Shown here: in pieces, positions 1 through 64,000 of the stretch
How the letters are laid out: every line of letters starts with the position of its first letter
Position numbering within the stretch: position 1 is the stretch's first letter
Source: Candidatus Micrarchaeota archaeon
GTDB taxonomy: Archaea; Micrarchaeota; Micrarchaeia; Micrarchaeales; Micrarchaeaceae
Length of the DNA: 64,000 nt
Direction of reading: 5' to 3'
Assembly: GCA_028866575.1 (NCBI GenBank)
Contig: JAGWHU010000002.1
Coordinates: 1 to 64,000, forward strand
Position numbers and translations under genes: made by a program
The notes under the pieces: generated by a model
Seen by the model: the letters and a program-made list of their open reading frames with translations, nothing else
Databases searched by the model: none
Told to the model about the DNA's origin: nothing

Positions 1-3000
1 CAGGCCTGCGTTTGCCCTTCCATGCTGCCGTATGAGACACTTTGGCCACAGTTGCCCCAGTTGTCAAAAAGATAACCGCTGCTTGCGGCTGTGTTTCCTG
101 TTTGTATTTCCATACCCACATAGACAGTATTAAGCGATGTAATTTTTACGTCAGATATGAATGGAGGTGTGAATCCGTTGTTGGTTATTATGCCGCCATA
201 ACCTCCTGAGGAGTATGTTATTCCGTTGTTCTGGGACAGCGATGCCGGTGTTATCTGGTTGTATGCTGCGCTGATTGATGTCCCTTCGAAGTTGTCGTAA
301 AACGTCGTGAAGACGTTCGCACCGTTGTCGTATTGGGCGTATGTCGATGAGAGTTGTGGTGCCTCTCCAGTCATCGTGTTGCTGAAGAGGTTTGTTCCAA
401 TCTGCGCGAAACCCATAAAAATTGTTACGTTTGTATGCGCTTGTATTCCTGTCTGGTCACTTCCTATTCCGAGTATCGAGTTTGTCAACTTTACCCAGTA
501 GATCGTTCCTGTTGATGTGTTGGTGTTGTTGCTTTCGAGCCACGATGGGATTACGGCGCCTGTCATGTTGAAGAATTCGACGTTGTCTAAGTTTCCTGAT
601 TCTATAGAAGTATAATTCATGCTGTTTACTGTTATCATTTCCTGGAATGGCGACTGTGTTGCTGATCCCTGTGCGTTGTTTATCGTTATTGGAATGTATG
701 TCACGATTCCCGAAGGCGTAATCACGTTGCTGATCATTATTGTCTCTGTTTTTATTGAGTTTACTTTTACGGATTTGCTGTCGGTGACGGTTAGATTGAC
801 CTGTATCGTGTTGCCGTCCATCTGGGCGTTTGTCTTGAACGTGAACGTGTTGGTTGTTGAAGATACTCCGGTGTACAGTGCGTTTGCGATTGTTGTGCCT
901 GTTATTGTGTTAACCGCGATCCAGTTGTAGGTGTATGGAGGGGATAATGCCCTCATTGATGAGGTAAATGAAAGTATGGTGTTTGCGTTGCCGTATATTA
1001 CCTGATGGCCCGTCGGAGTTATTGTTGGCATTACTGGCGTGTTCGTTGTACCGAATGTAACTGATGGCATTATGGCATTTGGAGGGAATGCCCTGATCCT
1101 TAGCCACTGAACTGATAATATTCCTGGATTGCTACCGAATGTACCTAATGCAACATATTCTTTCGATGGTAGTGCATAGTTTGTGTTTGTACCATGGTGC
1201 GCAGTATAATTATAATACCATGTTTGAGAAGAAGATGAATTCCAAGTGCCACCCATTACACCGTAACCAATTATAAGATGAGGTGCATTGTTGCAGTTAA
1301 GGGATGACATAGAACCTATATCTACACTACAACCATGACCGGAAAATTGATACCCACCATTTGAGATTGTGTTGCCGCTCTGTATTTCCATACCCGCAAC
1401 CCCAGATGTACCAGTTACGTAGGAATCCGTGATAAACGGCGGTATAAATCCATTGTTTGTTATTATACCTGTCTCGACGTATCCGCCGTTTGTAGACAGT
1501 ATAAAGCCATTGTTTTGAGAAATGTGTGAAGATGCTATTATGTTGTATGTTGAACTGCTTACAGTATTACCAGCAAAATCGTCGTAGAATGTGGTAAATA
1601 CATTTGCACCTGTGTCATATTGCGCGTATGTCGATGAGAGTTGTGGTGCCTCTCCAGTCATCGTGTTGCTGAAGAGGTTCGTTGTAAGCGAGGCAAACCC
1701 CATATACACTGTTGCATTCCCATTTGGTAGTATGCTATTCATATCGCTGCTTCGTCCTAGTATGGAATTGGTAAGCTTAAGCCAGTAGATTGTTCCTGTG
1801 GATGTGTTGGTGTTGTTGCTTTCCAGCCATGAGGGTATTATGCTGCCTGACTGGTTGAAGAATTCGATGTTCTGCAGGTTCTTTGATTCTACCGATGTGT
1901 AATTCGAGCTATTGAACACTATCATCTGCTGGAATGGCGATGGGACATTGCCATTTTGAGCGTTGTTTATTGTTATCGGTATGTAAGACACGATGTTTTG
2001 TGGAGTAGAGTATATTGTTACTGTTGCGCTTTTCACGGAATTTGCAGTTACCAGATTGGCATCGGTCACTATGACATTGACCTGTATCGTGTTGCCAATT
2101 GTCTGTGTGTTCGGGGTAAATGCGAATGAATCAGACATTGTTATTACGTTTGTGTAAAGCTGGTTTGCTATTATTGCACCCGTGACTGAATTCGTTACAA
2201 TCCAGTTGTACGTGTATGGAGGGGTTCCTCCCGAAAAAGATGTTGTTGCGGTGAACGCTTGCCCTCCAAAGACTGCGCCCTCGTTTGCATTAACGCTTAT
2301 TGTCGGAGTTGAAATTGTATTTGACCCGAAAGCAATAGTAGGCATGATGCCGTTTGGCGGATATGTACGTGTCCTAATCCAATAGTATATCTCATTCATG
2401 GTTTCTCCAGTAAACCCATTATCGAATCTGTCCCCGAATCTTATTGGTGCACTAGCGAGATGATTCGTATATGTCACGGTGTAAAGGGTGGAGTAATCAG
2501 GATTATCGTAGTTATCCGTTACGGAATATTGATTGTCCTTTATCTGCCATATGAAATAAGCGTGCAATGAATGTCCGGAACCTGAAATTTCTGTGTAACC
2601 GCTTGTCGGCTCGTTGTAGTACCATGTGCTGCCCCATGGATTCCCTACAGTACACATGTCAAACGCGTTGCTTGTGCTTGCAAATACCCCGAAACTCTGG
2701 CAGTTGCCTGGCCCGGTAATGAAATAGACGAACCCCTCGAGGACTGCTGGCTGGATGAAATTAGATGTACTCAGTATCCTTGTATTCGTATTTAGAAGAT
2801 AGAAACCATTGTTCACCGCATAGTCAGTACCGCTGGTCCCGCTTGCTGCATTCCAGCTAGAATCTAGCGTATTTCCTGCGAAATTATCGTAGAATGTGAA
2901 CACGTTTGCGCCGTTGTCGTACTGGGCATAACTAGATGTCAGCTGCGGCGCTTCACCTGTAAGGTAGTTGTTCATTAGGTTGTTAGATGGCGTTGGCACA

Positions 3001-3431
3001 TTCCCTGCAAAGCCGAGATATATTACATTCTCATTTGTCATTCCGGTATTTGCTGAAAGGAAGGTATTGGTAGCAGGAGACCTAAACCAAAATGCAACGC
3101 TGTTGGATTCATAGAGCTGGTTCCCTGGCGTCAAAATGTTTGCGGTATTGCCTTCTATCCATGATGGTATTATAGTTCCGTTTGCGTAGAACAATTCCGT
3201 GTTGTTGAGGGAATTGGTTTCATACAGCTGGAATTCCAGCGCGTTGATCGTGAACATTATGGGTGTGTTTGGAGCTACAGCTGCATTCTGGTTGTTGGTA
3301 AGTATTATTGTGTTATATGTGACTACATTGCTTGGTGTTATTACAGAGTACGCCTTTTGCATCAGCATAATGAGCAAAACTGCAAATGAAAGCCATAATA
3401 GCTGTTTAATATTCCTCTTAAAGAAGGTCAT
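1..3431 (-). CDS. Giant secreted protein with DUF2341-like modules (partial, 3' end outside window)
   Basis: The minus strand is open from an ATG at 3431 to the left edge, giving at least 1,143 residues; the stop lies outside. The N-terminus (MTFFKRNIKQLLWLSFAVLL...) is a signal peptide or anchor. The protein then repeats a module about every 430-445 residues, starting near 3330, 1990 and 700. Each module has a line like YIPITINNAQ, then a segment resembling DUF2341 (IPSWLESNNTNTSTGTIYW), then MTGEAPQLSSTYAQYD and a Gly/Asn/Thr-rich beta-strand region. Between modules are Ig/PKD-like stretches (PPYTYNWIV). DUF2341 occurs in secreted archaeal and bacterial proteins, so a cell-surface or adhesion role is likely. 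The specific function is unknown. Short open frames on the plus strand here are shadows of this gene. Confidence 0.8.
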   Translation of the reverse strand, partial: MTFFKRNIKQLLWLSFAVLLIMLMQKAYSVITPSNVVTYNTIILTNNQNAAVAPNTPIMFTINALEFQLYETNSLNNTELFYANGTIIPSWIEGNTANILTPGNQLYESNSVAFWFRSPATNTFLSANTGMTNENVIYLGFAGNVPTPSNNLMNNYLTGEAPQLTSSYAQYDNGANVFTFYDNFAGNTLDSSWNAASGTSGTDYAVNNGFYLLNTNTRILSTSNFIQPAVLEGFVYFITGPGNCQSFGVFASTSNAFDMCTVGNPWGSTWYYNEPTSGYTEISGSGHSLHAYFIWQIKDNQYSVTDNYDNPDYSTLYTVTYTNHLASAPIRFGDRFDNGFTGETMNEIYYWIRTRTYPPNGIMPTIAFGSNTISTPTISVNANEGAVFGGQAFTATTSFSGGTPPYTYNWIVTNSVTGAIIANQLYTNVITMSDSFAFTPNTQTIGNTIQVNVIVTDANLVTANSVKSATVTIYSTPQNIVSYIPITINNAQNGNVPSPFQQMIVFNSSNYTSVESKNLQNIEFFNQSGSIIPSWLESNNTNTSTGTIYWLKLTNSILGRSSDMNSILPNGNATVYMGFASLTTNLFSNTMTGEAPQLSSTYAQYDTGANVFTTFYDDFAGNTVSSSTYNIIASSHISQNNGFILSTNGGYVETGIITNNGFIPPFITDSYVTGTSGVAGMEIQSGNTISNGGYQFSGHGCSVDIGSMSSLNCNNAPHLIIGYGVMGGTWNSSSSQTWYYNYTAHHGTNTNYALPSKEYVALGTFGSNPGILSVQWLRIRAFPPNAIMPSVTFGTTNTPVMPTITPTGHQVIYGNANTILSFTSSMRALSPPYTYNWIAVNTITGTTIANALYTGVSSTTNTFTFKTNAQMDGNTIQVNLTVTDSKSVKVNSIKTETIMISNVITPSGIVTYIPITINNAQGSATQSPFQEMITVNSMNYTSIESGNLDNVEFFNMTGAVIPSWLESNNTNTSTGTIYWVKLTNSILGIGSDQTGIQAHTNVTIFMGFAQIGTNLFSNTMTGEAPQLSSTYAQYDNGANVFTTFYDNFEGTSISAAYNQITPASLSQNNGITYSSGGYGGIITNNGFTPPFISDVKITSLNTVYVGMEIQTGNTAASSGYLFDNWGNCGQSVSYGSMEGQTQA
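337..392. repeat. 56-bp direct repeat, copy 1 (partner at 1624-1679)
   Basis: The 56 bases are identical to those at 1624-1679. Both copies encode the same part of the DUF2341-like module (NTMTGEAPQLSSTYAQY region) of the giant surface protein, while the surrounding module sequence has diverged. This points to recent duplication or gene conversion within the gene. Confidence 0.85.
1624..1679. repeat. 56-bp direct repeat, copy 2 (partner at 337-392)
   Basis: Identical to 337-392; the two copies are 1,287 bp apart, which is one protein module. The third module (around 2930-2980) encodes a similar but divergent peptide (YLTGEAPQLTSSYAQYDNGA). Confidence 0.85.
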
Positions 3432-3570
3432 CAGCTACAATACGCTGCTAATGTTTAAATTATTTTATGTAAATGGCATTATATACAGTAAAATACCAAT
3501 TTGCTATCTGTTTAGGTATTTTTGCGTTTTTGCCGCATTTCGCTGCGTTTTGTGATGCTTAATACCCATT

Positions 3571-4941
3571 TTACCTCTGCTTCTTCCCGTAAAAGAAGTG
3601 TATCGGTCTTCCCAACGCCGCTTCAGCGGCTTCCTGGATTGCCTCGCTGTATGTTGGATGCGGGTGTATCGTATCTGCTATGTCCTCGAGGTTGGCGCCC
3701 ATTTCTATGGCTAATGCCGCCTCGGCTATCATGGAGCTCGCCTCGCTGGAGACTATCTCGATCCCCTTTATGGTATTGGCATCGTCGTACGCTATCTTTG
3801 CAAAGCCGTTCGTGGTGTCAAGGGCGATGCTCCTGCCAAGAGCGGTAAGCGGGAATTTCGTTACCTTGATGCCGTTGCCTTCCTCTATAGTTCCTGCAAT
3901 TGCTATCTCAGGATCCGAGAATATCACGGCAGGCACTACGACGTTGTCATACGATGAATTATTTCCGGATGCGACTTCAGCTGCCACTACCCCCTGGCGC
4001 ATCGCCTTGTGTGCAAGCATAGGCTCGCCAATCACGTCGCCTACTGCCAGTATGCTCGGCTCCACTGTCCTCATTGCGCTGTCAACCTTTATGAAGCCCT
4101 TTCCGTCAAGCTGCACCTTCGTGTTTTCAAGGCCCAGCTCGGAAGTGTACGGCCTGAGCCCTATGGCCACGACTATCACGCTTGCATCTATCCTGCTTTT
4201 GTCGCTCAGGGTAACAGAGGTGCTGTCATGTGATACCGGAGTTACGCCGGTGTATATGGAAACTCCCAGGTCCTGCATTCGCTTCTTGACCAGGCCGACC
4301 GCGTCCCTGTCGAACCTGGAGAGCACGTCGCTCCTTGCTATTATGCTTACCTTGCTGCCCATCTTCGCGTAAAGGGTGCCTATCTCTACGGCTACGTACC
4401 CAGCGCCTATTATCGCCATTGATTTTGGTATATGGTCAAGCAGGAGCGCTTGCTTGTAATCGATTACGTTGTCCCTGAAATCGAATCCCTTCATCTGCGT
4501 AGGCTCGGATCCCGTGGCTATTATCGCGTTCCTGAAGTCAAGGGACATGCCGTTGGTGAGTTGCAATGTGTTGTTGGACACGAACGTGGCCGTGCCCTTG
4601 AGCACGTCGATCTGATTTGACTTGCAGAGGAATGCAACGCCATCCTCAAGCTTCTTGGACACGGAGATGCGCCACTCAAGCATCTTCTTAGCATCGAGCG
4701 TGAGCTTGCCCTCTATCCCGAACTTCTGTGAGTGCTGCGCCTCGTAGAATATGTCTGATATCTTTATCAGCGTCTTCGATGGTATGCACGCATAGTTAAG
4801 GCAGTGCCCGCCGAGCTTGTGCTTCTCGACAAGGGCGACGCTCTTTCCAAGCTCAGAAGCCCTTATCGCTGCAACGTAGCCGCCCACTCCTCCCCCTACA
4901 ATCGCGACATCTACCTGCTCAGGAAGGGATCCCATAACCAT
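3571..4941 (-). CDS. lpdA: Dihydrolipoamide dehydrogenase (E3)
   Basis: A 456-residue flavoprotein disulfide reductase that reoxidises dihydrolipoyl groups with NAD+. The N-terminal FAD site is VGGGVGGYVAA (about residues 15-25). The redox disulfide is C47-L-N-Y-A-C52 in GGHCLNYACIPSK. The NAD site is IGAGYVAVEIG and the second FAD motif is LAVGDV. The C-terminal catalytic segment is HPHPTYSE (from about residue 426). Every key residue of an active E3 is visible. It is the last gene of the E1alpha-E1beta-E2-E3 operon and starts 9 bases after E2. The start could be Met1 or Met3. Mercuric or glutathione reductase is unlikely because of the operon and the HPHPTYSE motif. Confidence 0.95.
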   Translation of the reverse strand: MVMGSLPEQVDVAIVGGGVGGYVAAIRASELGKSVALVEKHKLGGHCLNYACIPSKTLIKISDIFYEAQHSQKFGIEGKLTLDAKKMLEWRISVSKKLEDGVAFLCKSNQIDVLKGTATFVSNNTLQLTNGMSLDFRNAIIATGSEPTQMKGFDFRDNVIDYKQALLLDHIPKSMAIIGAGYVAVEIGTLYAKMGSKVSIIARSDVLSRFDRDAVGLVKKRMQDLGVSIYTGVTPVSHDSTSVTLSDKSRIDASVIVVAIGLRPYTSELGLENTKVQLDGKGFIKVDSAMRTVEPSILAVGDVIGEPMLAHKAMRQGVVAAEVASGNNSSYDNVVVPAVIFSDPEIAIAGTIEEGNGIKVTKFPLTALGRSIALDTTNGFAKIAYDDANTIKGIEIVSSEASSMIAEAALAIEMGANLEDIADTIHPHPTYSEAIQEAAEAALGRPIHFFYGKKQR

Positions 4942-4950
4942 TCAATCACG

Positions 4951-6192
4951 TCAAAGCATCTCAAGCAAGTCCGGGTCCTCGAGGTATTTTATGAGCGCGT
5001 TCCCGAACCTAACCGCCTCTGCTCCATCGACAACCCTGTGGTCGAATACAAGGGAGAATGGCATCACCTTGCCGACCTTCACCATGCCTTCATCAACCAC
5101 CGGCCTGTCGCTCACCTTTGCGATTCCGAGTATCGCAACGTTCGGATAGTTTATTATGGGAACAGCGAGGAATCCGCCGCCAAGGCTCCCTATGTTCGTT
5201 ATCGTGAACGTGCTGTCCTGCATCTCCTCGATGGTTATCGTCCTCTTCGTTACTTTCTCGTGAAGATCCTGTATCTCCTTTGATATCTGCGCTATCGTCT
5301 TCCTGTCAGCTTCCTTTATCACGACAACCTTCAACCCGTCGGGAGCCTCTGCTGCAAGCCCTATGTTGAAGTAGTTCTTCCTTATTATTTCCAGGCGCTC
5401 GTGGTCGTAGCTTGCGTTGAAGTTCGGGTTTTCCTTTATCGCAGCTATCGTAGCCTTTATTATGAACGGAAGGAATGTCAGGTGTATGCTCATGTCCTTC
5501 GCAAGCACCGGCTTCTCCCTTGCAACGAGGTCGTAAAGCCTCGTAGCGTTTATCAGGTCCATGTGCGTCGCCATAGGTATCGTCCATGCGATTTCCATGT
5601 TCCTTGCTATCGCCTTCCTTGTCATCGACATGGGTATTCGCTCTATCTCATCCTTGTGCTGCTCCTCCAGGGTTTCTGAGAACTTCAGGACGGTCTTTTG
5701 CGCAGAAGTGCCTTTCGCGGCGTGATTCCTGACGTCGTTTTCAAGCACCCTTCCGTTTGGTCCGGTTCCAGCAACAGTTGACAGGTCCACGCCCATGTCC
5801 CTGGCTATTTTCCTCACATAAGGCGTTGCCAGCACCTCCTTTGGATGCTGCACCTCTTCGCGGTGCGCATGCTGCTCCTGCTGCCCCTGCCCTGCCTGCT
5901 GCATTTTGGGGGCTGGCTGCTGCTGGGGTTTTTGGCTTGCAGCTGCGGACGAAAGCTCATCCTTTGTGCCTATCTGCGCAATCAGATCCCCAACGTGTAC
6001 TATGGCGCCCTCCTTTGCCACTATCCTCAGCGTGCCGTCTATCGGCGCGGGCACGTTCACTACCGCCTTGTCAGTCTCCACCTGCAGTATGGACTCATCC
6101 TCGCTGACCTCGTCGCCGTCATTTACTAGCCATTTCTGGATGTGGCCTTCCGTTATGCCCTCGCCCACATCTATGAATCTTATCTCCTTCAT
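4951..6192 (-). CDS. pdhC: 2-oxoacid dehydrogenase E2, dihydrolipoamide acyltransferase
   Basis: A 413-residue core enzyme that transfers the acyl group from lipoamide to CoA. Domains in order: one lipoyl domain (residues 1-75, lipoylated Lys42 in VETDKAVV); a Gln/Pro/Ala-rich linker; a peripheral-subunit binding domain (about 120-155, ATPYVRKIARDMGVDL...GPNGRVLENDV); and a catalytic domain ending in FDHRVVDGAEA with His385 and Asp389. It begins 4 bases after the E1beta stop. The acyl substrate (acetyl or branched-chain) cannot be read from the sequence. No lipoate ligase or lipoyl synthase is in the window, so lipoylation must be provided from elsewhere. Confidence 0.94.
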   Translation of the reverse strand: MKEIRFIDVGEGITEGHIQKWLVNDGDEVSEDESILQVETDKAVVNVPAPIDGTLRIVAKEGAIVHVGDLIAQIGTKDELSSAAASQKPQQQPAPKMQQAGQGQQEQHAHREEVQHPKEVLATPYVRKIARDMGVDLSTVAGTGPNGRVLENDVRNHAAKGTSAQKTVLKFSETLEEQHKDEIERIPMSMTRKAIARNMEIAWTIPMATHMDLINATRLYDLVAREKPVLAKDMSIHLTFLPFIIKATIAAIKENPNFNASYDHERLEIIRKNYFNIGLAAEAPDGLKVVVIKEADRKTIAQISKEIQDLHEKVTKRTITIEEMQDSTFTITNIGSLGGGFLAVPIINYPNVAILGIAKVSDRPVVDEGMVKVGKVMPFSLVFDHRVVDGAEAVRFGNALIKYLEDPDLLEML

Positions 6193-6196
6193 CGCA

Positions 6197-7162
6197 TCAC
6201 GCCTGGAGCACCCTGTCTATGGCCTTGGATATCTTTGCCGCATTCGGGACATAATACTGCTCGTATCCCGGGAACGGATACGGGAAGCTCGGGGACCCTA
6301 CCCTGACTACCGGAGCCGAGAGCTCGAATATCGCCTTTTCGGCTATTCTGGCTGCGATTTCCGCGCCAACCCCGAAGCTCAGCTCAGCCTCGTGCACTAT
6401 GACCACCCTGCCGGTCTTCTTCGCGCTGTCTATTATAGTTTTCTCGTCAATCGGGTTTATCGTCCTCAGGTCTATTATATCGGCTGATACGCCTTTCTTG
6501 CTAACCACATCCTTGACAATGGGCACCATGGTGCCGTATGTTACAACGGTAAGCTTGTCGCCCTCGCTCACAATACCGGCCTTTCCTATCGGCACCTCGT
6601 AGGGCTCCTCCGGAACCTCCTGCTTGAACAGCCTGTACAGCTTCGTGGGTTCGAGGAACACGACAGGATCGTCAAGGCGCGACGCCCTTATCAGCAAGCC
6701 CTTTGCATCGTAGGGATTGGATGGCTCGACTACGATTAGGCCGCCTATGTGCGAATAGTAAGCTTCCGGGCTGTCGGAGTGGTGCTCAAGGGTCCTCACA
6801 CCCCCGCTAACAGGAGTCCTCACCACCATTGGCACAGTGTGCTTGGACCTTGTCCTGCTCCTGTACCTTGCAGCATGGTTTATCAATTGATCGAAACCCA
6901 TGTACATGAAGCCTGCAAACTGTATTTCCGGCATGGGCCTCATCCCCCCGAGGGCCATGCCTATTGACGCACCTATTATCACGGATTCCGCAAGCGGCGT
7001 ATCGACCACCCTTCTTGGCCCGAACCTCTCCTGGAGCCCGTCAGTCACCCTGAAAACGCCGCCGTCCTTGCCCACGTCCTCTCCGAGGATTATGGACCTG
7101 TCGTTTTCCTTCAGTATGGTGCCGAGGGCATCGTTCAGCGCGCCAACCATATTAGTAAGCAT
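6197..7162 (-). CDS. pdhB: 2-oxoacid dehydrogenase E1 component, beta subunit
   Basis: A 321-residue transketolase-like subunit that pairs with the alpha subunit in the thiamine-diphosphate-dependent E1 decarboxylase. Family motifs include LGEDVGKDGGVFRVTDGL, VDTPLAES, EIQFAGFMYMGFDQL and RTPVSGGVRTLEHHSDSPE. The C-terminal transketolase domain includes VVTYGTMV and IDLRTINPID. Length is normal for the family. It lies 12 bases after E1alpha and 4 bases before E2, so it is almost certainly cotranscribed. The pyruvate, branched-chain and acetoin E1 beta subunits share these motifs, so the substrate is not settled. Confidence 0.94.
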   Translation of the reverse strand: MLTNMVGALNDALGTILKENDRSIILGEDVGKDGGVFRVTDGLQERFGPRRVVDTPLAESVIIGASIGMALGGMRPMPEIQFAGFMYMGFDQLINHAARYRSRTRSKHTVPMVVRTPVSGGVRTLEHHSDSPEAYYSHIGGLIVVEPSNPYDAKGLLIRASRLDDPVVFLEPTKLYRLFKQEVPEEPYEVPIGKAGIVSEGDKLTVVTYGTMVPIVKDVVSKKGVSADIIDLRTINPIDEKTIIDSAKKTGRVVIVHEAELSFGVGAEIAARIAEKAIFELSAPVVRVGSPSFPYPFPGYEQYYVPNAAKISKAIDRVLQA

Positions 7163-7174
7163 TTAATCATCCAC

Positions 7175-8254
7175 CTATTCGCTCATGTAGAATCCCGAGC
7201 TTTCCGCTTCCTCAAGCTCCTCCTTGAGTGTATCAGGCATGTAGCTGTAGACGTGCTCGAATATGCTCTTCGGATCCGGCTTGAACCCCTCTGCCTTCTC
7301 CACGGCTGCGTCTATCGCCTTCTTGTGCTCCTCGATCATTCCCTTCTCAAGATCCTCGCTCCAGAGCCCCTTCCTCGCAAGGTAAAGCTTGAGCCTGTTT
7401 ATCGGGTCCTTCATCTTCCACTGCGCGACCTCCTCCTCGCTCCTGTACTTGGTTGGGTCATCTGCCGTTGTGTGCATGCTCATCCTGTAGGTAACGCATT
7501 CTATGAGCGATGGCCCTTCCTTGGATCGCGCAAGCGCGTCCGATACGGCCTTGTACACCCCGATCGCGTCATTCCCGTCGACCTGCACAGAATCGATCCC
7601 GGCTGCGAACCCCTTCTGCGCGAGCGTCTGCGCAGCGCTCTGCTCGGACCTGGGCACGGATATCGCCCACTGGTTGTTCTCTATTATTGTTACCAAAGGT
7701 ATCTTCGAGACTCCGGCGAAGTTGAGCGTCTCGTAGAAGTCCCCTTCCGATGTCCCGCCGTCGCCCACGTAGGTTATCACCGCGGAATCGCTTCCGTTGT
7801 ACTTCTGCGCGTATGCCAGCCCTGCCGCATGCGGCATCTGTGAGGCAACAGGTACTATGTACGGCAGGCCTTTTACTTCAGCAGGTATCGCGCTGCCCTC
7901 CTCGTAGCCCTTCCAGTAAAGGAATAGCAGCTCAAGGGGCATGCCCCTTGCTATGAATACGCCATGCTGCCTGAAGTTCGGCACGAAATAATCGTTTGCG
8001 CGCATTGCCATCGCGCTGCCTATCTGGGTGGCCTCCTCGCCGAGCAGCGGGGCGTACGTCACGGCCCTTCCCTGCCTCTGCAGGCTCAGCGTCTTTGCGT
8101 CCAGCGCCCTGGCGAAAGACATGTTCTTGTACATTTCAACTATAGCAGGATCCTTTATGTCCGGAAAAAGAGTGTTGTCCACCTGCCCCAGCTCGTCCAT
8201 AACCTGAAGGTAATTCACGCTGCCGTTGAATACGCGCTTGAGCAAAACAAACAC
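7175..8254 (-). CDS. pdhA: 2-oxoacid dehydrogenase E1 component, alpha subunit
   Basis: A 359-residue thiamine-diphosphate-binding subunit of E1, which decarboxylates the 2-oxoacid and acylates lipoamide on E2. The ThDP/Mg motif runs from GDGGTSEGDFYE to IIENNQWAIS (GDG...NN). SMHTTADDPTKYRS is the usual phosphorylation-loop region of the family. This is the first gene of the operon. The GTG at 8254 fits a leaderless start because an A/T-rich TATA-like element (around 8273-8287) lies about 26 bases upstream; Met19 is an alternative. In Thermoplasma the related complex prefers branched-chain 2-oxoacids (established for that genus), so pyruvate is a guess here. Confidence 0.92.
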   Translation of the reverse strand: MFVLLKRVFNGSVNYLQVMDELGQVDNTLFPDIKDPAIVEMYKNMSFARALDAKTLSLQRQGRAVTYAPLLGEEATQIGSAMAMRANDYFVPNFRQHGVFIARGMPLELLFLYWKGYEEGSAIPAEVKGLPYIVPVASQMPHAAGLAYAQKYNGSDSAVITYVGDGGTSEGDFYETLNFAGVSKIPLVTIIENNQWAISVPRSEQSAAQTLAQKGFAAGIDSVQVDGNDAIGVYKAVSDALARSKEGPSLIECVTYRMSMHTTADDPTKYRSEEEVAQWKMKDPINRLKLYLARKGLWSEDLEKGMIEEHKKAIDAAVEKAEGFKPDPKSIFEHVYSYMPDTLKEELEEAESSGFYMSE

Positions 8255-8323
8255 CTACACTATATAATAGTCAATTAATATATTTTTATGCCTGCCTAAA
8301 AGATGCGATAGGAATTAATAACC
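8255..8323. promoter_or_regulatory. Divergent promoter region of the E1-E3 operon and the 8324 gene
   Basis: A 69-bp A/T-rich gap between divergent genes. On the minus strand AAAAATATATTAA (8275-8287 region) is a plausible TATA box about 26 bases before the GTG of E1alpha. No clear operator is visible. Confidence 0.5.
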
Positions 8324-8533
8324 TTGTTGAGCATCTCTATTGGTAATTACTTGGGCAATAGGGCAAAATCATACCTGGCAATCCTGATGGGGGTGATAAT
8401 TGCCGTGGTTGACATAATATGGATATACCAGAGCAGCTACGTCACCATATGGGTGATAGAGGGCGCAATCATACTGGTTGCGGACCTGGCATGGATATAT
8501 CTGGACTACAGCCTCATGAAAGGGGGGAAGTAG
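8324..8533 (+). CDS. Small two-helix membrane protein
   Basis: A 69-residue protein starting at TTG (TTGTTGAGC). It is mostly hydrophobic with two predicted membrane helices (about residues 15-34 and 40-61) and a basic tail (SLMKGGK). No family recognised. It is divergent from the dehydrogenase operon and is followed closely by the 8565 gene, which is also membrane-anchored, so the two may be cotranscribed. The TTG start and short length lower confidence. Confidence 0.55.
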   Translation: MLSISIGNYLGNRAKSYLAILMGVIIAVVDIIWIYQSSYVTIWVIEGAIILVADLAWIYLDYSLMKGGK

Positions 8534-8564
8534 AAATCTGTTGCGATTAGAGTTGGTGTATCTT

Positions 8565-9050
8565 ATGAATGCGGGAATAGCTGTCTTGATAGTGGTGATT
8601 GTGTTGCTGGCTGCCGTTGGTGCGTATTACGTGGCAACCGGCTACGGGAAAAGCAACAATACCTATACTTCTACTGTTCAGTCCTCGGGCAATTCAGGCC
8701 AGAACGGAAGTCAGTATTCCGTGAGGATAATGAGCAGCGCGTCTGCAGGAAATTATCTTGCGAACGGTAGCGGATTTACGCTTTATTACTACAAGAGGGA
8801 CACACAGGGCAGCGGGACCAGCGCCTGCACCGGAGGATGCACATCCGCATGGCACCCGTTCTATACAAGCCCGCTGACTTTGCAGCCAGGGCTTGGCGCG
8901 TCCAATTTCAGCACGATAACAAGGAGCGACGGCACGAAGCAGCTCGCATATGACGGATGGCCGCTGTACCATTTCACAGGGGACACCGCGCCCGGGGAGC
9001 TCAACGGCGAGGGCTATTCGGGTGTTTGGTACGCAGTCCAGGCCCCGTGA
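8565..9050 (+). CDS. Membrane-anchored protein with secreted Y-x4-D repeat domain (COG4315-like)
   Basis: About 161 residues from ATG 8565; an upstream TTG at 8541 would add eight. An N-terminal membrane anchor (AGIAVLIVVIVLLAAVGAYY) is followed by a Ser/Asn-rich linker. The extracellular domain resembles the lipoprotein_15/COG4315 family: FTLYYYKRD, SACTGGCTSAWHPF with two cysteines, SDGTKQLAYDGWPLYHF and DTAPGELNGEG..VWY. Proteins of this family are secreted or anchored; their function is not established, though heme or redox roles have been suggested. GGTG upstream of the ATG is the likely ribosome-binding site. Confidence 0.75.
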   Translation: MNAGIAVLIVVIVLLAAVGAYYVATGYGKSNNTYTSTVQSSGNSGQNGSQYSVRIMSSASAGNYLANGSGFTLYYYKRDTQGSGTSACTGGCTSAWHPFYTSPLTLQPGLGASNFSTITRSDGTKQLAYDGWPLYHFTGDTAPGELNGEGYSGVWYAVQAP

Positions 9051-9181
9051 CATTGCCGTACCTCATGAAGCCAGGGCCGTGATTTGCAGCATTGAAAGAT
9101 TTATCCTCATGGGCGTAAAACCCACGCCATTTATGGGTGGGATATAAGCTAACCGCAACATAAATAAATGTTAACGATGTA

Positions 9182-9622
9182 ATGACTATGGTCACGATGG
9201 AAAAGGCATACAAGTTTAGGGCGTATCCTTCAAAGGAGCAACAGCATGTAATCAACATGCAGATGTTCCTCGCAAAGCAACTCTACAATGTGCCCATCGA
9301 AAAATCAAAACAGCATTTCAAGGATACTGGAAAGATCTTTACGCAATACGACATGAACAAATGGATAACTCAACTCAAAAAGAAGAACCCAGAATTTCAG
9401 GAAATATATTCACAAGTATTGCAGAATGTTTCAAACAGGGTTGCAAAGGCATACCAGAACTTTTTCTCACGGCTCCGGGCAAGGAAGAAAGGGAAGAAAG
9501 TAAAAGTCGGATTTCCACGTTTCAAAAAGTTTGTATCTTCGTTGACATATCCTCAAAACAATAAGTCATTCGTAATAGAAAAGAAAAGAGTAGAGCAATG
9601 TAGTGATAACGTGAGATCGTGA
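9182..9622 (+). pseudogene. tnpB: Truncated TnpB (IS200/IS605-family OrfB) remnant
   Basis: The first about 130 residues match the N-terminal part of TnpB RNA-guided nucleases: EKAYKFRAYPSKEQQ, LYNVPIEKSKQ, YDMNKWITQLKK, LQNVSNRVAKAYQNFFSR and GFPRFKK. Full TnpB is about 400 residues. Here the similarity ends near NNKSFVIEKKR, and the RuvC-like catalytic half and zinc finger are missing. The next gene starts immediately, so the 3' part has been deleted. No TnpA transposase is present. Small overlapping inverted repeats just upstream (GGCGT 9112-9116 with ACGCC 9124-9128; CCCAC 9121-9125 with GTGGG 9137-9141) could be the old left end of the element, but this is weak. Confidence 0.8.
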
Positions 9623-9933
9623 AGGCCTCCTACGTGATTTTGGTCGTGCTGTTCATAGCGATAATGCTCGCAGTGGCGGTGTTTGCCATAGGCGCTGCGG
9701 GAAGGAAGTCACAGCGTCCGACAACAATCAGCTACAGCACCACCACGCTCAACACAACTGTTACGACAGCCAGCACCATAGGGCAGAGCAGCTCATCCAC
9801 CGCAACAACCTCGCAGTCGTCCACGTACTATTCTTCCTCGTCCGTATACTCCGTATCTACGGCCACAACAAGCGGCTTTACAACGACGATTATAGCTGGG
9901 TCTTCGACTTCTACATCCACGATATTCTCCTGA
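9619..9933 (+). CDS. Membrane-anchored Ser/Thr-rich protein
   Basis: A 104-residue protein starting at GTG. One N-terminal membrane helix (YVILVVLFIAIMLAVAVFAIGA) is followed by an approximately 75-residue tail made almost only of Ser, Thr, Tyr, Ala and Val. Such tails are typical of glycosylated surface stalks. No family recognised. It directly follows the broken TnpB and lies 9 bases before NAD kinase. It may be the anchor part of a larger gene cut by the insertion, but nothing proves this. Confidence 0.5.
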   Translation: MKASYVILVVLFIAIMLAVAVFAIGAAGRKSQRPTTISYSTTTLNTTVTTASTIGQSSSSTATTSQSSTYYSSSSVYSVSTATTSGFTTTIIAGSSTSTSTIFS

Positions 9934-9942
9934 TGGTATGGA

Positions 9943-10716
9943 ATGAGGATAACAATAGTCAAAAAGGACGGCAAGGCCAGGCTGCGCAAGCTGTATGACA
10001 GCTTCGATGTGGTCAAGTCCGGCGACATATACGTTGCGGTAGGGGGAGATGGCACCTTCATAAAGGCGGCGCAGATGACTGACAAGCCGGTGCTTTTGAT
10101 AAGGGAGGATAGCAACGGGAGCATAGGCTACCATTCAGACCTCGGCCTGAAGGACCTGGACAGGATAGTGAGGAAGCTCAAGGCAGGGGAGTACCACATA
10201 GAGCACCTTTCAAACAAGATAGAGATAATATACAACGGAAAACACTATTACGTGATAAACGAGGCAAGGCTGAACAACATAATGGAGGAGGTAAGCTTCA
10301 AGGTCTTCGAAAGGATGGGCAAAAAGAGGATAAGGATATACCCGTTCGTGATGAGCGGCGACGGGCTGGTGATCACGAGCAAGATGGGATCAACAGCATA
10401 CAACAGATCCGCGGGGGGCCCGATAATACTAACGCCAAACGTGCTGTGCCTCACATTCCTAAATGCGGATGGCCCGTACAACAACCCGCTTGTCTTTGAC
10501 TCGAGCAAGGAGATAGAGATAGAGATCGTGAAATACGAGGGCATTCTCGGATTCGACAACCAGAGGATATCCATGCTGCGCAAGGGGGACAGGTTCGTGG
10601 TAAGGCTCTCCGAAAAGAGGATAAGCGCAGTAAGGCTGAACGGCAACGAGGAGAGCTTCGCCGACAAGCTTGAAAGGAAGATGAGGAGCAGGATGGTAAG
10701 GGATTTCAAGGAATGA
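9943..10716 (+). CDS. nadK: NAD kinase
   Basis: A 257-residue ATP-NAD kinase that makes NADP. The signature GGDGTFIKAA lies at about residues 34-43. The second conserved region, VMSGDGLVITSKMGSTAYNRSAGGPI, matches the NAD-binding (GDG..V.TPTGSTAY) motif of the family. Length is normal. The start ATG follows GGTATGGA. It is in the same direction as the DUF763 gene, with 39 bases between them. No anomaly. Confidence 0.92.
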   Translation: MRITIVKKDGKARLRKLYDSFDVVKSGDIYVAVGGDGTFIKAAQMTDKPVLLIREDSNGSIGYHSDLGLKDLDRIVRKLKAGEYHIEHLSNKIEIIYNGKHYYVINEARLNNIMEEVSFKVFERMGKKRIRIYPFVMSGDGLVITSKMGSTAYNRSAGGPIILTPNVLCLTFLNADGPYNNPLVFDSSKEIEIEIVKYEGILGFDNQRISMLRKGDRFVVRLSEKRISAVRLNGNEESFADKLERKMRSRMVRDFKE

Positions 10717-10717
10717 G

Positions 10718-10740
10718 CATGCTAAATTTTTAATAGCATG
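10718..10740. promoter_or_regulatory. Inverted repeat CATGCTA-N9-TAGCATG before the DUF763 gene
   Basis: A perfect 7-bp inverted repeat spaced by an A/T-rich 9-base centre (AATTTTTAA). A third partial copy (TAGCATGC) lies at 10752-10759. It could be an operator or a weak terminator for nadK. Confidence 0.45.
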
Positions 10741-10755
10741 ATGCGTAATTATAGC

Positions 10756-11805
10756 ATGCGATCGATCACGGAGCTGCCGCTGCACGGCGGCAGGGCCCCC
10801 AAATGGCTGTTCGGAAGGATGGTGAAGCTGTCAAGGGCAATCTCATGCGTGATAATGGACGACTTCGGCGCGGAAGAGATGGTGAGGCGCATAGCCGACC
10901 CTAACTGGTTCCAGGCCCTTTCCTGCGCCATAGGCTACGACTGGCACAGCAGCGGCACTACAACAGTGACAATGGGCGCACTGAAGGAGGCGGTAAACGA
11001 CTCGGGAGAACTATACATAGCAGGAGGAAAGGGCAGGGCGGGGCTGAAAACGCCTGATGATATATTGCAGGGAGCCGACTGTCTGTCAATGCCCGGGATG
11101 GCAGTGGAGCTGCAGGAGAAGAGCAGGATAGCTGCGAAGGTTGACTCCTCGCTCGTTTACGACGACATAGGGATATACCACCATACGATGGCGTTCTGCA
11201 GGAGCGGCAAATGGGCGGTTGTGCAGCAGGGAATGTCCAAGAAGAGCAACATGGCCGTGAGGTTCCAGTGGCTCAGCGAGTTCGTGGACGATAAGGACGT
11301 AGCAAACGAGCCGCATTCCTCAGTTTCTTCGGTGCGGCACAGGAGCAGCATGGACCTGACAAGCAAGAGCAACGACTGGGTCAGGGGCTCATCGACAGAG
11401 GCGCTCGGGGAATACAACAGAATGCTTTCGAAGTCCTACCCCCAAAGGCATGGCATAATCGCCAAGATAGACATGAGCAAGAGGGCAAGGGACGCGATAG
11501 CAAGGGCGAATGACATAGACCCGAAGGACTACAAGGAGATAATGCTGGTCAGGGGCGTAGGTAGGGCGACCCTGAGATCGCTTGCATTCGTCTCGTCGCT
11601 CATATACGGCAGGGAGATAGCGTACAGGGACCCTGTCATGTACGCCTATAACCTTGGGGGGAAGGACGGCATACCGTTCAGGATAAACAGGGGCACATAC
11701 GACGGCGTGTGCAGGAGCCTGCAGGAGATAATAGAGAACTCGAAGATCGAGAACGGGGAGAAATACAAGGCGCTCAAGAGGCTAAGCAGGGAAATATCGC
11801 CGTAA
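10756..11805 (+). CDS. DUF763 protein
   Basis: About 349 residues from ATG 10756; starts at 10738 and 10741 are also possible. The N-terminus MRSITELPLHGGRAPKWLF is the hallmark of DUF763 (COG1415) and supports the 10756 start. DPNWFQALSCAIGYDWHSSG-TTTV is a second conserved block. A helix-hairpin-helix-like segment (MLVRGVGRATLRSLAFVSSL) near residues 255-275 suggests nucleic-acid binding. DUF763 proteins are common in archaea and some bacteria; their biochemical role is not established, and a DNA-repair link is only a guess from the HhH-like motif. Confidence 0.85.
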   Translation: MRSITELPLHGGRAPKWLFGRMVKLSRAISCVIMDDFGAEEMVRRIADPNWFQALSCAIGYDWHSSGTTTVTMGALKEAVNDSGELYIAGGKGRAGLKTPDDILQGADCLSMPGMAVELQEKSRIAAKVDSSLVYDDIGIYHHTMAFCRSGKWAVVQQGMSKKSNMAVRFQWLSEFVDDKDVANEPHSSVSSVRHRSSMDLTSKSNDWVRGSSTEALGEYNRMLSKSYPQRHGIIAKIDMSKRARDAIARANDIDPKDYKEIMLVRGVGRATLRSLAFVSSLIYGREIAYRDPVMYAYNLGGKDGIPFRINRGTYDGVCRSLQEIIENSKIENGEKYKALKRLSREISP

Positions 11806-11875
11806 AAACCTATGAAAAACCTACATTTCGGAAAAGCGCTTTATATGTATATGCCACATAAGCTACTGTGCTTAA

Positions 11876-12751
11876 ATGAGCAAGACGCTTGAGACCAAGA
11901 GACGCATACTCAGCCTCCTGAAGAGGAAGGAGATGACCATAAGCGGCATAAGCGAGATCCTGGGCCTCTCAACGGCTACCATAAGCCAGCACATGGACGA
12001 GCTGGTCAGGGCTGGAGCCATAGAGAGGATAGAGAACGAGCATTTCAGGAAGCTCAAGTACTACAGGGCAGTTCAGACCGCCAACCCGATGACTTCGGAA
12101 TACGTGAAGTACGTAATAGGGGTAGTCGCGGTGCTTGCAATAATATCGATGGTGTACCTTTACCGCACCGATTCCCTCAACGGCAGCGCGCCTGGGAGAG
12201 GCACCACAGCCATAGAAACAAACAGCTCCTTTACGACCACGACAGGCGGCGCGGCAGGAACAGGAGCACCGGTTGTGAGCTCGGCCGCATGCCCGATGAT
12301 GTACTACCAGCTCAACGGCAGCATATACAATTATTCGAACATGACACTGCATTACATAAATTCAAGCGGCGGCGCGGTTTCCGATTACGTGATGATGAAC
12401 GGCTCCTCGGGCAGCCTTTACGGAGTCGAGCACCTCTACCGGGTCCTGCAGCAGGGCAATTCAACGGCAGTGAGGGACCATTACGCATATCTCGTGAACG
12501 TCAGCGGCTCCGGCGGCATGGGCTCTTCGGCGCCGGGAATAAACGTAAGCGTCGAGCCCGTGAACTTCAGCGTGGTTGACAACAGCACGATCAACGTCAC
12601 AATAGGCATTGCAGCAAACAGCACTGCAGGCGGGACATACTGGCTCAGGGTGGACGGGCCGTGCGGCGGGGGAGTCACCCCTGTGCTAGTCACCATAGGA
12701 AGCAGGCAGTACAACGGCAGCATTGGGCCTCCGGTATCCACAATAGAATAG
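11876..12751 (+). CDS. Membrane-tethered winged-helix (ArsR-like) protein with extracellular domain
   Basis: A 291-residue protein. Residues 1-70 are a winged helix (KRRILSLLKRKEMTISGISEILGLSTATISQHMDELVRAGAIERIE). A single membrane helix follows (about 80-97, YVIGVVAVLAIISMVYLY). After it comes a Thr/Ser/Gly-rich stalk and an approximately 165-residue extracellular domain rich in N-x-S/T sites. The topology puts a DNA-binding domain inside and a sensor-like domain outside, joined by one helix. A TATA-like TTTATATGTATA lies 30-40 bases before the ATG. The signal sensed and the target genes are unknown. Confidence 0.75.
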   Translation: MSKTLETKRRILSLLKRKEMTISGISEILGLSTATISQHMDELVRAGAIERIENEHFRKLKYYRAVQTANPMTSEYVKYVIGVVAVLAIISMVYLYRTDSLNGSAPGRGTTAIETNSSFTTTTGGAAGTGAPVVSSAACPMMYYQLNGSIYNYSNMTLHYINSSGGAVSDYVMMNGSSGSLYGVEHLYRVLQQGNSTAVRDHYAYLVNVSGSGGMGSSAPGINVSVEPVNFSVVDNSTINVTIGIAANSTAGGTYWLRVDGPCGGGVTPVLVTIGSRQYNGSIGPPVSTIE

Positions 12752-12853
12752 CATCGCGCAGCGTTACCCTTAAAATTATATAGGTTTATTCCCATTAGTT
12801 AAATCTGCGCCGCCCGGTTGCCGAACCGATTGCAGGCTGCAGGCAATGATTAA

Positions 12854-13726
12854 ATGAGGGTACATAAAAATTTCAATTCGCACCTGCCAGTCGGGATAAG
12901 GCAGCGCATTTACAAGACTATGCGCAGGATAAAATCGTTCCGCGATTCGGATTTCATAACAAGGGATCTGTATTACCCATCAACCCACCTGCTTGGGAAG
13001 GAGGGCAAGCTGCTGAGGCCCGCGCTTCTCTTCCTGGGCGCGCAGTCCATAGGCAGCAGGGAGGATTTCACTGACCTTGCGGCTGCGATAGAGCTCCTGC
13101 ACGTGTCCTCGCTGATACACGATGACATAATAGACAACAGCAGGACCAGGAGAGGGGCAAAATCCGTAAACACAAAGTACGGGAACAGCACCGCGCTGCT
13201 TGCGGGCAACGCGCTCATATCAAAGGCAATACAGCTTTCTGCCAAATACGGCGAGAGGGTGATGATGGAGGTATCGGACACGGCATTGCAGATGTGCGCG
13301 GGGGAGCTGATGGATTACAACGCCAACGGCTCCGGCGCTCTCGGCCTGTCCCGCTGCCTGAGCATAGCAAGGCTGAAGACGGCTGCGCTGATAGGGACCT
13401 CATGCGGAATAGTTGCAACATACAAGGGCAGCAAGGCCAGGGCCGCGCTCTACGACTGCGGTGTGAACATAGGCATGGCGTTCCAGATAAGGGATGACAT
13501 ACTCGACATCCTTGAGGACGGCAAGGCGGACAGGAAAGGCCCTCACGGCGCAAACATAGTTACCGCATTGCAGAAAACGGAGGGGCTGGATGACATGGAG
13601 GCGCTGCGGAGGGCGGCAAAACTGAACAGCAGCTATGTGAGCAAGGCGCTCTCCAGCGTCAGGGGCAATAGGATGGAGAGGCTCATCAGGCCTTATGCAG
13701 GCATGATGGAAGTGCAGGTCGGCTGA
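12854..13726 (+). CDS. Polyprenyl diphosphate synthase, probably long chain
   Basis: A 290-residue trans-prenyltransferase. The first aspartate motif is LIHDDIIDNSRTRRG (D90, D91, D94) and the second is FQIRDDILD (D214, D215, D218). Archaeal GGPP synthases normally have Tyr or Phe five residues before the first motif; here that position is Ser85, with Ser86 beside it. By the known chain-length rule this predicts a product longer than C20, as for quinone side chains. The gene is convergent with the UbiE-CPBP-MDR-UbiA genes, two bases from the UbiE stop. A role in quinone rather than lipid synthesis is an inference. Confidence 0.88.
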   Translation: MRVHKNFNSHLPVGIRQRIYKTMRRIKSFRDSDFITRDLYYPSTHLLGKEGKLLRPALLFLGAQSIGSREDFTDLAAAIELLHVSSLIHDDIIDNSRTRRGAKSVNTKYGNSTALLAGNALISKAIQLSAKYGERVMMEVSDTALQMCAGELMDYNANGSGALGLSRCLSIARLKTAALIGTSCGIVATYKGSKARAALYDCGVNIGMAFQIRDDILDILEDGKADRKGPHGANIVTALQKTEGLDDMEALRRAAKLNSSYVSKALSSVRGNRMERLIRPYAGMMEVQVG

Positions 13727-13728
13727 TC

Positions 13729-14415
13729 CTACTTTGTTGCGGTTATTATGAATGCGACACCAGTGGGCAATTCCCTGATTTTCACAGCGCTGAAGCCGTT
13801 CCTTTCAAGGAGGCTTGCCGCGTTCTCCCTGTCGAAGCCCCTTATGCTCTTAACAAGGAACGAATAGGCGTTCCTGTCCACGAGCATGCCCTCGAGAAGC
13901 ATTACCCTCGAATAGAACTTGAAGAAGTATTTATTGAAGCCGCGCTCGGGCCTGGACATGTCCATGAGTATTATCCTGCCGCCCTTCTTCAGCACCCTGT
14001 GCGCCTCCTTTACGAATCCCTCCAGGCTGTCAAAATCCCTGAGTGCGAACCCGCTTGTAAGCACGTCGAAGGAATCGCCCTTGAACCTCAGATCAAGCGC
14101 GTCGCCGAGCTCGAACCTTATTGGAATTTTTTGCCTTTCTGCCTTTTTCCTTGCGATCCCCAGCATGTCCTTGTTGAAGTCCACGCCGATAATTTCAGCC
14201 TCCTTTCCCTGCCTTTCCGACTCGCGCCTTATGGCCATTGCAAGTTCCCCGGTGCCAGTCGCAACGTCAAGAACCCTGTACCGGCTCTTTGCAACTACAG
14301 CCTCCTTTGCCGCATCGGACCTCCATATGCCATCCATGCCAAGGCTCAGCATGCGGTTCATGAAGTCGTACTTCTTGTGTATGTCCGAAAACAGCTCGTT
14401 CATCTCCTTGCTCAT
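13729..14415 (-). CDS. ubiE: UbiE/MenG-type quinone C-methyltransferase
   Basis: About 228 residues from ATG 14415 (MSKEMNELFSDIHKKYDFMN); an earlier start at 14445 would overlap the CPBP gene. FSDIHKKYDFMNRMLSLGMD..WR is the UbiE/MenG N-terminal signature. The SAM site is VLDVATGTGELAMA, followed by GVDFNKDML, and the family motif is LTSGFALRDF. The enzyme methylates the ring of demethylmenaquinone or demethylubiquinone. It lies in a minus-strand set with a MenA/UbiA-type prenyltransferase, next to a long-chain prenyl synthase, which supports quinone biosynthesis. Confidence 0.88.
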   Translation of the reverse strand: MSKEMNELFSDIHKKYDFMNRMLSLGMDGIWRSDAAKEAVVAKSRYRVLDVATGTGELAMAIRRESERQGKEAEIIGVDFNKDMLGIARKKAERQKIPIRFELGDALDLRFKGDSFDVLTSGFALRDFDSLEGFVKEAHRVLKKGGRIILMDMSRPERGFNKYFFKFYSRVMLLEGMLVDRNAYSFLVKSIRGFDRENAASLLERNGFSAVKIRELPTGVAFIITATK

Positions 14416-14422
14416 TGCACCA

Positions 14423-15034
14423 TCATAAGACAGGTAGGAACACAACTATAAGCTCTATCCACACTATGTGGGCCGCTATCGAGGATATTATTCCGTAACG
14501 TTCGGCCATCAGGCTCGTCACAAGACCGACGAAAAACGCCGCGACCACGAGTATCGGATTCAACGCGGATATGTGGACGAGAGTGTAATACGCAGTAGTC
14601 GCAACCCACGGGAAGCCCCTCAGCAGCTTTGAATTAGCCCTTACGTAGGACTGCAGCGCGCCCCTCCAGTATATCTCCTCGAATAATCCTATGAATGCAA
14701 GAAGCACCACAAGCTGCGCCCTTGCGACGTTGCCGTATATCATCGCGTAGACGTTGCCCACAAGGCCGGCAATCCCGAAATATGAGACCGCAAAATTCCC
14801 GCCGTAGAATATGAGGTACAGAATGGCTGCGCCGGCGAGGCCGGCAGCAACCGGGGCGATGGCGCCCTTTGAGCGCTTCCATACTATCGTCTTCCCGTAA
14901 TACGCCAAAGATATCGATGCGAGTACGAACGTGGATGCAAGAAGCGCATATATGAATGCGCTCCTGAGCAGTATGAACGACACGGGCCACAGTATTACCG
15001 GCAGCATGACAAGCAAGATGTCGGTTGTTTTCAT
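14423..15034 (-). CDS. CPBP-family intramembrane metalloprotease
   Basis: A 203-residue polytopic membrane protein with about six helices. The CPBP/CAAX-protease motifs are present: EEIYWRGALQ (EExxxR), then a His-containing helix (LVHISALNP), then AAHIVWIE. These Glu and His residues bind the catalytic zinc in characterised members. In eukaryotes Rce1 trims prenylated proteins; bacterial and archaeal members are less well understood. It lies 4 bases after the oxidoreductase gene and just before ubiE, so it is probably in the same transcript. Its link to quinones is unclear. Confidence 0.82.
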   Translation of the reverse strand: MKTTDILLVMLPVILWPVSFILLRSAFIYALLASTFVLASISLAYYGKTIVWKRSKGAIAPVAAGLAGAAILYLIFYGGNFAVSYFGIAGLVGNVYAMIYGNVARAQLVVLLAFIGLFEEIYWRGALQSYVRANSKLLRGFPWVATTAYYTLVHISALNPILVVAAFFVGLVTSLMAERYGIISSIAAHIVWIELIVVFLPVL

Positions 15035-15038
15035 GTTA

Positions 15039-16073
15039 TCACCACCTATGCTCCAAGACTATCTTCCCGAAAACCTCGGAATTCTGCAGCATTGCATGCG
15101 CCTTTGAGGCCTCCTTTATGTCAATGAGCCTGCCTATGACCGGCCTTATGTTTTTCGATGACATGAATGAAAGGGCGCTTTCGAATTCCTTCTTGCCGGA
15201 GGCGTGGGTGCCTATGACGCTCCTTGAATGGAGGTAGATCTTTTTGACGTCAATGGTGGCGTTGCTGCCTGCGGCCGTGCCGTATAATATGACCTTTCCG
15301 CCGTCCTTGAGCATTTCAACTGATTGCTCAATGGTGGAGCCCAAGGACTCGAGGACGAAGTCTGCGCCCTTCCCGTCTGTGGCGTCAAGAACCTCGACCT
15401 TCTGCTCGTCCGCTGCGCTCGCGCTTATGACAACGTCAGCGCCAATCCTCTTCAGGGATACAGCCTTTTCCCCGCTCCTGGTAATGGCCAACACCTGCAG
15501 CCCCATCGCCTTGGACAGCAACGTCGCAAATATTCCGGCATTGCCTGAGGCACCCCTTATCACTACGGAATTCCCTTCTTCCGCGCTTGCAAGCGTGCTT
15601 ATTGCCCTCCAGGTAACGGACAGTGACAGCGGCATGCACGCAAGCTCCTTCATCTCATAATGCTCGGGAGGCGTTGCAAGCAGCGAGGCTGGTAGTTTTA
15701 CCAGCTCGCCGTATGATCCCCAGATGTCCCTTCCGACAACTTTCCATTCGCTGCATACGCTCTCGTCCATTGATGCACAAGACTTGCAATGGCCGCAGCC
15801 GAAAAGCGTGTGGGCTATCGCAGTATCGCCGATGCCGAACCCGTGCACATTTCCGCCGAGCCTTTCCACGGTGCCCACCACGTCAGCCCCAGGCACATGC
15901 GGCAGCGTGGCGCCTGTGCGGGAATATCCCTTCCTCACAAGCACGTCAAGCATGTTCATAGACGTGTACCTTACGCGCATGACAACCTCTCCGCTGCCGG
16001 GCACGGGATCCTCCACGTCCATTAGCTCAAGGACATTTTCGTTTCCGTATTCCCTGAAACCAACGGCATTCAT
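15039..16073 (-). CDS. Zinc-type medium-chain alcohol dehydrogenase/quinone oxidoreductase
   Basis: 344 residues from ATG 16073, which overlaps the UbiA stop by four bases (ATGA) and so fixes the start; the frame stays open upstream but the extension is not protein-like. The GroES-like domain has HVPGADVVGTVERLG. The structural zinc lobe is CGHCKSCASMDESVC. The Rossmann fold has VIRGASGNAGIFATLLSKA. The catalytic-zinc cysteine expected in alcohol dehydrogenases is replaced (NMLDVLVRKG), as in quinone oxidoreductases, so it may be a zinc-independent reductase that kept the structural zinc. It lies between prenyltransferase and CPBP genes in a probable quinone operon. Substrate unknown. Confidence 0.82.
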   Translation of the reverse strand: MNAVGFREYGNENVLELMDVEDPVPGSGEVVMRVRYTSMNMLDVLVRKGYSRTGATLPHVPGADVVGTVERLGGNVHGFGIGDTAIAHTLFGCGHCKSCASMDESVCSEWKVVGRDIWGSYGELVKLPASLLATPPEHYEMKELACMPLSLSVTWRAISTLASAEEGNSVVIRGASGNAGIFATLLSKAMGLQVLAITRSGEKAVSLKRIGADVVISASAADEQKVEVLDATDGKGADFVLESLGSTIEQSVEMLKDGGKVILYGTAAGSNATIDVKKIYLHSRSVIGTHASGKKEFESALSFMSSKNIRPVIGRLIDIKEASKAHAMLQNSEVFGKIVLEHRW

Positions 16074-16963
16074 ACGATCACCATTACATACCCCACCATC
16101 AGAAGCATAGGTACAAGAAGCGAGTGGAGCGCGTTCGTACCCATGTATTTCTCGAATTCCCTTGCCTTGGAGTATCTTCTTATTCCTGAATACGTGACAA
16201 CCATGAAGGGCAGCGCGGCGAGAAGGAGCAACTCCGTATACGGGAGAATCTTTGCAGCAACGCCGTATACCACAGAGCCGTAGCACAGGGCCTGCCATAT
16301 TATGTAATATGATGCTGACTTCTCCCTGGAATTCAGCATCACCACCCCGCTCCTCCTCCCGTGCTTAGCATCCACGTCCCTGTCCGGTATCTCGTTGACC
16401 AGCAGCGCGAGCCCCACAAGGGAGCCTGTAGGGAATGCGACGAGCAACGCGGCGAGCAGGTGCGTTAGGGAGCCCGCTACCACGAAGCTGCCGAGCACGA
16501 TCAGCATGAAGTTGGTCGCTGCAAGCGGCTCCGCCAGATATGGTATGTTAACGAAAAAGTGGGCGTAAAGCAGTATCGACAGCGCACCTACTGCAACAAA
16601 CGGCATTATGGCTGGCTTGAGCGCAATAAGGTAGGACCCTATTGATGCCGCTATCATGAAAGCCGTTAATCCCATGTAAAGGACCTCCCTGGGCTCGAGC
16701 AGGTGATTCACAAGAATGCCGCTGCCGCCGCTGAACTTGGTCTTCTCGGTCTCGGAGTCTATTCCACGCTTGTAATCGACGTAGTCGTCTATGACGTTGA
16801 CTGACATCTGCGCAAAGAAGACGCCGATTACGAGAAGGATCGCCATGGCAAGGCTTACCTTGTAGTAGTAGCTTGCGGCGATTATCCCCAAAACAGAGCA
16901 CAGGGCAGCATACATGAGCGTGGGCTCGAGCGCCTCCTTCAGGTAGTATTCCAGCTTTGACAT
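16070..16963 (-). CDS. UbiA-family prenyltransferase, probably MenA-like
   Basis: About 297 residues from ATG 16963; an upstream TTG at 16972 is possible. It is a polytopic membrane protein. The first prenyl-diphosphate motif is NVIDDYVDYKRGID, the MenA-like NxxDDxxD form, followed by FSGGSGILVNHLLEP, which resembles the MenA segment. The second Asp-rich motif is NEIPDRDVDAKHGRR. It attaches a polyprenyl chain to an aromatic acceptor. MenA-type activity on dihydroxynaphthoate is favoured by the neighbouring UbiE and long-chain synthase genes. The alternative, archaeal DGGGP synthase for ether lipids, cannot be excluded. First gene of the minus-strand operon. Confidence 0.82.
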   Translation of the reverse strand: MSKLEYYLKEALEPTLMYAALCSVLGIIAASYYYKVSLAMAILLVIGVFFAQMSVNVIDDYVDYKRGIDSETEKTKFSGGSGILVNHLLEPREVLYMGLTAFMIAASIGSYLIALKPAIMPFVAVGALSILLYAHFFVNIPYLAEPLAATNFMLIVLGSFVVAGSLTHLLAALLVAFPTGSLVGLALLVNEIPDRDVDAKHGRRSGVVMLNSREKSASYYIIWQALCYGSVVYGVAAKILPYTELLLLAALPFMVVTYSGIRRYSKAREFEKYMGTNALHSLLVPMLLMVGYVMVIV

Positions 16964-17050
16964 TAGAACCAATTTATTTATTACTTTATAAAAGAGTATA
17001 TAAATTTAATTCGGATGCACCGGTCATGGTGATTCCGGAAACGTGATGAT
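16964..17050. promoter_or_regulatory. Divergent promoter region of the UbiA operon and the YdeI-like gene
   Basis: An A/T-rich gap. AGTATATAAATTTAAT (about 16993-17008) is a good TATA element for the plus-strand gene, and TTATAAAAG read in reverse can serve the minus-strand operon. Confidence 0.5.
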
Positions 17051-17629
17051 ATGCCAGGGGGCGAAGAAGACATGATAATCTCCTTCAAGTCAGCGAAGGA
17101 GATGGAAAGATGGCTAAGCAGGAACCATTCGAAATCAAACGGCATATGGCTGCGTATGTTCAATAAGAATTCAGGAATTGATGCGATAAAGGGCCCGGAG
17201 GCGCTTGACGTGGCGCTTTGCTACGGATGGATAACCGGGCAGGCTAGGGCGAACGACGGGATATCGGTGCTCTGGAGGTTCTGCCCGAGAAGGCCCAAGA
17301 GCATGTGGTCGAAGCTGAACACGCAGCATGCGGAGCGGCTTATCAGGGAGGGGAGGATGAAGGCATCTGGATTCAGGCAGATAGAGGAGGCGAAACGCGA
17401 CGGCAGGTGGGCCAGGGCGTACAGCCCGCAGAGGACTGCGAAAATACCTAGGGACTTCGCCAGGGAATTGAGCAGGAACGGCAAGGCGAGGGAATTCTTC
17501 AAGACGCTCAACAGGTCTAGCGTATATGCGATAATATTCAGGCTCGAGAACACGAGGAACCCGGAGCTCAGGAGGCAAAAGATATCATCCATTGTGGAAA
17601 TGCTAGGAAGGGGGGAAAAGTTCCGCTGA
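17051..17629 (+). CDS. YdeI/OmpD-associated family protein
   Basis: A 192-residue protein. Residues 20-130 match the YdeI family (bacteriocin-protection-like): SKSNGIWLRMFNK, ALDVALCYGWITGQ, FCPRRPKSMWSKLN and a later GRWARAYSPQ block, followed by a helical domain with LENTRNPELRRQKI. The family is widespread in bacteria and sporadic in archaea, so horizontal acquisition is possible. Its molecular function is not known. The start may be 17051 or the Met at 17072. It is divergent from the UbiA operon. Confidence 0.82.
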   Translation: MPGGEEDMIISFKSAKEMERWLSRNHSKSNGIWLRMFNKNSGIDAIKGPEALDVALCYGWITGQARANDGISVLWRFCPRRPKSMWSKLNTQHAERLIREGRMKASGFRQIEEAKRDGRWARAYSPQRTAKIPRDFARELSRNGKAREFFKTLNRSSVYAIIFRLENTRNPELRRQKISSIVEMLGRGEKFR

Positions 17630-17659
17630 ATTTGGAGGGCTTTTGGGAAATGAGGCCAT

Positions 17660-18523
17660 TCATGTTATGAGCGCGTTGCCCGGCAGCGACGTAACTTCGC
17701 TCTGCGTGGTTGAAGTGCCGATGCCTGTGGATATCACGTCAATATGCACGAATTTCCCGCCGGCGTTGGCCACCACATTCAAGGTCAGGGGCACGTCATA
17801 CTGCCCTGACAGGCATCCGGTAAAGCTGAAGTTGGACGGAACGAATCCAGTCTGGTTCACCAGTGCGCCGTTTATGTCTATGGATCCTGTGCCGGATACG
17901 GAGTAGCAGGGCTGCCCTCCCCATGAGCTAATGCCATAGGAGGTAACCTGGAAATTGTTGAGGGTCGATATGTCAGCCACTTTGCTCAATAGCACAAGTG
18001 AAAGGAAGTCGAACAATCCGCTCGGGGCATTGACGCTTGTACATACGTACGGGTGCCTCGGATCTGCCAGCTGGCTCAGACTCTCCCATTCCTTAACGCA
18101 GCTGTAGGTGCCGTTGCTGGACGGTATGATTATGGTGCTTACGTTGCCGATATCTGGAAAATCGGTAAATGTGACGGTGTACCTGCTGTAGTTGTGGTAT
18201 TTTAGCATTTTTACCAGTATGCCCGGATCCGTGTTGTTTACTACTACGCTGCCCTGGTAGGTAAGGTTCAGCTCCGGTGTGGAGTTTACCTTCTGCATTA
18301 TTATCTGCTCGATTGCTCCCTGGTTGAGTTGCCCTGCGCTCAGTAGGGCAATGGGCAGCGAGGCGTATGTGTAGACTATGTAAACAACAGCCAATGCAAG
18401 TATTGCCAATATCGCCAGGAATACCTTCAGCGCCGTGTGCGTATTTTGCTTTGGCCTTGCCGATGCCTCTTTCTGCCCGGGTTTGTTGCCTTTGTCAGCC
18501 AATGGAACACCATAATTTGCCAT
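17660..18523 (-). CDS. Membrane-anchored secreted protein, unknown function
   Basis: A 287-residue protein with a cytoplasmic Lys/Gln-rich start, one membrane helix (about residues 32-55, VFLAILAILALAVVYIVYTY) and an approximately 230-residue extracellular domain with many Asn glycosylation-type sites. The extracellular part has three cysteines (TYSCVKEW, HPYVCTS, GQPCYSV) and a fourth near SFTGCLSG, so two disulfides are possible. No family recognised. Related designs are common among micrarchaeal surface proteins, as seen elsewhere in this window. Its stop is 30 bases from the stop of the YdeI-like gene (convergent). Confidence 0.65.
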   Translation of the reverse strand: MANYGVPLADKGNKPGQKEASARPKQNTHTALKVFLAILAILALAVVYIVYTYASLPIALLSAGQLNQGAIEQIIMQKVNSTPELNLTYQGSVVVNNTDPGILVKMLKYHNYSRYTVTFTDFPDIGNVSTIIIPSSNGTYSCVKEWESLSQLADPRHPYVCTSVNAPSGLFDFLSLVLLSKVADISTLNNFQVTSYGISSWGGQPCYSVSGTGSIDINGALVNQTGFVPSNFSFTGCLSGQYDVPLTLNVVANAGGKFVHIDVISTGIGTSTTQSEVTSLPGNALIT

Positions 18524-18691
18524 TCTACTTACATATCCAATGAATTAATAACTTTGCCTGGCACATCACCTTATAGGGCGGCCTTTGCCATGCAATGACA
18601 TCATGCTTAGTATATAGGACGCATGTAATTTATCCCGGAAATTGCGGATAAAAAAGCTGCTTAAAGATACCCCCATAAGTAAAAAAGCTAA

Positions 18692-18765
18692 TGGACTCGG
18701 CGGGATTTGAACCCGCGCTCTCATCGTTGCGAACGATGCGATTTACCGGACTAATCTACGAGCCC
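18692..18765 (-). tRNA. tRNA-Ala (anticodon CGC)
   Basis: A 74-nt cloverleaf without intron. The acceptor stem GGGCTCG/CGAGTCC carries the G3-U70 wobble pair that identifies alanine tRNAs. The anticodon stem is CATCG/CGATG and the 7-nt loop TTCGCAA gives anticodon CGC. The T-arm is GCGGG-TTCAAAT-CCCGC and the discriminator is A. CCA is not encoded; the CCA-adding enzyme gene follows on the other strand. Confidence 0.95.
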
Positions 18766-18833
18766 GCCCTTAGTATAGATTTGTATCATACTTTAAATAT
18801 TTGTATTTCATATAGATCTACCGGAGTGAATGG

Positions 18834-20240
18834 ATGTATGATGGTAAATATACTTTAAGCAAGCCCTTAGGTAAGAAGTTTAAATCACTGCTAAGGGAGG
18901 TTCTGCAGAACTCAAAGCCTACGGAAATGGAGTCGCAGGAAGTGAGAACCGCAATAAACGAGGTAATGGGCAGGCTGATGAAGAAAACTCCGAAGGACGT
19001 CGAGATACTCCTTGCAGGATCAGCGGCGCGGGGAACGCAGATAAAGGGAAACTCAGATGTAGACATATTCCTGCTTTTCCCAAGGGAATTGAAAGAGAGC
19101 ATAATAGAGAAGAAAGGGCTAGAGATAGCCAAAAAAATAGTGAACAGGAAGGGGGGCGAATCGTACATTGTAAAGTATGCCGAGCATCCTTATACAAGGC
19201 TCATTCTCAAAGACCTCAACATAAACGTCGACATAGTTCCTGCTTACAAGATAGAAACAGCCAAGGAGCGCGGCACTGCAGTTGATAGGACGCAACTGCA
19301 CAACGAGTTCGTCAATTCAAAGCTGACAGGCAAGCAGCGGGACGATGTAAGGATACTCAAGGTATTCCTCAGGTCCCACAATATATACGGAGCAGAGGCG
19401 AGAATAGAGGGCTTTTCGGGATACCTGTGCGAGTTGCTCATATACAACTTCGGTTCGTTCGAAGAGCTTATAGTAGGGATTGCCAATATAAATCTTCCGC
19501 TTATAATAGACGTTGCAAAACACCACGGTACAGATACCAAAGAGATACGAAAAAAATTCTTCGGAAAAAGCTTCATAGTAATAGACCCAACGGACAGAAA
19601 CAGGAATGTTGCCGCAAATGTTTCAGACGAATCGTTGCTCAGGTTCGCGCTTGCATCGAGGGCGCTCCTCAAGTCGCCAGACAAGGACACGTTTTACGGA
19701 ACAAGAAGGTCCGACATCTATTCGGAGAGGAAGCTTGCAGGTATAAGGAAAATTCTAAATACCAACATGTACGTGCTTCATTTTGCCGTGCCTGAGATAG
19801 CCGAGGACATAATCTGGCAGCAGCTCAGGAAGGCAAGGACAAGGATCGATGACCTGCTCAGGGAGAGCGGCTTCAGTCCGATGATATCGCTCCAAAACGT
19901 CAAGGGCAAGGACGCGGTAATCGCCTTCTTCGCGTGCAACTCCCACATTGCCGTGAGGAAGGTAGTAGGGCCGGGTATTCGGATGGGAGGCGCGATGGAG
20001 AAATTCATCAAGGCGCACAAGGACAGGCTCCTGATGTACGTCGATAAGGACAGGATATGCGTCATTGAGAAAGCGGAGTACAGCAATCCGGAAAACCTGA
20101 TCCGCGGATGGCTCGGCAAAAAATCCACGAGGCTTCCGTCCAACCTGAATGCGCGCAAATGCACGCTGTACGTGAACAAGGTCCCGGAAATGCACGCGAA
20201 GCTCGTATACGATGCCTATCTGGACATGTTCACGCTGTAA
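18834..20240 (+). CDS. cca: Archaeal CCA-adding enzyme (tRNA nucleotidyltransferase, class I)
   Basis: A 468-residue enzyme that adds CCA to tRNA 3' ends. The nucleotidyltransferase signature is LLAGSAARGTQIKGNSDVDIF, with GSxxRG and the DVD metal-binding aspartates, and a third carboxylate lies in INVDIVPAYK. The archaeal class I signature continues with GKQRDDVRILKVFLRSHNIYG and GFSGYLCELLIYNFGS. Length is normal. GGAGTGA lies 8 bases before the ATG and a TATA element (TTTAAATATT) around 18792. None of the three tRNA genes in the window encodes CCA, which fits the need for this enzyme. Confidence 0.95.
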   Translation: MYDGKYTLSKPLGKKFKSLLREVLQNSKPTEMESQEVRTAINEVMGRLMKKTPKDVEILLAGSAARGTQIKGNSDVDIFLLFPRELKESIIEKKGLEIAKKIVNRKGGESYIVKYAEHPYTRLILKDLNINVDIVPAYKIETAKERGTAVDRTQLHNEFVNSKLTGKQRDDVRILKVFLRSHNIYGAEARIEGFSGYLCELLIYNFGSFEELIVGIANINLPLIIDVAKHHGTDTKEIRKKFFGKSFIVIDPTDRNRNVAANVSDESLLRFALASRALLKSPDKDTFYGTRRSDIYSERKLAGIRKILNTNMYVLHFAVPEIAEDIIWQQLRKARTRIDDLLRESGFSPMISLQNVKGKDAVIAFFACNSHIAVRKVVGPGIRMGGAMEKFIKAHKDRLLMYVDKDRICVIEKAEYSNPENLIRGWLGKKSTRLPSNLNARKCTLYVNKVPEMHAKLVYDAYLDMFTL

Positions 20241-20828
20241 TCATAGGCCGTATTCGTTCCCTTCCGTAACTATTGACATCAGCTCGTCAAGCCTGCTTAT
20301 CTCCACCGATTTGGGCTTCCTGGAAGGCTTCCCCGATGCCCTTTTTGACAGGTACTCGATCATCTCGCCCTTTTCTGCTTCCGTTTCTATTTCGTATACC
20401 TCGTCGCATATGTCCTTTGACTTGAGCCCGCAGTAGTCAACGGATTCCGAAACCAGGTTCTCCCTTACCTTCTCTTTTTCATAGCTTCTTTCCTTGAGCC
20501 TCTTTATCAACTCCCTCAGGCCCACCCTCAGCACAACTACAACATCCTCCCCCAGGCTAAGTTCAGGGACAAGATGGCCCACTATTATGGTGTTGTATTC
20601 CTTGGATTGCTCCTTTATCATTTCTGTTAGCTTACTTTCAAGCTCCTTGAGCTTGACTACCTTTGATCCCAGCCTGTCCACCCTGGAAAAAAGCCGGTGC
20701 TGCTCGACCACGTCGTTTATCTCTATTATTTTTGGCTCCGGCAGCTTTCCGGCAAGCTCCTTTGCGAACGTGCTTTTCCCGGATCCTGGGGTTCCTGTGA
20801 CAGCAATTACGAGTTTTTTTCCGCCTAT
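20241..20828 (-). CDS. AK6/Fap7-like adenylate kinase family NTPase, no standard start codon
   Basis: The reading frame contains a P-loop (IAVTGTPGSGKSTFAKEL) read from about 20808, then NDVVEQHRL, an IVGH motif, VVLRVGLRELIKRLKERSY, and KVRENLVSESVDYC, all in the order typical of archaeal AK6/Fap7 adenylate kinases. These interconvert adenine nucleotides and, in eukaryotes, help small-subunit ribosome maturation. No ATG, GTG or TTG exists between the upstream in-frame stop (TAA at 20873-20871) and the P-loop. The first standard start (GTG 20711) would delete the P-loop. A TATA-like CATATAATTATAA at about 20852-20864 predicts a transcript starting near 20830, so ATA at 20828 is taken as the tentative start. 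A sequencing error is the alternative. Confidence 0.75.
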   Translation of the reverse strand: MGGKKLVIAVTGTPGSGKSTFAKELAGKLPEPKIIEINDVVEQHRLFSRVDRLGSKVVKLKELESKLTEMIKEQSKEYNTIIVGHLVPELSLGEDVVVVLRVGLRELIKRLKERSYEKEKVRENLVSESVDYCGLKSKDICDEVYEIETEAEKGEMIEYLSKRASGKPSRKPKSVEISRLDELMSIVTEGNEYGL

Positions 20829-20896
20829 ATAATTACCCTTTGAATGAAGCGTTATAATTATATGGCAATATTAATATTAGATAATGCAGTGGTTAG

Positions 20897-21130
20897 ATGG
20901 ATCCTGAAGATGGCATAAGGAAAAGGATAGAGAAGGACATAGGCCTTTTCTACAAGGGCATAGAGGCGGTTAAGTCGGATAACGCCAAAATAACAAAGGT
21001 ATTGGAGCTTTCGAGGATGTATGCCAAGGACTCAGAGAGCTTCCTGGACAAGGGAGATTTCTATACCTCGTTCGCAAGCATAAACTACGCCCATGGGCTT
21101 CTTGACGCGGTAAGGGAAATAATGGGATAG
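20897..21130 (+). CDS. DUF357 protein
   Basis: A 77-residue all-helical protein. RKRIEKDIGLFYKGIEAV and SFLDKGDFYTSFASINYAHGLLDAV match DUF357 (COG1849), a small archaeal family of unknown function. Its stop TAG is followed at once by the GTG start of trm1, so the two are cotranscribed; such linkage with tRNA or RNA processing genes is suggestive only. It is divergent from the AK6-like gene with a 68-bp A/T-rich promoter gap. Confidence 0.85.
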   Translation: MDPEDGIRKRIEKDIGLFYKGIEAVKSDNAKITKVLELSRMYAKDSESFLDKGDFYTSFASINYAHGLLDAVREIMG

Positions 21131-22240
21131 GTGTTTCAGGTGTACAAGGAGGGAAAGGCTGCAATAAGATACAAAAGAGGATCGTTCCTGAACCCGGAGG
21201 GACTTGTGTCGCGCGACATCAGCTGCGCGCTTGCCGCAACGATTTCGACCAGGAAAACAAGGATACTGGATTCCACCTCTGCGACAGGCATAAGGGGCAT
21301 ACGCTACTACCTTGAAACGCCGTCAAAGGACGTGACATTCCTGGAGATGAACCGCGCAGCTTTTTCCTCGATGAAAAGGAACGTTGGGTTCAACAAGGTA
21401 AAGGCCAAGATGCACCCCAAGAGCATACAGGAATTCGCGAATACTGAAAGAGATAAGTTCGACATCATAGACCTTGACCCGTTCGGGGGTGTGACGCCGT
21501 ACATCTACGACCTGATGAAGATATCGAGGAGCGGCACGCACATGTTCATCACCGCCACGGACACTGCAGTTCTGTGCGGCGCGGATTACGGCGCATGCCT
21601 CAGGCTTTACGATGCTAGGCCAATGCACAACGAGATGTGCAAGGAGGTTGGGATAAGGATACTTGCTGGGTATGTAGCAAGGGTGGCAGCGCAGTTCAGC
21701 TACGGGGTTGAGGTTGTTGCAGCGTTCTCGTACCTGCACTACATGAGGATCTTCGTTCGCCTCCGTCACGGCTCGGGCGCAGCTGCGGCCTCGCTGAAGA
21801 ACATGGGTTACGTGCACTACTGCGGCAAGTGCCTTAACAGGAGCCTGGAGCATTCGGTGCTGCCGAAGTCAAACACGTGCGGCATTTGCGGCAGCCAGAT
21901 GGACGGCGCGGGAAAGGCGTGGCTCGGGAGCATGAGCGACAAAAAGGCGGTGAAGGCGATAATGGAGGAGATCGCGCGGAATCCCGGGCTGTACAGCGAC
22001 GGGAGCATGAGGCTGATAGAGGAGCTGTCAAAGGAGGTTGACACCCCGACATGCTATTCCATACCGGCGATAACCAAGAAGATGGGCATAGGCTCAATCG
22101 GCACCAAACCGCTCATGGAGCTCCTGGATTCCAGGGGATTCCAGGTCTCTAGGACGCACCTGTCGAGCTATTCCATAAAAACCGGCGCCGGGATTGAGGA
22201 GGTTAAGTCGGCCATAAGGGCGCTTTCAAAGAATATTTAA
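21131..22240 (+). CDS. trm1: tRNA (guanine26-N2)-dimethyltransferase Trm1
   Basis: A 369-residue enzyme that methylates G26 of tRNAs using SAM. The SAM fold reads ILDSTSATGIRGIRYYLE, and DIIDLDPFGGVTPYIYD holds the DLDPFG catalytic motif. AAIRYKRGSFLNPEGLVSRDIS near the N-terminus is typical. A C-terminal zinc site is visible: YCGKCLNRS...SNTCGICGSQM. Length is normal. It starts at GTG directly after the DUF357 stop. No anomaly. Confidence 0.94.
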   Translation: MFQVYKEGKAAIRYKRGSFLNPEGLVSRDISCALAATISTRKTRILDSTSATGIRGIRYYLETPSKDVTFLEMNRAAFSSMKRNVGFNKVKAKMHPKSIQEFANTERDKFDIIDLDPFGGVTPYIYDLMKISRSGTHMFITATDTAVLCGADYGACLRLYDARPMHNEMCKEVGIRILAGYVARVAAQFSYGVEVVAAFSYLHYMRIFVRLRHGSGAAAASLKNMGYVHYCGKCLNRSLEHSVLPKSNTCGICGSQMDGAGKAWLGSMSDKKAVKAIMEEIARNPGLYSDGSMRLIEELSKEVDTPTCYSIPAITKKMGIGSIGTKPLMELLDSRGFQVSRTHLSSYSIKTGAGIEEVKSAIRALSKNI

Positions 22241-22367
22241 GCATATATGCCTCACTTCCGCTTATTGGCCATTATTCCCTATCGGTAGAAAAGGTTTATA
22301 TAAGCTGTTTGAGGTATTATCATCTTACGTTGCGTTGGGTGAGTTTTGTGAGAAGCGGGGGTATGAT

Positions 22368-22745
22368 ATGGAAACTGCCGAACATTGCAAGAGGTGCGGG
22401 ACAGTAGTCTACGCGTTCTCGAAGAACGCTGCGGTAAGCGACAACTCTTCTTATTGTATAAAGTGCGCGGAGGAGCTGGACAGCAGCTACCTGGCAAGAA
22501 ACACCTGCTCAGTATGCACGAGGCTGCTTGCCAAGGATGAAGTCAAGTTCGTGATGCCGTCAAGGCTGTACAGCGCCTATTTCTTCGACAGGCTGCCAAT
22601 GGAGCACAGGCTGATGTGCGTTACATGCTACAGGAAAGCTGACAGGCTCAACATACTCAAGCGCCCGCTGGTGAAGATAGAGCAGGTGCGCACGAGGCTA
22701 AGGAGGACTCTTGCAAGGAAATCCGCGCTTAGGATAAAAGAATGA
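22368..22745 (+). CDS. Cysteine-rich zinc-binding protein, unknown function
   Basis: About 125 residues from ATG 22368, with GGGGGTATGAT just upstream as ribosome-binding site; a TTG at 22335 would add eleven. Three CxxC pairs are visible before residue 65 (CKRCG, YCIKCAEE, TCSVCTRL) and a fourth later (MCVTCYRK), consistent with two treble-clef or zinc-ribbon sites. The C-terminal 30 residues are strongly basic (RTRLRRTLARKSALRIKE), suggesting RNA or DNA binding. A TATA-like GGTTTATATAAG precedes it. It resembles in style the 70-residue zinc protein at 27146-27358. Confidence 0.65.
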   Translation: METAEHCKRCGTVVYAFSKNAAVSDNSSYCIKCAEELDSSYLARNTCSVCTRLLAKDEVKFVMPSRLYSAYFFDRLPMEHRLMCVTCYRKADRLNILKRPLVKIEQVRTRLRRTLARKSALRIKE

Positions 22746-22776
22746 GGGGCAAGCCCGGCTCTGCTTGCCGTAATCT

Positions 22777-23427
22777 TCACTTCTTGGAATTCACTGCAAT
22801 CATGTGGAACTCCTTCTCGAATCCCAATGCGCCCTTGAACACTTGCGGCTCCATAGTTATGGTGCTGTCCGAATACGGATCGTTTATGTAAAAGGTGTCC
22901 TTGTCGTAGCCCTTTATGACGACCCAGTGGGGCGAGGGCTCAAGGTAGGGATTAAGCATGTTGGCGTTTACCAATACTATTGGTATCTTGCCGCCGTTTA
23001 TCTGCTTCTTTATCATGTTTATAGTAGTTATCCCGTATTGCTCCTTTATCTTGAGCTTCAGCGCCTTGTCCTTTATCTCGTTGAAGGATGAGCTGAGCGT
23101 CTCCAGGTTTATCCCCTCGTAAACAGCGAGCTTCTTCTCGTAGCCCTCGTCCTTGACGTTGCTTATTATCTGCGCCCTTGCGCCCCTCTTCGCGAGCGCG
23201 TATGCGAGCCCGTACCTCGAGCCGTGCCAAACGCTGCCGTTCACCGCCTCCTGCCATATCTGGAACTCGAGATCCTTCTTCATCTTGAGGTTCTTGTTCA
23301 GGTACTTGAGCACCATCATAGCAGATGCGGCAGAGCTTGTGAACTCCTCAGTCTGCGCATAGTTAGGTATTTCAAATATCTTCGATTCCCTGACCTTTGA
23401 CTTTTTAGCTGAATTCTTTTTTGCCAT
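22777..23427 (-). CDS. Peptidase C39-like domain protein lacking the catalytic cysteine
   Basis: About 216 residues from ATG 23427. The fold of papain-like C39 peptidases is recognisable: IPNYAQTEEFT followed by an Ala/Ser-rich helix (SSAASAMMVLKYL), then LEFQIWQEAVNG, GSRYGLAYALAKRGA, and the C-terminal PHWVVIKGYDKDTFYINDPYSDS with the expected His and Asp. At the position where active relatives have Cys (in FTCGPA) this protein has Ser (FTSSAA). It may therefore be a non-catalytic binding protein. A poly-Lys/Ser N-terminus and no signal peptide suggest it is cytoplasmic. It lies just downstream of tRNA-Leu on the same strand. Confidence 0.7.
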   Translation of the reverse strand: MAKKNSAKKSKVRESKIFEIPNYAQTEEFTSSAASAMMVLKYLNKNLKMKKDLEFQIWQEAVNGSVWHGSRYGLAYALAKRGARAQIISNVKDEGYEKKLAVYEGINLETLSSSFNEIKDKALKLKIKEQYGITTINMIKKQINGGKIPIVLVNANMLNPYLEPSPHWVVIKGYDKDTFYINDPYSDSTITMEPQVFKGALGFEKEFHMIAVNSKK

Positions 23428-23455
23428 ATTGTTACACCACACACATTAAAGTCCA

Positions 23456-23556
23456 TGCAGGGAGGGAGATTTGTTCAATGAAATTTTTGAACTCCCGCAG
23501 ACCTAAGTCAACGGATCTTGAGTCCGCCGCGTTTGACCGTGCTCCGCCATCCCTGC
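23456..23556 (-). tRNA. tRNA-Leu (anticodon CAA) with a 16-nt intron in the T-loop
   Basis: A type II (long variable arm) tRNA. The acceptor is GCAGGGA/TCCCTGC. The anticodon stem GCGGA/TCCGT has loop CTCAAGA, giving CAA. The variable arm has stem GAC/GTC. The T-stem GGGAG/CTCCC is perfect, but the T-loop is 23 nt instead of 7. Removing 16 nt restores TTCAAAT and an 85-nt tRNA. Within the insert TTGAAC can pair with the GTTCAA made by the last T-stem base and the loop start, the kind of helix expected in a bulge-helix-bulge splice motif. Discriminator A; CCA not encoded. Confidence 0.88.
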
Positions 23557-23697
23557 ACAGAGATTATTTTGATACTAATAAATTAAAAAGCAGTATCATC
23601 GCGCACGATCGTCTTAGATAATATAGCCCTATCCAAGTATATATATCTTTCCTTGATATTTGGTATGCCATTTATAAATCTTCTCCCTGAAAGACGT

Positions 23698-24834
23698 CTA
23701 GCCGCTTTTGCTCACCTTCCTTGCAAGGCTGTCGAATTTTTTGAAGAACGAATTCCAGGAATAGTTCCTTTCCACGCGTTTCCTCCCGTTTCTGCCCATC
23801 TCCGCGGCTATGGAGCCGTTCTCCGCGATGTACCTCATCCTTTCCGACATCTCCCTTGCGCTGCCAACGAGGAACCCGGTCTTTCCGTCTACTATTGTTT
23901 CCCTCGGCCCGCCCTCGTTTACGGATATTACGGGCTTGCGGCTTGCCATAGCCTCAAGAGGCACTATCCCGTAGTCCTCGTTCACAGCTGTGAACAGAAC
24001 GCCGGTAGACCTTGAATAAAGATCCGCGAGCTCGCTGTCCGTGGGGTTGGTCCTGAATACGACGTTCCTAGCCTTCATGGACCTGAGCCTTTCATAGTAC
24101 TTGCTGAAATCCGCGTACCTGCTTGACAGGCTTCCAGCAAGAACCAGCTTGTAGTCCTTGAACCTGCGGTTCCTCTGGAACATCGAGAACGCCTCAATGG
24201 CGTATTCCTGGCGCTTCTGCTCCGCAAACCTCGATGGGTAAATGAAATACCTGCCGTTTCCGCGGTCCGTGAAGCGCCTGAAGTCTATCCCCGGGTTTAT
24301 AACTACAGAGTCCTTGTGCAGCGCGCTCCTTATCCTTTTTTTCGTGTTGTCGCTGTTGGTGGCTATCGCCTCCACATTGTTCAGTATGCGGCGCTCTATT
24401 GAGGAATACACCCTGGCGAAGCTGCTGTAGAGGACCTTCTCCTGGACGCTTTTCCTCCTGATGTTCGCAACCGCATCGTCATACAATTCCCTTGGAGGGG
24501 TATGGCAGTACCACAGCACGCGCGGGTTCCTGTTGCGCACCCATTCGCTGGGGGACATGTGCGCATTTATGACGTCGTAATCCTCCTTTACCTTCAGGTT
24601 GTAGAAGCTGTACCCGTAATGCAGCGCATTTGAAACGCGCTTCGGGAATATGCTGCTCACGGTCTTGCTTTTCCTGAATATGCGTATGTCGATGTCCTTG
24701 AATTCCTCGAATGTGCCTTTCGGGTTGTATCCGAGTGTGTATATCGTGGCGTCGTATTTTTGCGCTATCTTCAGTATGACCTTCTCCGCGCCGCCGCGTT
24801 CGTTGATGTTGTGCTGGGTGATGAGAAGCTTCAT
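23698..24834 (-). CDS. Glycosyltransferase, family 4 type (GT-B)
   Basis: 378 residues from ATG 24834, which overlaps the sulfatase-like stop by four bases (ATGA); the upstream open extension is rejected on that basis. The N-terminal domain has MKLLITQHNINERGGAEKV, the GGAE loop of GT4. The C-terminal domain has YPSRFAEQKRQEYAIEAF, LVLAGS, and the nucleotide-sugar site EDYGIVPLEAMASRKPVIS with NEGGPRETI. YCHTPPRELYD resembles mannosyltransferases. It probably builds surface glycans or N-glycans on the cytoplasmic side of the membrane. It is coupled to the sulfatase-like gene. Confidence 0.88.
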   Translation of the reverse strand: MKLLITQHNINERGGAEKVILKIAQKYDATIYTLGYNPKGTFEEFKDIDIRIFRKSKTVSSIFPKRVSNALHYGYSFYNLKVKEDYDVINAHMSPSEWVRNRNPRVLWYCHTPPRELYDDAVANIRRKSVQEKVLYSSFARVYSSIERRILNNVEAIATNSDNTKKRIRSALHKDSVVINPGIDFRRFTDRGNGRYFIYPSRFAEQKRQEYAIEAFSMFQRNRRFKDYKLVLAGSLSSRYADFSKYYERLRSMKARNVVFRTNPTDSELADLYSRSTGVLFTAVNEDYGIVPLEAMASRKPVISVNEGGPRETIVDGKTGFLVGSAREMSERMRYIAENGSIAAEMGRNGRKRVERNYSWNSFFKKFDSLARKVSKSG

Positions 24835-26054
24835 GTAAATGCCCTCTTCTGGTACCTGTCGAATCTTGCAATCTTGCGCCTGTCCAGATCCTTGACGTTC
24901 GAGATGTTTGCTGGTATGCTGAACGTTTCCGAATATGCTGTTTTGCATGACAGTCTTGAAAGCGCATCAGCATCGCCCCTTATTGAGGACAATATGAATT
25001 TCCTTACGTTTACCAACGATTGATATTTGCCGATTGAGCCTGATTTTTTCCTGAGGCGCTTCGGGATAATCACGAGCAGCGGCACCCTAACAACCTCGTC
25101 GAAGAGTACCGTGCCGTGGCCTATGAACCCGTGCTCGTTGAAGGCCTGGCCATGATCCGAAGTGAGTATTATTATCTGGTTTTCCCCGAACCTTTCCAGA
25201 AGGTTGCCCATCAGTTCAGTCCCGTACCTCAATGCCCTTGCGGATGCTTTGGAATATAACGCCTTCCACCTATTTATCGTTCCGTTGTCAACTTCGCCTT
25301 TCAGAAACGGCGTTGCCCAGTTGAAATCTTTTCCTTTTTTCCCTATGTAGGGGTCGTGTGCCTCCATGAAGTTCACGAACAGGAAGAACGGCTCCTTCAT
25401 CCCCATTTCGCTTATTTTCCTAAGGATGCTTTTCCCGCCTTTTTCTATCGGCCAGCCGTCAATGATTTTTGCCTTCATCTTTTTTACTGCCGCCCGGGGG
25501 GTAAGGGTAGTTGCGCTGGCAACGAGATCTATGAACAATTTAGGATCTTCCTTCATTATCGCATTGGATAGCTTCATGACATCGTTGCCGTAGATGTTCC
25601 TGTACTTCGATATGCGGGGCTTCAAGCTTCCGGATATTTCTATTATGCTCCCAAATATGTCGGTAAAATACGATTCTTCTTCAAATATGTCAAATCCTGT
25701 GAATCCGTATACCGGATGTATGTAGGGGTTTGCAGAGATTCCGTAAGTTGAATAGCCCATGCCTTTAAGGTCGTGGACTATGGTTTTTCTCTTCAGCTTT
25801 ATGTGCTCTATATCCAACGACTTTATCTTTTTTGTCTCATGGGAGCCGTGACCTGATGGATAAAGGCCTGTGAATAACGAGGCATGGGACGGAAGCGTCC
25901 AAGATGCCGGGGCTATGCAACCGTTGAACCTTACCGCATCGAACCGTGACAAAAGGTTGAGATTGTTTTTAGCTATTTTTTCAAACAGGTCAAGCTTCAG
26001 CGTGTCAAGTACAATTATTGACACGTTAGGTTTTTTCAATGGAACACTAGCCAT
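24831..26054 (-). CDS. Sulfatase/alkaline-phosphatase superfamily hydrolase or transferase
   Basis: A 407-residue protein. NVSIIVLDTLKLDLFEK gives the first metal-binding Asp. The nucleophile region is ASWTLPSHASLFTGLYPSGHG, with Ser or Thr in place of the Cys/Ser of the classical sulfatase C/S-x-P-x-R motif, as in many archaeal members. The later metal site is LTSDHGQAFNEHGFIGHG. LFVNFMEAHDPY is also typical. No signal peptide or membrane anchor is seen. Coupling to a glycosyltransferase suggests modification of a sugar or lipid (sulfate, phosphate or phosphoglycerol). The exact reaction is not known. Confidence 0.82.
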   Translation of the reverse strand: MASVPLKKPNVSIIVLDTLKLDLFEKIAKNNLNLLSRFDAVRFNGCIAPASWTLPSHASLFTGLYPSGHGSHETKKIKSLDIEHIKLKRKTIVHDLKGMGYSTYGISANPYIHPVYGFTGFDIFEEESYFTDIFGSIIEISGSLKPRISKYRNIYGNDVMKLSNAIMKEDPKLFIDLVASATTLTPRAAVKKMKAKIIDGWPIEKGGKSILRKISEMGMKEPFFLFVNFMEAHDPYIGKKGKDFNWATPFLKGEVDNGTINRWKALYSKASARALRYGTELMGNLLERFGENQIIILTSDHGQAFNEHGFIGHGTVLFDEVVRVPLLVIIPKRLRKKSGSIGKYQSLVNVRKFILSSIRGDADALSRLSCKTAYSETFSIPANISNVKDLDRRKIARFDRYQKRAFT

Positions 26055-26060
26055 TATAAT

Positions 26061-27113
26061 TTACCTAAATACTTCAAGAAGATCTTTTTTTCCTTCAAAT
26101 TCGTCACGTATCGGCTTGATTATTGATATAATCGATTCCGTTATTCCGTTTTTTAGATCCATAGGATGTAGCTTCCCGTCCCTGTAATCGTTTTCCAATG
26201 CCGCATAGGTGGTATATTCGATGTCTCCACCATATTCCCTCTTTCTGTTTATTTGCAGCTTGCCCTGTAACGGTAATACCAGGTACTTGCATAATTCAAG
26301 GACAGGATTATGCTCTGTAACTTTTACAGGACACCATGCAGATTTAATTATATGCCTTATTTCGTCATCGGTTGCCATGATTAGTATCGCAGACCCTGGC
26401 TTTGACTTACTCATTTTAGTTGCCATGACTTGCTCCTCTTTTGTTGCGTCTGCACCTAATTTAGGTGGCTCTAACAACGATGGAAGCAAATGGTGGTGTA
26501 TCGGGGCTATTGTTTTTAGCTTCTCGTCCTTGAACAGTTCCTTTGCAAGAACATGTATCTTTCTTTGATCCATCCCCGCATGGGGAATGTCGACATCCAG
26601 GGCCAGTATATCCGCAACCTGCATCATAGGGTATATGTATTGCGATACATGCAATGTGTCTGTTTGGCTCCTTCCTTGGATTACTAGCGTTCTCGTAGCT
26701 CTTGCCATTGTCGTCCTTCTTGCAAATTGCATGGTCCTTTTCCAGTATTCGTCATTCCCTTTGTAGAGATCGGACCCCAAAATTATTTTAGTTTTAGGAC
26801 AGAATTTTTCGAATGCCTTTCTGTAGAATTCAGAGGCTCTTATTATTTTGTCCCAGTCTCCTCCGAACTTGTTGTTTGCCATTGTATGCCAGTCTGCAAG
26901 AAGAATATTTGTTTTTATCCCAGCCTTTTCGAAATCATTAATCTTTTTGCCGTTTAGGAACAGGCTGCCCAGATGCATCATTCCGCTTATTTCAAGCCCG
27001 AGATAATGGCGCGGGTGATCATTCCCCTCAAGTATTGCCCTAAGATCCTGCCCTGTTATTACCTCTTCAAACGGTTCGCTTTTTATTATTTCAAGCTTGG
27101 TTTCTATATCCAT
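26061..27113 (-). CDS. tyrS: Tyrosyl-tRNA synthetase
   Basis: A 350-residue class I synthetase of the archaeal/eukaryotic TyrRS type. HYLGLEISGMMHLGSLF holds the HIGH-like motif (HLGS). ADWHTMANNKFGGDW, RSQTDTLHVSQYIYPMMQVADIL and DVDIPHAGMDQRKIHVLA line the tyrosine site. KMSKSKPGSAI is the KMSKS loop. Length is normal. It lies six bases from the sulfatase-like gene on the same strand. This part of the window is less GC-rich than the neighbouring genes, but nothing else is unusual. Confidence 0.94.
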   Translation of the reverse strand: MDIETKLEIIKSEPFEEVITGQDLRAILEGNDHPRHYLGLEISGMMHLGSLFLNGKKINDFEKAGIKTNILLADWHTMANNKFGGDWDKIIRASEFYRKAFEKFCPKTKIILGSDLYKGNDEYWKRTMQFARRTTMARATRTLVIQGRSQTDTLHVSQYIYPMMQVADILALDVDIPHAGMDQRKIHVLAKELFKDEKLKTIAPIHHHLLPSLLEPPKLGADATKEEQVMATKMSKSKPGSAILIMATDDEIRHIIKSAWCPVKVTEHNPVLELCKYLVLPLQGKLQINRKREYGGDIEYTTYAALENDYRDGKLHPMDLKNGITESIISIIKPIRDEFEGKKDLLEVFR

Positions 27114-27145
27114 GATAATCTCTTTTTGCCAAAGGATTTAAATCC

Positions 27146-27358
27146 TTACTTCTTGTCAGCCAGGCTCTTGCGCCTCTGCACCGACACCATGAGCTCCGCC
27201 TTTATCTGGTTGTAGCAGTTCGTGCACAGCGTATATTCAAGCATGCTCCTCTTGTCGCTCATAGGGCCCTGCTGAAGCCTTCCCGCATATACGTAATAGT
27301 AGTTTTCAGTCGTAAGCTCTTCCCCGCATATTTCGCATTTGCTGTCTTCTATTCCCAT
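27146..27358 (-). CDS. Small zinc-ribbon protein, unknown function
   Basis: A 70-residue protein with two CxxC knuckles (SKCEICGEEL and TLCTNCYNQI), a zinc-ribbon arrangement, and a basic C-terminus (SVQRRKSLADKK). It is upstream of TyrRS on the same strand with 32 bases between. No known family is recognised; its size and charge suit a nucleic-acid or ribosome-associated protein. A TATA-like TTTATATATATC is present on the upstream side. Confidence 0.65.
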   Translation of the reverse strand: MGIEDSKCEICGEELTTENYYYVYAGRLQQGPMSDKRSMLEYTLCTNCYNQIKAELMVSVQRRKSLADKK

Positions 27359-27484
27359 GGACTCGCCAACATGCCTTTCCGCATTTATATATATCAGTCA
27401 GCAGGGGTTTATATTCCTTTAACAGGACCGAAAGCGAAACGAGGCATACCAATATAAATACCAGTAGCAATAGTTTTATATAGT

Positions 27485-27506
27485 AAATTTAATATATATT
27501 AAATTT
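27485..27506. promoter_or_regulatory. 22-bp perfect palindrome upstream of the ABC-transporter regulator
   Basis: Each half reads AAATTTAATAT; the whole is a perfect inverted repeat with no spacer. It is 57 bases before the ATG of the winged-helix gene and overlaps the A/T-rich promoter zone. Likely an autoregulatory operator, although an A/T-rich palindrome can also arise by chance. Confidence 0.5.
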
Positions 27507-27563
27507 AAACTATTCAGCGCTGTTGGTGGGTATCTGGCAAAGGACAACTTTCTGAGCAAGGAA

Positions 27564-27884
27564 ATGAGGGGCACAATGCTCAAGATATTCATACTGAGAA
27601 GGATAAGCCGCTCAAGCGTGAATTCCTACACGATATTCAAGGAGTTCAGCGCGCGAAAGAGTTTCGTAAGGGTCTCAAGGACCACGGGGGACATGAAGAA
27701 CGAAATCTACAACGCGATAAAAAGCCTTGAGAAGTCCGGATACATAAAATCATCGCAAAAGATAGAAAACGGCAGGCTGAAGAATTACTACGGGCTTGCG
27801 CCGAAGGGCAGCAAGGTCCTGAAGGCCTCTGGGCGGATATTCAGGAGGCACCTGAGGGAGCTTGCCGCGATCATGAAAAAGTAA
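27564..27884 (+). CDS. Winged-helix transcriptional regulator (PadR-like)
   Basis: A 106-residue protein with N-terminal basic helices and a winged helix over residues 30-95 (GDMKNEIYNAIKSLEKSGYIKSS, then a wing and LAPKGSKVLKASGRIF). The LKNYYGLAPKG segment is typical of PadR or MarR-like regulators. It is the first gene of a run with ABC ATPase, secreted partner and permease, 20 bases before the ATPase start, so it probably regulates that operon. The effector is unknown. Confidence 0.72.
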   Translation: MRGTMLKIFILRRISRSSVNSYTIFKEFSARKSFVRVSRTTGDMKNEIYNAIKSLEKSGYIKSSQKIENGRLKNYYGLAPKGSKVLKASGRIFRRHLRELAAIMKK

Positions 27885-27904
27885 AACTGCAATGAGATGA
27901 TACT

Positions 27905-28609
27905 ATGCCAGCCTCAAAGGCCAACGAATCCGTCGTCGTGACGCACGTCTCCAAGGTGTACGGCAGCGGAGCCATTGAGGTGGACGCGCTCATAGACGTG
28001 AATTTCTCCTTGAAAAAGGGGGAATTCGTTGCGATAGTCGGGCCCTCTGGAAGCGGCAAGTCCACGCTGATGCACATACTCGGCACTATAGACAAGCCCA
28101 CAATGGGCGAGGTCTACATAGACGGGGAGGCTACATCGGAAATGGACGGCAACAGGCTTGCGGAATTCAGGAACAAGAAGCTGGGTTTCGTTTTCCAGGC
28201 ATTCAACCTGATCAACGGCCTGGATGCTGAGATGAACGTCGAATTGCCGTTGATGGCAAGCCCGATGCCGATGGACGAGAGGAAGGAAAGGGCCGACGAT
28301 ATACTTGTCCAGCTGGGGCTCGGCGACAGGCTGAGGATGAAGCCCACGCAGCTCAGCGGAGGGCAGCAGCAGCGGGTTGCAATAGCCAGGGCATTGGTCA
28401 ACAGCCCGGCGATGGTCCTTGCTGACGAGCCGACAGGAAACCTTGACACCAAGTCCGGCGACGACGTAATAAAGCTCTTCAAGAGCATAAGCAGGAGCAA
28501 GGGCGTTACTATAGTCATGGTCACGCACAATACGGATATTACCAAGTTTTGCGATCGTGTCATACACATACGTGACGGGAAAATAGAGAAAATAGAGGTA
28601 TACAAATGA
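27905..28609 (+). CDS. ABC transporter ATP-binding protein (MacB/LolD type)
   Basis: A 234-residue ATPase. Walker A is VGPSGSGKSTLMH, then Q-loop FVFQAFNLI, signature LSGGQQQRVAIARAL, Walker B VLADEPTGNLD and H-loop VTHNTD. It is closest in style to MacB/LolD/FtsE ATPases, which work with FtsX-like permeases to drive movements outside the membrane rather than classical transport. It overlaps the next gene by four bases (ATGA). The permease at 29899-31191 is the obvious partner. Confidence 0.93.
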   Translation: MPASKANESVVVTHVSKVYGSGAIEVDALIDVNFSLKKGEFVAIVGPSGSGKSTLMHILGTIDKPTMGEVYIDGEATSEMDGNRLAEFRNKKLGFVFQAFNLINGLDAEMNVELPLMASPMPMDERKERADDILVQLGLGDRLRMKPTQLSGGQQQRVAIARALVNSPAMVLADEPTGNLDTKSGDDVIKLFKSISRSKGVTIVMVTHNTDITKFCDRVIHIRDGKIEKIEVYK

Positions 28610-29883
28610 ACAGGTTGAACATATTCGGGATCATGGTGCTGGCTGTAATGCTTACAGTCGGGTTTGCATTTGCGGGCACGAGCGGCCCTGCGCCAATACC
28701 ACCGCCGCCGAACTTCCAGATAAGCACGAACGTAATAACCCTTTGCAAGGGCATGCTGAACAGCGTGCCTATTTCCATAAAGACGCCCAAGGGCGCCGCC
28801 GTTATGGAAAACGTGCAGCTCAGCCTCACCAATTCCAGGTATGCCTATACTGTTGGCAACGGAACGGTGAGCGCGGTCAACGTAACAGCAAATGCAACGA
28901 AGACCGTGCCCCTCATGGTGTTCGTGAGCCTCAACGCAACGCCGCTCATATCGACTGGCATGAGCATAAACTACCAGTATCTTACGCTTTACACCGATAC
29001 TGAGGTAAGGAACATAAGCTTCGGCACGGAGACATGCGCCACCCCGCTTTTAGTCTCCGTTTCCCCCGGAATACTAACCGCAGGCAGGATACAGAACGTA
29101 ACCCTGAATTTCACCAACACCGGAAACACCGTGCTCAATTACCTTTCGATACACGCCTCACTGCCAGGGGCTGACGGCACCTTCCTTGGATTGCAGCCGA
29201 TACAGATAAGCTCGATAGCGCCGAAGGGCAGCGCCAGCATAAAGGAGGAGATATACGTGTTCAACAACGCCTCGCAGTCGTTCCCGATAAACATGTCTGT
29301 CAACTTCTACAACGTGAGCAGCCTCGTCCAGATGAGCGTGAATCCCATAATGCTGTCAAGCGGGCTGATAAACATAACGCCGTCAAGCACCACACTCTCG
29401 CCGCCGACTCCGGCTTCGGGAAGCATATTCTCAATATCCTTCGTGCTCACCAACGTGGGGACTACCAAGGCCTCTGCAGTGACGGCCACGGCGCTTGCGC
29501 CCAAGGGGTTCTCCTCTTACGGCACCAACTCGACTTTCGTGGGCGACATGGCAGTCGATACCCAGACGCCTGTAACGCTTACCCTGATATCGCAGGGCTC
29601 GCTTGCAGCTGGAAACTACACGATACCGGTAAGGGTGAACTACCTGAACAACCTGAGGCAGAACCTCAGCACCACAATCTACGTGCCCGTGGAGATCACT
29701 AAGGTGCTCTCCTCTAACTCGCTTTCGAATGGAAGGCAGGGCAGGTCTGGCGGAGGCAGCTCCCTTGTATTCCTTGCGCTGATAATAATAGTCATAGCAG
29801 TATTGGTGCTCTTCCTTATGGAAAGGGGGAAGCACAAGAAGCTCAAGGAGGAGCACAGGCGCCTCAAGAGCATGCAAAAATAG
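28606..29883 (+). CDS. Secreted, C-terminally anchored protein with COG1361-like repeats
   Basis: A 425-residue protein with a signal peptide (residues 1-24, ending FAFAG). Beta-rich extracellular repeats resemble COG1361/CARDB domains (VSPGILTAGRIQNVTLNFTNTGNTVLNYLSI; SISFVLTNVGTTKASAVTATA). A C-terminal membrane helix (SLVFLALIIIVIAVLVLFLM) and a Lys-rich cytoplasmic tail with coiled-coil character follow. COG1361 proteins are commonly encoded beside archaeal ABC transporters of this type. Here the gene is coupled to the ATPase and lies 15 bases before the permease, so it probably forms the extracellular part of the complex. Confidence 0.8.
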   Translation: MNRLNIFGIMVLAVMLTVGFAFAGTSGPAPIPPPPNFQISTNVITLCKGMLNSVPISIKTPKGAAVMENVQLSLTNSRYAYTVGNGTVSAVNVTANATKTVPLMVFVSLNATPLISTGMSINYQYLTLYTDTEVRNISFGTETCATPLLVSVSPGILTAGRIQNVTLNFTNTGNTVLNYLSIHASLPGADGTFLGLQPIQISSIAPKGSASIKEEIYVFNNASQSFPINMSVNFYNVSSLVQMSVNPIMLSSGLINITPSSTTLSPPTPASGSIFSISFVLTNVGTTKASAVTATALAPKGFSSYGTNSTFVGDMAVDTQTPVTLTLISQGSLAAGNYTIPVRVNYLNNLRQNLSTTIYVPVEITKVLSSNSLSNGRQGRSGGGSSLVFLALIIIVIAVLVLFLMERGKHKKLKEEHRRLKSMQK

Positions 29884-29898
29884 AAAAGGTTCGCATGT

Positions 29899-31191
29899 AT
29901 GGACATAAGGGACACGCTATGGCTCAGCTACAAGGATCTTAGCGAGAAGAGGGTGAGGACCGCGCTCACCATAGTGATGGTGGTGATAGGGGTTGCGGCA
30001 ATAGTCGCGCTGACCTCCGTTACGGCAGGCATAAACGAGAGCATAAGCTCGCAGCTCAACACCCTGGGCCCGACATCCATTCTCCTTACGGCAGGGACCC
30101 CTGCAGGGTTTACCATAGCGGACATAGCCAAGATATCCTCACTGCCCAACGTGACCGGCGTGACGCCCGCATTGTCGGGAAGCGGGTACATATATGCGGG
30201 AAACCAGAACGTGTCCGTAACCATAATAGGCGTGGAGAGCAGCGGCATAACCAAGCTGCTGGGGCAGAACGTGAGCTTCTTGCAGGGCTCGCTGTATTCG
30301 GATTCCATAAACCCGGAGATAGTCGTGGGGCACGGCGTCGCATTCCCCGGAGGCGCAGGGAGCTCGCAGAAGATAAGCGTGGGCCAGACGGCAACATTGA
30401 GGCTCATAAGCGACAGGGGCAGCGAAACGCTTGCGGTGCCTGTTGTAGGTGTGCTGCCAACGTACAGCAGCGCAATAATACCTATAGACACTTCCATATT
30501 CGTGTCCCTGCAGGCAGCTGAGTTGCTTTTCCACAGGTCATCCTTCAACGAGATGGACGTCGCGGCGTCCAATGCGACCAGCGTCAATGCCACTGCTGCG
30601 CTCATAACAAGCATATACGGCAGCAGCGCCAGGGTGATAACGGTAGCTTCGATACTCGCTACGGTAGCCTCCATAACAAGCTCCCTTGGATTGCTCTTCG
30701 GGGCGATTGCAGGGGTGTCGCTGCTTGTAGCCGCAATAGGCATAATGAACATAATGCTGATAGCTGTATACGAAAGGACGCACGAGATAGGCATCATGAA
30801 ATCCGTAGGATTCAAGAACAAGAACGTGCTCACCATTTTCCTGACGCAGGCGCTGATAATAGGGATAGTCGGCGGCATAATAGGCATAGGATTGGGTGCT
30901 GCAGCGTCATACGGGCTATCTGCCGCATTCAGCAGGGGCAGCAGCAGCACTCCGACCACATCAAGCTCTAATGCCGGGCCCAAGGGCGGAGGAGGGGGAG
31001 GCGCTGTCTTAGGCGGTGGAGGAGGAGGCGGAGGCTCCAGCAGCTCATCGCTCAGCTTCCACCCGGTCTTTCCGCCCACAACCATAGTGCTTGCGCTGCT
31101 GATCGCAATAGTCGTCAGCATAGTTGCAGGATTATATCCTGCATGGAGGGCATCAAAGATGGAGCCGATAGACGCTCTTAGGAGCCTATAG
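29899..31191 (+). CDS. MacB/FtsX-like ABC transporter permease
   Basis: A 430-residue permease. An N-terminal helix (TALTIVMVVIGVAAIVALTSVTAG) precedes an approximately 220-residue extracellular MacB-PCD-like domain. Three further helices follow in the FtsX domain, including ISLLVAAIGIMNIMLIAVYERTHEIGIMKSVGFKNKNV, the coupling motif of the family, and end with GLYPAWRASKMEPIDALRSL. An odd low-complexity insert rich in Gly and Ser (about residues 350-385) lies in the loop between the last two helices. Substrate unknown; with its ATPase and COG1361-like partner it may export or remodel a surface component. Confidence 0.88.
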   Translation: MDIRDTLWLSYKDLSEKRVRTALTIVMVVIGVAAIVALTSVTAGINESISSQLNTLGPTSILLTAGTPAGFTIADIAKISSLPNVTGVTPALSGSGYIYAGNQNVSVTIIGVESSGITKLLGQNVSFLQGSLYSDSINPEIVVGHGVAFPGGAGSSQKISVGQTATLRLISDRGSETLAVPVVGVLPTYSSAIIPIDTSIFVSLQAAELLFHRSSFNEMDVAASNATSVNATAALITSIYGSSARVITVASILATVASITSSLGLLFGAIAGVSLLVAAIGIMNIMLIAVYERTHEIGIMKSVGFKNKNVLTIFLTQALIIGIVGGIIGIGLGAAASYGLSAAFSRGSSSTPTTSSSNAGPKGGGGGGAVLGGGGGGGGSSSSSLSFHPVFPPTTIVLALLIAIVVSIVAGLYPAWRASKMEPIDALRSL

Positions 31192-31219
31192 GGGCTTGAA
31201 TGTTTTTTATGTGATTTAT

Positions 31220-31939
31220 ATGGACAAGAATTCTGGAAAACTGGTAGTACTGGGAGTTTGCGCGCATCCCGACGACCTTGACGCGGGGGCAGGCGGCACG
31301 TTCGCCAAATGGGCGAAGGAGGGCGCGGAATGCCATTACCTCATATGCACCGATGGAGGCAGGGGATCCGTTGACCCGACGATCAGCTCCAAGAAGCTCA
31401 TGGAAATAAGGAAGAAGGAGCAGCTTGCAGCTGGAAAGATACTTGGATTGAAGGGGGTCCATTTCCTGGATTACAAGGACATGGAGCTGGTCCCGGACAT
31501 GGGTCTCAAGAGGGACATAGTGAAATACATCAGGAAGCTGAAGCCTGACGTAGTGGTGACTACAGACCCCACTTTCGTGTATTCCAAGATGGGGTTCATA
31601 AACCACTCGGACCACAGGGCAGCCGGGCTTGCCACCATAGATGCAATTTACCCGCTTGCGAAGAACTCGTTCGCGTTCAAGGAGTTGGAAAGGGCCGGCC
31701 TGAAGCCGCACAGGGTAAAGGTGATTTACCTGATAAATTTCGCCGAAGGGAACGAATTCGTGGACATATCAAAAACCATGGACCTAAAGGTCAGGGCGAT
31801 AGCCGAGCACAGGACGCAGGGCCTGAGCAGGAATGCGGAGATGTTCAGGAGGATAGGCGGCATGGTAGGGAAGAAGGCAGGCTACAAATACGCAGAGCTG
31901 TTCGTGAAGATAGACCTTGAGCACGCGCTCAACAGGTGA
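31220..31939 (+). CDS. PIG-L/LmbE-family deacetylase
   Basis: About 239 residues from ATG 31220; a TTG at 31196 could add eight. GVCAHPDDLDAGAGGTFAKWA holds the AHPDD zinc and catalytic motif. DGGRGS, LGLKGVHFLDYKDMEL and the second zinc ligand in NHSDHRAAG are typical. Members hydrolyse N-acetyl groups on amino sugars (GlcNAc-PI, mycothiol or bacillithiol precursors, or N,N'-diacetylchitobiose in archaea). The substrate here is unknown. It follows the ABC operon with 28 bases between and may be read through. Confidence 0.88.
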   Translation: MDKNSGKLVVLGVCAHPDDLDAGAGGTFAKWAKEGAECHYLICTDGGRGSVDPTISSKKLMEIRKKEQLAAGKILGLKGVHFLDYKDMELVPDMGLKRDIVKYIRKLKPDVVVTTDPTFVYSKMGFINHSDHRAAGLATIDAIYPLAKNSFAFKELERAGLKPHRVKVIYLINFAEGNEFVDISKTMDLKVRAIAEHRTQGLSRNAEMFRRIGGMVGKKAGYKYAELFVKIDLEHALNR

Positions 31940-31957
31940 CCAGGCGGCAAACAGCCG

Positions 31958-32356
31958 TTATCTTATGGCGTATACCGTATCCCCTGAATTCACGCTGCCG
32001 TCGATCTTTATGCCTACCGAGGAGCCCTTGGAGGCGCTTTTCACGCTCTTCTTGTTTATCTGCATGCTGGATACTATCATCCTTACAGGCTCGTCTGGAC
32101 TGTCTATCTCTATCGTGTCGCCCAACTTGAGGCTTGATGTAAGGGATATGGCTGCAACGCCCAAGTTGCTGAAAAACTTTTCAACCCTGCCAATCCGCAC
32201 GCGCTTCTGCTCCGTGTCTGGTTGCACATTACCGGATTCTGGCTCTTTGCCGTATCCGAGCAGTTCGTCCAGGTCCTCGTCCCTGGTCTTTCTGGAAGGA
32301 CTGACGCTGTTTTCATAATCCTCGATGTCGGACATCAGGTCGTCTAGATCGTGCAT
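31958..32356 (-). CDS. EF-Tu domain 2-like beta-barrel protein
   Basis: A 132-residue protein. An acidic, disordered N-terminus (residues 1-50) precedes a small beta-barrel: RIGRVEKFFSNLGVAAISLTSSLKLGDTIEI, then IVSSMQINKKSVKSASKGSSVGIKI and NSGDTVYAI. This is the translation-factor domain 2 fold as a stand-alone protein, a known small archaeal/bacterial family often found near peptidase U32 genes. No U32 gene is in view. It might bind RNA or a protein partner; role unknown. It is convergent with the deacetylase gene. Confidence 0.72.
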   Translation of the reverse strand: MHDLDDLMSDIEDYENSVSPSRKTRDEDLDELLGYGKEPESGNVQPDTEQKRVRIGRVEKFFSNLGVAAISLTSSLKLGDTIEIDSPDEPVRMIVSSMQINKKSVKSASKGSSVGIKIDGSVNSGDTVYAIR

Positions 32357-32548
32357 GGTTGATACACCTGTTTTATAATATGACAGCAGTTATTTAATAG
32401 CTAATACCGAGCACGCGTTTATTCGCCTTTTTGCGCCTAAGATTTTTGCAAAACCAGACGGTAAAATTCGGCTTTTCGGTTTTTGAAACCTAACAATAAA
32501 AAAGGGTATTTAGCCTTTTTTAGTAATAATCTTAGTGGGTGATGTAAT

Positions 32549-32680
32549 ATGCCAGAATACATATGTGACGTATGCGAAATAAATTTCGCATCGCAAAGAG
32601 AACTGGATGAGCACATGAAAAAGCAGCACGCCGGAGAGACTGAAAACAGGGGCGCGGAGAAGCCCGGAAAAAGGCAGTAA
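32549..32680 (+). CDS. 43-residue C2H2 zinc-finger protein
   Basis: A short protein from ATG 32549 to TAA 32680, preceded by GGGTGATGT as ribosome-binding site. One classical C2H2 finger covers most of it: C-x2-C-x12-H-x4-H (YICDVCEINF...LDEHMKKQHAG). A charged tail follows (TENRGAEKPGKRQ). Single-finger proteins of this size are common in archaea and are thought to bind DNA or RNA. The 190-bp A/T-rich region before it has a run of T and A tracts consistent with a promoter and no other gene. Confidence 0.75.
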   Translation: MPEYICDVCEINFASQRELDEHMKKQHAGETENRGAEKPGKRQ

Positions 32681-32705
32681 TCTCATAAGAACACTGCAAG
32701 TGCAT

Positions 32706-32732
32706 GTTGCGGGGTGCGCTGCATCCCGCAAC
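32706..32732. terminator. Strong GC-rich hairpin downstream of the zinc-finger gene
   Basis: GTTGCGGG (32706-32713) pairs exactly with CCCGCAAC (32725-32732), and TGC/GCA extends the stem inward. It lies 26 bases after the stop codon. It could stabilise the transcript end or be a small structured RNA; there is no oligo-T run directly after it. Confidence 0.45.
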
Positions 32733-32853
32733 GCCTAGTTGTACAAGCGTCTTCAGAGTATTTATTTTACTAAATAAAGTTTATTTTCCTGCAAAGAAAC
32801 AAACAAAACAAATTTAAATGCCGTAACTCCAATTATCGTTAGTAGATGGTAAG

Positions 32854-33294
32854 ATGGAGCAAAAAACAGTATTGGTAAGCCAGACGTGCGTGGTGCAAAA
32901 GCCAGGCAGTGATTCCGGATCTGTCATGGAGGTACTAAGGAGATACTCGGATTTATACATGGAGAACCCGGAAAACATCTACAGGTATTTTGAATTGATG
33001 CTGAACGATCAAAAACCAGCAGTAAGCATAGAGATATACGGCAAGTCCGCAGAAAGGGTTGTCGCGCTCAGGGAGGATCTGGAAAGGTTCTTCTTCGTCT
33101 TCGGCACGGATAATGAGGGCAGCGGCTCCCACCATCTTTCCGTAAGCAAGATAAGATCCATTGCCAAATACGTTTCCATAATAGAGAAGGAGGGTTTTTC
33201 CGGCAATGCCGGGACCATAGGGCTTCTTCTTGGATACAAGCTCAACGAGGTAATGGATTACGTAAAAAAGACCCGGGAGGACGGCATCAAGTAA
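32854..33294 (+). CDS. Hypothetical cytoplasmic protein, 146 residues
   Basis: Not recognised. The protein has mixed alpha/beta composition, two cysteines, no signal peptide and no membrane helix. A helix-rich C-terminus (YVSIIEKEGFSGNAGTIGLLLGYKLNEVMDYVKK) could include a helix-turn-helix-like element. The upstream 100 bases are A/T-rich and include TTTAAATGCC as a possible TATA element about 35 bases before the ATG. It is convergent with the HxlR-family gene. Confidence 0.6.
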   Translation: MEQKTVLVSQTCVVQKPGSDSGSVMEVLRRYSDLYMENPENIYRYFELMLNDQKPAVSIEIYGKSAERVVALREDLERFFFVFGTDNEGSGSHHLSVSKIRSIAKYVSIIEKEGFSGNAGTIGLLLGYKLNEVMDYVKKTREDGIK

Positions 33295-33315
33295 TCTATT
33301 CCTGCACAGGTATTC

Positions 33316-33708
33316 TTAGCGCTTTGCTTTTCTTGAAGGCTGGATTTCCAGGCATTCATAGCAGCGGCTGCTTGCGCAGGACGCATCCATCCCGTATATT
33401 GAAATTCCGAGCTCTTTCGCGCTGCGCACGAATTCCATCACATAGGCGCCCCTCTTCGTAAGGGAATAATCGGTATGCAAAACGCCGTTCCTTTTTCTTG
33501 CCGTTTTCTTTATTACCTGCGCATCTGAAAGTTCCTTCAGGCTGCCGCTCAGGTTCTTCGGGGTTATGCCATTAAGGGCGGATTGGATTGCGTTGAATTG
33601 CATGCTAGCGTGCTGGAAATACAGCACCTCCATTATGGGGATCGTCCAGCGCTTCCCGACTATGTGAAGCAGGGAAAGCGTAGGGCATGAATAGAATGCA
33701 TTTTCCAT
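33316..33708 (-). CDS. HxlR-family transcriptional regulator
   Basis: A 130-residue winged helix of the HxlR type: LSLLHIVGKRWTIPIMEVL, then FNAIQSALNGITPKNLSGSLKELSDAQVIKK and DYSLTKRGAYVMEFV. HxlR regulators are homodimers that often respond to redox or reactive compounds. This one has four cysteines (Cys8, CASSRC and CYEC near the C-terminus), which may form a metal or redox switch. It is divergent from the ferritin-VIT gene with a 100-bp gap, so it may control that gene and itself. Confidence 0.85.
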   Translation of the reverse strand: MENAFYSCPTLSLLHIVGKRWTIPIMEVLYFQHASMQFNAIQSALNGITPKNLSGSLKELSDAQVIKKTARKRNGVLHTDYSLTKRGAYVMEFVRSAKELGISIYGMDASCASSRCYECLEIQPSRKAKR

Positions 33709-33808
33709 AATCTGTTTTGTAATATTTGGATATTAAAATGTTGCGGTTGCTAAACTATTTGATTGCCAAAGAAAAATGCAATAAGGCAATCGGTGAAGTT
33801 CAGTTGCA

Positions 33809-34699
33809 ATGGTAGATGCCTTGGACAAGCTATCAGATATCGCATACGATGAGGCAAAGGACGAGATTACGGATTATACGATATACAGCAGCCTGTCCAG
33901 GATCGCAAAAAACCCAAAGACGAAGATGGTTTTCTCGGAATTGTCAAGAACGGAGCATTCGCACTACAACTTCTGGATGGGGTATAGCAGAAACAGGAAA
34001 ATAAGACCTAACGCACTTAAGGTCTACCTAGTCATTTTGATGCATTATTTGATGGGCGGAGCATTCGTGATAAAATACCTGGAAAAGGGCGAGACATCCA
34101 CGATAAAGAAGTACAAATCCCTGGAGCGCCTTGTGCCGAAAAAGGACCTGCCCAGATTCAGGAGGATCATAATCGATGAGGAGCACCACGAGCTGATGTT
34201 CGCAAGCCAGATACAGGGGAGCTATGTCAAGTATATTTCCTTCATAGTGCTAGGGCTGGCGGATGCGCTGGTTGAAATAGCCGGCATACACGCGGGATCA
34301 TTGGGGATATACGATTCCACAAAGCTGACCGGCCTGGCAGGGATAGTTGCAGGGGCAGCGGCATCCATCGCGATGGCATCCGCGGCATACGCACAGGCCA
34401 AGCAGGGCTTCAAAGGCTCGGCTGCGCTCGCGGCAGGATACACCGGCATTTCGTATTTCATAAGCGCTGTGATACTCGCGCTGCCCTATTTCCTTACCGA
34501 GACCATGCTTATAGCCATAACATCATCTGTGATTCTAGGAATGGCGATAATCGCCACGGTAAGCTGGTACAACTCGGTAATATCGGAAAGCAGCTTCAGG
34601 AGGGATTTTGCGGAGCTGGCAGGGATAATGGTAGCCGCGACCATAGTGCTGTTCCTGTTCGGTATAGCAATAAGGGGCATTTTCCACATATCCATCTAG
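33809..34699 (+). CDS. Ferritin-like/VIT1 fusion membrane protein (MbfA-like)
   Basis: A 296-residue protein. Residues 1-130 are a ferritin-like four-helix domain with iron-ligand Glu/His pairs (YDEAKDEITDY, RTEHSHYNFW, DEEHHELMF). The C-terminal half is a VIT1/CCC1-type membrane domain with about five helices (VLGLADALVEIAGIHAGSLG is the typical VIT start). In characterised MbfA proteins the ferritin domain binds iron or senses peroxide and the membrane part exports iron. A similar role in iron detoxification is likely, which would suit an acidic iron-rich habitat. The HxlR gene is divergent next to it. Confidence 0.87.
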   Translation: MVDALDKLSDIAYDEAKDEITDYTIYSSLSRIAKNPKTKMVFSELSRTEHSHYNFWMGYSRNRKIRPNALKVYLVILMHYLMGGAFVIKYLEKGETSTIKKYKSLERLVPKKDLPRFRRIIIDEEHHELMFASQIQGSYVKYISFIVLGLADALVEIAGIHAGSLGIYDSTKLTGLAGIVAGAAASIAMASAAYAQAKQGFKGSAALAAGYTGISYFISAVILALPYFLTETMLIAITSSVILGMAIIATVSWYNSVISESSFRRDFAELAGIMVAATIVLFLFGIAIRGIFHISI

Positions 34700-34791
34700 C
34701 CTGAGGGGATTGTGCCGCTTTTAAGCCTTTTGAGTCAGGTTTATATATTAAGGGCACGACATTGGCTTGTCAGAGCATTGCAAGTGATGGA

Positions 34792-35571
34792 ATGGCCACG
34801 ATACACATGCAAAAAGAGGAGGAAAAACGGCATCGTTTCCCATGCCTGAGGGGAAGTGCAGCGGGAACGATGGTCCTATCCGCAGCATTGGCGTGTTCGC
34901 CTGCAGTGGCGCAGTCCCAGGCAGGTATGGTAAGAAGGGGCAATATGGCAAGTGCGCCGAGGGCCGCAAGGCAGGTACAGGACGGCTCAGCCAATGCACA
35001 TAATGGTGCAGTCATGCCAAGTCTCAAGGATTTGAGGTTCAATTTCTTGGAGAAGCCTTACAATTATACAATGTCAAACAGCATTTTGAAGCCTGAAACA
35101 GAAAGCAGGTGGCCGAAGCTGGATCAGGGGCTAATGCTTTCTACAATAATTCTAGACGCAATAGACTGGAATCAGACGCTGCACAGGGCGGACCATCTTT
35201 ACAAATTCAAGAAGAATTCAGGGTACACGTACTACGAAGGCGGAAGCTATTTCGGGGAAACGGTTCCTAAATATGAGGGTGGTCTTCCGCTAATAGGAAG
35301 CCCGATCCTTGGTAGTTCGCCATCGCCGAAGCGGGTTAACCTGTATTTCATGGGCTTGGCAGCGGCTGACATCATAATACCGAAGCTGCTAAGGAACCAC
35401 GATAAGCTCAGGAAGATCTATTTCGGCATAAGGATAGCCGCAGAGTCAGACTGCACGATACGCAACATAAATGGGGATGCGCAATGGGACAAATGGTATT
35501 CTTCCAGCGAAACCTGGCTGGACGAAACGTGCAAGGCGCATCCGGATTTATCTTTTTGCCGCACCAGATAA
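34792..35571 (+). CDS. Secreted protein of unknown function
   Basis: About 259 residues from ATG 34792; a TTG at 34762 is closer to the TATA element (TTTATATATTA, about 34740) but less likely. The N-terminus is a signal peptide: charged start, then CLRGSAAGTMVLSAALACSPAVAQ with an Ala-x-Ala cleavage site. The mature protein is aromatic-rich (KPYNYTM, YTYYEGGSYFGETVP) and has three cysteines near the end. No known family. The next gene, for a coiled-coil protein, starts 72 bases later and may be cotranscribed. Confidence 0.6.
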   Translation: MATIHMQKEEEKRHRFPCLRGSAAGTMVLSAALACSPAVAQSQAGMVRRGNMASAPRAARQVQDGSANAHNGAVMPSLKDLRFNFLEKPYNYTMSNSILKPETESRWPKLDQGLMLSTIILDAIDWNQTLHRADHLYKFKKNSGYTYYEGGSYFGETVPKYEGGLPLIGSPILGSSPSPKRVNLYFMGLAAADIIIPKLLRNHDKLRKIYFGIRIAAESDCTIRNINGDAQWDKWYSSSETWLDETCKAHPDLSFCRTR

Positions 35572-35574
35572 TCT

Positions 35575-35598
35575 TTGTTGGGATTCAAATTCCAACAA
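35575..35598. repeat. Inverted repeat between orphan genes (TTGTTGG-N10-CCAACAA)
   Basis: A perfect 7-bp inverted repeat just after the stop codon of the secreted-protein gene and before the coiled-coil gene. It may be a weak terminator or an RNA processing hairpin. Confidence 0.4.
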
Positions 35599-35643
35599 AA
35601 TACTTTCCTAATTGTTTGCTGGCAAAAGGCATATGAACCATTT

Positions 35644-36870
35644 ATGCGCATTATTAATGATTCAATGCTGTTCGGGAAGGCTGCGCCAAGGGAAGAGGTA
35701 GACGCATCGGAGCTCAACGCTTATCTTAACAAATGCTTCGATGAAAAACTTAAGAGGCTGTCCGCAAGGACCCCGGCAATAGAGAGGGAGCTGGAGCGCG
35801 CATTTTCCTCCTTCAGAAATGCGGTTGAAAAATTTTCGGAATCGGAGGCAGGGCCGAACATGGACTACCTATTCGGGGTCAAGGAAGGCTATCTTATTTC
35901 CCAGAAGCCAAACTACTGCAGCTCGTTGCTTCACATCGCATCGGTGCCTCCGGAATATGATGGGAAAAACATATACTACAAGGGGGAAAGCATAGTCAGG
36001 TCTTACGGCAAATTCATGACAGAGGTGCTAAAGGCTAACAATACCTTCAAGCTGGTTATGATGGCGTACGCAAAGGAGCTTGGCGACACAAAGACGTCGT
36101 TCAATGCGATGGAGCGGCTGTGCAAGGACCTGAGCGGCGAGCTCGGAAGCTGCGGGCAGCAGCTCAATGAGTATAGACGATTGGAAGACAGGATAAAAGC
36201 ATTGATTGATGACATGTCAAAGATAAGTCTATTCAAGCATTCGCTGGATGGCAAGCCCGAAACAGGGCAATCGCAGGGGAGCGCGGAGGAGGATGCAGCG
36301 AAATTCATCGATGGCAAGGAAAAGGAGCTGGAGATGGCAAGGAAGCGCTACAATGACGTTAATCGCTCCGTTACAGGGATCCTTTTACCGATAGAGAGGG
36401 TAGCAAGAAAGCACGATTACATAGCTTCCTCGAAGATAAAGCTGACCGATTACATAAAGGAGCCAGCAGAAAGGATACGGAAAGAGGAGGACGTGAGGGA
36501 ACTTAACAGCCAGATCTCCGCGATAATGGAAGAGATAAGCACCGGGAGGACCAAGGTCAAAAATGCCGACAATCTCGCCATGCAGCTCAGTGCCATAAAG
36601 GGCACGAACCTGCTTGGCCTGACGGAATCGTTGCGCGAATGCGGGAATGAAATCAAAATGCTGCAGAAGGAAATAGCAAGAATGCAGGCGGTGCTGCAGG
36701 AGCTGGATAAAGGCAAGAATGAAAAGACGAGGATGCTTGAAGAGCGTGAAGAGATAAAGAAAGCGGTAGAAATATGCCGCGCAACAGTTTCTTCGGGAAA
36801 AGAGGAGATAGAGAAGCTATTCCATGATTATTATAGAAGGCAGATTACGGTAAATGCAGCGACCGACTGA
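35644..36870 (+). CDS. Coiled-coil protein of unknown function
   Basis: About 408 residues from ATG 35644; a TTG at 35575 in the preceding hairpin is rejected. There is no signal peptide or membrane helix. Residues 1-150 look globular (KPNYCSSLLHIASVPPEYDGKN). From about 190 to the end the protein is rich in Glu/Lys/Arg/Leu heptads and is almost certainly a long coiled coil (AKFIDGKEKELEMARKRYND; GNEIKMLQKEIARMQAVLQE). No Walker motifs, so it is not an SMC ATPase. The partner is unknown; the upstream secreted-protein gene may be in the same operon. Confidence 0.6.
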   Translation: MRIINDSMLFGKAAPREEVDASELNAYLNKCFDEKLKRLSARTPAIERELERAFSSFRNAVEKFSESEAGPNMDYLFGVKEGYLISQKPNYCSSLLHIASVPPEYDGKNIYYKGESIVRSYGKFMTEVLKANNTFKLVMMAYAKELGDTKTSFNAMERLCKDLSGELGSCGQQLNEYRRLEDRIKALIDDMSKISLFKHSLDGKPETGQSQGSAEEDAAKFIDGKEKELEMARKRYNDVNRSVTGILLPIERVARKHDYIASSKIKLTDYIKEPAERIRKEEDVRELNSQISAIMEEISTGRTKVKNADNLAMQLSAIKGTNLLGLTESLRECGNEIKMLQKEIARMQAVLQELDKGKNEKTRMLEEREEIKKAVEICRATVSSGKEEIEKLFHDYYRRQITVNAATD

Positions 36871-36895
36871 GATCCTAAGCATATAGAGCCTTGGC

Positions 36896-37189
36896 TCATC
36901 GCCCTCTTTTTTCTTTTGCGACCGCATGCTTTGCAATGAACATGACAATTGCAGCAATGACTAACCAGATGAGGGCATCCTCAGCAAAGATTATGGAATA
37001 AAGATTGGTCCAGTAACATGGGGCATACCCGCCGCAATACTTGAAGCGATACGCCATCGGAAAACCGATCCCGTAGGCCGAGCCGCCAGGAGAGGACCAC
37101 AGCCACCTTACAGGAATCCCGGAAGCGGTTGCAATAACCAGTCCGGCGATTAAAGAAATGAGCAAAATTCTCGCATTAGTTAACTTCAT
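36896..37189 (-). CDS. Small two-helix membrane protein
   Basis: A 97-residue protein with an N-terminal helix (ILLISLIAGLVIATASGIPV), an extracellular loop of about 45 residues with two cysteines (KYCGGYAPCYW), and a C-terminal helix (ALIWLVIAAIVMFIAKHAV) ending in a basic tail. No family recognised. It is convergent with the coiled-coil gene. The region from 37190 to 37421 between this gene and the Fic gene holds palindromes described separately and no other gene. Confidence 0.6.
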   Translation of the reverse strand: MKLTNARILLISLIAGLVIATASGIPVRWLWSSPGGSAYGIGFPMAYRFKYCGGYAPCYWTNLYSIIFAEDALIWLVIAAIVMFIAKHAVAKEKRGR

Positions 37190-37268
37190 ATTATTTTAAA
37201 CGCAGAAAGAATTAATATTAATGACATATAAAGCCCAGGAGAGCTCTATTAGATATATCCAATTCCCT

Positions 37269-37290
37269 TTGCATATCTGTAGATATGCAA
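37269..37290. promoter_or_regulatory. Perfect inverted repeat TTGCATATCT-GT-AGATATGCAA
   Basis: Ten-base arms around a two-base centre, in the intergenic region between the small membrane protein gene and the Fic gene. A partial copy of one arm (GTTGCATATT) recurs at 37331-37340. Probably an operator for one or both divergent genes. Confidence 0.5.
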
Positions 37291-37340
37291 TTATAAGAAC
37301 TTTGGAAAAGCGTAATATAATATACGGTTAGTTGCATATT

Positions 37341-37421
37341 ATGTCTACAATTACAACTATTTGCTAAAATGTAGACATTATGTCCATAAAGTTTAAATAC
37401 TTGTTTATTGTAGACATATAT
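37341..37421 (+). promoter_or_regulatory. Fic promoter with three TGTAGACAT-type operator boxes
   Basis: ATGTCTACAA (37341-37350), AATGTAGACATT (37368-37379) and ATTGTAGACATA (37407-37418) share a core, the first in inverted orientation. The TATA box TTTAAATAC (37392-37400) lies between the second and third, about 26 bases before the GTG at 37422. A repressor bound here would block TBP and the start site. Confidence 0.6.
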
Positions 37422-38333
37422 GTGTCATTTATAGAGAAGCAAAGGCATGGAAAGCACTTTTACTACTACTTAGTAAAGAGTGTTAGGATCACCCCGGCCA
37501 AAGCAAAAAGGCTTAGGATTTTCCTAGGCAGAGAAATACCTAAACATGCCGAATTACAGCAGTATTTTGTGGAACTCGAGAAAAAGACAATGGAAGCCCG
37601 GTATCACGCCAAATGGCTTCCTATGGAGCTTGTAGAAAAAGTTGATGATCTTAGTGCTTCTATAACAGTATTTCATAAAATACCTTCAAATGCATTGCCA
37701 AAAGACTTTCTGGTCAGATATACTTACAATACAAATGCCATAGAGGGCAATAGGCTGACGCTTAGACAGACTGCACTTGTGCTTAGTGACAGAATAGCCC
37801 CAGAGGGCTCGCGGGCGGATGATGTAATAGAGGCACTTAATGCTGTTGATGCATGGAATTTCATCAAATCCTATAGAGGCAGGCTGAATAAGGCATTTGT
37901 GTGCAAGGTGCAATATGAAATAACAAAGAACACATCTTGCAGAATTCAAGGAGGTTATAGGGATAGCGGAGTCAGAATATCTGGTTCAGAGCATATCCCA
38001 CCAAAACCAGAAAAAGTTCCAAAACTGCTTGAAGATCTATTCAAGCAATTCTACAACCAAAAGAAAAATCTGCATCCGATAGAACTAGCGACGTTTCTAC
38101 ATAATAGTTTTGTAAATATACACCCATTTACAGATGGAAATGGAAGAACATCTAGGCTTCTTATGAATTGGATTCTGCTTAGGAACAAGTTTCCGCCAGT
38201 AATAATAGAGGTTACAAACAAGGAGCATTATTACAACTCAATTGAAGCTGCAGACAAAGGCGATCAGAAGCCATTTGCAACATTCCTGTGCAATCAGCTA
38301 CTTGAACAATACACTATTACTGTGTCAAGCTAA
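37422..38333 (+). CDS. Fic-domain protein, class II with autoinhibitory motif
   Basis: 303 residues from GTG 37422, chosen because it matches the usual start of archaeal Fic proteins (SFIEKQRHGKHFYYYLVKS) and fits the leaderless promoter; an ATG at 37380 would lie upstream of the TATA box. The catalytic motif HPFTDGNGRTSR is intact. An N-terminal TNAIEGN matches the inhibitory [S/T]xxxE[G/N] motif, whose Glu blocks ATP in class II Fic enzymes. Fic proteins transfer AMP to target proteins. The stop TAA (38331-38333) is inside the left 14-bp casposon target duplication and originally abutted the 3' end of tRNA-Thr. Confidence 0.9.
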   Translation: MSFIEKQRHGKHFYYYLVKSVRITPAKAKRLRIFLGREIPKHAELQQYFVELEKKTMEARYHAKWLPMELVEKVDDLSASITVFHKIPSNALPKDFLVRYTYNTNAIEGNRLTLRQTALVLSDRIAPEGSRADDVIEALNAVDAWNFIKSYRGRLNKAFVCKVQYEITKNTSCRIQGGYRDSGVRISGSEHIPPKPEKVPKLLEDLFKQFYNQKKNLHPIELATFLHNSFVNIHPFTDGNGRTSRLLMNWILLRNKFPPVIIEVTNKEHYYNSIEAADKGDQKPFATFLCNQLLEQYTITVSS

Positions 38334-38337
38334 AGCC
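38324..38337. repeat. Casposon target-site duplication, left copy
   Basis: The 14 bases GTCAAGCTAAAGCC are repeated exactly at 51423-51436. The left copy contains the last codons and stop of the Fic gene plus four bases identical to the tRNA-Thr 3' end. Confidence 0.93.
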
Positions 38338-38367
38338 GGGGTTATATATATAATCCCTATTTTGCAC
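38338..38367. repeat. Casposon left terminal inverted repeat
   Basis: Begins GGGGTTATATATATAATCCC, continues T-ATTTTGCAC, and matches the reverse complement of 51393-51422 at 29 of 30 bases (T/C difference at position 21). The first 20 bases are themselves a near-perfect palindrome. Confidence 0.93.
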
Positions 38368-38375
38368 CTACTTTA

Positions 38376-39050
38376 TTAAAATTTAAAATCAAACAGACTA
38401 AATTCCCTATTCTTTTTAAAATTAACATCTTCAAGTTCGTTTAATAATACTCCCATAGCTTCTTTAATATCATACTCTTCATAGTTTTTAGATTTTAATT
38501 TCGAGCAGTAGCTAGAAACAATTTGCTTAATATAATTATTCTTCTTTTTTTCAGTGTATTGGCCTTTTGATGTATCCTTTTCAACCTTTTTCTTAAGTTG
38601 TTCTATATACTTTTGCAATTCATCTTCAGCTAAAGCGATCTTTGGTTTAAAACTAATTAGATATAGACCACGAAATTCATTTTGTCTATCATTAATGGTG
38701 ATAAATTTCTTGTTTTGAGGCCAATTTATAGTTCTACCATCAGCCAGCGGTATAAGAAGCGTCCAAATCCCATTTACAGTTGTACATTTGCATACTACAT
38801 AAGGATTACTTTCATATTTGCCATCAACTGTAAAATGTCCTCTGCTACCAGCATTAACTCTGACCAAGAAACAATCACAGTCTTTACAAAGATAAGACGT
38901 AAATTCTAAAAAACTCGGTAGATATTTTCCAACAGGTGTTCCTCTATAAATCCCTAAATTGCTAACCATGTATGTTAATTTTGCTACTTTTTCTAAATTT
39001 TCACAATTACATTCGCAATGTGTACTATCTATATGACATGCTTTACACAT
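38376..39050 (-). CDS. Casposon Cys-rich protein, 224 residues
   Basis: Not recognised. The N-terminus MCKACHIDSTHCECNCEN has clustered cysteines and a histidine suited to zinc binding, and YLCKDCDCFLVRV and YVVCKCTTVNG add more. The middle is beta-rich (VNGIWTLLIPLADGRTINWP); the C-terminal third is charged and helical. The first residues resemble those of the 55-residue protein at 39610-39777 (MCK-x-C...C-x-C), so the two are probably paralogous. It is the last gene of the left arm, eight bases inside the TIR. It might be a DNA-binding accessory factor, but nothing shows this directly. Confidence 0.65.
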   Translation of the reverse strand: MCKACHIDSTHCECNCENLEKVAKLTYMVSNLGIYRGTPVGKYLPSFLEFTSYLCKDCDCFLVRVNAGSRGHFTVDGKYESNPYVVCKCTTVNGIWTLLIPLADGRTINWPQNKKFITINDRQNEFRGLYLISFKPKIALAEDELQKYIEQLKKKVEKDTSKGQYTEKKKNNYIKQIVSSYCSKLKSKNYEEYDIKEAMGVLLNELEDVNFKKNREFSLFDFKF

Positions 39051-39092
39051 ATTTGTTACCTTACATGATTTAAAAAATGTCTTCCTTTTGTT

Positions 39093-39542
39093 TTATATAA
39101 CTATGCCATTATTGCAGTTTGAACACCACCATATATACTGCGATACCGTTTCCTCATATTTTCCAAAGCCTTTGTTAACAATCTCAGTACCCTTAGTTTT
39201 GATGATATCCATCGACTTATTACATTTGTTACAAATTGGTCTTTCTATTGTTTTTATATAAACAGTTTTTTCACCTATCTTAAAAGAAACCACAGGCTTT
39301 TCACAATTACAATCCTTTATTTTGCATTTGATTGATGGAACTTTATTTGTATTTATATGTAAGGCAGTCTCATGTATAAATGATACTTTTCTGTCTAAAC
39401 GGCTATTATTTCTACCACGAACTTTTTCAATAAAACTAGGCTTGATTAAATCGGTTTTATGGTGTGGGATTTTTAATATAGTTACTTTATGTCCACAGAA
39501 ACCGCAGATATGCTCTTTTTGTTCTTCTGTTGTTAGTTCCAT
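39093..39542 (-). CDS. Casposon zinc-finger protein, 149 residues
   Basis: Not recognised as a known family. Cysteine pairs are at HICGFCGHKV, KCKIKDCNCEKP, ICNKCNKSM and WWCSNCNNG, enough for two zinc sites. The ends look like zinc ribbons and the middle is basic (FIEKVRGRNNSRLDRK). The DCNC segment is like that in the adjacent Cys-rich proteins. It lies 42 bases from the 224-residue gene on the same strand. Probably nucleic-acid binding. Confidence 0.65.
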   Translation of the reverse strand: MELTTEEQKEHICGFCGHKVTILKIPHHKTDLIKPSFIEKVRGRNNSRLDRKVSFIHETALHINTNKVPSIKCKIKDCNCEKPVVSFKIGEKTVYIKTIERPICNKCNKSMDIIKTKGTEIVNKGFGKYEETVSQYIWWCSNCNNGIVI

Positions 39543-39609
39543 TTGATCATATAAATGATATTATTCATAATAATTTTAAACATACTTTGATCTTAGATGT
39601 TTACATTGA

Positions 39610-39777
39610 TTACAAAAATAAGTCTGTTGGCCATTTTTTAATATCCATATATACCTTCATGTCCTTACATGGACAGTTACATTCCTTTTCCTTAAATGCT
39701 GGTATTAAATCCATTTCTACTTGCTTAGTAGCTTCATTAAAAAATTCTTTTTTTAAAATTAAACAACTCTTGCACAT
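39610..39777 (-). CDS. Casposon 55-residue Cys-rich protein
   Basis: A short frame from ATG 39777 to TAA 39610. It has MCKSC at the start and ECNCPCKDM near residue 35: five cysteines that could form one zinc site. The pattern matches the N-terminus of the 224-residue protein, and it ends with MDIKKWPTDLFL. It fits the gene spacing of the left arm (19 bases from the membrane protein gene), which supports its reality despite its size. Function unknown. Confidence 0.6.
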   Translation of the reverse strand: MCKSCLILKKEFFNEATKQVEMDLIPAFKEKECNCPCKDMKVYMDIKKWPTDLFL

Positions 39778-39796
39778 TTACTCACAATACGTTTTT

Positions 39797-40825
39797 TTAA
39801 CTGAAATCTTGCGATACTGCTTGCAATAATCTGTGTGTATTAGCATTAGTACATAAAGAACCCGAGCAAGTAATAAAGGCGATATAATTGCCTTTAGATG
39901 CCATTATTACGTTGTCCTCAGTAAAGTATTGTAAACCGTTAATATTTCCTATACTGCTTGCAGAATGCGCTTGTGTAATAAATATTATACTTGCTTGTGG
40001 TGTTTGTAAGGTATATTCAGTTAAATTCAAACTTGTTATGTTGTAGTATTCAACGAAATAAGCACTACCAGCTTGCGTATTTGCAAATGTAAGGTTGAAG
40101 GCTACTAATTGAATAGGTGTCGGGAATAGATGTATAAGAGATCCATAAGTAGTCTCATTTGCGTTTAATCTGTTTACGCTATATAATCCAATTCCTGATG
40201 TGCTATTTGTTCCAAAAGAGCTATTTAATTGACCTTGGGTAAGATATGCCGAGTTTAATGATATTGGAGAAGCTGGTACAAGATAGCTATAATAGACAAA
40301 AATTACTGCAATTAACCAAAAGAATACCAATACTTCAATAGTTCCACTTATTAATTTCCTACTTCTTTCATTCATGTTGACTAAATTAAGCAGTTTACCA
40401 GCCATGAATCCCAGATAGAATATTATGGCAGTTAGTATTAACACAATAGGGAATGTTAATGTGCCTTTTGCTAATGTGATAAATATTGAACCAAACAAGC
40501 TACCAAAAACCTCTTGGTAGAAACGTGCTGCCCTATAAGTAACGAAATCATAAACGAGCAAGATAGCAAATATTATTACAAAATTGATAAAAAGTGTACT
40601 TGATGTAAAAAGAGTTGATAATCCAACTGTCCCTTCAAGGTTAAGCAAATGTATTTGAGGTATGCTTAAAATGAGTAAAATTATAGTTATTACGACTGCC
40701 TTAATTTGTGGGGTTATATCTTTAAAGGCTTCTGGAAGCTTAACACTCCAAGGTCTTTGTGTGTAACTTTGATTATAATATGTGCTGCTTATGGGTCTAT
40801 GATACCTATGATGTCTACGAGACAC
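39797..40825 (-). CDS. Casposon membrane protein with four helices and external domain
   Basis: A 342-residue protein. A basic, His/Tyr-rich cytoplasmic start (SRRHHRYHRPISSTYY) precedes four membrane helices (about residues 43-61, 77-96, 110-140 and 158-183). About 155 extracellular residues rich in Ser, Thr, Asn and N-x-S/T sites follow, with two cysteines near the end (TCSGSLC). No family recognised. A membrane protein directly beside the polymerase is not part of the known casposon core; it may be cargo, an anchor or a protein that alters the cell surface. Confidence 0.7.
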   Translation of the reverse strand: MSRRHHRYHRPISSTYYNQSYTQRPWSVKLPEAFKDITPQIKAVVITIILLILSIPQIHLLNLEGTVGLSTLFTSSTLFINFVIIFAILLVYDFVTYRAARFYQEVFGSLFGSIFITLAKGTLTFPIVLILTAIIFYLGFMAGKLLNLVNMNERSRKLISGTIEVLVFFWLIAVIFVYYSYLVPASPISLNSAYLTQGQLNSSFGTNSTSGIGLYSVNRLNANETTYGSLIHLFPTPIQLVAFNLTFANTQAGSAYFVEYYNITSLNLTEYTLQTPQASIIFITQAHSASSIGNINGLQYFTEDNVIMASKGNYIAFITCSGSLCTNANTHRLLQAVSQDFS

Positions 40826-40889
40826 TTTCTTACCCCCTTATTAACCTTAATAACTCACAAACCTTAAATAACTATCCAAAACGTCAAAA

Positions 40890-43547
40890 TCAGCTAAGAG
40901 CGTTTAAAAGCTTCTTTAATGTCTTCTTCTTTAGTTCTATGACCTCACCATCCTTCAACTTCTTTAGTTTCTTCCTTAAATAAAACAAACTCCTTCTTGA
41001 AATACCTATTTTTCGTGCATCCGATAACGTTATTTTCGATAAGATACCTGTTATCTTGTCCTTAGATGCGTTATCATAAACGACATAATCGTTATCCGAA
41101 ACGCCGATTATTTCGGATTCATCAAGATTATTCGACTCTTTTCCTATGTGGATAACGTTATCAACAGTTATTTTCTTGCGTGATAACGTGCCGATATCGC
41201 CATCGTACTTCTCTTCCTTGTGGTTTATGTAGTCAAGAAACATCTCTGATAACGGTTTCCAGTAGTATTGTGTGTTATTTTCGTAGTATTTTCCTGTCTT
41301 GTAATCGACAAATGGCATGTATTTGACTGTTTTCGTGAGTTTTGTATAAGGTATTGCTGGTATTATAGCGTTATCCGAACCGTTATCCTTGCGATATCCT
41401 ATGCCGACATTGATGAAATTGAACGGTTTGATTTGGTTTTTCGTGTTATTCGTGTTGAATTTGTCGAATCTTTTGATTATTCGGGGTGAGGTTATCGATA
41501 ATTGAGCTACAATTACGTTATCTTTATACTTATTTTGTATCTCTTCTTGCGTTATTTTACTGTCGTGATAACGCAAAATATCTATCCAGAGTTCTTTCTC
41601 CCATTCTTTTGGCATACCTGATATGTAGCCTAAGCCGTGTGAGGAGTGTTTCAGGATGGTTATCTCACAGTTATCTACCCTATACAAACAGTACCTTTTC
41701 GCTGAAATACCGTAAAACATCACGTTTTTCAATTCTGTACCGTCCTCTGCCTTTTCGACTTTAAACATCTCTGTCTGCTTACTGTAAGGGTTCAAAGTTC
41801 TAAAGAACGCTTGCAAACTCTCGACTATTTCAGGGTTTACAAAGATGCTATCGGTGTCGCAATAGGCATAATAGCCGTTATTCTGGTTTACAAACGTCTC
41901 TGCTATAGCAAGAATTAACCTTGCACCAGCTGTCGTGAGTGTTGCGACAATAGGATTGAAGGCTTTGCCTTGTGTTTCTTTTTTTTCGACCTCTGTTTTG
42001 ATGTGTTCAAGGCCATAAATGTCTACAATACTGCTTTCAGGGATGGTATTTACTTCAGCATATATGCCGTATCCGCCTGAATTCGCTATTATCTTGGCTA
42101 TATGATCCTGATTCTTGAGTTCCTTGTTATCTTTGTCAGGTTTCAGCGTCTCCTTGACCTCAAGTCTATGCTCAATCATGGCCTTAATCAGACTTGTCTT
42201 TCTTGGGTCTATGGTCTTGCCGAATAGCTCTACTGGTTTCAAGTCATTCTGAATTTCCTTCGGCACGAATTTATACGCCTTTATGATCTTTGGAACTTTG
42301 CCAGTAAGAAGCTTTGCTGCTATTATGTCAGGATAGGCATAGTACAGCTTGCCTTTTACGTGGTTTATGCCTATGTTGTATACGGTTTTGTTTCCGTACT
42401 TAGCCCTTACTGGGAATATGTCATAATCAGCATCTACTAATGTTATACCTCTGAACTTTCTCCAAATTTCCTTATTATTAAGGTCGGATAACGTTATTTT
42501 GGCTAATAACTTGGGAAATTCGTTATCTTCGATAACGTCTATGTTATCTGTAATAACGTAATCCTGTAATCCGAGAAGCTCGAACATGGTCGGGTACATA
42601 CTTGTAAAGTCTATGTATGTAACCGGAATCGGCTGCTTTCTGATATGTACATCAGCACGACCACCATAGTAAGTGGACATTATGTAACCCAACATATTCT
42701 TGGGAAAATCAGGGTTCTGTGCTGAAAATGATCTTATGTTCATGGCCTTTATGTATGCCTTACCTATGGATGCTGGTGAATACAAGCTGTTTAATGGTAC
42801 GGATAGATTGTATGATTCGAACTCTTTGGATAATGCTACATAGAGGTCGTATGATGCCAAAACGTCATTTACACAGTAATCTATGTAATCCAGCGTTATC
42901 ATGCCGTGTTCTTCGACCTTTTTCTTCTTGTGAGGTACATCGAATTTCTCGCAAGCACTCTCAAGCGTATGGGATTTATCTGTTAATGCAAAGGATAACG
43001 TCTTTAGATCAACGAAAGTACCAGCGTACTTTCTTATCTTGGTTCGATTCTTTGAGAACGGCTTGGTGAATCCGATAAAAGAACACTTAGAATCGATGTG
43101 CTTTATCGTGATTCTCGGATCGTAAAGCTTGTCAGACAACTTGAATGAGAATGAATTCTTGTCGTTCTTTGATGTACCGCTGCTTATTGCCATCCTTGAT
43201 ATGTCGAATGGCAAGTTGAAACCAATACATATGGCTCTCCTTTGGTACACGTTTTGATAAAATATCCTTATGAACTGCTCTCTGCTTATTAGCTCTACTT
43301 TGTTCTTGGTTGCATACTCACGCAATATTGCTAGCTGCTTTTCGTTTAAATCGGAGCCATGTATGAGCATTAACCCTACACGAATGCCATTTTCCCATAT
43401 TCCACAGCATCCGAATAGCATGTTTTGGTACATGTCTATGGTAGTCTCGAAATCGAACACAAAGACAAGGTTCGAATTGAAATACTTCTCGAACTGTGGA
43501 CGGTCTTCTCTTTCATTATCCACATAGCACCTTACAGCCACGTTCAT
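40890..43547 (-). CDS. polB: Casposon family-B DNA polymerase with C-terminal HTH
   Basis: An 885-residue DNA polymerase expected to replicate the casposon. The 3'-5' exonuclease motifs are intact: FDFETT (D32, E34), GFNLPFDISRM and YCVNDVLASYDL. The linker motif is YYGGRAD (294-299). Polymerase motif A is YIDFTSMYPT (D313), motif B AKIIANSGGYGIYAE (485-498) and motif C YAYCDTDSIFV (D564, D566). The last 50 residues form a helix-turn-helix-like tail (ARKIGISRRSLFYLRKKLKK) strikingly similar to the tail of Cas1. It overlaps the HNH gene by four bases. The 3' part of the gene is unusually rich in GTTATC/GATAAC hexamers. Confidence 0.95.
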   Translation of the reverse strand: MNVAVRCYVDNEREDRPQFEKYFNSNLVFVFDFETTIDMYQNMLFGCCGIWENGIRVGLMLIHGSDLNEKQLAILREYATKNKVELISREQFIRIFYQNVYQRRAICIGFNLPFDISRMAISSGTSKNDKNSFSFKLSDKLYDPRITIKHIDSKCSFIGFTKPFSKNRTKIRKYAGTFVDLKTLSFALTDKSHTLESACEKFDVPHKKKKVEEHGMITLDYIDYCVNDVLASYDLYVALSKEFESYNLSVPLNSLYSPASIGKAYIKAMNIRSFSAQNPDFPKNMLGYIMSTYYGGRADVHIRKQPIPVTYIDFTSMYPTMFELLGLQDYVITDNIDVIEDNEFPKLLAKITLSDLNNKEIWRKFRGITLVDADYDIFPVRAKYGNKTVYNIGINHVKGKLYYAYPDIIAAKLLTGKVPKIIKAYKFVPKEIQNDLKPVELFGKTIDPRKTSLIKAMIEHRLEVKETLKPDKDNKELKNQDHIAKIIANSGGYGIYAEVNTIPESSIVDIYGLEHIKTEVEKKETQGKAFNPIVATLTTAGARLILAIAETFVNQNNGYYAYCDTDSIFVNPEIVESLQAFFRTLNPYSKQTEMFKVEKAEDGTELKNVMFYGISAKRYCLYRVDNCEITILKHSSHGLGYISGMPKEWEKELWIDILRYHDSKITQEEIQNKYKDNVIVAQLSITSPRIIKRFDKFNTNNTKNQIKPFNFINVGIGYRKDNGSDNAIIPAIPYTKLTKTVKYMPFVDYKTGKYYENNTQYYWKPLSEMFLDYINHKEEKYDGDIGTLSRKKITVDNVIHIGKESNNLDESEIIGVSDNDYVVYDNASKDKITGILSKITLSDARKIGISRRSLFYLRKKLKKLKDGEVIELKKKTLKKLLNALS

Positions 43548-43986
43548 GGTATCTCCCTGTAATGCTGTATGTGGCTTGCCAAGGAATCTGCTAGCAACCT
43601 GTAGTCCTTTATGCCAGTTTCATAGTGCATCTGCACCAAAATCTCTTTTACACCTTCAAGAATGAAAGAATTCCTAAGATTCTCTGAATTGTTGGTATAA
43701 TTCCATCTCGAATCCCAAGCCATTTGACGCTCAGAAATGCGTAAATGGCAAGGAACACATACGGTAGCTGTGATCTCCGAGTTCTTCTCACCAGCTATAT
43801 GATGATTCTCTAGCCTTTTCCGCATATAACGCACTTCTTGTTCTTCTTCTTTGGGTCTTTTGAGAAGACGTGTTGAACGCACTTTATCGCTTTCTGAACG
43901 TGCTTAGGGTCGAGATTCTCCTTCTCTGCCTTGTCAAAGAAGGCTTTGGTTATCTCCCCGACCAGCTTATCGTGCTTCTTTTTCAC
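43544..43986 (-). pseudogene. Casposon HNH endonuclease, split by a -1 frameshift
   Basis: The 5' part is in one frame, from GTG 43986 (GTGA overlap with the zinc-finger stop), and ends CVICGKG-stop. The 3' part is in the -1 frame and holds ENHHIAGEKN...VCVPCHLRIS. Joining them at an A4 run (TTTT 43816-43819 on the plus strand) gives CVICGKRLENHHIAGEKN, a textbook HNH motif with both zinc CxxC/CxxCH pairs. The parts alone give a motif lacking one zinc knuckle. HNH nucleases are a standard casposon gene. The break may be a mutation, a sequencing error in a homopolymer, or programmed slippage on AAA. Confidence 0.8.
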
Positions 43987-44240
43987 TTTTTGCCACCCAG
44001 CAAAGCCAGTATGATAGCTATCGCTATAGCACCAGCCCCAGCTATCCAAGCCCATCCATCGTCATCCGTGTTTCTTTCGGCTTCTCGTTGTTCTGATGCT
44101 GGTTCTTGTGCTGATTCGGGTTCGCTACTTGGTTCTTGTGCTATTGGTTGCTGCCCAGATTCCCTATGGAATCTGGACTTGTGAACCCTATAAGATGCAC
44201 CGCTACTGAACTGCTTACCGCATTCGGTACATTCTCGCAT
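43983..44240 (-). CDS. Casposon tail-anchored C2H2 zinc-finger protein
   Basis: An 85-residue protein. Residues 4-25 are one classical C2H2 finger (CTECGKQF...YRVHKSRFH). A Glu/Pro/Ser-rich linker (residues 28-60) and a C-terminal membrane helix (WAWIAGAGAIAIAIILALLGG) with a Lys-Lys end follow. A zinc finger tethered to the membrane could hold DNA at the envelope. It overlaps the HNH gene start by four bases and lies four bases after the upstream gene, so all are cotranscribed. Function is inferred only from layout. Confidence 0.72.
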   Translation of the reverse strand: MRECTECGKQFSSGASYRVHKSRFHRESGQQPIAQEPSSEPESAQEPASEQREAERNTDDDGWAWIAGAGAIAIAIILALLGGKK

Positions 44241-44244
44241 CGAA

Positions 44245-44619
44245 TCACGCTAGCTCTATTAGGCTGTACTTCGTATCCGAATTACTGTTTCCAGTCCTAT
44301 GGATCACTAGGTCGTTCTTGCCTTCCTTGATCCGTTGCAGAATGGGTTTCACTATCGGGTTCTTGATGTTGAAGCTGATGCTCTTATGAGCACCGTCCTC
44401 TACAGTGTCTTGCAGCTCAAATTCAAGCATTGTCCTCTCGAACTTGTCCTTTGTCTTGTTTATGTTGCCAGTCAGCTTGAGCCGTTTGCTCTCACCATCC
44501 AGTAGCCTTACATAAAGGACGTTCTTCTCTATTTCTGCATCGTGTTCTTGCATCGCTTGAGCAAGCGATATTTGCTGCTTTTCCATAGTTGTGGCATTGG
44601 TTGTCATGCGATCACACAT
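44245..44619 (-). CDS. Casposon hypothetical protein, about 124 residues
   Basis: Not recognised. ATG 44619 overlaps the preceding stop; an ATG at 44607 just after it is also possible. The protein is hydrophilic and beta-rich in the middle (NVLYVRLLDGESKRLKLTGNI, TMLEFELQDTVEDG) with no cysteines or membrane helix. The composition would suit a small OB-fold or beta-barrel nucleic-acid-binding protein, but there is no motif to prove it. It lies between the HTH-like gene and the zinc-finger gene in the left arm. Confidence 0.6.
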   Translation of the reverse strand: MCDRMTTNATTMEKQQISLAQAMQEHDAEIEKNVLYVRLLDGESKRLKLTGNINKTKDKFERTMLEFELQDTVEDGAHKSISFNIKNPIVKPILQRIKEGKNDLVIHRTGNSNSDTKYSLIELA

Positions 44620-45256
44620 CAATCTTGTAAATATCGTAAAATTCGGGATTTTCCCTACTCTCCGCTATGGCTCTTATGGATTCGGGGTCGGTATCAAGCG
44701 TATGCAGCTTGCCTTTAGCATCCCTCACTTTCTTGCCCTTAAAGGCCTTCAGAGCATCAGGATTGCCAGTATTGAGGTATTCCCTTATAGCTGACTGGTA
44801 AGCCCCGATAATCGAAGCTTGCCGTGAATCATTCAATTCTATGAATACTTCCTTGCCGTTCTCGTTTATGGCCATTATACGTGAAATACGGTCAAATTTT
44901 GAGGGTTTCCAGCGTCCTTTTACCTTCCTGAAGGCATTGGTAGCCTTCCTTACTGCCAGATGGCCTATTCTGTGTTCTCTGCTTAGCTTGTAGACTGATT
45001 TGCCAGTCTTTCGGGCATCGGTAAGCACTTCCAAAGCCCTTTCTCGTATAAGCCGTTCCTTAGCCGTTAGGGAATTCCAAGATCGCTTATAGACTGGTAC
45101 TGGCTTAGCTTTGAACTGAGCATGTCCTCTAAGTTGTTCTAGGCTGGCCTTTGGATAGAGGCTGTGTAGTCGGGTTATTCTTTGAGTATAATTTGTTCGC
45201 TTATCTGAAACTGAAAGCCAGCGTTCAAACTTCGAATATCTATTGCTGAATTTCAT
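44612..45256 (-). CDS. Casposon HTH-like DNA-binding protein
   Basis: About 214 residues from ATG 45256; a GTG at 45265 is possible. The N-terminal 60 residues are strongly basic (FERWLSVSDKRTNYTQRITR). A helix-turn-helix-like region follows around residues 70-115 (ERALEVLTDARKTG, SVYKLSREHRIGHLAVRKATNAFRKVKG). The C-terminal domain has FIELNDSRQASIIGAYQSAIREYL. It is the first gene of the left arm, read from the divergent promoter at 45266-45336, so it is likely a regulator or TIR-binding accessory protein. HTH proteins are common in casposons; this one is not assigned to a named family. Confidence 0.65.
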   Translation of the reverse strand: MKFSNRYSKFERWLSVSDKRTNYTQRITRLHSLYPKASLEQLRGHAQFKAKPVPVYKRSWNSLTAKERLIRERALEVLTDARKTGKSVYKLSREHRIGHLAVRKATNAFRKVKGRWKPSKFDRISRIMAINENGKEVFIELNDSRQASIIGAYQSAIREYLNTGNPDALKAFKGKKVRDAKGKLHTLDTDPESIRAIAESRENPEFYDIYKIDV

Positions 45257-45336
45257 CGTAAACACCTTTTACAATAGTATATTGCGCTTTAGCGCATATT
45301 TATATACTTAGTTGAGTAAAGTAACTATATGATGTT
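45257..45336. promoter_or_regulatory. Divergent casposon promoter with TGCGC-TTTA-GCGCA palindrome
   Basis: The inverted repeat TGCGC-N4-GCGCA (45283-45296) lies between the two arms. Directly to its right TTTATATAC (45299-45307) is a TATA box about 30 bases before the ATG of the regulator gene. A regulator bound to the palindrome could control both arms; the two HTH proteins on either side are candidates. Confidence 0.6.
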
Positions 45337-46497
45337 ATGAGAAGGAAAGATAGCTATCAGCGTCAGAGAAGACTAAGGGATGAAAATAGAGACAAGATTC
45401 TTACGATAGTTCATGATAGCAAAAAGGTCGATTCAAAAAATAACATCATAGAAGGGGCGACCTTTACAGAATTGCAAAAAAAGACTATGCTTTCTCCAGC
45501 TGGTCTAACTAAAATCTTACAGAATTTAGTAACAGAAAAGGCTATTGAAAAAACACTGATAAAAATAGATATCATTATCGAAAAGGGAGACGTCTATAGT
45601 GATGGAAAGATAAAACCAGAAAAAAGGTTTACTAAAGGCATGAAACCAGTTTATGTACTTACAGAAAAAGGTCAAGCAGAATATAAAGGTATTTGGTTAC
45701 TCATGCATACACTTCTAGAGTTAAAAGAAATGGGTAGTAGTTATTCTGGCGGTTTGCTTCTTACGCAAACTAATAACGTTGCAAAACCGCTGCCAAATAT
45801 TATATGCCACGAAACGAATTATCCAAGTTCATTATCCATCGGTCTAAATACTTTTGCAATATCTGCTAATACCCAAAGGGATTTTATAAAAAATGTCATA
45901 AACCAATTAAATAAAACTGATTTAAGTAAAATTCCAGACGGATCAAAATCCATATTCGCATTTGAATTGAACTGGAAAGAATACAAACATTTTGTAAAAG
46001 ATGTTAAAAACTTTATTGAAGATGTAAGTAGCGACAAGGAATTTTTGACTGATCCGAAACTTGAATTTAAAGATACTGATCTGTACAAATTATCACTTCT
46101 TGAATCTTATTTATATAATGCTGACCTTTTTGAAGATTCCACATATCAAGATAAATTTCAGAAATTAGTAAAAAAAGAAAAGTTTGTTTCTGATTTATTA
46201 TCTTTAGGCATGTGGTCAGACTATTTAGATAAAAAAACATTAAGGGAAGTGGAAAAAGCATTAAAATCTGGCGAAGAACCGTTATCGAATAAAAAATTAG
46301 CAAAAAAACTTATCATAAAAGCTGGAAATGGTTTTTATGTTCCGCTTTATGATTACGTTGAAATAATTAAAATTCTAAATTATAATGACCTAAAGTTAAG
46401 AAACCGACTTCAAGAATATGAAAATATAAACAAATACAGACCCGATATGAGCTTAGTGCTTAAAATACAAAAGGAACTTAGAGGTGAATCAGAATGA
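45337..46497 (+). CDS. Casposon winged-helix regulator-like protein
   Basis: A 386-residue protein. Residues 8-110 are a winged helix (GATFTELQKKTMLSPAGLTKILQNLVTEKAIEK, then KPVYVLTEKGQAEYKG). The remaining 270 residues are hydrophilic and alpha/beta without recognised motifs. It overlaps cas1 by four bases (ATGA), so the two are made together. Likely roles are control of the casposon promoter beside its start or assistance to Cas1. The gene is markedly AT-rich with many AAA/GAA/ATA codons, unlike the host genes. Confidence 0.75.
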   Translation: MRRKDSYQRQRRLRDENRDKILTIVHDSKKVDSKNNIIEGATFTELQKKTMLSPAGLTKILQNLVTEKAIEKTLIKIDIIIEKGDVYSDGKIKPEKRFTKGMKPVYVLTEKGQAEYKGIWLLMHTLLELKEMGSSYSGGLLLTQTNNVAKPLPNIICHETNYPSSLSIGLNTFAISANTQRDFIKNVINQLNKTDLSKIPDGSKSIFAFELNWKEYKHFVKDVKNFIEDVSSDKEFLTDPKLEFKDTDLYKLSLLESYLYNADLFEDSTYQDKFQKLVKKEKFVSDLLSLGMWSDYLDKKTLREVEKALKSGEEPLSNKKLAKKLIIKAGNGFYVPLYDYVEIIKILNYNDLKLRNRLQEYENINKYRPDMSLVLKIQKELRGESE

Positions 46498-47690
46498 ATC
46501 CTTTATTGATATCTGGATTTGGTACAAACATAAAAGTAGATAAACGCAAGCTTGTTATTACAAACAAGCTCGATAAAATGCAGATAGAATTCTATCCTCA
46601 TCAAATACCCTACGATTCGATAATTGTAGATGGCCATACTGGTAACATCACTTTTGAAGCGTTACGCTGGCTGATGAAGCACGATATATCCGTATCTATG
46701 CTTAACTGGAATGGAGAGTTACTTAGTGTAGCCTTGCCAAAAGCACCAGTTTCGAGCAAATTAAGGATTATGCAGTATAAAATGTACCTTGATGAGAAAG
46801 AAAGGCTTAAGGTAGCAGCTACAATCATAAAAGAAAAGGTTGCAAAGTCGTTTGAACTACTGGAAAAGCTATCAGATTACTATAATTCCATAGACATGAA
46901 CAAGATCAAAAATGCCTTTGAGAACGAAAATAGACTATTTGGGAAGATTAGAGCCAATGATGAATTGATGACGTATGAAGGCCGAATTGCAGATATCTAT
47001 TGGGTCAATATAACAAAGATATTTGATAAGCTGTATCCAGAGTTCAGATTTGAGAAAAGAGGCAATAAGACCTACAGCCATAACGTCAATGCCTCTGATG
47101 AGATAAACGCACTATTGAATTATGGCTATGCAGTACTGGAATCAGAGATAAGAAAAGATATCAATGCAATAGGCTTAGACGCATCTATCGGGTTCTTGCA
47201 CGAAATACATAGTGGAAGGGCATCGCTGGTTTGTGATGCTCAAGAATTATATAGATGGCTAATTGACCTATCAGTAATACAACTGTTAGAAGAAAGGAAA
47301 CTCAAGAAATCCGATTTCATAGTAACAGAGAACTATCACGTCAGATTGAAAGAGCATACCGCTAAGTTGTTGATAGAGAAAATAAGGATAAACTTCAACA
47401 AGAGAATGCAGTACAAGGGCAAAAGCCATTCATATGAAGGGGTTCTATTGGATAACGTGAGGATATTAGGGAATCATATCATTGGCAAGTCTAACGAATT
47501 GAAATTCAGTTTGCCAGAGATAGATATTGTAAGAGAAGACAACTCAAATATCCGAGATAGGATATTGAACATAAATCCAGAGGAGCGAAAAAAATTAGGT
47601 ATAAACAAATCGACTTTATGGTATCAAAAGAAGCATATAAAAGAAGGAAAGAAGATAAAGATTTATACTAAAACCAGAGCAAAATTGTGA
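46494..47690 (+). CDS. cas1: Cas1 casposase (integrase of the casposon)
   Basis: A 398-residue Cas1 homologue. The catalytic residues are in place: Glu162 in TYEGRIADIYW, His236 in SIGFLHEIHSGR, and Asp248 with Glu251 in LVCDAQELYR. The N-terminal beta domain has DSIIVDGHTGNITFEALRWL, as in CRISPR Cas1. The C-terminus (about 360-398) is an added HTH-like tail, GINKSTLWYQKKHIKEGKK, as known in casposases. The enzyme should bind the 30-bp ends and insert them at the tRNA-Thr 3' end, leaving 14-bp duplications. There is no Cas2 and no array, so it is not a CRISPR adaptation gene. Confidence 0.95.
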   Translation: MNPLLISGFGTNIKVDKRKLVITNKLDKMQIEFYPHQIPYDSIIVDGHTGNITFEALRWLMKHDISVSMLNWNGELLSVALPKAPVSSKLRIMQYKMYLDEKERLKVAATIIKEKVAKSFELLEKLSDYYNSIDMNKIKNAFENENRLFGKIRANDELMTYEGRIADIYWVNITKIFDKLYPEFRFEKRGNKTYSHNVNASDEINALLNYGYAVLESEIRKDINAIGLDASIGFLHEIHSGRASLVCDAQELYRWLIDLSVIQLLEERKLKKSDFIVTENYHVRLKEHTAKLLIEKIRINFNKRMQYKGKSHSYEGVLLDNVRILGNHIIGKSNELKFSLPEIDIVREDNSNIRDRILNINPEERKKLGINKSTLWYQKKHIKEGKKIKIYTKTRAKL

Positions 47691-48712
47691 ATCAAATGAA
47701 ATTAACCGATAAAGTATTTGTTGGTATTCTAATTGTGTGCTTTATTATCGCATCAGTGTTTTATTTCATTAATAAACAAATTTCAACAGATATCTTTGGT
47801 TTGTTTTTTATATTGTTATTGACGTATAATTTTGCATTAACACTTACTCATAAAATAAAATTATTTAACAATAGAAAAGGTTTAGCACTTATTTTGGTTT
47901 TTGTAATTCTCTTTATATATGCGATTTTATTGCCGAAAACTATTTTATACGCTACATTATTAACTTCAGTTTTGTTGGTTTTAGCTATAATTTCCTTATA
48001 TTATAACTTAAAAGAAAGATTTCCAGAACCCAAACCAAATAAAAAGATAGTCAAGGTTTGGGAAGATTACGATCTAATACAAAATGTAATAGTTCAATTG
48101 CTTTTGCCTATTCTAATCTTATCTTTCACATTATTTGCTCCAACTTACCAATTAAGAATTGGGATTATTTTAGTAAGTTTTATTGTTTTTATACTGATGG
48201 TAAAATTTGCTTTGAAACTTCCTTTAAAAATATTTTTAGGTGCGTACCAATATTCTGAAAATAAAAATAACGAAGTACTAAAGAAACTACGTGAAGGCCG
48301 TTCAAAGAAAGAAATATATTCAATGAATTTAACCTTTCATATAGTCTATGCATATATATTTACCTTATTTGTGGTAGCAATTCCAGTAATTGTAGGTTTT
48401 TCATCAAATCCCTTTAGTAATATAAATATACAGCAAGATTTAATCGCTTTAATTTCTTCGCTCTTAGTTGCAGTAAGCATCATTACTGCATTAATGAACC
48501 AATCATTAAGCAAATTTAACATTTACAAACAGACTAGCTCTCTTTTGCCCTTTACAGCCTATCTTTTTGTTTCAATCCTTTCCTTAATGACATTAATTTT
48601 TGATGAGATAAGATTGAGTTTAGTTCTTACAGCAATATCGATGTTCTTATTATTTTCACTTATGGGTTCTTTCTTATTTTATTCCAAACTTGCAGCAAAA
48701 AGGAAAAGGTAA
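47687..48712 (+). CDS. Casposon polytopic membrane protein A
   Basis: A 341-residue protein with about eight to ten membrane helices over its whole length and a charged stretch near residues 108-125 (NLKERFPEPKPNKKIVKVWE). The start may be GTG 47687, overlapping the cas1 stop (GTGA), or ATG 47696. No transporter motif is recognised. It is very AT-rich. It is followed by a second polytopic protein, and both lie in the cas1 operon, so they are probably cargo. Confidence 0.7.
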   Translation: MNQMKLTDKVFVGILIVCFIIASVFYFINKQISTDIFGLFFILLLTYNFALTLTHKIKLFNNRKGLALILVFVILFIYAILLPKTILYATLLTSVLLVLAIISLYYNLKERFPEPKPNKKIVKVWEDYDLIQNVIVQLLLPILILSFTLFAPTYQLRIGIILVSFIVFILMVKFALKLPLKIFLGAYQYSENKNNEVLKKLREGRSKKEIYSMNLTFHIVYAYIFTLFVVAIPVIVGFSSNPFSNINIQQDLIALISSLLVAVSIITALMNQSLSKFNIYKQTSSLLPFTAYLFVSILSLMTLIFDEIRLSLVLTAISMFLLFSLMGSFLFYSKLAAKRKR

Positions 48713-48716
48713 CTTT

Positions 48717-49745
48717 ATGGTACGTAATAAAAAACATAATATTATAGAATTTATAAAATCAAACAAAGCACAAATAATAATTCTAATCTTGTTAATTTCA
48801 TTATTCGGCTATATATTCTATTTTTATAGACATAATTTAGCTGCTTTGTATCCCAAACTTCTTTTAGAACTTACAATAGTTCCGTTTGTAGGTTTAATAG
48901 TTTTGAGCGTATTAAAGAAGTTTCAGGTCATAAATGATAAGATCAAAACTCTTATGGCTGAAATTATAGTCATAGCATATCTAATATTTGTTTTTGCATG
49001 GGTTTATCCGAAGACCTATTATATTTTCAACTATGGTATTAGTAATTTTATACTAACTACCACAGCAGTACTCTGGAATATTTGTTGTTTTATCCTAACC
49101 GTATCTGTAATATCTATCGCAACAAAATCTTCCAAGAGGCTTAATTATTTTCTCTTATCCTTGTGTTCTTCATTTGCCTTTTTCGTGTTTATAGCTTCTT
49201 ATTATGCATTGTATAAGATAAATGATAATGTACTATCCGCATTCTCCTATGCAAATTCTTACACTTCATCAGGTGCAATACCATTCTTCTTAGGCTTCCT
49301 TTTAGCTGCATCATTGGCTGTTTTTGGTATAATTATCGCTCTAATAAAACTATCGAAGTTTACTAAGAAGAATTTGAATTGGTCTACGGTTCGAGATAAT
49401 AGATATAAAATAGTAATTTCGGTATTCGCTTTGGCACTGATCGGGATTGTAATAATTTACTTTATAAATGCAACTGGAAATCTTATTAGATTTAGTACTA
49501 ATTTAGCCTACATGTCAAATTATCAACCAAGTAATTTCAATTCTAATCAATTAACTACCCAAAGTTGCGATGTTCAAAGTCCAACTAATTCATCACAGAT
49601 ACCAGTTTGTAATTATTCGATAAGAGATATGAAGACAATTTTTAATTCTGTAGAAAACATACTGTTTGACACAATAGTTCTATTGTGTTCAGCAGTTGCC
49701 CTTTTCACGTTAAGGGTCTTGGAAGGACTTGAACTTGATCTATAA
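48717..49745 (+). CDS. Casposon polytopic membrane protein B
   Basis: 342 residues from ATG 48717, four bases after the previous stop. About seven membrane helices, with a short extracellular loop near residue 285 containing two cysteines (QSCDVQSP...VCNYSI) and a final helix (NILFDTIVLLCSAVALFTLRV). No family recognised. It resembles protein A only in general style. With the DUF4145-like gene that follows, it may form a cargo module such as membrane-linked defence, but this is inference from context. Confidence 0.7.
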   Translation: MVRNKKHNIIEFIKSNKAQIIILILLISLFGYIFYFYRHNLAALYPKLLLELTIVPFVGLIVLSVLKKFQVINDKIKTLMAEIIVIAYLIFVFAWVYPKTYYIFNYGISNFILTTTAVLWNICCFILTVSVISIATKSSKRLNYFLLSLCSSFAFFVFIASYYALYKINDNVLSAFSYANSYTSSGAIPFFLGFLLAASLAVFGIIIALIKLSKFTKKNLNWSTVRDNRYKIVISVFALALIGIVIIYFINATGNLIRFSTNLAYMSNYQPSNFNSNQLTTQSCDVQSPTNSSQIPVCNYSIRDMKTIFNSVENILFDTIVLLCSAVALFTLRVLEGLELDL

Positions 49746-49752
49746 AAAATTC

Positions 49753-50532
49753 ATGGTAAGTTATATGGATAATTTTAAGATAGCTCAACATAATAGTATA
49801 TATCACACTTCTAAAATAAAAATAAGTCTTTGGGACATGCTTTCCGATTTTGGAGAGAAAATAGCAGATAGAGACAAATTTGCAAATGCTATTCTCAGTG
49901 CTAATGGGTGGGATAAAATTACAAAGACATACAACATTTCACCTTTGCTTTGGGATTCTTTAAGCTATTTTATTGAAGCTGTAGAATGCTACAGAGATGG
50001 CTTGTTTTTAGGGTCTGCAGTACTGTGTAGAGCATCAATTGATAATGCCTTATACTCTGTAGTCCACCACATATCAGCTTTGGAAATAAATATGAGACAA
50101 ATTAGACCTTTAAAAGAAATAATAAAACAAGGAAAGTCATTTCGAGTTAGAATAACAGAAATAAGCCCATATGATGATCCACAAACCATAAGACAGATTA
50201 AAGACCCAAAAAGCAAGAAACGTAACTTTATAAGCAGAAAAGATTTATTTGATGCTGGAAAGGAACTTGAAGTGATAGATAGAGATATAGAGAAAAAAAT
50301 TATTTCTGCAGTTGAAAAAGGAGATATAATAATGCATTATGGTGAGAGTGTACATAGAGTTTTCTTGAATAACAAAAGAGACCAAGAATCTTTAAAACGT
50401 CTTGCTAAGCATAGAAAACCACTATTAAATAATCAAAGTACAAAAAAGATGTTAATAGAAACTGCGGAAATTCTCGAACACCTTGTAAGTAAGATGGAAA
50501 CATTACCCAAAGATATTACAATGCGTGGTTAG
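49753..50532 (+). CDS. Casposon DUF4145/HEPN-like protein
   Basis: About 259 residues from ATG 49753; Met at 49765 is also possible. The centre reads SYFIEAVECYRDGLFLGSAVLCRASIDNALYSVV, which resembles DUF4145 (HEPN-superfamily) helices, and the end has ILEHLVSKMET. A histidine in KGDIIMHYGESVHR is where the family has a conserved His. Many DUF4145 domains occur beside restriction or toxin systems. No RNase motif (Rx4-6H) is clear enough to call it a nuclease. It is the fourth gene of the cas1 operon. Confidence 0.55.
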   Translation: MVSYMDNFKIAQHNSIYHTSKIKISLWDMLSDFGEKIADRDKFANAILSANGWDKITKTYNISPLLWDSLSYFIEAVECYRDGLFLGSAVLCRASIDNALYSVVHHISALEINMRQIRPLKEIIKQGKSFRVRITEISPYDDPQTIRQIKDPKSKKRNFISRKDLFDAGKELEVIDRDIEKKIISAVEKGDIIMHYGESVHRVFLNNKRDQESLKRLAKHRKPLLNNQSTKKMLIETAEILEHLVSKMETLPKDITMRG

Positions 50533-50563
50533 AAACCAAATTCTGATGTAAAATGGGATAAAT

Positions 50564-50953
50564 ATGTCAAAGATAGACTCTACCTTTAAATTTGATATAG
50601 CAAGCAAATTCTATGAAACTGCTAAGGCATGGGCAAAAGTCAGAGTAAAAAAAGATTCGAAAAGAGGTGATTATTACATTGATGTTTTGATAGGCTCTAA
50701 AGGAGATAAGAACCCACATGCACACATTGGAATAAATGGAGACCAATCACAAAGATTTTTTGAAACAAGAGGTATTATCAATACTTTTAGTAGAAAGGCA
50801 GTAGATAGTAAACAGGGTTTATTAGATGACAGAACCATAAATCTAAAGCCCCAAAAGGGTAAGAATAGCTTTACGTTCAATGTAGTAATTGATGATAGAA
50901 CGAAAACCATCAAAGTGCTATTTAAGGAGGCTCAATTAAAACCAACTACATAA
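50564..50953 (+). CDS. Casposon hypothetical protein, 129 residues
   Basis: Not recognised. A small hydrophilic protein, basic and beta-rich (YYIDVLIGSKGDKNPHAHIGING, NSFTFNVVIDDRTKTIKVLF), without cysteines or membrane helices. A ribonucleoprotein or DNA-binding role is possible but unproven. It is the last plus-strand gene of the right arm, 31 bases after the DUF4145-like gene, and is convergent with the small membrane protein gene. Confidence 0.6.
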   Translation: MSKIDSTFKFDIASKFYETAKAWAKVRVKKDSKRGDYYIDVLIGSKGDKNPHAHIGINGDQSQRFFETRGIINTFSRKAVDSKQGLLDDRTINLKPQKGKNSFTFNVVIDDRTKTIKVLFKEAQLKPTT

Positions 50954-50999
50954 GGCAAGAAAGCATGTAAAAATAGTTGCAGAATCTGTAGGTCTACTC

Positions 51000-51350
51000 C
51001 TAATAGATAATAAGTAAATAGACCGTATACACTGCTACAATAAAGAGAAAAATCCATGATAGCATTAGGTATAAACCGTTGTAGCTTTTCCGTTTAGACC
51101 CGATCCATCTTACAGCAGCCGAAGCTAATAATACTAAGGCTATTATTTGACCTAATGTGCTGATGTGCAGTTTAAAGCTATATGCTAATGCATTTGCATT
51201 AGCCTGATTATTTAATGCAATATTTTGACTTAAAGTAATTCCGCTGACAACAAGAACTAAAGAAAATAGAAAGGCTACAATTGTGAGGATATTGCTATAA
51301 AGCATTCTTTCTTCATCATCTTTAAAAAGTTTATTGGACTGCCATTCCAT
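51000..51350 (-). CDS. Casposon small three-helix membrane protein
   Basis: A 116-residue protein with a charged start (EWQSNKLFKDDEER) and three membrane helices (about residues 20-42, 65-84 and 92-115). No family recognised. It is the only minus-strand gene of the right arm and lies 42 bases inside the right TIR. It could be cargo. Its codon use is AT-rich like the rest of this arm. Confidence 0.65.
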   Translation of the reverse strand: MEWQSNKLFKDDEERMLYSNILTIVAFLFSLVLVVSGITLSQNIALNNQANANALAYSFKLHISTLGQIIALVLLASAAVRWIGSKRKSYNGLYLMLSWIFLFIVAVYTVYLLIIY

Positions 51351-51392
51351 AGAGATTTATCTTCAATAAGATATTAAAGCATGATAAAACCA

Positions 51393-51422
51393 GTGCAAAA
51401 TGGGGATTATATATATAACCCC
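51393..51422. repeat. Casposon right terminal inverted repeat
   Basis: Reverse complement of the left TIR (38338-38367) with one mismatch in 30 bases. It ends in AACCCC immediately before the right target duplication. Confidence 0.93.
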
Positions 51423-51436
51423 GTCAAGCTAAAGCC
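51423..51436. repeat. Casposon target-site duplication, right copy
   Basis: GTCAAGCTAAAGCC, identical to 38324-38337. Its last four bases are the 3' end of the tRNA-Thr gene (51433-51436), so insertion left the tRNA complete. Confidence 0.93.
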
Positions 51437-51549
51437 CCAGGAGGGAATTGAACCCTCGGCCTTCTGCTTTATGGCTTGCTTGCTTTTGATAAAACTTTTC
51501 CTAAAAGTTTTGATACCATGCAGACGCTCTGCCACTGAGCTACTGAGGC
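51433..51549 (-). tRNA. tRNA-Thr (anticodon GGT) with a 45-nt intron
   Basis: The acceptor is GCCTCAG/CTGGGGC with discriminator T. The D-arm is GCTC-AGTGGCA-GAGC, the anticodon stem TCTGC/GCAGA and the T-arm GAGGG-TTCAATT-CCCTC. The segment between the anticodon stems is 52 nt; removing 45 nt after position 37 gives loop ATGGTAA and anticodon GGT. ATGG pairs with CCAT and leaves 3-nt bulges, a bulge-helix-bulge splice site. The intron holds a perfect hairpin, AAAACTTTT/AAAAGTTTT. The mature tRNA is 72 nt. The 3' end is the casposon target and CCA is not encoded. Confidence 0.92.
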
Positions 51550-51603
51550 GCATTAGTTTATAACCGGTTTACAATTTATAGATTATTCTTTTTGCTTGCC
51601 TTA

Positions 51604-52881
51604 TTACGGGCAGCCGGTGCAGCCCTGCGTGTATGCGCCGCTGAAGCTTGCACCGGTGATATTGGCCCCATTCAGGTTTGCGTACGCGAGATTCGCGCCC
51701 CTGAACTTTGCATTTGCAAAATCCGCGTTTTGCATGTTTGCATACGAGAGGTTGGCGCTTGAAAAATCCGAACCCACGAAATAGCCGTTGACCATGTATG
51801 TATACGACAGGTTTGCGCTGCGGAAATAGGTTGATATCCCGATGACGTTCCCCAGATTCGCCCCCTTGAGATCCACGTTATGGAAATTTGCATTTGTGAT
51901 TATCGCGTATTCAAGATCCGCGTATTCGAAATTGACGCCCTGGTTGAAGTTTGTCCCGGTCATGTTGGCGTTTACCAGATACGCATGTGAAAAGTTGCTT
52001 TGGACTATGCTTTCTCCGGACATGTCGTAGCCCCCGACATAGCAGTACGAAGCGTCTTCATGGTTCGGCGGATGCGGGAGCTGGCAGCTCCTGTATGTTA
52101 AGCCGAGGTATGTGGCCGTTATCGTGCAGCTCTGCGATGCGACGAAGTACGCGCCTTCCGTGGTTATCCCGCACCCAGATACGGAATGGAACGTGTATAT
52201 CGTATTGCCGCCCGTCAAAACTGTTGAGTTGTAGAACAGCGTGTGCCCGGTGCCCGATTTATACGTCATCGTAAGCGGCAATTGGCCGTATACGTAGTTT
52301 GCGCCGTCAAGTCCTAGTACGTCCGACTTCGGGTCCTGCATTTGCGATATCGCAAATGTGACAAGCACCGGCGGCTTGGATGGCGAGCTCTCTGTCCTGA
52401 AACTCCCGCCGTATATGAAGCTGTTGGAAGCGGGGCAGCTGTAGTTGTTGAGGCTTGAGGGCGAATTGGCGCAATAGCCGGCCGACATGCTGAATACGCC
52501 GTCATACAGCTCCCCCTGCACCCCTACCGTGCTGAAATTCGCGACGCAGAAGAACCTTTCCCCCGGTATTACGGTATTGGGCGTGCAGTAGCCGCTCGTG
52601 CTGTGTATGTTGTTTATGGAGGCGTTGAAACTGGTGAAGTTGACCACGCCGATCTGCCCGGCGCTTGCGAGTATTATCAGCTGCGACCCGGTGTCGTTTG
52701 GCAGGTTTATGTATATGAGATCGTGGCAGCTGAATGCGTTGTAGAACGTGCACTGGAATGGCAGTATCGTCTTCGGGAGCGATGTGTACAGTATCAGGAA
52801 CAGCAGCACCAGCGCTATTATGAGGAAGGTGAACCCGTATGTCGAAAGGAACTCTATCGCCGTCTGCCCATTTGCCCGCAT
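51604..52881 (-). CDS. Pilin-like protein with C-terminal pentapeptide repeats
   Basis: 425 residues from ATG 52881 (MRANGQTAIEFLSTYGF); an upstream GTG/ATG extension to 52932 is unlikely because it overlaps the KsgA promoter. The N-terminus is a class III (type IV pilin-like) signal: GQTAIEFLSTYG, then a hydrophobic helix. The middle is an extracellular beta-rich domain with several cysteines. From about residue 320 the protein is a pentapeptide-repeat solenoid (ANMTG TNFNQ, ADLEY, ANFHN VDLKG ANLGN, ... ANLAY ANLNG ANITG), ending in CTGCP. The combination suggests a surface filament or anchor with a rigid repeat tip. Confidence 0.78.
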   Translation of the reverse strand: MRANGQTAIEFLSTYGFTFLIIALVLLFLILYTSLPKTILPFQCTFYNAFSCHDLIYINLPNDTGSQLIILASAGQIGVVNFTSFNASINNIHSTSGYCTPNTVIPGERFFCVANFSTVGVQGELYDGVFSMSAGYCANSPSSLNNYSCPASNSFIYGGSFRTESSPSKPPVLVTFAISQMQDPKSDVLGLDGANYVYGQLPLTMTYKSGTGHTLFYNSTVLTGGNTIYTFHSVSGCGITTEGAYFVASQSCTITATYLGLTYRSCQLPHPPNHEDASYCYVGGYDMSGESIVQSNFSHAYLVNANMTGTNFNQGVNFEYADLEYAIITNANFHNVDLKGANLGNVIGISTYFRSANLSYTYMVNGYFVGSDFSSANLSYANMQNADFANAKFRGANLAYANLNGANITGASFSGAYTQGCTGCP

Positions 52882-52930
52882 GTTCTTAATAAAGCAACTA
52901 GCATATAAATAATTAACCGATTTTGATTGC
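52882..52930. promoter_or_regulatory. Divergent promoter of the pilin-like gene and ksgA
   Basis: CATATAAATAATT (about 52900-52912) is a TATA element about 25 bases before the ksgA ATG, which implies a leaderless transcript. The same A/T-rich stretch serves the divergent gene. Confidence 0.55.
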
Positions 52931-53728
52931 ATGGACGCTTCGGATTACAAGAGCGCGATAAGGGCCCTCGGCGCCCGAAAATCCTTGGGGCAGAACTTCA
53001 TGGTCAACAGGCAGATAGCTGCAATGGAGTCGGAGTATGCCAGGGATATGAGCGTGGTGGAGCTGGGACCAGGCCTGGGAATACTCACCTTGGAGCTCTG
53101 CAAGACCGCAAGGCGCGTAGTTGCCATAGAGAAGGACGAGCGCCTTTTCAATATGCTGGGCTCGGAGCTCAAGTCCAAGAAGCTCAGGCTCATAAACGGC
53201 GATTTCTTTTCGATGGAAAAGAAGGAATTCGATGGCATAGACATAATGGTATCTAACATACCGTACAGCCTTTCAAGCAAGACGATATACTGGCTGGGCT
53301 CCATGGGCATACCAGCGCTCATATGCATACAGCGTGAATTCGCGGAGCACATGCTTGCTGCTCCGGGGACGCGGAGCTATTCCAAGCTAAGCGTCATATC
53401 CGCGCTCAGGTTCAGGGCGCATTTGGTAATGGAGGTAGGTGCGAACAACTTCTACCCTGTGCCTAATGTCGATTCTTCGCTGGTCTATCTTGCGCCAAAG
53501 CCAGGGATCATGGACGAAAAGACAGCATCGACTATATCGCTCATAATGGGCCACAAGAAGAAGAGGCTGAGGAATGCGATAGCAGATTCGGCAAAGTCGC
53601 TCGGGATATCCAAGGAGTGCGCAAGGCTCGTCTCGGAGAAAATCGGGCATGCTGACGAAAGGCCGTTTCACATGGACCCGGAAACCATACTGGGGGTAGC
53701 GAAGGATGTGAACCGCGCCCTCTACTAG
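52931..53728 (+). CDS. ksgA: rRNA dimethyladenosine transferase (KsgA/Dim1)
   Basis: A 265-residue enzyme that dimethylates two adenines at the 3' end of 16S rRNA. ARKSLGQNFMVNRQI is the family start. The SAM site is VVELGPGLGILTLEL, then VVAIEKDERLF and INGDFFSM. The catalytic motif is SNIPYSLS. The C-terminal helical domain ends normally. Leaderless promoter. It overlaps the hydrolase gene by four bases, convergently. Confidence 0.94.
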   Translation: MDASDYKSAIRALGARKSLGQNFMVNRQIAAMESEYARDMSVVELGPGLGILTLELCKTARRVVAIEKDERLFNMLGSELKSKKLRLINGDFFSMEKKEFDGIDIMVSNIPYSLSSKTIYWLGSMGIPALICIQREFAEHMLAAPGTRSYSKLSVISALRFRAHLVMEVGANNFYPVPNVDSSLVYLAPKPGIMDEKTASTISLIMGHKKKRLRNAIADSAKSLGISKECARLVSEKIGHADERPFHMDPETILGVAKDVNRALY

Positions 53729-54390
53729 AAAGAGTACATCGGCTCCTGGACCTCCTTGAGTATGAGCGCGTTCTTCAGCTTCCCTGTTACGCTTTTTTCC
53801 AGCTGGTCAGACCTCTCGCGCCCTAGGACCATCTTGTAGTGCATCGGTATTACAGTCTTCGGTCCTATTTTCTTGGCTGCATTGATCGCGTCCTCTTCTG
53901 CCATGGTGTACGTGCCGCCCATCGGGAGCAGGGCGACGTCTATATCCCTGATATTCTCCATTTCAGGTATGAGGTCTGTATCTCCCGCATGGTATATCCT
54001 GGTGCCGTCTATGCTTATCACGTAGCCGACCCAGTTCTCGGATTTCGGGTGGAACTTCTGCCTCTCCTCGCTTTTGTTGTATGCTGATACCGCCTCTATC
54101 TCCACATCGTTAATCTTTGTCCTGAAGCCGGGCATTGAAACCTCCAGGTGCCTGTACTCCTTCCCGTCAAGGCAGTTCTTCGGTGCTATGATCCTCGTGC
54201 TGTCTTTGCGCACCCTGTCTATGTCGGCCTTGCTGTTGTGATCGAAGTGTGGGTGCGTTATGAGCATTATGTCGGCCTTTTCCTTTATGCCATCGCCCAC
54301 CTTGAATGGGTCTATGAATATTGTCGTGCCCTTTGCCTTTATGTAGAATGCCGCGTGGCCTATCCAGAATATGCTTTCCCTTACGTTCAT
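53725..54390 (-). CDS. Metallo-beta-lactamase-fold hydrolase (UPF0173 type)
   Basis: A 221-residue hydrolase. The zinc motif is LITHPHFDHN (HxHxDH), with further ligands in IYHAGDTDLIPEM and VIPMHYKM. IFWIGHAAFYI at the start is typical of the UPF0173/YtkL family. The substrate is unknown; members are thought to be phosphodiesterases or lactonases. It is convergent with ksgA. Length is normal. Confidence 0.86.
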   Translation of the reverse strand: MNVRESIFWIGHAAFYIKAKGTTIFIDPFKVGDGIKEKADIMLITHPHFDHNSKADIDRVRKDSTRIIAPKNCLDGKEYRHLEVSMPGFRTKINDVEIEAVSAYNKSEERQKFHPKSENWVGYVISIDGTRIYHAGDTDLIPEMENIRDIDVALLPMGGTYTMAEEDAINAAKKIGPKTVIPMHYKMVLGRERSDQLEKSVTGKLKNALILKEVQEPMYSF

Positions 54391-54517
54391 CTAATCACAC
54401 AATCACTCTGTTTTTCAAGAATTTAGCGGTTGCGCTTTTCTTTGCTAGGGGCATCGGGCGCCGCATCGCCATAGATAAATATTTATAGAGATAATATGTA
54501 GTATTTGCGTATCTTCA

Positions 54518-57500
54518 ATGCGGCAAATGATGGGGATGGTTGGCAAAGAACTATTCACGGCTAAGTGGATCACGCTTGTCTTGCTATTTGCGGCGTTCCT
54601 CCCCGTTGCGTTTACCGGAATAGCAAACGGTGCCAGTGCCGGCTCTTCCTACGATTTCATAATAGGCAACACCCTCGGCAACAGCAGCGTCGCGAACTAC
54701 ATAATATCCAACACCTACGCGATGAACTATCTCCTTGCGAATCCGGAAACCCTGGGCTATTTCCTGAACTTTTCAATGGCGACCAACTCCGTGCTGAATA
54801 ATCCATCGATAACAACTGTAACGATGAACGGGAGTTCCCTTGTATATTTCATGTCCAATCCCTCCTTCGGCAGCGTGCTGCAGAACTACCCGCAGTTCAA
54901 CAATTTCGTGGGCAGCGGCAACGTTTCAGGCATAACCGCAAACCACGAGCTGCTTACCTGCCTGCTGGCGAATCCCTCCCTAGCTACCGTTGCGCAAAGC
55001 CCCTCGACATTCTATTCATTCATAGCCCAGCCGGGAATGCAGAGGATAGAGAATAACACGAACGAATACGCAAGCCTTCTGTGCAATCCCGCGCTTGCCG
55101 CGATAGCAGCAAACGGCACCTCTTTGTCGTCCTTTGCATCCTCTTCCTCCTCAACACCCATAACGGGAAACCCCGCGGCATTTACCAGCCTTCTCGGGAA
55201 TCCCGCATTGCAGAGCATACTCGCCAATCCTAACCTTACAAGGTTCATGGGAAGCTCTGGATCTGCCAGCCTGATGTCCAATCCGCAGTTCATAATTTTC
55301 ATGAGCAACCCTGCATTCAACAATTTCCTGAATACCGGAGCCACACCTACGCAGGTGTCCGGCCTCATGGGCAATTCAGCCCTCAGCGCCATAACCAGCA
55401 ACAGCATTAAGCTTGCGGCCCTCCTGGGCAATCCAGGGCTTGCCAGCGTGATAGCAAACCAGGCGGCGCTCGCCTCGATGCTTTCGACACCTAGCCTCAA
55501 CCCCATTACCGGCAATCCCGCTGTGCTTACAACACTTCTGAGCAATCCTGCTCTCGGTGCAGTTCTAGGCAACGAAAGCAAGATGGTAAGCTTCATGAGC
55601 CAGTCCTCGCTTGCGCCAGTTACCACTAACCCGGGGGCGCTTACGTTGCTGTTCAGCAATCCCGCACTTGGCGGCGTCATGGCAAACCCGGCAGGGCTTG
55701 GAACCGTGTTCAGCAATCCGATGATGCAATCGTCGATGCAGAACCCGCAGGTGTTCTCGCTGTTCCTCACAACGCCTGCGCTTGCGCAGATAGTAAATAA
55801 CCCTAACACGTTCGTCAGCCTGATGACTACCACACAGCTGTCGAATTTCCTTTACAGCCCCCAGCAGATGTTCGCGTTCATAAACAACCCCGCATTCGGT
55901 GGCATACTGGCAAGCCCCGGGGCCATGACCGGTTTCCTGCAGAGCCCTAATACAGGCACCATAGTCAACAATCCCTATCTCCTTGGCAGCCTTGTGGGCA
56001 ACCCATCGCTTGGCACCGTAATAAACAATCCGGCCCAGGTAGGCTCCATAATGACTAACCCTGCCCTTGTCCCGATAACCAACAACTCGTACTACACTGC
56101 GCAACTTCTGGGAAACCCCGGGCTTGCAGGCATAGCCAGTAACCAGGGGCAGCTTGCAAGCTTCATAGGCAACCCAGCATTCGTAGTCAACGGCAACAAC
56201 ATATTCCAGAACAGCGCGGTGTTCGCGCCGATGCTGAGCAATCCCTCCCTTATAACGCTCATGGCAAACCCCAGCATGCTCTCCGGCTTCCTTGCGAATC
56301 CCAGCTACTCAAACATAGCTGGCAATCCGGCGCTGCTCGGGGGCCTGTTCGCCAATCCGCAATTGGGCACGCTTTTGGGCAATCCAACTTATTTCAACAC
56401 AATGCTCGGAAGCCCCGGCATGGGACCTATACTCGGCAATCCCGCAGCGTTCGCGAACTTCCTTTCAAATCCCTCAATGGTATCGATACTCGGCAATCCT
56501 GCGATGCTAGCCAATCTCGGGAACATAGCTACAGGCGCCGCGTTCGGCCAGTTCGTCGGCAGCCCGTCTTTCGTATCGATGATGTCCAATCCGCTTCTTG
56601 GGAGCAGCAGCATGCTCGGCAATCCCGCAGCCATAGGCCAGCTGGCAAGCCTTGTATCAGGGAACCCTGCTGCGCTTCCTGTACTCGGGAATCCCGCATT
56701 CGCCAGCCTGTTCGGAAGCCCAGCTCTTGCAAGCCTGCTCAACAACCCTGGCGCAGGTGCGATAACCGCAAACCCTGCAACAGAGAGCCTGCTGAGCAAC
56801 CCGCTCATGTCAGGCCTGCTCGGCGCCCCGACAGCAACAAGCTTCTTCAACAACCCGTCGCTTAGCAACCTCATGGCAAACACGCACATATCATCGGTCC
56901 TTGGAAGCAGCGCGCTTGGCACTCTTGCATCTAATCCTGGGCTCAACGGCCTTTTCACGAATTCCCAGCTCAACAACATATTTTCCGGAGGGCCCGCAGG
57001 CGCTGGATTGCAGGCGCTCACCTCCTCCGGCGGACTGCTTGGATCAGCATTGTCCGGTGTCGGGTCCTTCGGCGGCCTGGGAATACCTGGAATAGGCGCA
57101 TGCCCGCTTTCTACGCCATACTTCGGCTTTTGCACATACGTCAACACGACGGTAGTTGAAACGGATTACACCAGCTTTGCAGGAAGCGGCCAGATAACGT
57201 CGCTGCCTCCGATATCGCTGCAGAGCCCTACGCCGCTTATTGAGACAGTGCTTAGCGACAACCAGCAGAACGGGCAGTGGCTCATCACCTGCCCAGTGAC
57301 TCCGAATTCCGCCAACACGCAGCTCTACTTCACCACATCCGCCAATTCCTTCATCGGTGGCAACAGGTGCCTTGCTGACATAACCCCGCTGCTCACGCCG
57401 ATAAACCTCTACACTTTCGTATGGTGGACACCTTTCACCGTTGCTCTTGCGGACAACTACTACACGATAAGCAACATAGCGAACGGCTGGGTGTACGACA

Positions 57501-60500
57501 TCGCGTATTCAGGGCAGACGCAGACATCCGGCGGCGCGAAATACAACATATCCAACGGCTACAGCACCGAATCCTACATATTCGACCAGGTTCCTTCGTC
57601 CACGCAGCACGGGCTTTGGTCATGGAGCGCGAAATACGTCAACCTGAAGAAGACGGACCTCACAAAGCTCCAGTTCACGCAGGAGTACGACAATTTACAG
57701 CTCGTCATACCGTTCGTATGCATATACAATTACAACTACAAGGTAACTTCTGCGATAGCTAGCATAAACAACACCAACATATCGGTTCCGCAGGTGAACA
57801 ACAGCGCGCTCAAGAGCGGAAACTGGTTCAACTACAGCGGCTACCTTTACAGCCCTGTGAAGACGCTTCCTGGAGGCGACACATGCTACTATGCGCTGCT
57901 TCTCGGGCAGGAGCTGCAGAACGGCGGTGCATCATGCGGCGGCTGGACAAAGGTATCGACCAACGGCACCATAGAGATAGGGGGAGTCAAGTATTCAGGG
58001 CTCAACATATACTACGGATCGGCGAACACAGCATCCGGCAGCTACGCAACGACACCGAAGCCGATGTATTCGGATACGCTGCTGGCGGCATATGCGAACG
58101 GCTATGCGGAAGTGAATGCATGGGGGCTCAACTTCACCAACGTCAGCATACTGCCCTACATAAACTACCAGCTTTCCATACCCGCGTCCGCTACGCCCTT
58201 GAACAACCAGATAACATTCTACAACCAGACCTACGGCGTTTATACGCCGCACAACTACGCAACGCTCGGAAATTCGCTTGACGAGCTCCCCATGTACGGC
58301 GGCACGGAATTCTTCGCAACTTACAACGGCTACCTGACTGAATTCCCGTTCAACGTGGTATCGATAGACTATCCAGATCCTAACAGCCTCACTATGGCGC
58401 AGGACAATTTCCTCAGCAACCTAAACCAGCAGCAGGCTGCGCTTGTGGGATTCGGCGTAGGCGCGAACGGCCACGAGACTAAGTTCGGCAGCTTCGTGTA
58501 CGGGCGAATATACAATCCGCAGTTCATAACCGCGTCGCCCAACGGCTACGTATACGTAATCGCGTCCTCGACGACATGCGGCCTTCTCTGCTTCATATCC
58601 TCCACGACTACCACGTACATCTACACCTTCAAGTTCATACCGCAGGGTTACTACAACTTCACGAACTACCAGCCTGCCGCCATTCCGTTCACAGACAATG
58701 CAGTTACGTGGAACACCAACTGGAAGAACTATTTCGCGAGCACCTTCCTCTCCGGGAGCCAGAACCTCTACCTCGTTGGAATAAGCCAGCTTTCCTCGGT
58801 GAGGCACATACTCGTGGGCTTCAAGATAAACAACGGCGGGGCGCTCTACAAGTTTACGCCGCTTGCCGCGCAGACGGACACTGCCGGAGACCTTTTCTTG
58901 GTAGGCGATGTGGACAAGTCCGGTGCGTTCGCGATCGCGGCGCTTACCCCGCCAGGCAGCGGAAACTACGTCGAGAACGACATAGTCGCGGCTCCGCCGT
59001 GGTTCCTCCCGAGCGGCGAGCTTGCCGTGTCCCCGGGAGGCCAGTTCGTCTACGTTGGTAATGTTTCGTACAATCCAAGCGGCGGCGGCCTCTTCGCAGA
59101 TGAGGGCGGGGGCATAGAGGTATACAAGACAAGCCCGCAGGGAGGGCCGAGATCAGGCGTTGCGTCCAACGCGTTCACCTACGTGGGCAACATACCATTG
59201 AGCTACTCTAACGACACCTACGACCTGAACATAATAGCCTATCTTGCTAACGGTGGGCCGTACAACGACACGGCAGTGAAGAACGCTTACAAGCCGCTGC
59301 TTGCGCAGGGCGTCAACGTCCCTGATACCAGCAATTACCACCATCCTGTTGCGATAGCTGATTCGCAGGGCATACTTTACGTGCTTGACAACTGGAGCTT
59401 CGTGATGCCGCAGCAGGCCAGCTACGCTCACATTTCCATACTGATGCTTAGGGCATTCTCCGCGAACGGCGTAGAGATACCCGTGGACCAGCAGGACATA
59501 AACGATTTCGTGCCGAAGCCCGGGCAGATAATCACATCGCTGCCCACAGGGGTCACGCCTACGTACGGCTGGGCGCCATACGGATGGCCGCTGTCCGCAT
59601 CGGTATCGATACCGAACGGAGGCACTGAGACATACTGCGCGCTGGATTGCCAGTACGGGCCGTTTGACACCAACACGCCGTATCCCCCGATAGGCCCGAG
59701 GACTGATGCGCTTGACGGGCACATAGGGCCCGGAGCGAACACCGTAGGCATGTATTCGGATTTCAACGGCACGCTTTACCTGATAGCGCATGCGTGGCAG
59801 TTCGGCGCCGGAGGAACAAACTGGTGCTGGAACCCGCAGGTCGGCTTCGACTGCGGAAGCAGCATACAGCCCAAGAAGGGACTTTACACCGAACTGCTCG
59901 CGTTCAGGCCGAAGATACAGAACTATACAAAGCTGGACTTCATGGCCAACGATTCCGATTACACCTGCTACCTTAACGTGAGCCCGCCGAACCCGGACAA
60001 CAACCCCTGCATATACAACGCCAACACCGCAATGATACAGTACATATCACCGCCTGTGCTCGGGATCCCTGATTCGTTCGGCTATGCCGAGAGCCTCGGG
60101 ACGCCGCAGCAGTACCTCAATGTCCAGAACCAGCTTTCCTCGCTGTTCCCCAAGGGCATAGAGACCAACAACTACTACAGCCAGACCAACCAGGAGTTGA
60201 ACACAGGGCTTGGAACAGCCAACTACAACACGCTTGCAACAGGGCCGCTGGCAAGCGGCACTGCGCCCAGCGTGAGCCTGCCAGGCACATACCTAAGGAG
60301 CAGCCTCAACGGCTATGCTGTAGTGCCCTACAACGTAACGCTCATACTCAACCAGTCATGGACTGATACTGGGCTTGACGTGCCGCTCAATCCGCTGTTC
60401 CCGGTATGCCCGCCGATATTCGGCACGGGGATAAGCGTCAGCAGCAAGACGACCAGCTACAAGTACCAGGTTACCCCGCTTTCAAGCAAATCAGGCCCGT

Positions 60501-62014
60501 TGAACCAGACGATAGAGGGAGGAAGTACATACCTTCAGTACCTGCCGCAGCAGACGAATTACGTCCAGAACCTCTCGGATGCGGGGCTCATAATATCGCC
60601 GTACATAAATTACCAGCTGTACACCAACAGGCTTCCCGGGGAGATATACATAAACCAGACGATAAGCCCGCAGAGTGCAGCTACTGCAGCGACTTCAAGG
60701 GGCGCACCTGTAGTGATAAACGCTGCGCACAACTACAACTACCAGACGCAGCTGTTCCAGCAGGTATCCAGTTTCGGGACCAACTACGGCTATGAGACGC
60801 AGATAGCAATACCATCCGCTTCGACAGGCGCTAGTTGCGGAGTGATATGCCAGCCCAACTATTACTATGACAGCAATTACTTCACAGATACGAGCAAGAT
60901 ACAGTACTACAACGAGAACATAACGCAGTTCTTCCAGCTCTTCAACGTATTCCAGCAATCATCGCACCTCGCGAACCTTGTGCTCAACCTCACGACCGCA
61001 ACTTCGGTGCTGGGGTACAACAGGTTGCTCTACACATACGTTGACAGGTTCAACAACACCGTATCCATGCCCCTTGACGTGAACCTGGCAAACATAACCG
61101 TTATGACGCTTACAGCTGATCCGCTGATAAACCCCTCGAACGAGAACCAGACGAGCGTCACGGTGCAGGGAACCGCAACCTACACTACACCCATAGGAAC
61201 GCACCCGATACCCTCAGGATCCAACATATACCTGTACTGGAACTACAACATAAACTACTACAATTCCACATCATCGCCATCCGGATCCGGCAGCGGCAAC
61301 CCATCAGCATACTACAAGTGGGCGCTTCTTTGCACGCTTGCGCCGACATCAAAGAGCTGCGCGCTGGCCAACCCGCTGAGCACGCAGACGCAGAAGCAGC
61401 CGGACGGGGCGCAGGAGGCCTCGCAGATAGATTATCACACAGAGGCCGGATTGGTCGGAGGATGCCCGAAGCAGCCGAAGAGCCTGTTGACTCCGATAGT
61501 ATACGACTGCAACATATTCAGCAATACGATAGGCAACGTGATAAGGAACGACCCGAACAACCCGAGCGTATACCAGTACTGCATACCGGTATTCCCGAAC
61601 GGCACGGGGCTTTTCACCTCGCAGCTCGGCCTCATAGGGGTGACGCAGACAGACGGCTCGGGCAACTTCCACTATACGTTCAACGCGTGCGGCGTCGGCC
61701 AGAACAGGGTCATAGCCGTTTATTACGGGAACCCGCCGCCGGAGCCGCTTGACGTCTCGCAAACATGGCTGGGAGCTTCCGGCGGATCAGACCAGTTCTC
61801 CGGCCAGATAGACCAGAACGACATACTGGCAAAGGTTCCGGAATACGATTACAGCGACGCGCCGAACTACACTACCACGCAGTTCGAGATAGGGTCCTAC
61901 GTGCTCAGCTACGGCACGATAGGGATCGCATCCGTGGTTGCGCTGGTAGGGATTGTGGCCATCATAGCGTTCCTTTCAATGGGCAGGAAGCGCAGAAGAA
62001 GGAGGGTGAGATGA
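54518..62014 (+). CDS. Giant cell-surface protein with Asn-Pro tandem repeats (2,498 residues)
   Basis: Start ATG 54518 after an A/T-rich promoter (TATTTATAGAG near 54479). An N-terminal hydrophobic segment (WITLVLLFAAFLPVAFTG) directs export. Residues about 43-830 are tandem repeats whose units contain Asn-Pro (GNPALLGGLFANPQLGTLLG) at alternating 9-10 residue spacing. From about 860 to 2450 the protein is a large extracellular region rich in Tyr, Asn, Ser, Thr and Gly, with paired cysteines (ACPLSTPYFGFCTY, TTCGLLCFIS, SCGVICQP) and no recognised enzyme motif. A C-terminal helix (YGTIGIASVVALVGIVAIIAFL) and KRRRRRVR anchor it. It overlaps the next gene by four bases. Confidence 0.85.
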   Translation: MRQMMGMVGKELFTAKWITLVLLFAAFLPVAFTGIANGASAGSSYDFIIGNTLGNSSVANYIISNTYAMNYLLANPETLGYFLNFSMATNSVLNNPSITTVTMNGSSLVYFMSNPSFGSVLQNYPQFNNFVGSGNVSGITANHELLTCLLANPSLATVAQSPSTFYSFIAQPGMQRIENNTNEYASLLCNPALAAIAANGTSLSSFASSSSSTPITGNPAAFTSLLGNPALQSILANPNLTRFMGSSGSASLMSNPQFIIFMSNPAFNNFLNTGATPTQVSGLMGNSALSAITSNSIKLAALLGNPGLASVIANQAALASMLSTPSLNPITGNPAVLTTLLSNPALGAVLGNESKMVSFMSQSSLAPVTTNPGALTLLFSNPALGGVMANPAGLGTVFSNPMMQSSMQNPQVFSLFLTTPALAQIVNNPNTFVSLMTTTQLSNFLYSPQQMFAFINNPAFGGILASPGAMTGFLQSPNTGTIVNNPYLLGSLVGNPSLGTVINNPAQVGSIMTNPALVPITNNSYYTAQLLGNPGLAGIASNQGQLASFIGNPAFVVNGNNIFQNSAVFAPMLSNPSLITLMANPSMLSGFLANPSYSNIAGNPALLGGLFANPQLGTLLGNPTYFNTMLGSPGMGPILGNPAAFANFLSNPSMVSILGNPAMLANLGNIATGAAFGQFVGSPSFVSMMSNPLLGSSSMLGNPAAIGQLASLVSGNPAALPVLGNPAFASLFGSPALASLLNNPGAGAITANPATESLLSNPLMSGLLGAPTATSFFNNPSLSNLMANTHISSVLGSSALGTLASNPGLNGLFTNSQLNNIFSGGPAGAGLQALTSSGGLLGSALSGVGSFGGLGIPGIGACPLSTPYFGFCTYVNTTVVETDYTSFAGSGQITSLPPISLQSPTPLIETVLSDNQQNGQWLITCPVTPNSANTQLYFTTSANSFIGGNRCLADITPLLTPINLYTFVWWTPFTVALADNYYTISNIANGWVYDIAYSGQTQTSGGAKYNISNGYSTESYIFDQVPSSTQHGLWSWSAKYVNLKKTDLTKLQFTQEYDNLQLVIPFVCIYNYNYKVTSAIASINNTNISVPQVNNSALKSGNWFNYSGYLYSPVKTLPGGDTCYYALLLGQELQNGGASCGGWTKVSTNGTIEIGGVKYSGLNIYYGSANTASGSYATTPKPMYSDTLLAAYANGYAEVNAWGLNFTNVSILPYINYQLSIPASATPLNNQITFYNQTYGVYTPHNYATLGNSLDELPMYGGTEFFATYNGYLTEFPFNVVSIDYPDPNSLTMAQDNFLSNLNQQQAALVGFGVGANGHETKFGSFVYGRIYNPQFITASPNGYVYVIASSTTCGLLCFISSTTTTYIYTFKFIPQGYYNFTNYQPAAIPFTDNAVTWNTNWKNYFASTFLSGSQNLYLVGISQLSSVRHILVGFKINNGGALYKFTPLAAQTDTAGDLFLVGDVDKSGAFAIAALTPPGSGNYVENDIVAAPPWFLPSGELAVSPGGQFVYVGNVSYNPSGGGLFADEGGGIEVYKTSPQGGPRSGVASNAFTYVGNIPLSYSNDTYDLNIIAYLANGGPYNDTAVKNAYKPLLAQGVNVPDTSNYHHPVAIADSQGILYVLDNWSFVMPQQASYAHISILMLRAFSANGVEIPVDQQDINDFVPKPGQIITSLPTGVTPTYGWAPYGWPLSASVSIPNGGTETYCALDCQYGPFDTNTPYPPIGPRTDALDGHIGPGANTVGMYSDFNGTLYLIAHAWQFGAGGTNWCWNPQVGFDCGSSIQPKKGLYTELLAFRPKIQNYTKLDFMANDSDYTCYLNVSPPNPDNNPCIYNANTAMIQYISPPVLGIPDSFGYAESLGTPQQYLNVQNQLSSLFPKGIETNNYYSQTNQELNTGLGTANYNTLATGPLASGTAPSVSLPGTYLRSSLNGYAVVPYNVTLILNQSWTDTGLDVPLNPLFPVCPPIFGTGISVSSKTTSYKYQVTPLSSKSGPLNQTIEGGSTYLQYLPQQTNYVQNLSDAGLIISPYINYQLYTNRLPGEIYINQTISPQSAATAATSRGAPVVINAAHNYNYQTQLFQQVSSFGTNYGYETQIAIPSASTGASCGVICQPNYYYDSNYFTDTSKIQYYNENITQFFQLFNVFQQSSHLANLVLNLTTATSVLGYNRLLYTYVDRFNNTVSMPLDVNLANITVMTLTADPLINPSNENQTSVTVQGTATYTTPIGTHPIPSGSNIYLYWNYNINYYNSTSSPSGSGSGNPSAYYKWALLCTLAPTSKSCALANPLSTQTQKQPDGAQEASQIDYHTEAGLVGGCPKQPKSLLTPIVYDCNIFSNTIGNVIRNDPNNPSVYQYCIPVFPNGTGLFTSQLGLIGVTQTDGSGNFHYTFNACGVGQNRVIAVYYGNPPPEPLDVSQTWLGASGGSDQFSGQIDQNDILAKVPEYDYSDAPNYTTTQFEIGSYVLSYGTIGIASVVALVGIVAIIAFLSMGRKRRRRRVR
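54640..57000 (+). repeat. Tandem Asn-Pro protein-repeat region
   Basis: About 40 double units of roughly 19-21 residues with the pattern hhxNPxxxxhh, where h is Leu, Ile, Val, Met or Phe. At DNA level the repeats are varied and recognisable mainly as AATCC/AACCC (Asn-Pro) codons at regular spacing, so the repeat is old or under selection to vary. Confidence 0.8.
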
Positions 62015-63342
62015 TGCTTCACCTGATCCTGAGCCTGGGTTCCGTATACGCCTTCATACCAGTAGTAGTGATATTCATACTAATACTTGCGGCAAGGGGA
62101 TCGATAGGAAGGGACTTCTTCGAGGTATTCGGAATAGCCAGCCTTGTGGGCTGGACCAAGGGCATAGCCACGGGCGGCGCGGGAAAGGGAATCGGAAGGG
62201 GAAGGGCATACAAGAGCAATGCGGAGCGAACCGCGCCTGCAGCTGGACAGGCTGGAAGGACCCTGCTCGGGCATCAGGACACGTTCAGGTCAAGGAATGA
62301 CCTTGAGTCGGGAGGAAGGGGAAGGAGGGAGAGCGGCCTCGGACTGAAGCCTGGAAAGTACAACCTGTACGCAAGGACGGAAGCCAACCCCGGAGGCAGG
62401 GTTTTGGGTAAGTTCGGCGAAGGCGGCAAAAGGATACACGAGGAGAAGTTCTGGAGGAGGGGATTGCCGGAAAGGTACGGCGAGACGTTCCATGGAGAGC
62501 TGTGGGGCAAATATGCAGGGGACAAGACAAGCATACTCGGCAAGATGAGCGACGGCCAGATACACTCGATGCTCAAGCAGTACGGGCTTGACAACAGGAC
62601 TGCTGGCATGGACAAGGCTGCGCTCGCGGAGTTTGCAGTATACAACCTTTCGCTCATAAGGATTAGCGACTATTACGACAGGAACGTAAGGCCTTCGAAG
62701 AAGCCAGGGGGAACGCCTGAGCCGCTCAGGGCGCCGGAGTCCTCGCCCTACCCGCAGGGCGTGCGCATGGCGATAAAGGACTGGTACAAGAACTACTACA
62801 ACGCGAGAAGGGGCAAGGTGTTCGACACAAGCATAAAGTCGAGGGCAGAAAAGGAGCGCGAGGCAGCAAGGCAGCAGAGGAGCCAGGCCGGCAGGGCGCC
62901 ATCAGGCGGCGGAGCCACGGGCGGCGCGGGAAAGGAAAGCAGCGGCAATACATCCACTGACAGCAAGCTTGCGCTCATGAGCGACATGTCCCTCGAGGAG
63001 ATAATGCTGCTCTGCAATTCCTACGGCATACCTGCAAAGAACATAAAGGACAGGGACAGGTACGCAGCATATGCCGCGAGCATGATAGTCGATCCGGGGC
63101 AGATAAGCAGGTTCAAGGAGGATTACCTGAAGAGGGGATCGGCCCCGCAAAGCCCGGACGAAAAGAGAAGGGCGGATCTCATCGGCGGGATGTCCCTTGA
63201 CGACATACAGTCAATGGTCAACAGCTACGGCAACCCGGCAATAGACAGCAGGGACAGGGGCGAGTGGATCAGATACGCGAGCTCGAAGCTCAGCACCGAC
63301 CAGGTCGAGAAATACATAAACAGCAGGCGCAAACAAAAGTGA
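62011..63342 (+). CDS. Membrane-anchored partner of the giant protein, with three helical repeats
   Basis: 443 residues from ATG 62011, which overlaps the stop of the giant gene (ATGA); the open frame upstream is a shadow. One N-terminal membrane helix (LSLGSVYAFIPVVVIFILILA) precedes a Gly/Lys/Arg-rich cytoplasmic region. Three copies of a helical repeat of about 45-50 residues follow (near residues 177-225, 323-370 and 390-440), each starting like MSDGQIHSMLKQYGL, MSLEEIMLLCNSYGIP or MSLDDIQSMVNSYGNP. These resemble SAP-like helix-extended-helix units, although DNA binding at the membrane is unproven. Coupled synthesis suggests a complex with the giant protein. Confidence 0.75.
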   Translation: MMLHLILSLGSVYAFIPVVVIFILILAARGSIGRDFFEVFGIASLVGWTKGIATGGAGKGIGRGRAYKSNAERTAPAAGQAGRTLLGHQDTFRSRNDLESGGRGRRESGLGLKPGKYNLYARTEANPGGRVLGKFGEGGKRIHEEKFWRRGLPERYGETFHGELWGKYAGDKTSILGKMSDGQIHSMLKQYGLDNRTAGMDKAALAEFAVYNLSLIRISDYYDRNVRPSKKPGGTPEPLRAPESSPYPQGVRMAIKDWYKNYYNARRGKVFDTSIKSRAEKEREAARQQRSQAGRAPSGGGATGGAGKESSGNTSTDSKLALMSDMSLEEIMLLCNSYGIPAKNIKDRDRYAAYAASMIVDPGQISRFKEDYLKRGSAPQSPDEKRRADLIGGMSLDDIQSMVNSYGNPAIDSRDRGEWIRYASSKLSTDQVEKYINSRRKQK

Positions 63343-63347
63343 ACTGT

Positions 63348-63893
63348 TCATCTGATTGACTTTTCAAGTATGCTGCGCTCGCTTTCTGTAAGTATTTCCT
63401 CGCTGCCGATCTTGGCGTTCCCCAAGACGTAAGCGAGTACCTCCATCCTCGTTTCGTTGCCTTTCAGCGTGGCGGTTATCGCATCCTGCGGCTCTTTCGC
63501 CGTTACCTGCATTGCTATGTCGTGCATCCATTCGTCGAACAATTTGCTGTACGACATGAGCATCGATATCTGCTCAATTGCAAGAAGGAATTTTTTCAGC
63601 CTTTCCACCTGCTGCACCTTCTTCGGGTCGCTCGTGCCTTTTTCAGAAAGGTATTCCCTGTACCTTTCGGCTATGCCATCCTTGTCCTCCATTATCCTGT
63701 TTATTATGAACATCTTCATGTCGGTGTCGCTAGGCTTGTCCGGAAGCGTCACCAGCGAGCCGTTTACCTCTATGGCCCTGGAGTCTATCGCATCCTGGAG
63801 GGTTTCCATTGCCTGGGTTATCAGCTCCGTCTTTATCTTGTTGAATATGTCCTCGCAGACAAGCCATGCGGGAATATCTCTATCGCCTTGCAT
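63348..63893 (-). CDS. Hypothetical cytoplasmic protein, about 181 residues
   Basis: Start chosen at ATG 63893 (MQGDRDIPAWLVCED); the open frame continues to 63974 but the extra residues are not protein-like. The protein is helical and charged with no membrane helix or signal. A motif RDIPAWLVCEDIFNKIKTELI occurs near the start and LTESERSILEKSIR at the end. No family recognised, though the composition resembles small archaeal replication or DNA-binding accessory factors. It is convergent with the giant-protein operon. The last 100 bases of the window beyond 63893 show no further gene. Confidence 0.6.
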   Translation of the reverse strand: MQGDRDIPAWLVCEDIFNKIKTELITQAMETLQDAIDSRAIEVNGSLVTLPDKPSDTDMKMFIINRIMEDKDGIAERYREYLSEKGTSDPKKVQQVERLKKFLLAIEQISMLMSYSKLFDEWMHDIAMQVTAKEPQDAITATLKGNETRMEVLAYVLGNAKIGSEEILTESERSILEKSIR

Positions 63894-64000
63894 AAAATCA
63901 GGTGGGGAAATCCTTTGATGAAACAATAAGGTGCCAAACAGCAATATGCTTTCCCGCCCGAGGGCAGTACACACATATCGTAGGCAGGCTTAGCTTCCAA

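Follow-up and report, generated by a model that had tools for sequence, protein, structure and literature searches.

A tRNA-Leu(CAA) gene with an insertion in its T-loop lies on the minus strand at positions 23456–23556 of the window, the whole 64-kb stretch of DNA that was analysed, with its 5' end at 23556 and its discriminator A at 23456. The parts of the gene, and of the splice signal predicted within it, are as follows.

23456..23556, minus strand: tRNA-Leu(CAA) gene with T-loop intron, from the sequence and an ARAGORN call on the spliced form
23487..23556, minus strand: 5' exon, 70 nt, ending in ...GGGAGTTCAA (tRNA position 58), placed by the cut register giving TTCAAAT in 89/89 genes
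23518..23520, minus strand: anticodon CAA, from the sequence and the ARAGORN call on the spliced form
23489..23492, minus strand: 5' strand of the BHB central helix, G53 U54 U55 C56; 4 bp possible in 89/89 genes
23471..23486, minus strand: intron, 16 nt, AAATTTCATTGAACAA, from the ARAGORN call on the spliced form; missing from 5/94 genes
23473..23476, minus strand: 3' strand of the central helix, intron GAAC, followed by the bulge AA|A (the stroke marks the cut); only G-U-compatible changes among relatives
23456..23470, minus strand: 3' exon, 15 nt, AT + CTCCC + TCCCTGC + A, from the sequence and the ARAGORN call on the spliced form

The gene reads through an acceptor stem (GCAGGGA/TCCCTGC), a D-stem (GCG/CGC), an anticodon stem (GCGGA/TCCGT) enclosing CTCAAGA, a variable arm (GAC/GTC) and a T-stem (GGGAG/CTCCC). 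The first-pass annotation had called all of these stems perfect, which stands if G-U pairs are counted but not strictly, as a G-U pair closes the anticodon stem. It had also described a 23-nt T-loop from which deletion of 16 nt restores TTCAAAT, and this is seen directly in the sequence, where the unspliced loop is TTCAAAAATTTCATTGAACAAAT and removal of positions 23486–23471 leaves the 7-nt loop. ARAGORN did not call the unspliced gene and called the form spliced in silico as tRNA-Leu(caa); the T-arm was normal in the predicted fold of the spliced RNA.

In the 64-kb window ARAGORN reported one tRNA, which is another gene, and an Rfam search at its cut-off returned two, neither of them tRNA-Leu(CAA). 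The gene scored 18.2 bits with the Rfam tRNA model against a cut-off of 29 bits, and four intron-free orthologues scored 54–57 bits. The T-loop intron explains why the tRNA finders used here miss this gene and why other tRNAs with T-loop introns score poorly, and tRNA counts from such tools may therefore be too low here.

Conservation of the insertion among relatives

A DNA search for tRNA-Leu(CAA) covered 99 genomes, including the genome to which the window belongs (hereafter the host genome, G000), and gave matches in 94, all of which were read. The T-loop insertion was present in 89 of these genes, with lengths of 10–21 nt and 83 distinct introns, and five genomes (G004, G007, G025, G060 and G098; loci L114, L131, L140, L141 and L143) had a plain 7-nt loop from which the intron was exactly missing. 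A cut after tRNA position 58 restored TTCAAAT in 89/89 genes, compared with 83 after position 57 and 70 after position 59. The exon letters TTCAA and AT were unchanged in 89/89 genes, of which TTC[A/G]A and AT were required by the parser itself, and the intron interior was free in length and letters, showing no sequence conservation.

The tRNA body showed two-sided compensatory changes in the acceptor, D, anticodon and variable stems across 26 sequences; these changes, together with an insertion at the same site in 89 of the 94 genomes with a match, argue that the gene is not a product of chance. The locus might alternatively be a decaying pseudogene with UUG read by tRNA-Leu(UAA), as a tRNA-Leu(TAA) gene that could wobble exists (L043). 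Such decay is extremely improbable given stems that are intact and compensated over 26 orthologues and a match kept in 94/99 genomes. Another intact tRNA-Leu(CAA) was what the first-pass annotation had named as evidence against its own reading, and none was found in the host genome (97.5% complete); a DNA search there gave two matches, the window gene and the CAG isoacceptor (L029), and the other leucine isoacceptors present are CAG, TAG, GAG and TAA.

It is also conceivable that the insertion is never removed and that the mature tRNA functions with an enlarged, hairpin-bearing T-arm, and the extra hairpin of the unspliced form is indeed stable (-39.6 kcal/mol for the whole, z -4.0). A retained insertion would destroy the elbow formed by the T-loop and D-loop. 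Permanent retention in the RNA is very improbable, as it leaves unexplained both the loop edges fixed around an insert of such varying length and the five orthologues with an exact 7-nt loop. Pseudogene, unspliced loop and chance were thus all rejected on the intact compensated stems, the fixed loop edges and the conservation in 89/94 genes. The locus is confirmed as a genuine tRNA-Leu(CAA) gene with a T-loop insertion, and the original reading of a 16-nt T-loop intron agrees with both the conserved insertion site and the ARAGORN call on the spliced form.

A covariance-model search for intron-length Leu(CAA) genes (E <= 1.2e-20) across 301 genomes of the class gave matches in 133/164 genomes of families f1 and f2 (72/85 and 61/79; counted by eye) and in 0/137 genomes of the other 26 families among the matches listed (to about E 2e-17). 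The four strongest matches outside the order (G188–G191) were read directly and proved to be intron-free Leu(CAA) genes. Within the order 31 members were without an intron-length match, five of these being confirmed intron-free. A separate pattern scan of contigs, whose first spacer was one base too long and which therefore recovered genes only where the variable arm is longer, gave seven matches that do not represent a prevalence; one of them lay in Brachyspira (L157). Genera g4, g7 and g28 each include species with and without the intron, which indicates clean loss (or regain) on several occasions. Most likely the ancestor of the order already carried the intron, which has since been lost cleanly several times and looks old and vertically inherited.

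Predicted splice signal and splicing enzymes

In the window gene, GUUC at the T-loop edge can pair with GAAC of the intron as a 4-bp central helix, and slipping the T-stem by one base (GGGA/UCUC) places one 3-nt bulge, AAA, on each strand on either side of that helix. By inspection this gives the BHB order GGGA/UCUC, bulge AAA, GUUC/GAAC and bulge AAA, with bulges on opposite strands, followed by an inner helix of three pairs (AAU/AUU) closing a UUC loop. Cuts after the second base of both bulges would remove exactly 16 nt, and removal between the bulges yields a normal tRNA in silico, by the loop in 89/89 genes and by the ARAGORN call. In the minimum-energy fold the 5-bp T-stem stayed unslipped, UUCAA was paired and a 5-nt bulge was left; the BHB must therefore compete with this alternative shape.

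The 4-bp central helix was possible in 89/89 introns in comparison to 383/17800 shuffled introns, and the outer 4 bp could form in shifted register in 88/89 genes. Intron positions -6 to -3 had counts of G89, A82/G7, A83/G6 and C79/T10, with which pairing to GUUC is always possible, and the bulge letter adjoining the cut (-1) was A in 83, C in 5 and T in 1. As the 5' strand of the central helix is the invariant T-loop, two-sided covariation is not demonstrable for this helix. The inner helix had 0 bp in 20 genes, 1 bp in 43, 2 bp in 21 and at least 3 bp in 5; with so short a helix most of the 89 precursors would be relaxed, BHL-like substrates with the 5' site in or near the loop. Both BHB and BHL pre-tRNAs are described as cleaved in vitro by the ARMAN-2 enzyme (PMC12397907).

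The host genome encodes a 390-aa endonuclease (L046:1204-2376, minus strand) of which residues 1–390 align to residues 1–387 of the ARMAN-2 (Ca. Micrarchaeum acidiphilum) enzyme 4fz2 at E 3e-165 (next best match 2.4e-25), as well as an RtcB ligase (E 3.6e-166). The endonuclease is thus a three-unit single chain aligned over its whole length to 4fz2, which is the epsilon2 type that the first-pass annotation had proposed to look for. All eight residues checked against this known enzyme (PDB 4fz2, 9w2k) are kept, namely Y160, K161, K228, Y236, H251, R275, K282 and W384, which comprise the catalytic triad Y236/H251/K282, the ARMAN-specific-loop residues Y160/K161 and three further RNA contacts; the roles of the triad and of Y160/K161 are given for the ARMAN-2 enzyme in PMC12397907. 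The two proteins differ in that identity is 239/387 (62%) and that they belong to different genera by our grouping (g1 and g17).

An endonuclease fragment of G017 is 100% identical to 4fz2 over 185 residues, and G017 is therefore ARMAN-2 itself or very closely related to it; a 13-nt intron of the same kind is present in its Leu(CAA) gene (L051). This shared intron and the endonuclease match bear out the earlier assignment of the window to an ARMAN-type organism. The suggestion that an epsilon2 enzyme fits the intron is borne out by the presence of the gene but is limited by the distribution of the enzyme, which gave matches in 280/301 genomes of the class and is therefore older or wider than the Leu(CAA) intron. 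A joint origin of enzyme and intron, which was considered, is unsupported given this class-wide occurrence.

From the arrangement of these parts we infer how cleavage and ligation would proceed. In pre-tRNA-Leu(CAA) the T-loop would be opened by the 16-nt intron, whose GAAC would pair with G53-U54-U55-C56 while the T-stem shifts one base along (GGGA/UCUC). The two resulting AAA bulges, on opposite strands round a 4-bp helix, would form a standard substrate of archaeal splicing endonucleases, cleavage by the epsilon2 endonuclease would follow the second A in both bulges (after A58 and before A59), and ligation of the exons by RtcB would give a normal tRNA with the loop UUCAAAU. Overall, the insertion is very probably a spliced intron, cut from the pre-tRNA by the epsilon2 endonuclease with the exons joined by RtcB, that was present in the ancestor of the order and was cleanly lost several times.

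T-loop introns of other tRNAs and retention of the Leu(CAA) intron

The first-pass annotation had called introns outside the anticodon loop rare beyond some Crenarchaeota and ARMAN; in this order T-loop introns are common. T-loop introns occur in 8/45 complete tRNA genes of the host genome, namely Leu CAA and seven further genes: Lys CTT (L037), Arg TCG (L038), Lys TTT (L039), His (L040), Arg CCT (L041), Ala GGC (L042) and Ser GGA (L045). About 13 genes have an anticodon-loop intron and two a D-loop intron; these counts and that of the T-loop introns were made by eye, as were the anticodon assignments of intron-bearing tRNAs. Ser(GGA) seemingly has a 12-nt anticodon-loop intron as well. The D-loop introns are those of tRNA-Gln(CTG) and tRNA-Leu(TAA), the latter also being found in G025 and G007 (L036, L043, L244, L246).

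Other peculiarities were observed among the tRNA genes of the order. Many Lys and His genes, with or without introns, have a T-loop starting with TCC instead of TTC (L187, L190, L193, L212–L214 and others; L037 and L040 in the host genome). Position 55, which is C in these loops, is normally pseudouridine, and C55 may reflect editing or loss of the modification. In two genomes a complete tRNA-Leu gene is accompanied by another copy whose 5' end is altered; the copies lie 4.6 kb apart with 119 nt exactly shared in G004 (L142/L144) and 1.9 kb apart with 72 nt shared in G083 (L152/L153), a pattern as left by an integrated element targeting a tRNA gene. A tRNA-Asp-like sequence of the host genome (L044, C5:61591-61651), without a matching 5' acceptor strand and about 0.8 kb from an intact tRNA-Asp, is either a truncated copy or a tRNA half.

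The frequency of T-loop introns was compared between tRNAs in 31 genomes, the host and 30 relatives. Introns were found in 27/30 Leu(CAA), 21/29 Ala(GGC), 14/29 Arg(TCG), 5/30 Lys and 5/27 His loci; the Lys loci cover both anticodons, two loci came from some genomes, loci L283 and L313 were left out as other isoacceptors, and Lys locus L192 was unparsed and intron-free by eye. Fisher tests of Leu(CAA) gave p values of 0.10 against Ala, 6e-4 against Arg(TCG), 1e-8 against Lys and 4e-8 against His, which are merely indicative and serve for ranking only because the genomes are related. Median intron length was 13 nt in Leu in comparison to 29 in Ala and 32.5 in Arg. Retention of the Leu(CAA) intron is the top of a range and does not stand alone; the idea that it is uniquely retained is weakened by the Ala(GGC) control. 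Its loss as part of a general loss of introns was rejected on the evidence of G025 and G007: Leu(CAA) is intron-free in both, yet G025 has T-loop introns in no fewer than five further tRNA genes and G007 has one in Ala(GGC).

Several T-loop and anticodon-loop introns of the host genome are alike in sequence (several pairs, 0/300 shuffles), and no such similarity was found between the Leu(CAA) intron and other introns of that genome. The anticodon-loop intron of tRNA-Thr(GGT) in the window (51433-51549, minus strand) contains AAACTTTT...ATCAAAAG, which is common to the anticodon-loop introns of Thr(GGT), Ala(TGC) and Gly(TCC) and the T-loop introns of Lys and Ser (0/300 shuffles; related loci L023, L028, L039 and L045). 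From this likeness, these introns form a family that has apparently spread between sites. Introns of different tRNAs that share sequence resemble the tRNA introns that transpose in Thermoproteales (Fujishima 2010, as summarised in PMC4090602), from which the Leu(CAA) intron differs in having no such similarity and in looking old and vertically inherited.

Why the intron was kept is a separate matter from what it is, and two readings were weighed, the first of which is compatible with the intron being spliced. A real, spliced intron may have been kept by chance and without a role, as one of many T-loop introns in the order; this is the somewhat probable explanation, as T-loop introns are common elsewhere in the order (Ala and Arg(TCG)), the difference between Leu and Ala is not significant, the intron interior is not conserved and losses have occurred. 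It accounts less well for the excess of Leu(CAA) over Arg(TCG), Lys and His, for a length near the minimum, and for G025, which is without only the Leu(CAA) T-loop intron and kept several others.

Alternatively, and rather doubtfully, the Leu(CAA) intron may have been ancestrally fixed and selected. On this reading the T-loop sequence GUUCRANUC would amount to half a splicing signal, so that every insert with (U)GAA(C)AA at its end would become spliceable there, and the universally conserved T-loop could have served introns of this order as a general landing site. The Leu(CAA) intron would then have been fixed in the ancestor of the order and trimmed near to minimum size, where it might, for example, delay folding or modification of the T-arm, or release of the tRNA, until splicing has occurred.

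Archaeal BHB introns that lie at non-canonical positions and are cleaved by EndA are described from Thermoproteales, ARMAN-2 and Caldiarchaeum, and T-arm or T-loop sites are already among them (PMC6379350, PMC3293823, PMC12397907); PMC4033280 also covers BHB introns of the T-loop and non-canonically placed ARMAN introns. The Leu(CAA) intron resembles these in its 4-bp helix, two 3-nt bulges and predicted bulge cuts with ligation to a normal tRNA, and differs in being very short (10–21 nt) at one site of one isoacceptor and in occurring throughout most of two families. In the literature examined we found no mention of it or of its near order-wide retention, which is no proof of absence. Fujishima et al. 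(2011) reportedly found the tRNAs of ARMAN-2 to be heavily interrupted by introns at diverse sites, and the ARMAN-2 Leu(CAA) copy may therefore already be listed there. The Leu(CAA) intron is thus an inherited intron of an already known kind, with notable retention.

In summary, a non-canonical tRNA intron, reduced to about 13 nt, appears here as an inherited feature of an archaeal order and not as a sporadic insertion. At least three genera (g4, g7 and g28) contain naturally intron-free genes alongside intron-bearing species and thereby provide ready-made pairs for the study of intron function.

Follow-up and report, generated by a model that had tools for sequence, protein, structure and literature searches.

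Here we describe a giant surface protein of a micrarchaeon in which a conserved body, by homology a Micrarchaeota family common to most of its order, is combined with an N-terminal module that is swapped between species. In the source species this module is an array in which a 19-residue unit built on NP dipeptides recurs about 40 times, predicted to stack as a short-helix alpha-solenoid. We consider it reasonably probable that the protein is a conserved surface platform whose tip, a rod or adhesin particular to the lineage, would serve in contact with other cells.

The window, meaning the whole 64,000-nucleotide stretch analysed, comes from a genome of 1.13 Mb that is 97.5% complete. The open reading frame at 54518-62014 (+) has no internal stops, bearing out the 2,498-residue protein of the initial annotation, and shares with its family the conserved body, the C-terminal transmembrane helix with basic tail, and the conserved neighbours. 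The signal peptide is followed by about 40 repeat units and a body of ~1,640 residues, and the chain closes with a transmembrane helix and a tail rich in K and R. That this is a surface protein, as had been proposed, is backed by the signal peptide, by the C-terminal helix and tail, and by the same layout in homologs. The features of the gene are listed below; the TATA-like box, signal peptide, junction and C-terminal segment were read from the sequence.

54482..54487 (+): TATA-like box TTTATA, centred ~33 nt 5' of the ATG of the giant gene
54518..62014 (+): giant surface protein gene; intact ORF with ATG start, 2498 aa, conserved family
54518..54637 (+): N-terminal signal peptide or hydrophobic segment, residues 1-40 (KWITLVLLFAAFLPVAFTGIANGASA); homologs likewise begin signal-like
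54701..57007 (+): 19-residue NP repeat array, residues ~62-830; ~40 units, STI1-like, predicted short-helix alpha-solenoid
57008..57097 (+): residues ~831-860, Gly/Ser-rich; joins the array to the body, where the similarity of many homologs sets in at residue ~861
57098..62011 (+): body conserved in the family (residues 861-2498); beta-rich, present once in the genome
58505..60397 (+): probable beta-propeller segment, residues ~1330-1960, boundaries approximate; 1l0q profile match, all-beta model, Foldseek propellers
61130..61753 (+): juxtamembrane beta-sandwich or putatively Ig-like region, residues ~2205-2412; family-invariant cysteines, strands in the model
61904..62011 (+): C-terminal transmembrane helix and basic tail GRKRRRRRVR; homologs end alike

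The TTTATA box may serve as the promoter, and a near-leaderless archaeal transcript would fit its position.

The conserved body, its neighbours and its exchangeable modules

Members of the body family (residues 861-2498) are encoded by 49 of the 60 genomes nearest to the source and, across the phylum, by 95 of 245, with nearly all matches in the two families of the same order. Its 72 titled loci include those of Ca. Micrarchaeum sp. A_DKE and ARM-1, and the nearest named homologs are Micrarchaeota by genome record, except for several bins labelled Marsarchaeota, which we take to be mislabelled. Many Cys, Gly and Trp residues are invariant in the body alignment, and the invariant cysteine columns of the modelled segment are C1058, C1067, C1102, C1117, C1141 and C1177. 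Homologs whose C-terminus is intact nearly all close with a hydrophobic helix (L094 is an exception), in most cases with a basic tail behind it.

Several comparisons suggest that the body likely holds a beta-propeller. Its AF2 model is beta-rich to all-beta at moderate confidence (pLDDT 63, pTM 0.55), its profile matches the Methanosarcina surface layer protein 1l0q (E 1.2e-7), two of 30 family members have an NHL match, and the top Foldseek matches of the model include integrin alpha chains and propellers, at low TM-scores. The YVTN surface-layer protein 1l0q matches the probable propeller segment of the body by profile, although the best matching stretch is the size of a blade and the remaining body is without a PDB or Pfam match. 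The integrin alpha chain, with a propeller, beta-sandwich legs and a single C-terminal transmembrane helix, is a comparison of how the protein might work and nothing further: TM-scores are ~0.12-0.14 by query length at 6-8% identity, with no evidence of homology; integrins also carry their propeller at the N-terminus, unlike the giant protein.

The genes on either side of the giant gene recur in its family.

51604..52932 (-): pilin-like protein with N-terminal GQTAIEFLSTYGF...; conserved neighbour, class III signal-like by eye
52931..53728 (+): KsgA-type rRNA dimethylase; Pfam RrnaAD 2e-41, 18 other loci
53725..54390 (-): metallo-beta-lactamase-fold protein; Pfam Lactamase_B_3 2.6e-33, same position in ~12 loci
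62011..63342 (+): next gene downstream, encoding 443 aa, hydrophobic in an N-terminal segment and then basic; overlaps the giant gene stop by 4 nt

The pilin-like, KsgA and metallo-beta-lactamase genes lie upstream of the giant gene in many family members; in the source genome the pilin-like protein also has C-terminal pentapeptide repeats. The downstream protein is strongly conserved in an N-terminal motif (LSxxAIxxxIPIIIIIILIAAAAGLTRGxDIF), while its remainder is variable and basic. By a strict pattern, at least 32 of the 67 homologs have a similar small membrane protein encoded after them, and the gene in the window is probably co-transcribed with the giant gene as a partner. Just past the end of the window (L021:2008-2850, contig 64008-64850), some 2 kb beyond the giant gene, is an SLT lytic-transglycosylase protein (E 4e-20) with an internal hydrophobic stretch (possibly a signal or transmembrane segment); among the loci compared it is closest to L059, a giant-protein paralog that itself bears an SLT domain.

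What precedes the body varies widely. Across 70 homologs this stretch has a median of ~72 residues, essentially the signal peptide alone, and a sizeable minority carries 290-1,400 residues. The modules include Ig/PKD, Gly-rich, InlB B-repeat, Kelch-like, DUF445-like long-helical, MgtE_N-like repeat and NlpC/P60 versions, or none. Since most homologs are without such a module, the rod is dispensable for the core role of the family. The paralog L059, from genome G011, has at residues ~30-400 a helical repeat of 12/24 residues (LxPSQLSxLIPQLS; MgtE_N, 31.9 bits), which like the NP array is an N-terminal repeat of short helices on the same body. It differs from the array in period and sequence, and the two are likely of independent origin. 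Family members in other Micrarchaeota carry domains that degrade peptidoglycan, one SLT, two NlpC/P60 and one phage tail lysozyme (L059, 985-1096 aa; L049, 734-842; L056, 88-188; L120, 639-776). Archaea are not known to possess murein, so these domains may act on bacteria. Archaeal peptidoglycan hydrolases are treated in a paper that serves for comparison (PMC12352652).

The conservation of the body across the order, the many homologs without a tip module, and the relation of the propeller to an archaeal surface-layer protein would also fit an S-layer or general envelope scaffold component, with the array a spacer that has no binding role. We regard this as rather unlikely, in view of a distinct PF05124 S_layer_C protein encoded on another contig of the same genome (G000:C3:39772-42759) and of the giant protein's own predicted transmembrane helix, which would anchor it, as against the A_DKE S-layer protein, whose anchoring is drawn as unknown (PMC8975820). 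Pfam finds neither S_layer domain (PF05123 or PF05124) in the giant protein, and the distinct S_layer_C gene rules it out as an S-layer subunit. The PF05124 protein of the source genome is 54% identical to that of A_DKE, where the S-layer gene was identified by its Pfam domain; one in-frame TAA is reported inside the matched stretch of the former.

The NP repeat array and its likeness to STI1-type domains

Residues 75-806 of the giant protein contain 45 NP dipeptides, whose successive spacings are chiefly 9 (12 times) and 10 (nine times); spacings of 19 and 28 mark places at which an NP has degenerated into NS, SP, NQ or the like. Autocorrelation of residues along the array peaks at 19, 38, 57 and 76, and the repeat consensus is NPxxLxxLLSNPxLxxIxx, with hydrophobic columns 5, 8, 9, 14 and 17. 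The initial annotation was thus right about the 9 and 10 spacings, while its unit of roughly 20 residues is in fact one of 19 (10+9). Its estimate of about 40 units in the N-terminal third also holds, as a cyclic 19-state profile resolves ~40 over residues ~62-830, covering 760 of 820 residues, with 33 units having at least 15 letters. The parse score was 544, compared with 81±51 (maximum 130) for 20 shuffles trained identically.

Units share ~29% amino-acid identity, and residues shared between them use the same codon in 45% of cases versus 41% expected from codon usage. Such identity and near-random codon choice indicate old, diverged copies in which the protein pattern has been kept, and no recent duplication of the DNA. 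Together, the shuffles and the codon analysis rule out chance or low complexity as the source of the periodicity. Five residues (S, L, N, A and G) constitute 60% of the composition, and 11 of 790 residues are charged, a near-absence of charge that suits the surface of an acidophile.

For ten repeat units, AF2 predicted two short helices per 19 residues throughout, a total of 20 in the 190 residues modelled, each 4-9 and mostly 7-9 residues long (pLDDT 65, pTM 0.57). The solenoid suggested earlier is therefore matched, at moderate confidence, by a predicted alpha-solenoid of helix pairs, although the repeat could be disordered or adopt another fold. The nearest PDB structures to this model are ARM-type solenoids, but Foldseek returned nothing from the PDB at E<=0.001, and an ARM/HEAT alpha-solenoid match was not reached (best E 0.089, TM <= 0.46). 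Foldseek similarity to tail fibres and to the repeat capsid protein of phiH was weak and not significant (E 0.006-0.02).

Sequence searches with the repeat found no match among solved structures and no relatives in 301 genomes of the phylum, in a bacterial/archaeal contig collection, or in phages and viral contigs, the contig scans being ones that need short exact peptide matches and could miss distant relatives. At family level (85 genomes), the sole match was one in G061 at E=0.008, interrupted by a stop. A phage or viral origin was considered and set aside, no relatives having been found in phages or viral contigs.

Pfam comparisons place the repeat nearer to known domains. The isolated array scores 42.3 bits against STI1-HOP_DP (PF17830; cut-off 29.1) and 33.9 bits against UBQLN1 (PF23195; cut-off 27), with XPC-binding as a third, weak match. 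Control arrays, comprising the reversed array, three shuffles with every N and P fixed and one full shuffle, reached at most 10.5 bits for the STI1/UBQLN1-type models. The description of the repeat as novel therefore stands insofar as no sequence relative was found in anything searched, but not insofar as these two families exceed their cut-offs in the isolated array with clean controls. The whole giant protein scores 27.2 bits against PF17830, under the 29.1 cut-off, and no individual PF17830 stretch is significant in the array. The array's score is thus a sum of weak units, and we name it STI1-like, after the motif of eukaryotic co-chaperones, not STI1.

The likeness appears to be one of grammar. 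As in STI1/HOP-DP and UBQLN1 domains, the array has short amphipathic helices of ~8 residues that would begin with NP or DP, 9-10 residues apart, seen in both the consensus and the AF2 model. Unlike STI1/HOP-DP, which forms one compact helical domain, the array has ~40 regular units in strict 10-9 alternation, and the DP-domain helix spacing of 9-13-10 (taken from the sequences of 7kw7 and 2llw) is absent from it. It also differs from both families in being secreted, nearly uncharged and without TPR or UBA; Pfam finds none of the TPR or UBL/UBA domains of the cytosolic co-chaperone context in the giant protein, which has a signal peptide and a transmembrane helix instead.

These features bear on a further reading, in which the array would be a true secreted STI1/DP expansion whose groove binds hydrophobic helices or peptides like ubiquilin STI1, capturing hydrophobic segments of partner cells. 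The above-cut-off Pfam scores and the capped amphipathic helices with their hydrophobic columns are consistent with such an expansion, but we consider it quite unlikely given the lack of a significant single PF17830 stretch, the differing spacing and the secreted context; in addition, a six-frame search of the source genome for the STI1 family was silent, and hhalign of the repeat profile against three DP sequences, a comparison of small profiles, gave no support (probability 10.6% over 13 columns). A low-complexity spacer, passive and largely disordered, with a periodicity kept by slippage would suit the simple composition and the moderate AF2 confidence, yet is very improbable, as the NP and hydrophobic columns persist across units so diverged in residues and codons, which points to selection on the protein pattern, and the hydrophobic residues follow an amphipathic i, i+3, i+4 spacing.

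A proposed surface platform with a variable tip

Precedents within the phylum are consistent with a platform bearing a lineage-specific tip. The micrarchaeon Mia14 has several strain-specific surface proteins of large size, in which PKD and YVTN propeller domains occur and for which a part in cell-cell contact has been proposed (PMC5498576), and contacts between a micrarchaeon and its host are filament-like (PMC8975820). Set side by side by description, MIA14_0152, _0331, _0793 and _0946 (PMC5498576) resemble the giant protein in being very large and secreted, with propeller and Ig/PKD modules, but they are strain-specific and no NP repeat is mentioned for them, whereas the body described here is order-wide.

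We propose that the giant protein would be exported by Sec and anchored as a type-I membrane protein, held by its C-terminal transmembrane helix with the basic tail in the cytoplasm. The beta-rich body, with its probable beta-propeller and beta-sandwich domains, would stand outside the membrane and carry the exchangeable module at its outer N-terminal end. In the source species, ~40 pairs of short NP-capped helices would stack into an extended, uncharged alpha-solenoid rod, extending a stiff or springy, acid-stable binding surface toward neighbours, be they a host archaeon, other biofilm cells or matrix. At a roughly guessed ~10 A for each pair of helices, the rod would measure some 30-40 nm.

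Micrarchaeota have a host-dependent lifestyle, and host contact is compatible with this lifestyle together with the pattern of variable tips. Adhesion or host contact by the giant protein is plausible, and contact with a host or a neighbour seems to us its most reasonable use. The conserved body argues for a general role in the envelope, and only the tip can be species-specific. More tentatively, we raise the possibility of a single integrin-like platform across Micrarchaeales, in which the species-exchanged tip sets the partner cell and the NP array represents a new class of secreted STI1-like alpha-solenoid tip.

These findings may bear on how DPANN archaea recognise their partners. A conserved platform with a species-specific tip would yield candidates that can be named and tested, among them the homolog of the cultured A_DKE/Scheffleriplasma co-culture, whose gene lies at ~400.6-406.6 kb of NZ_CP060530.1. 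An STI1-like grammar of helices in an extracellular, archaeal protein can throw light on the origin of solenoids made of short helices. Furthermore, the peptidoglycan-hydrolase domains of relatives point to a possible engagement of some Micrarchaeota with bacteria.
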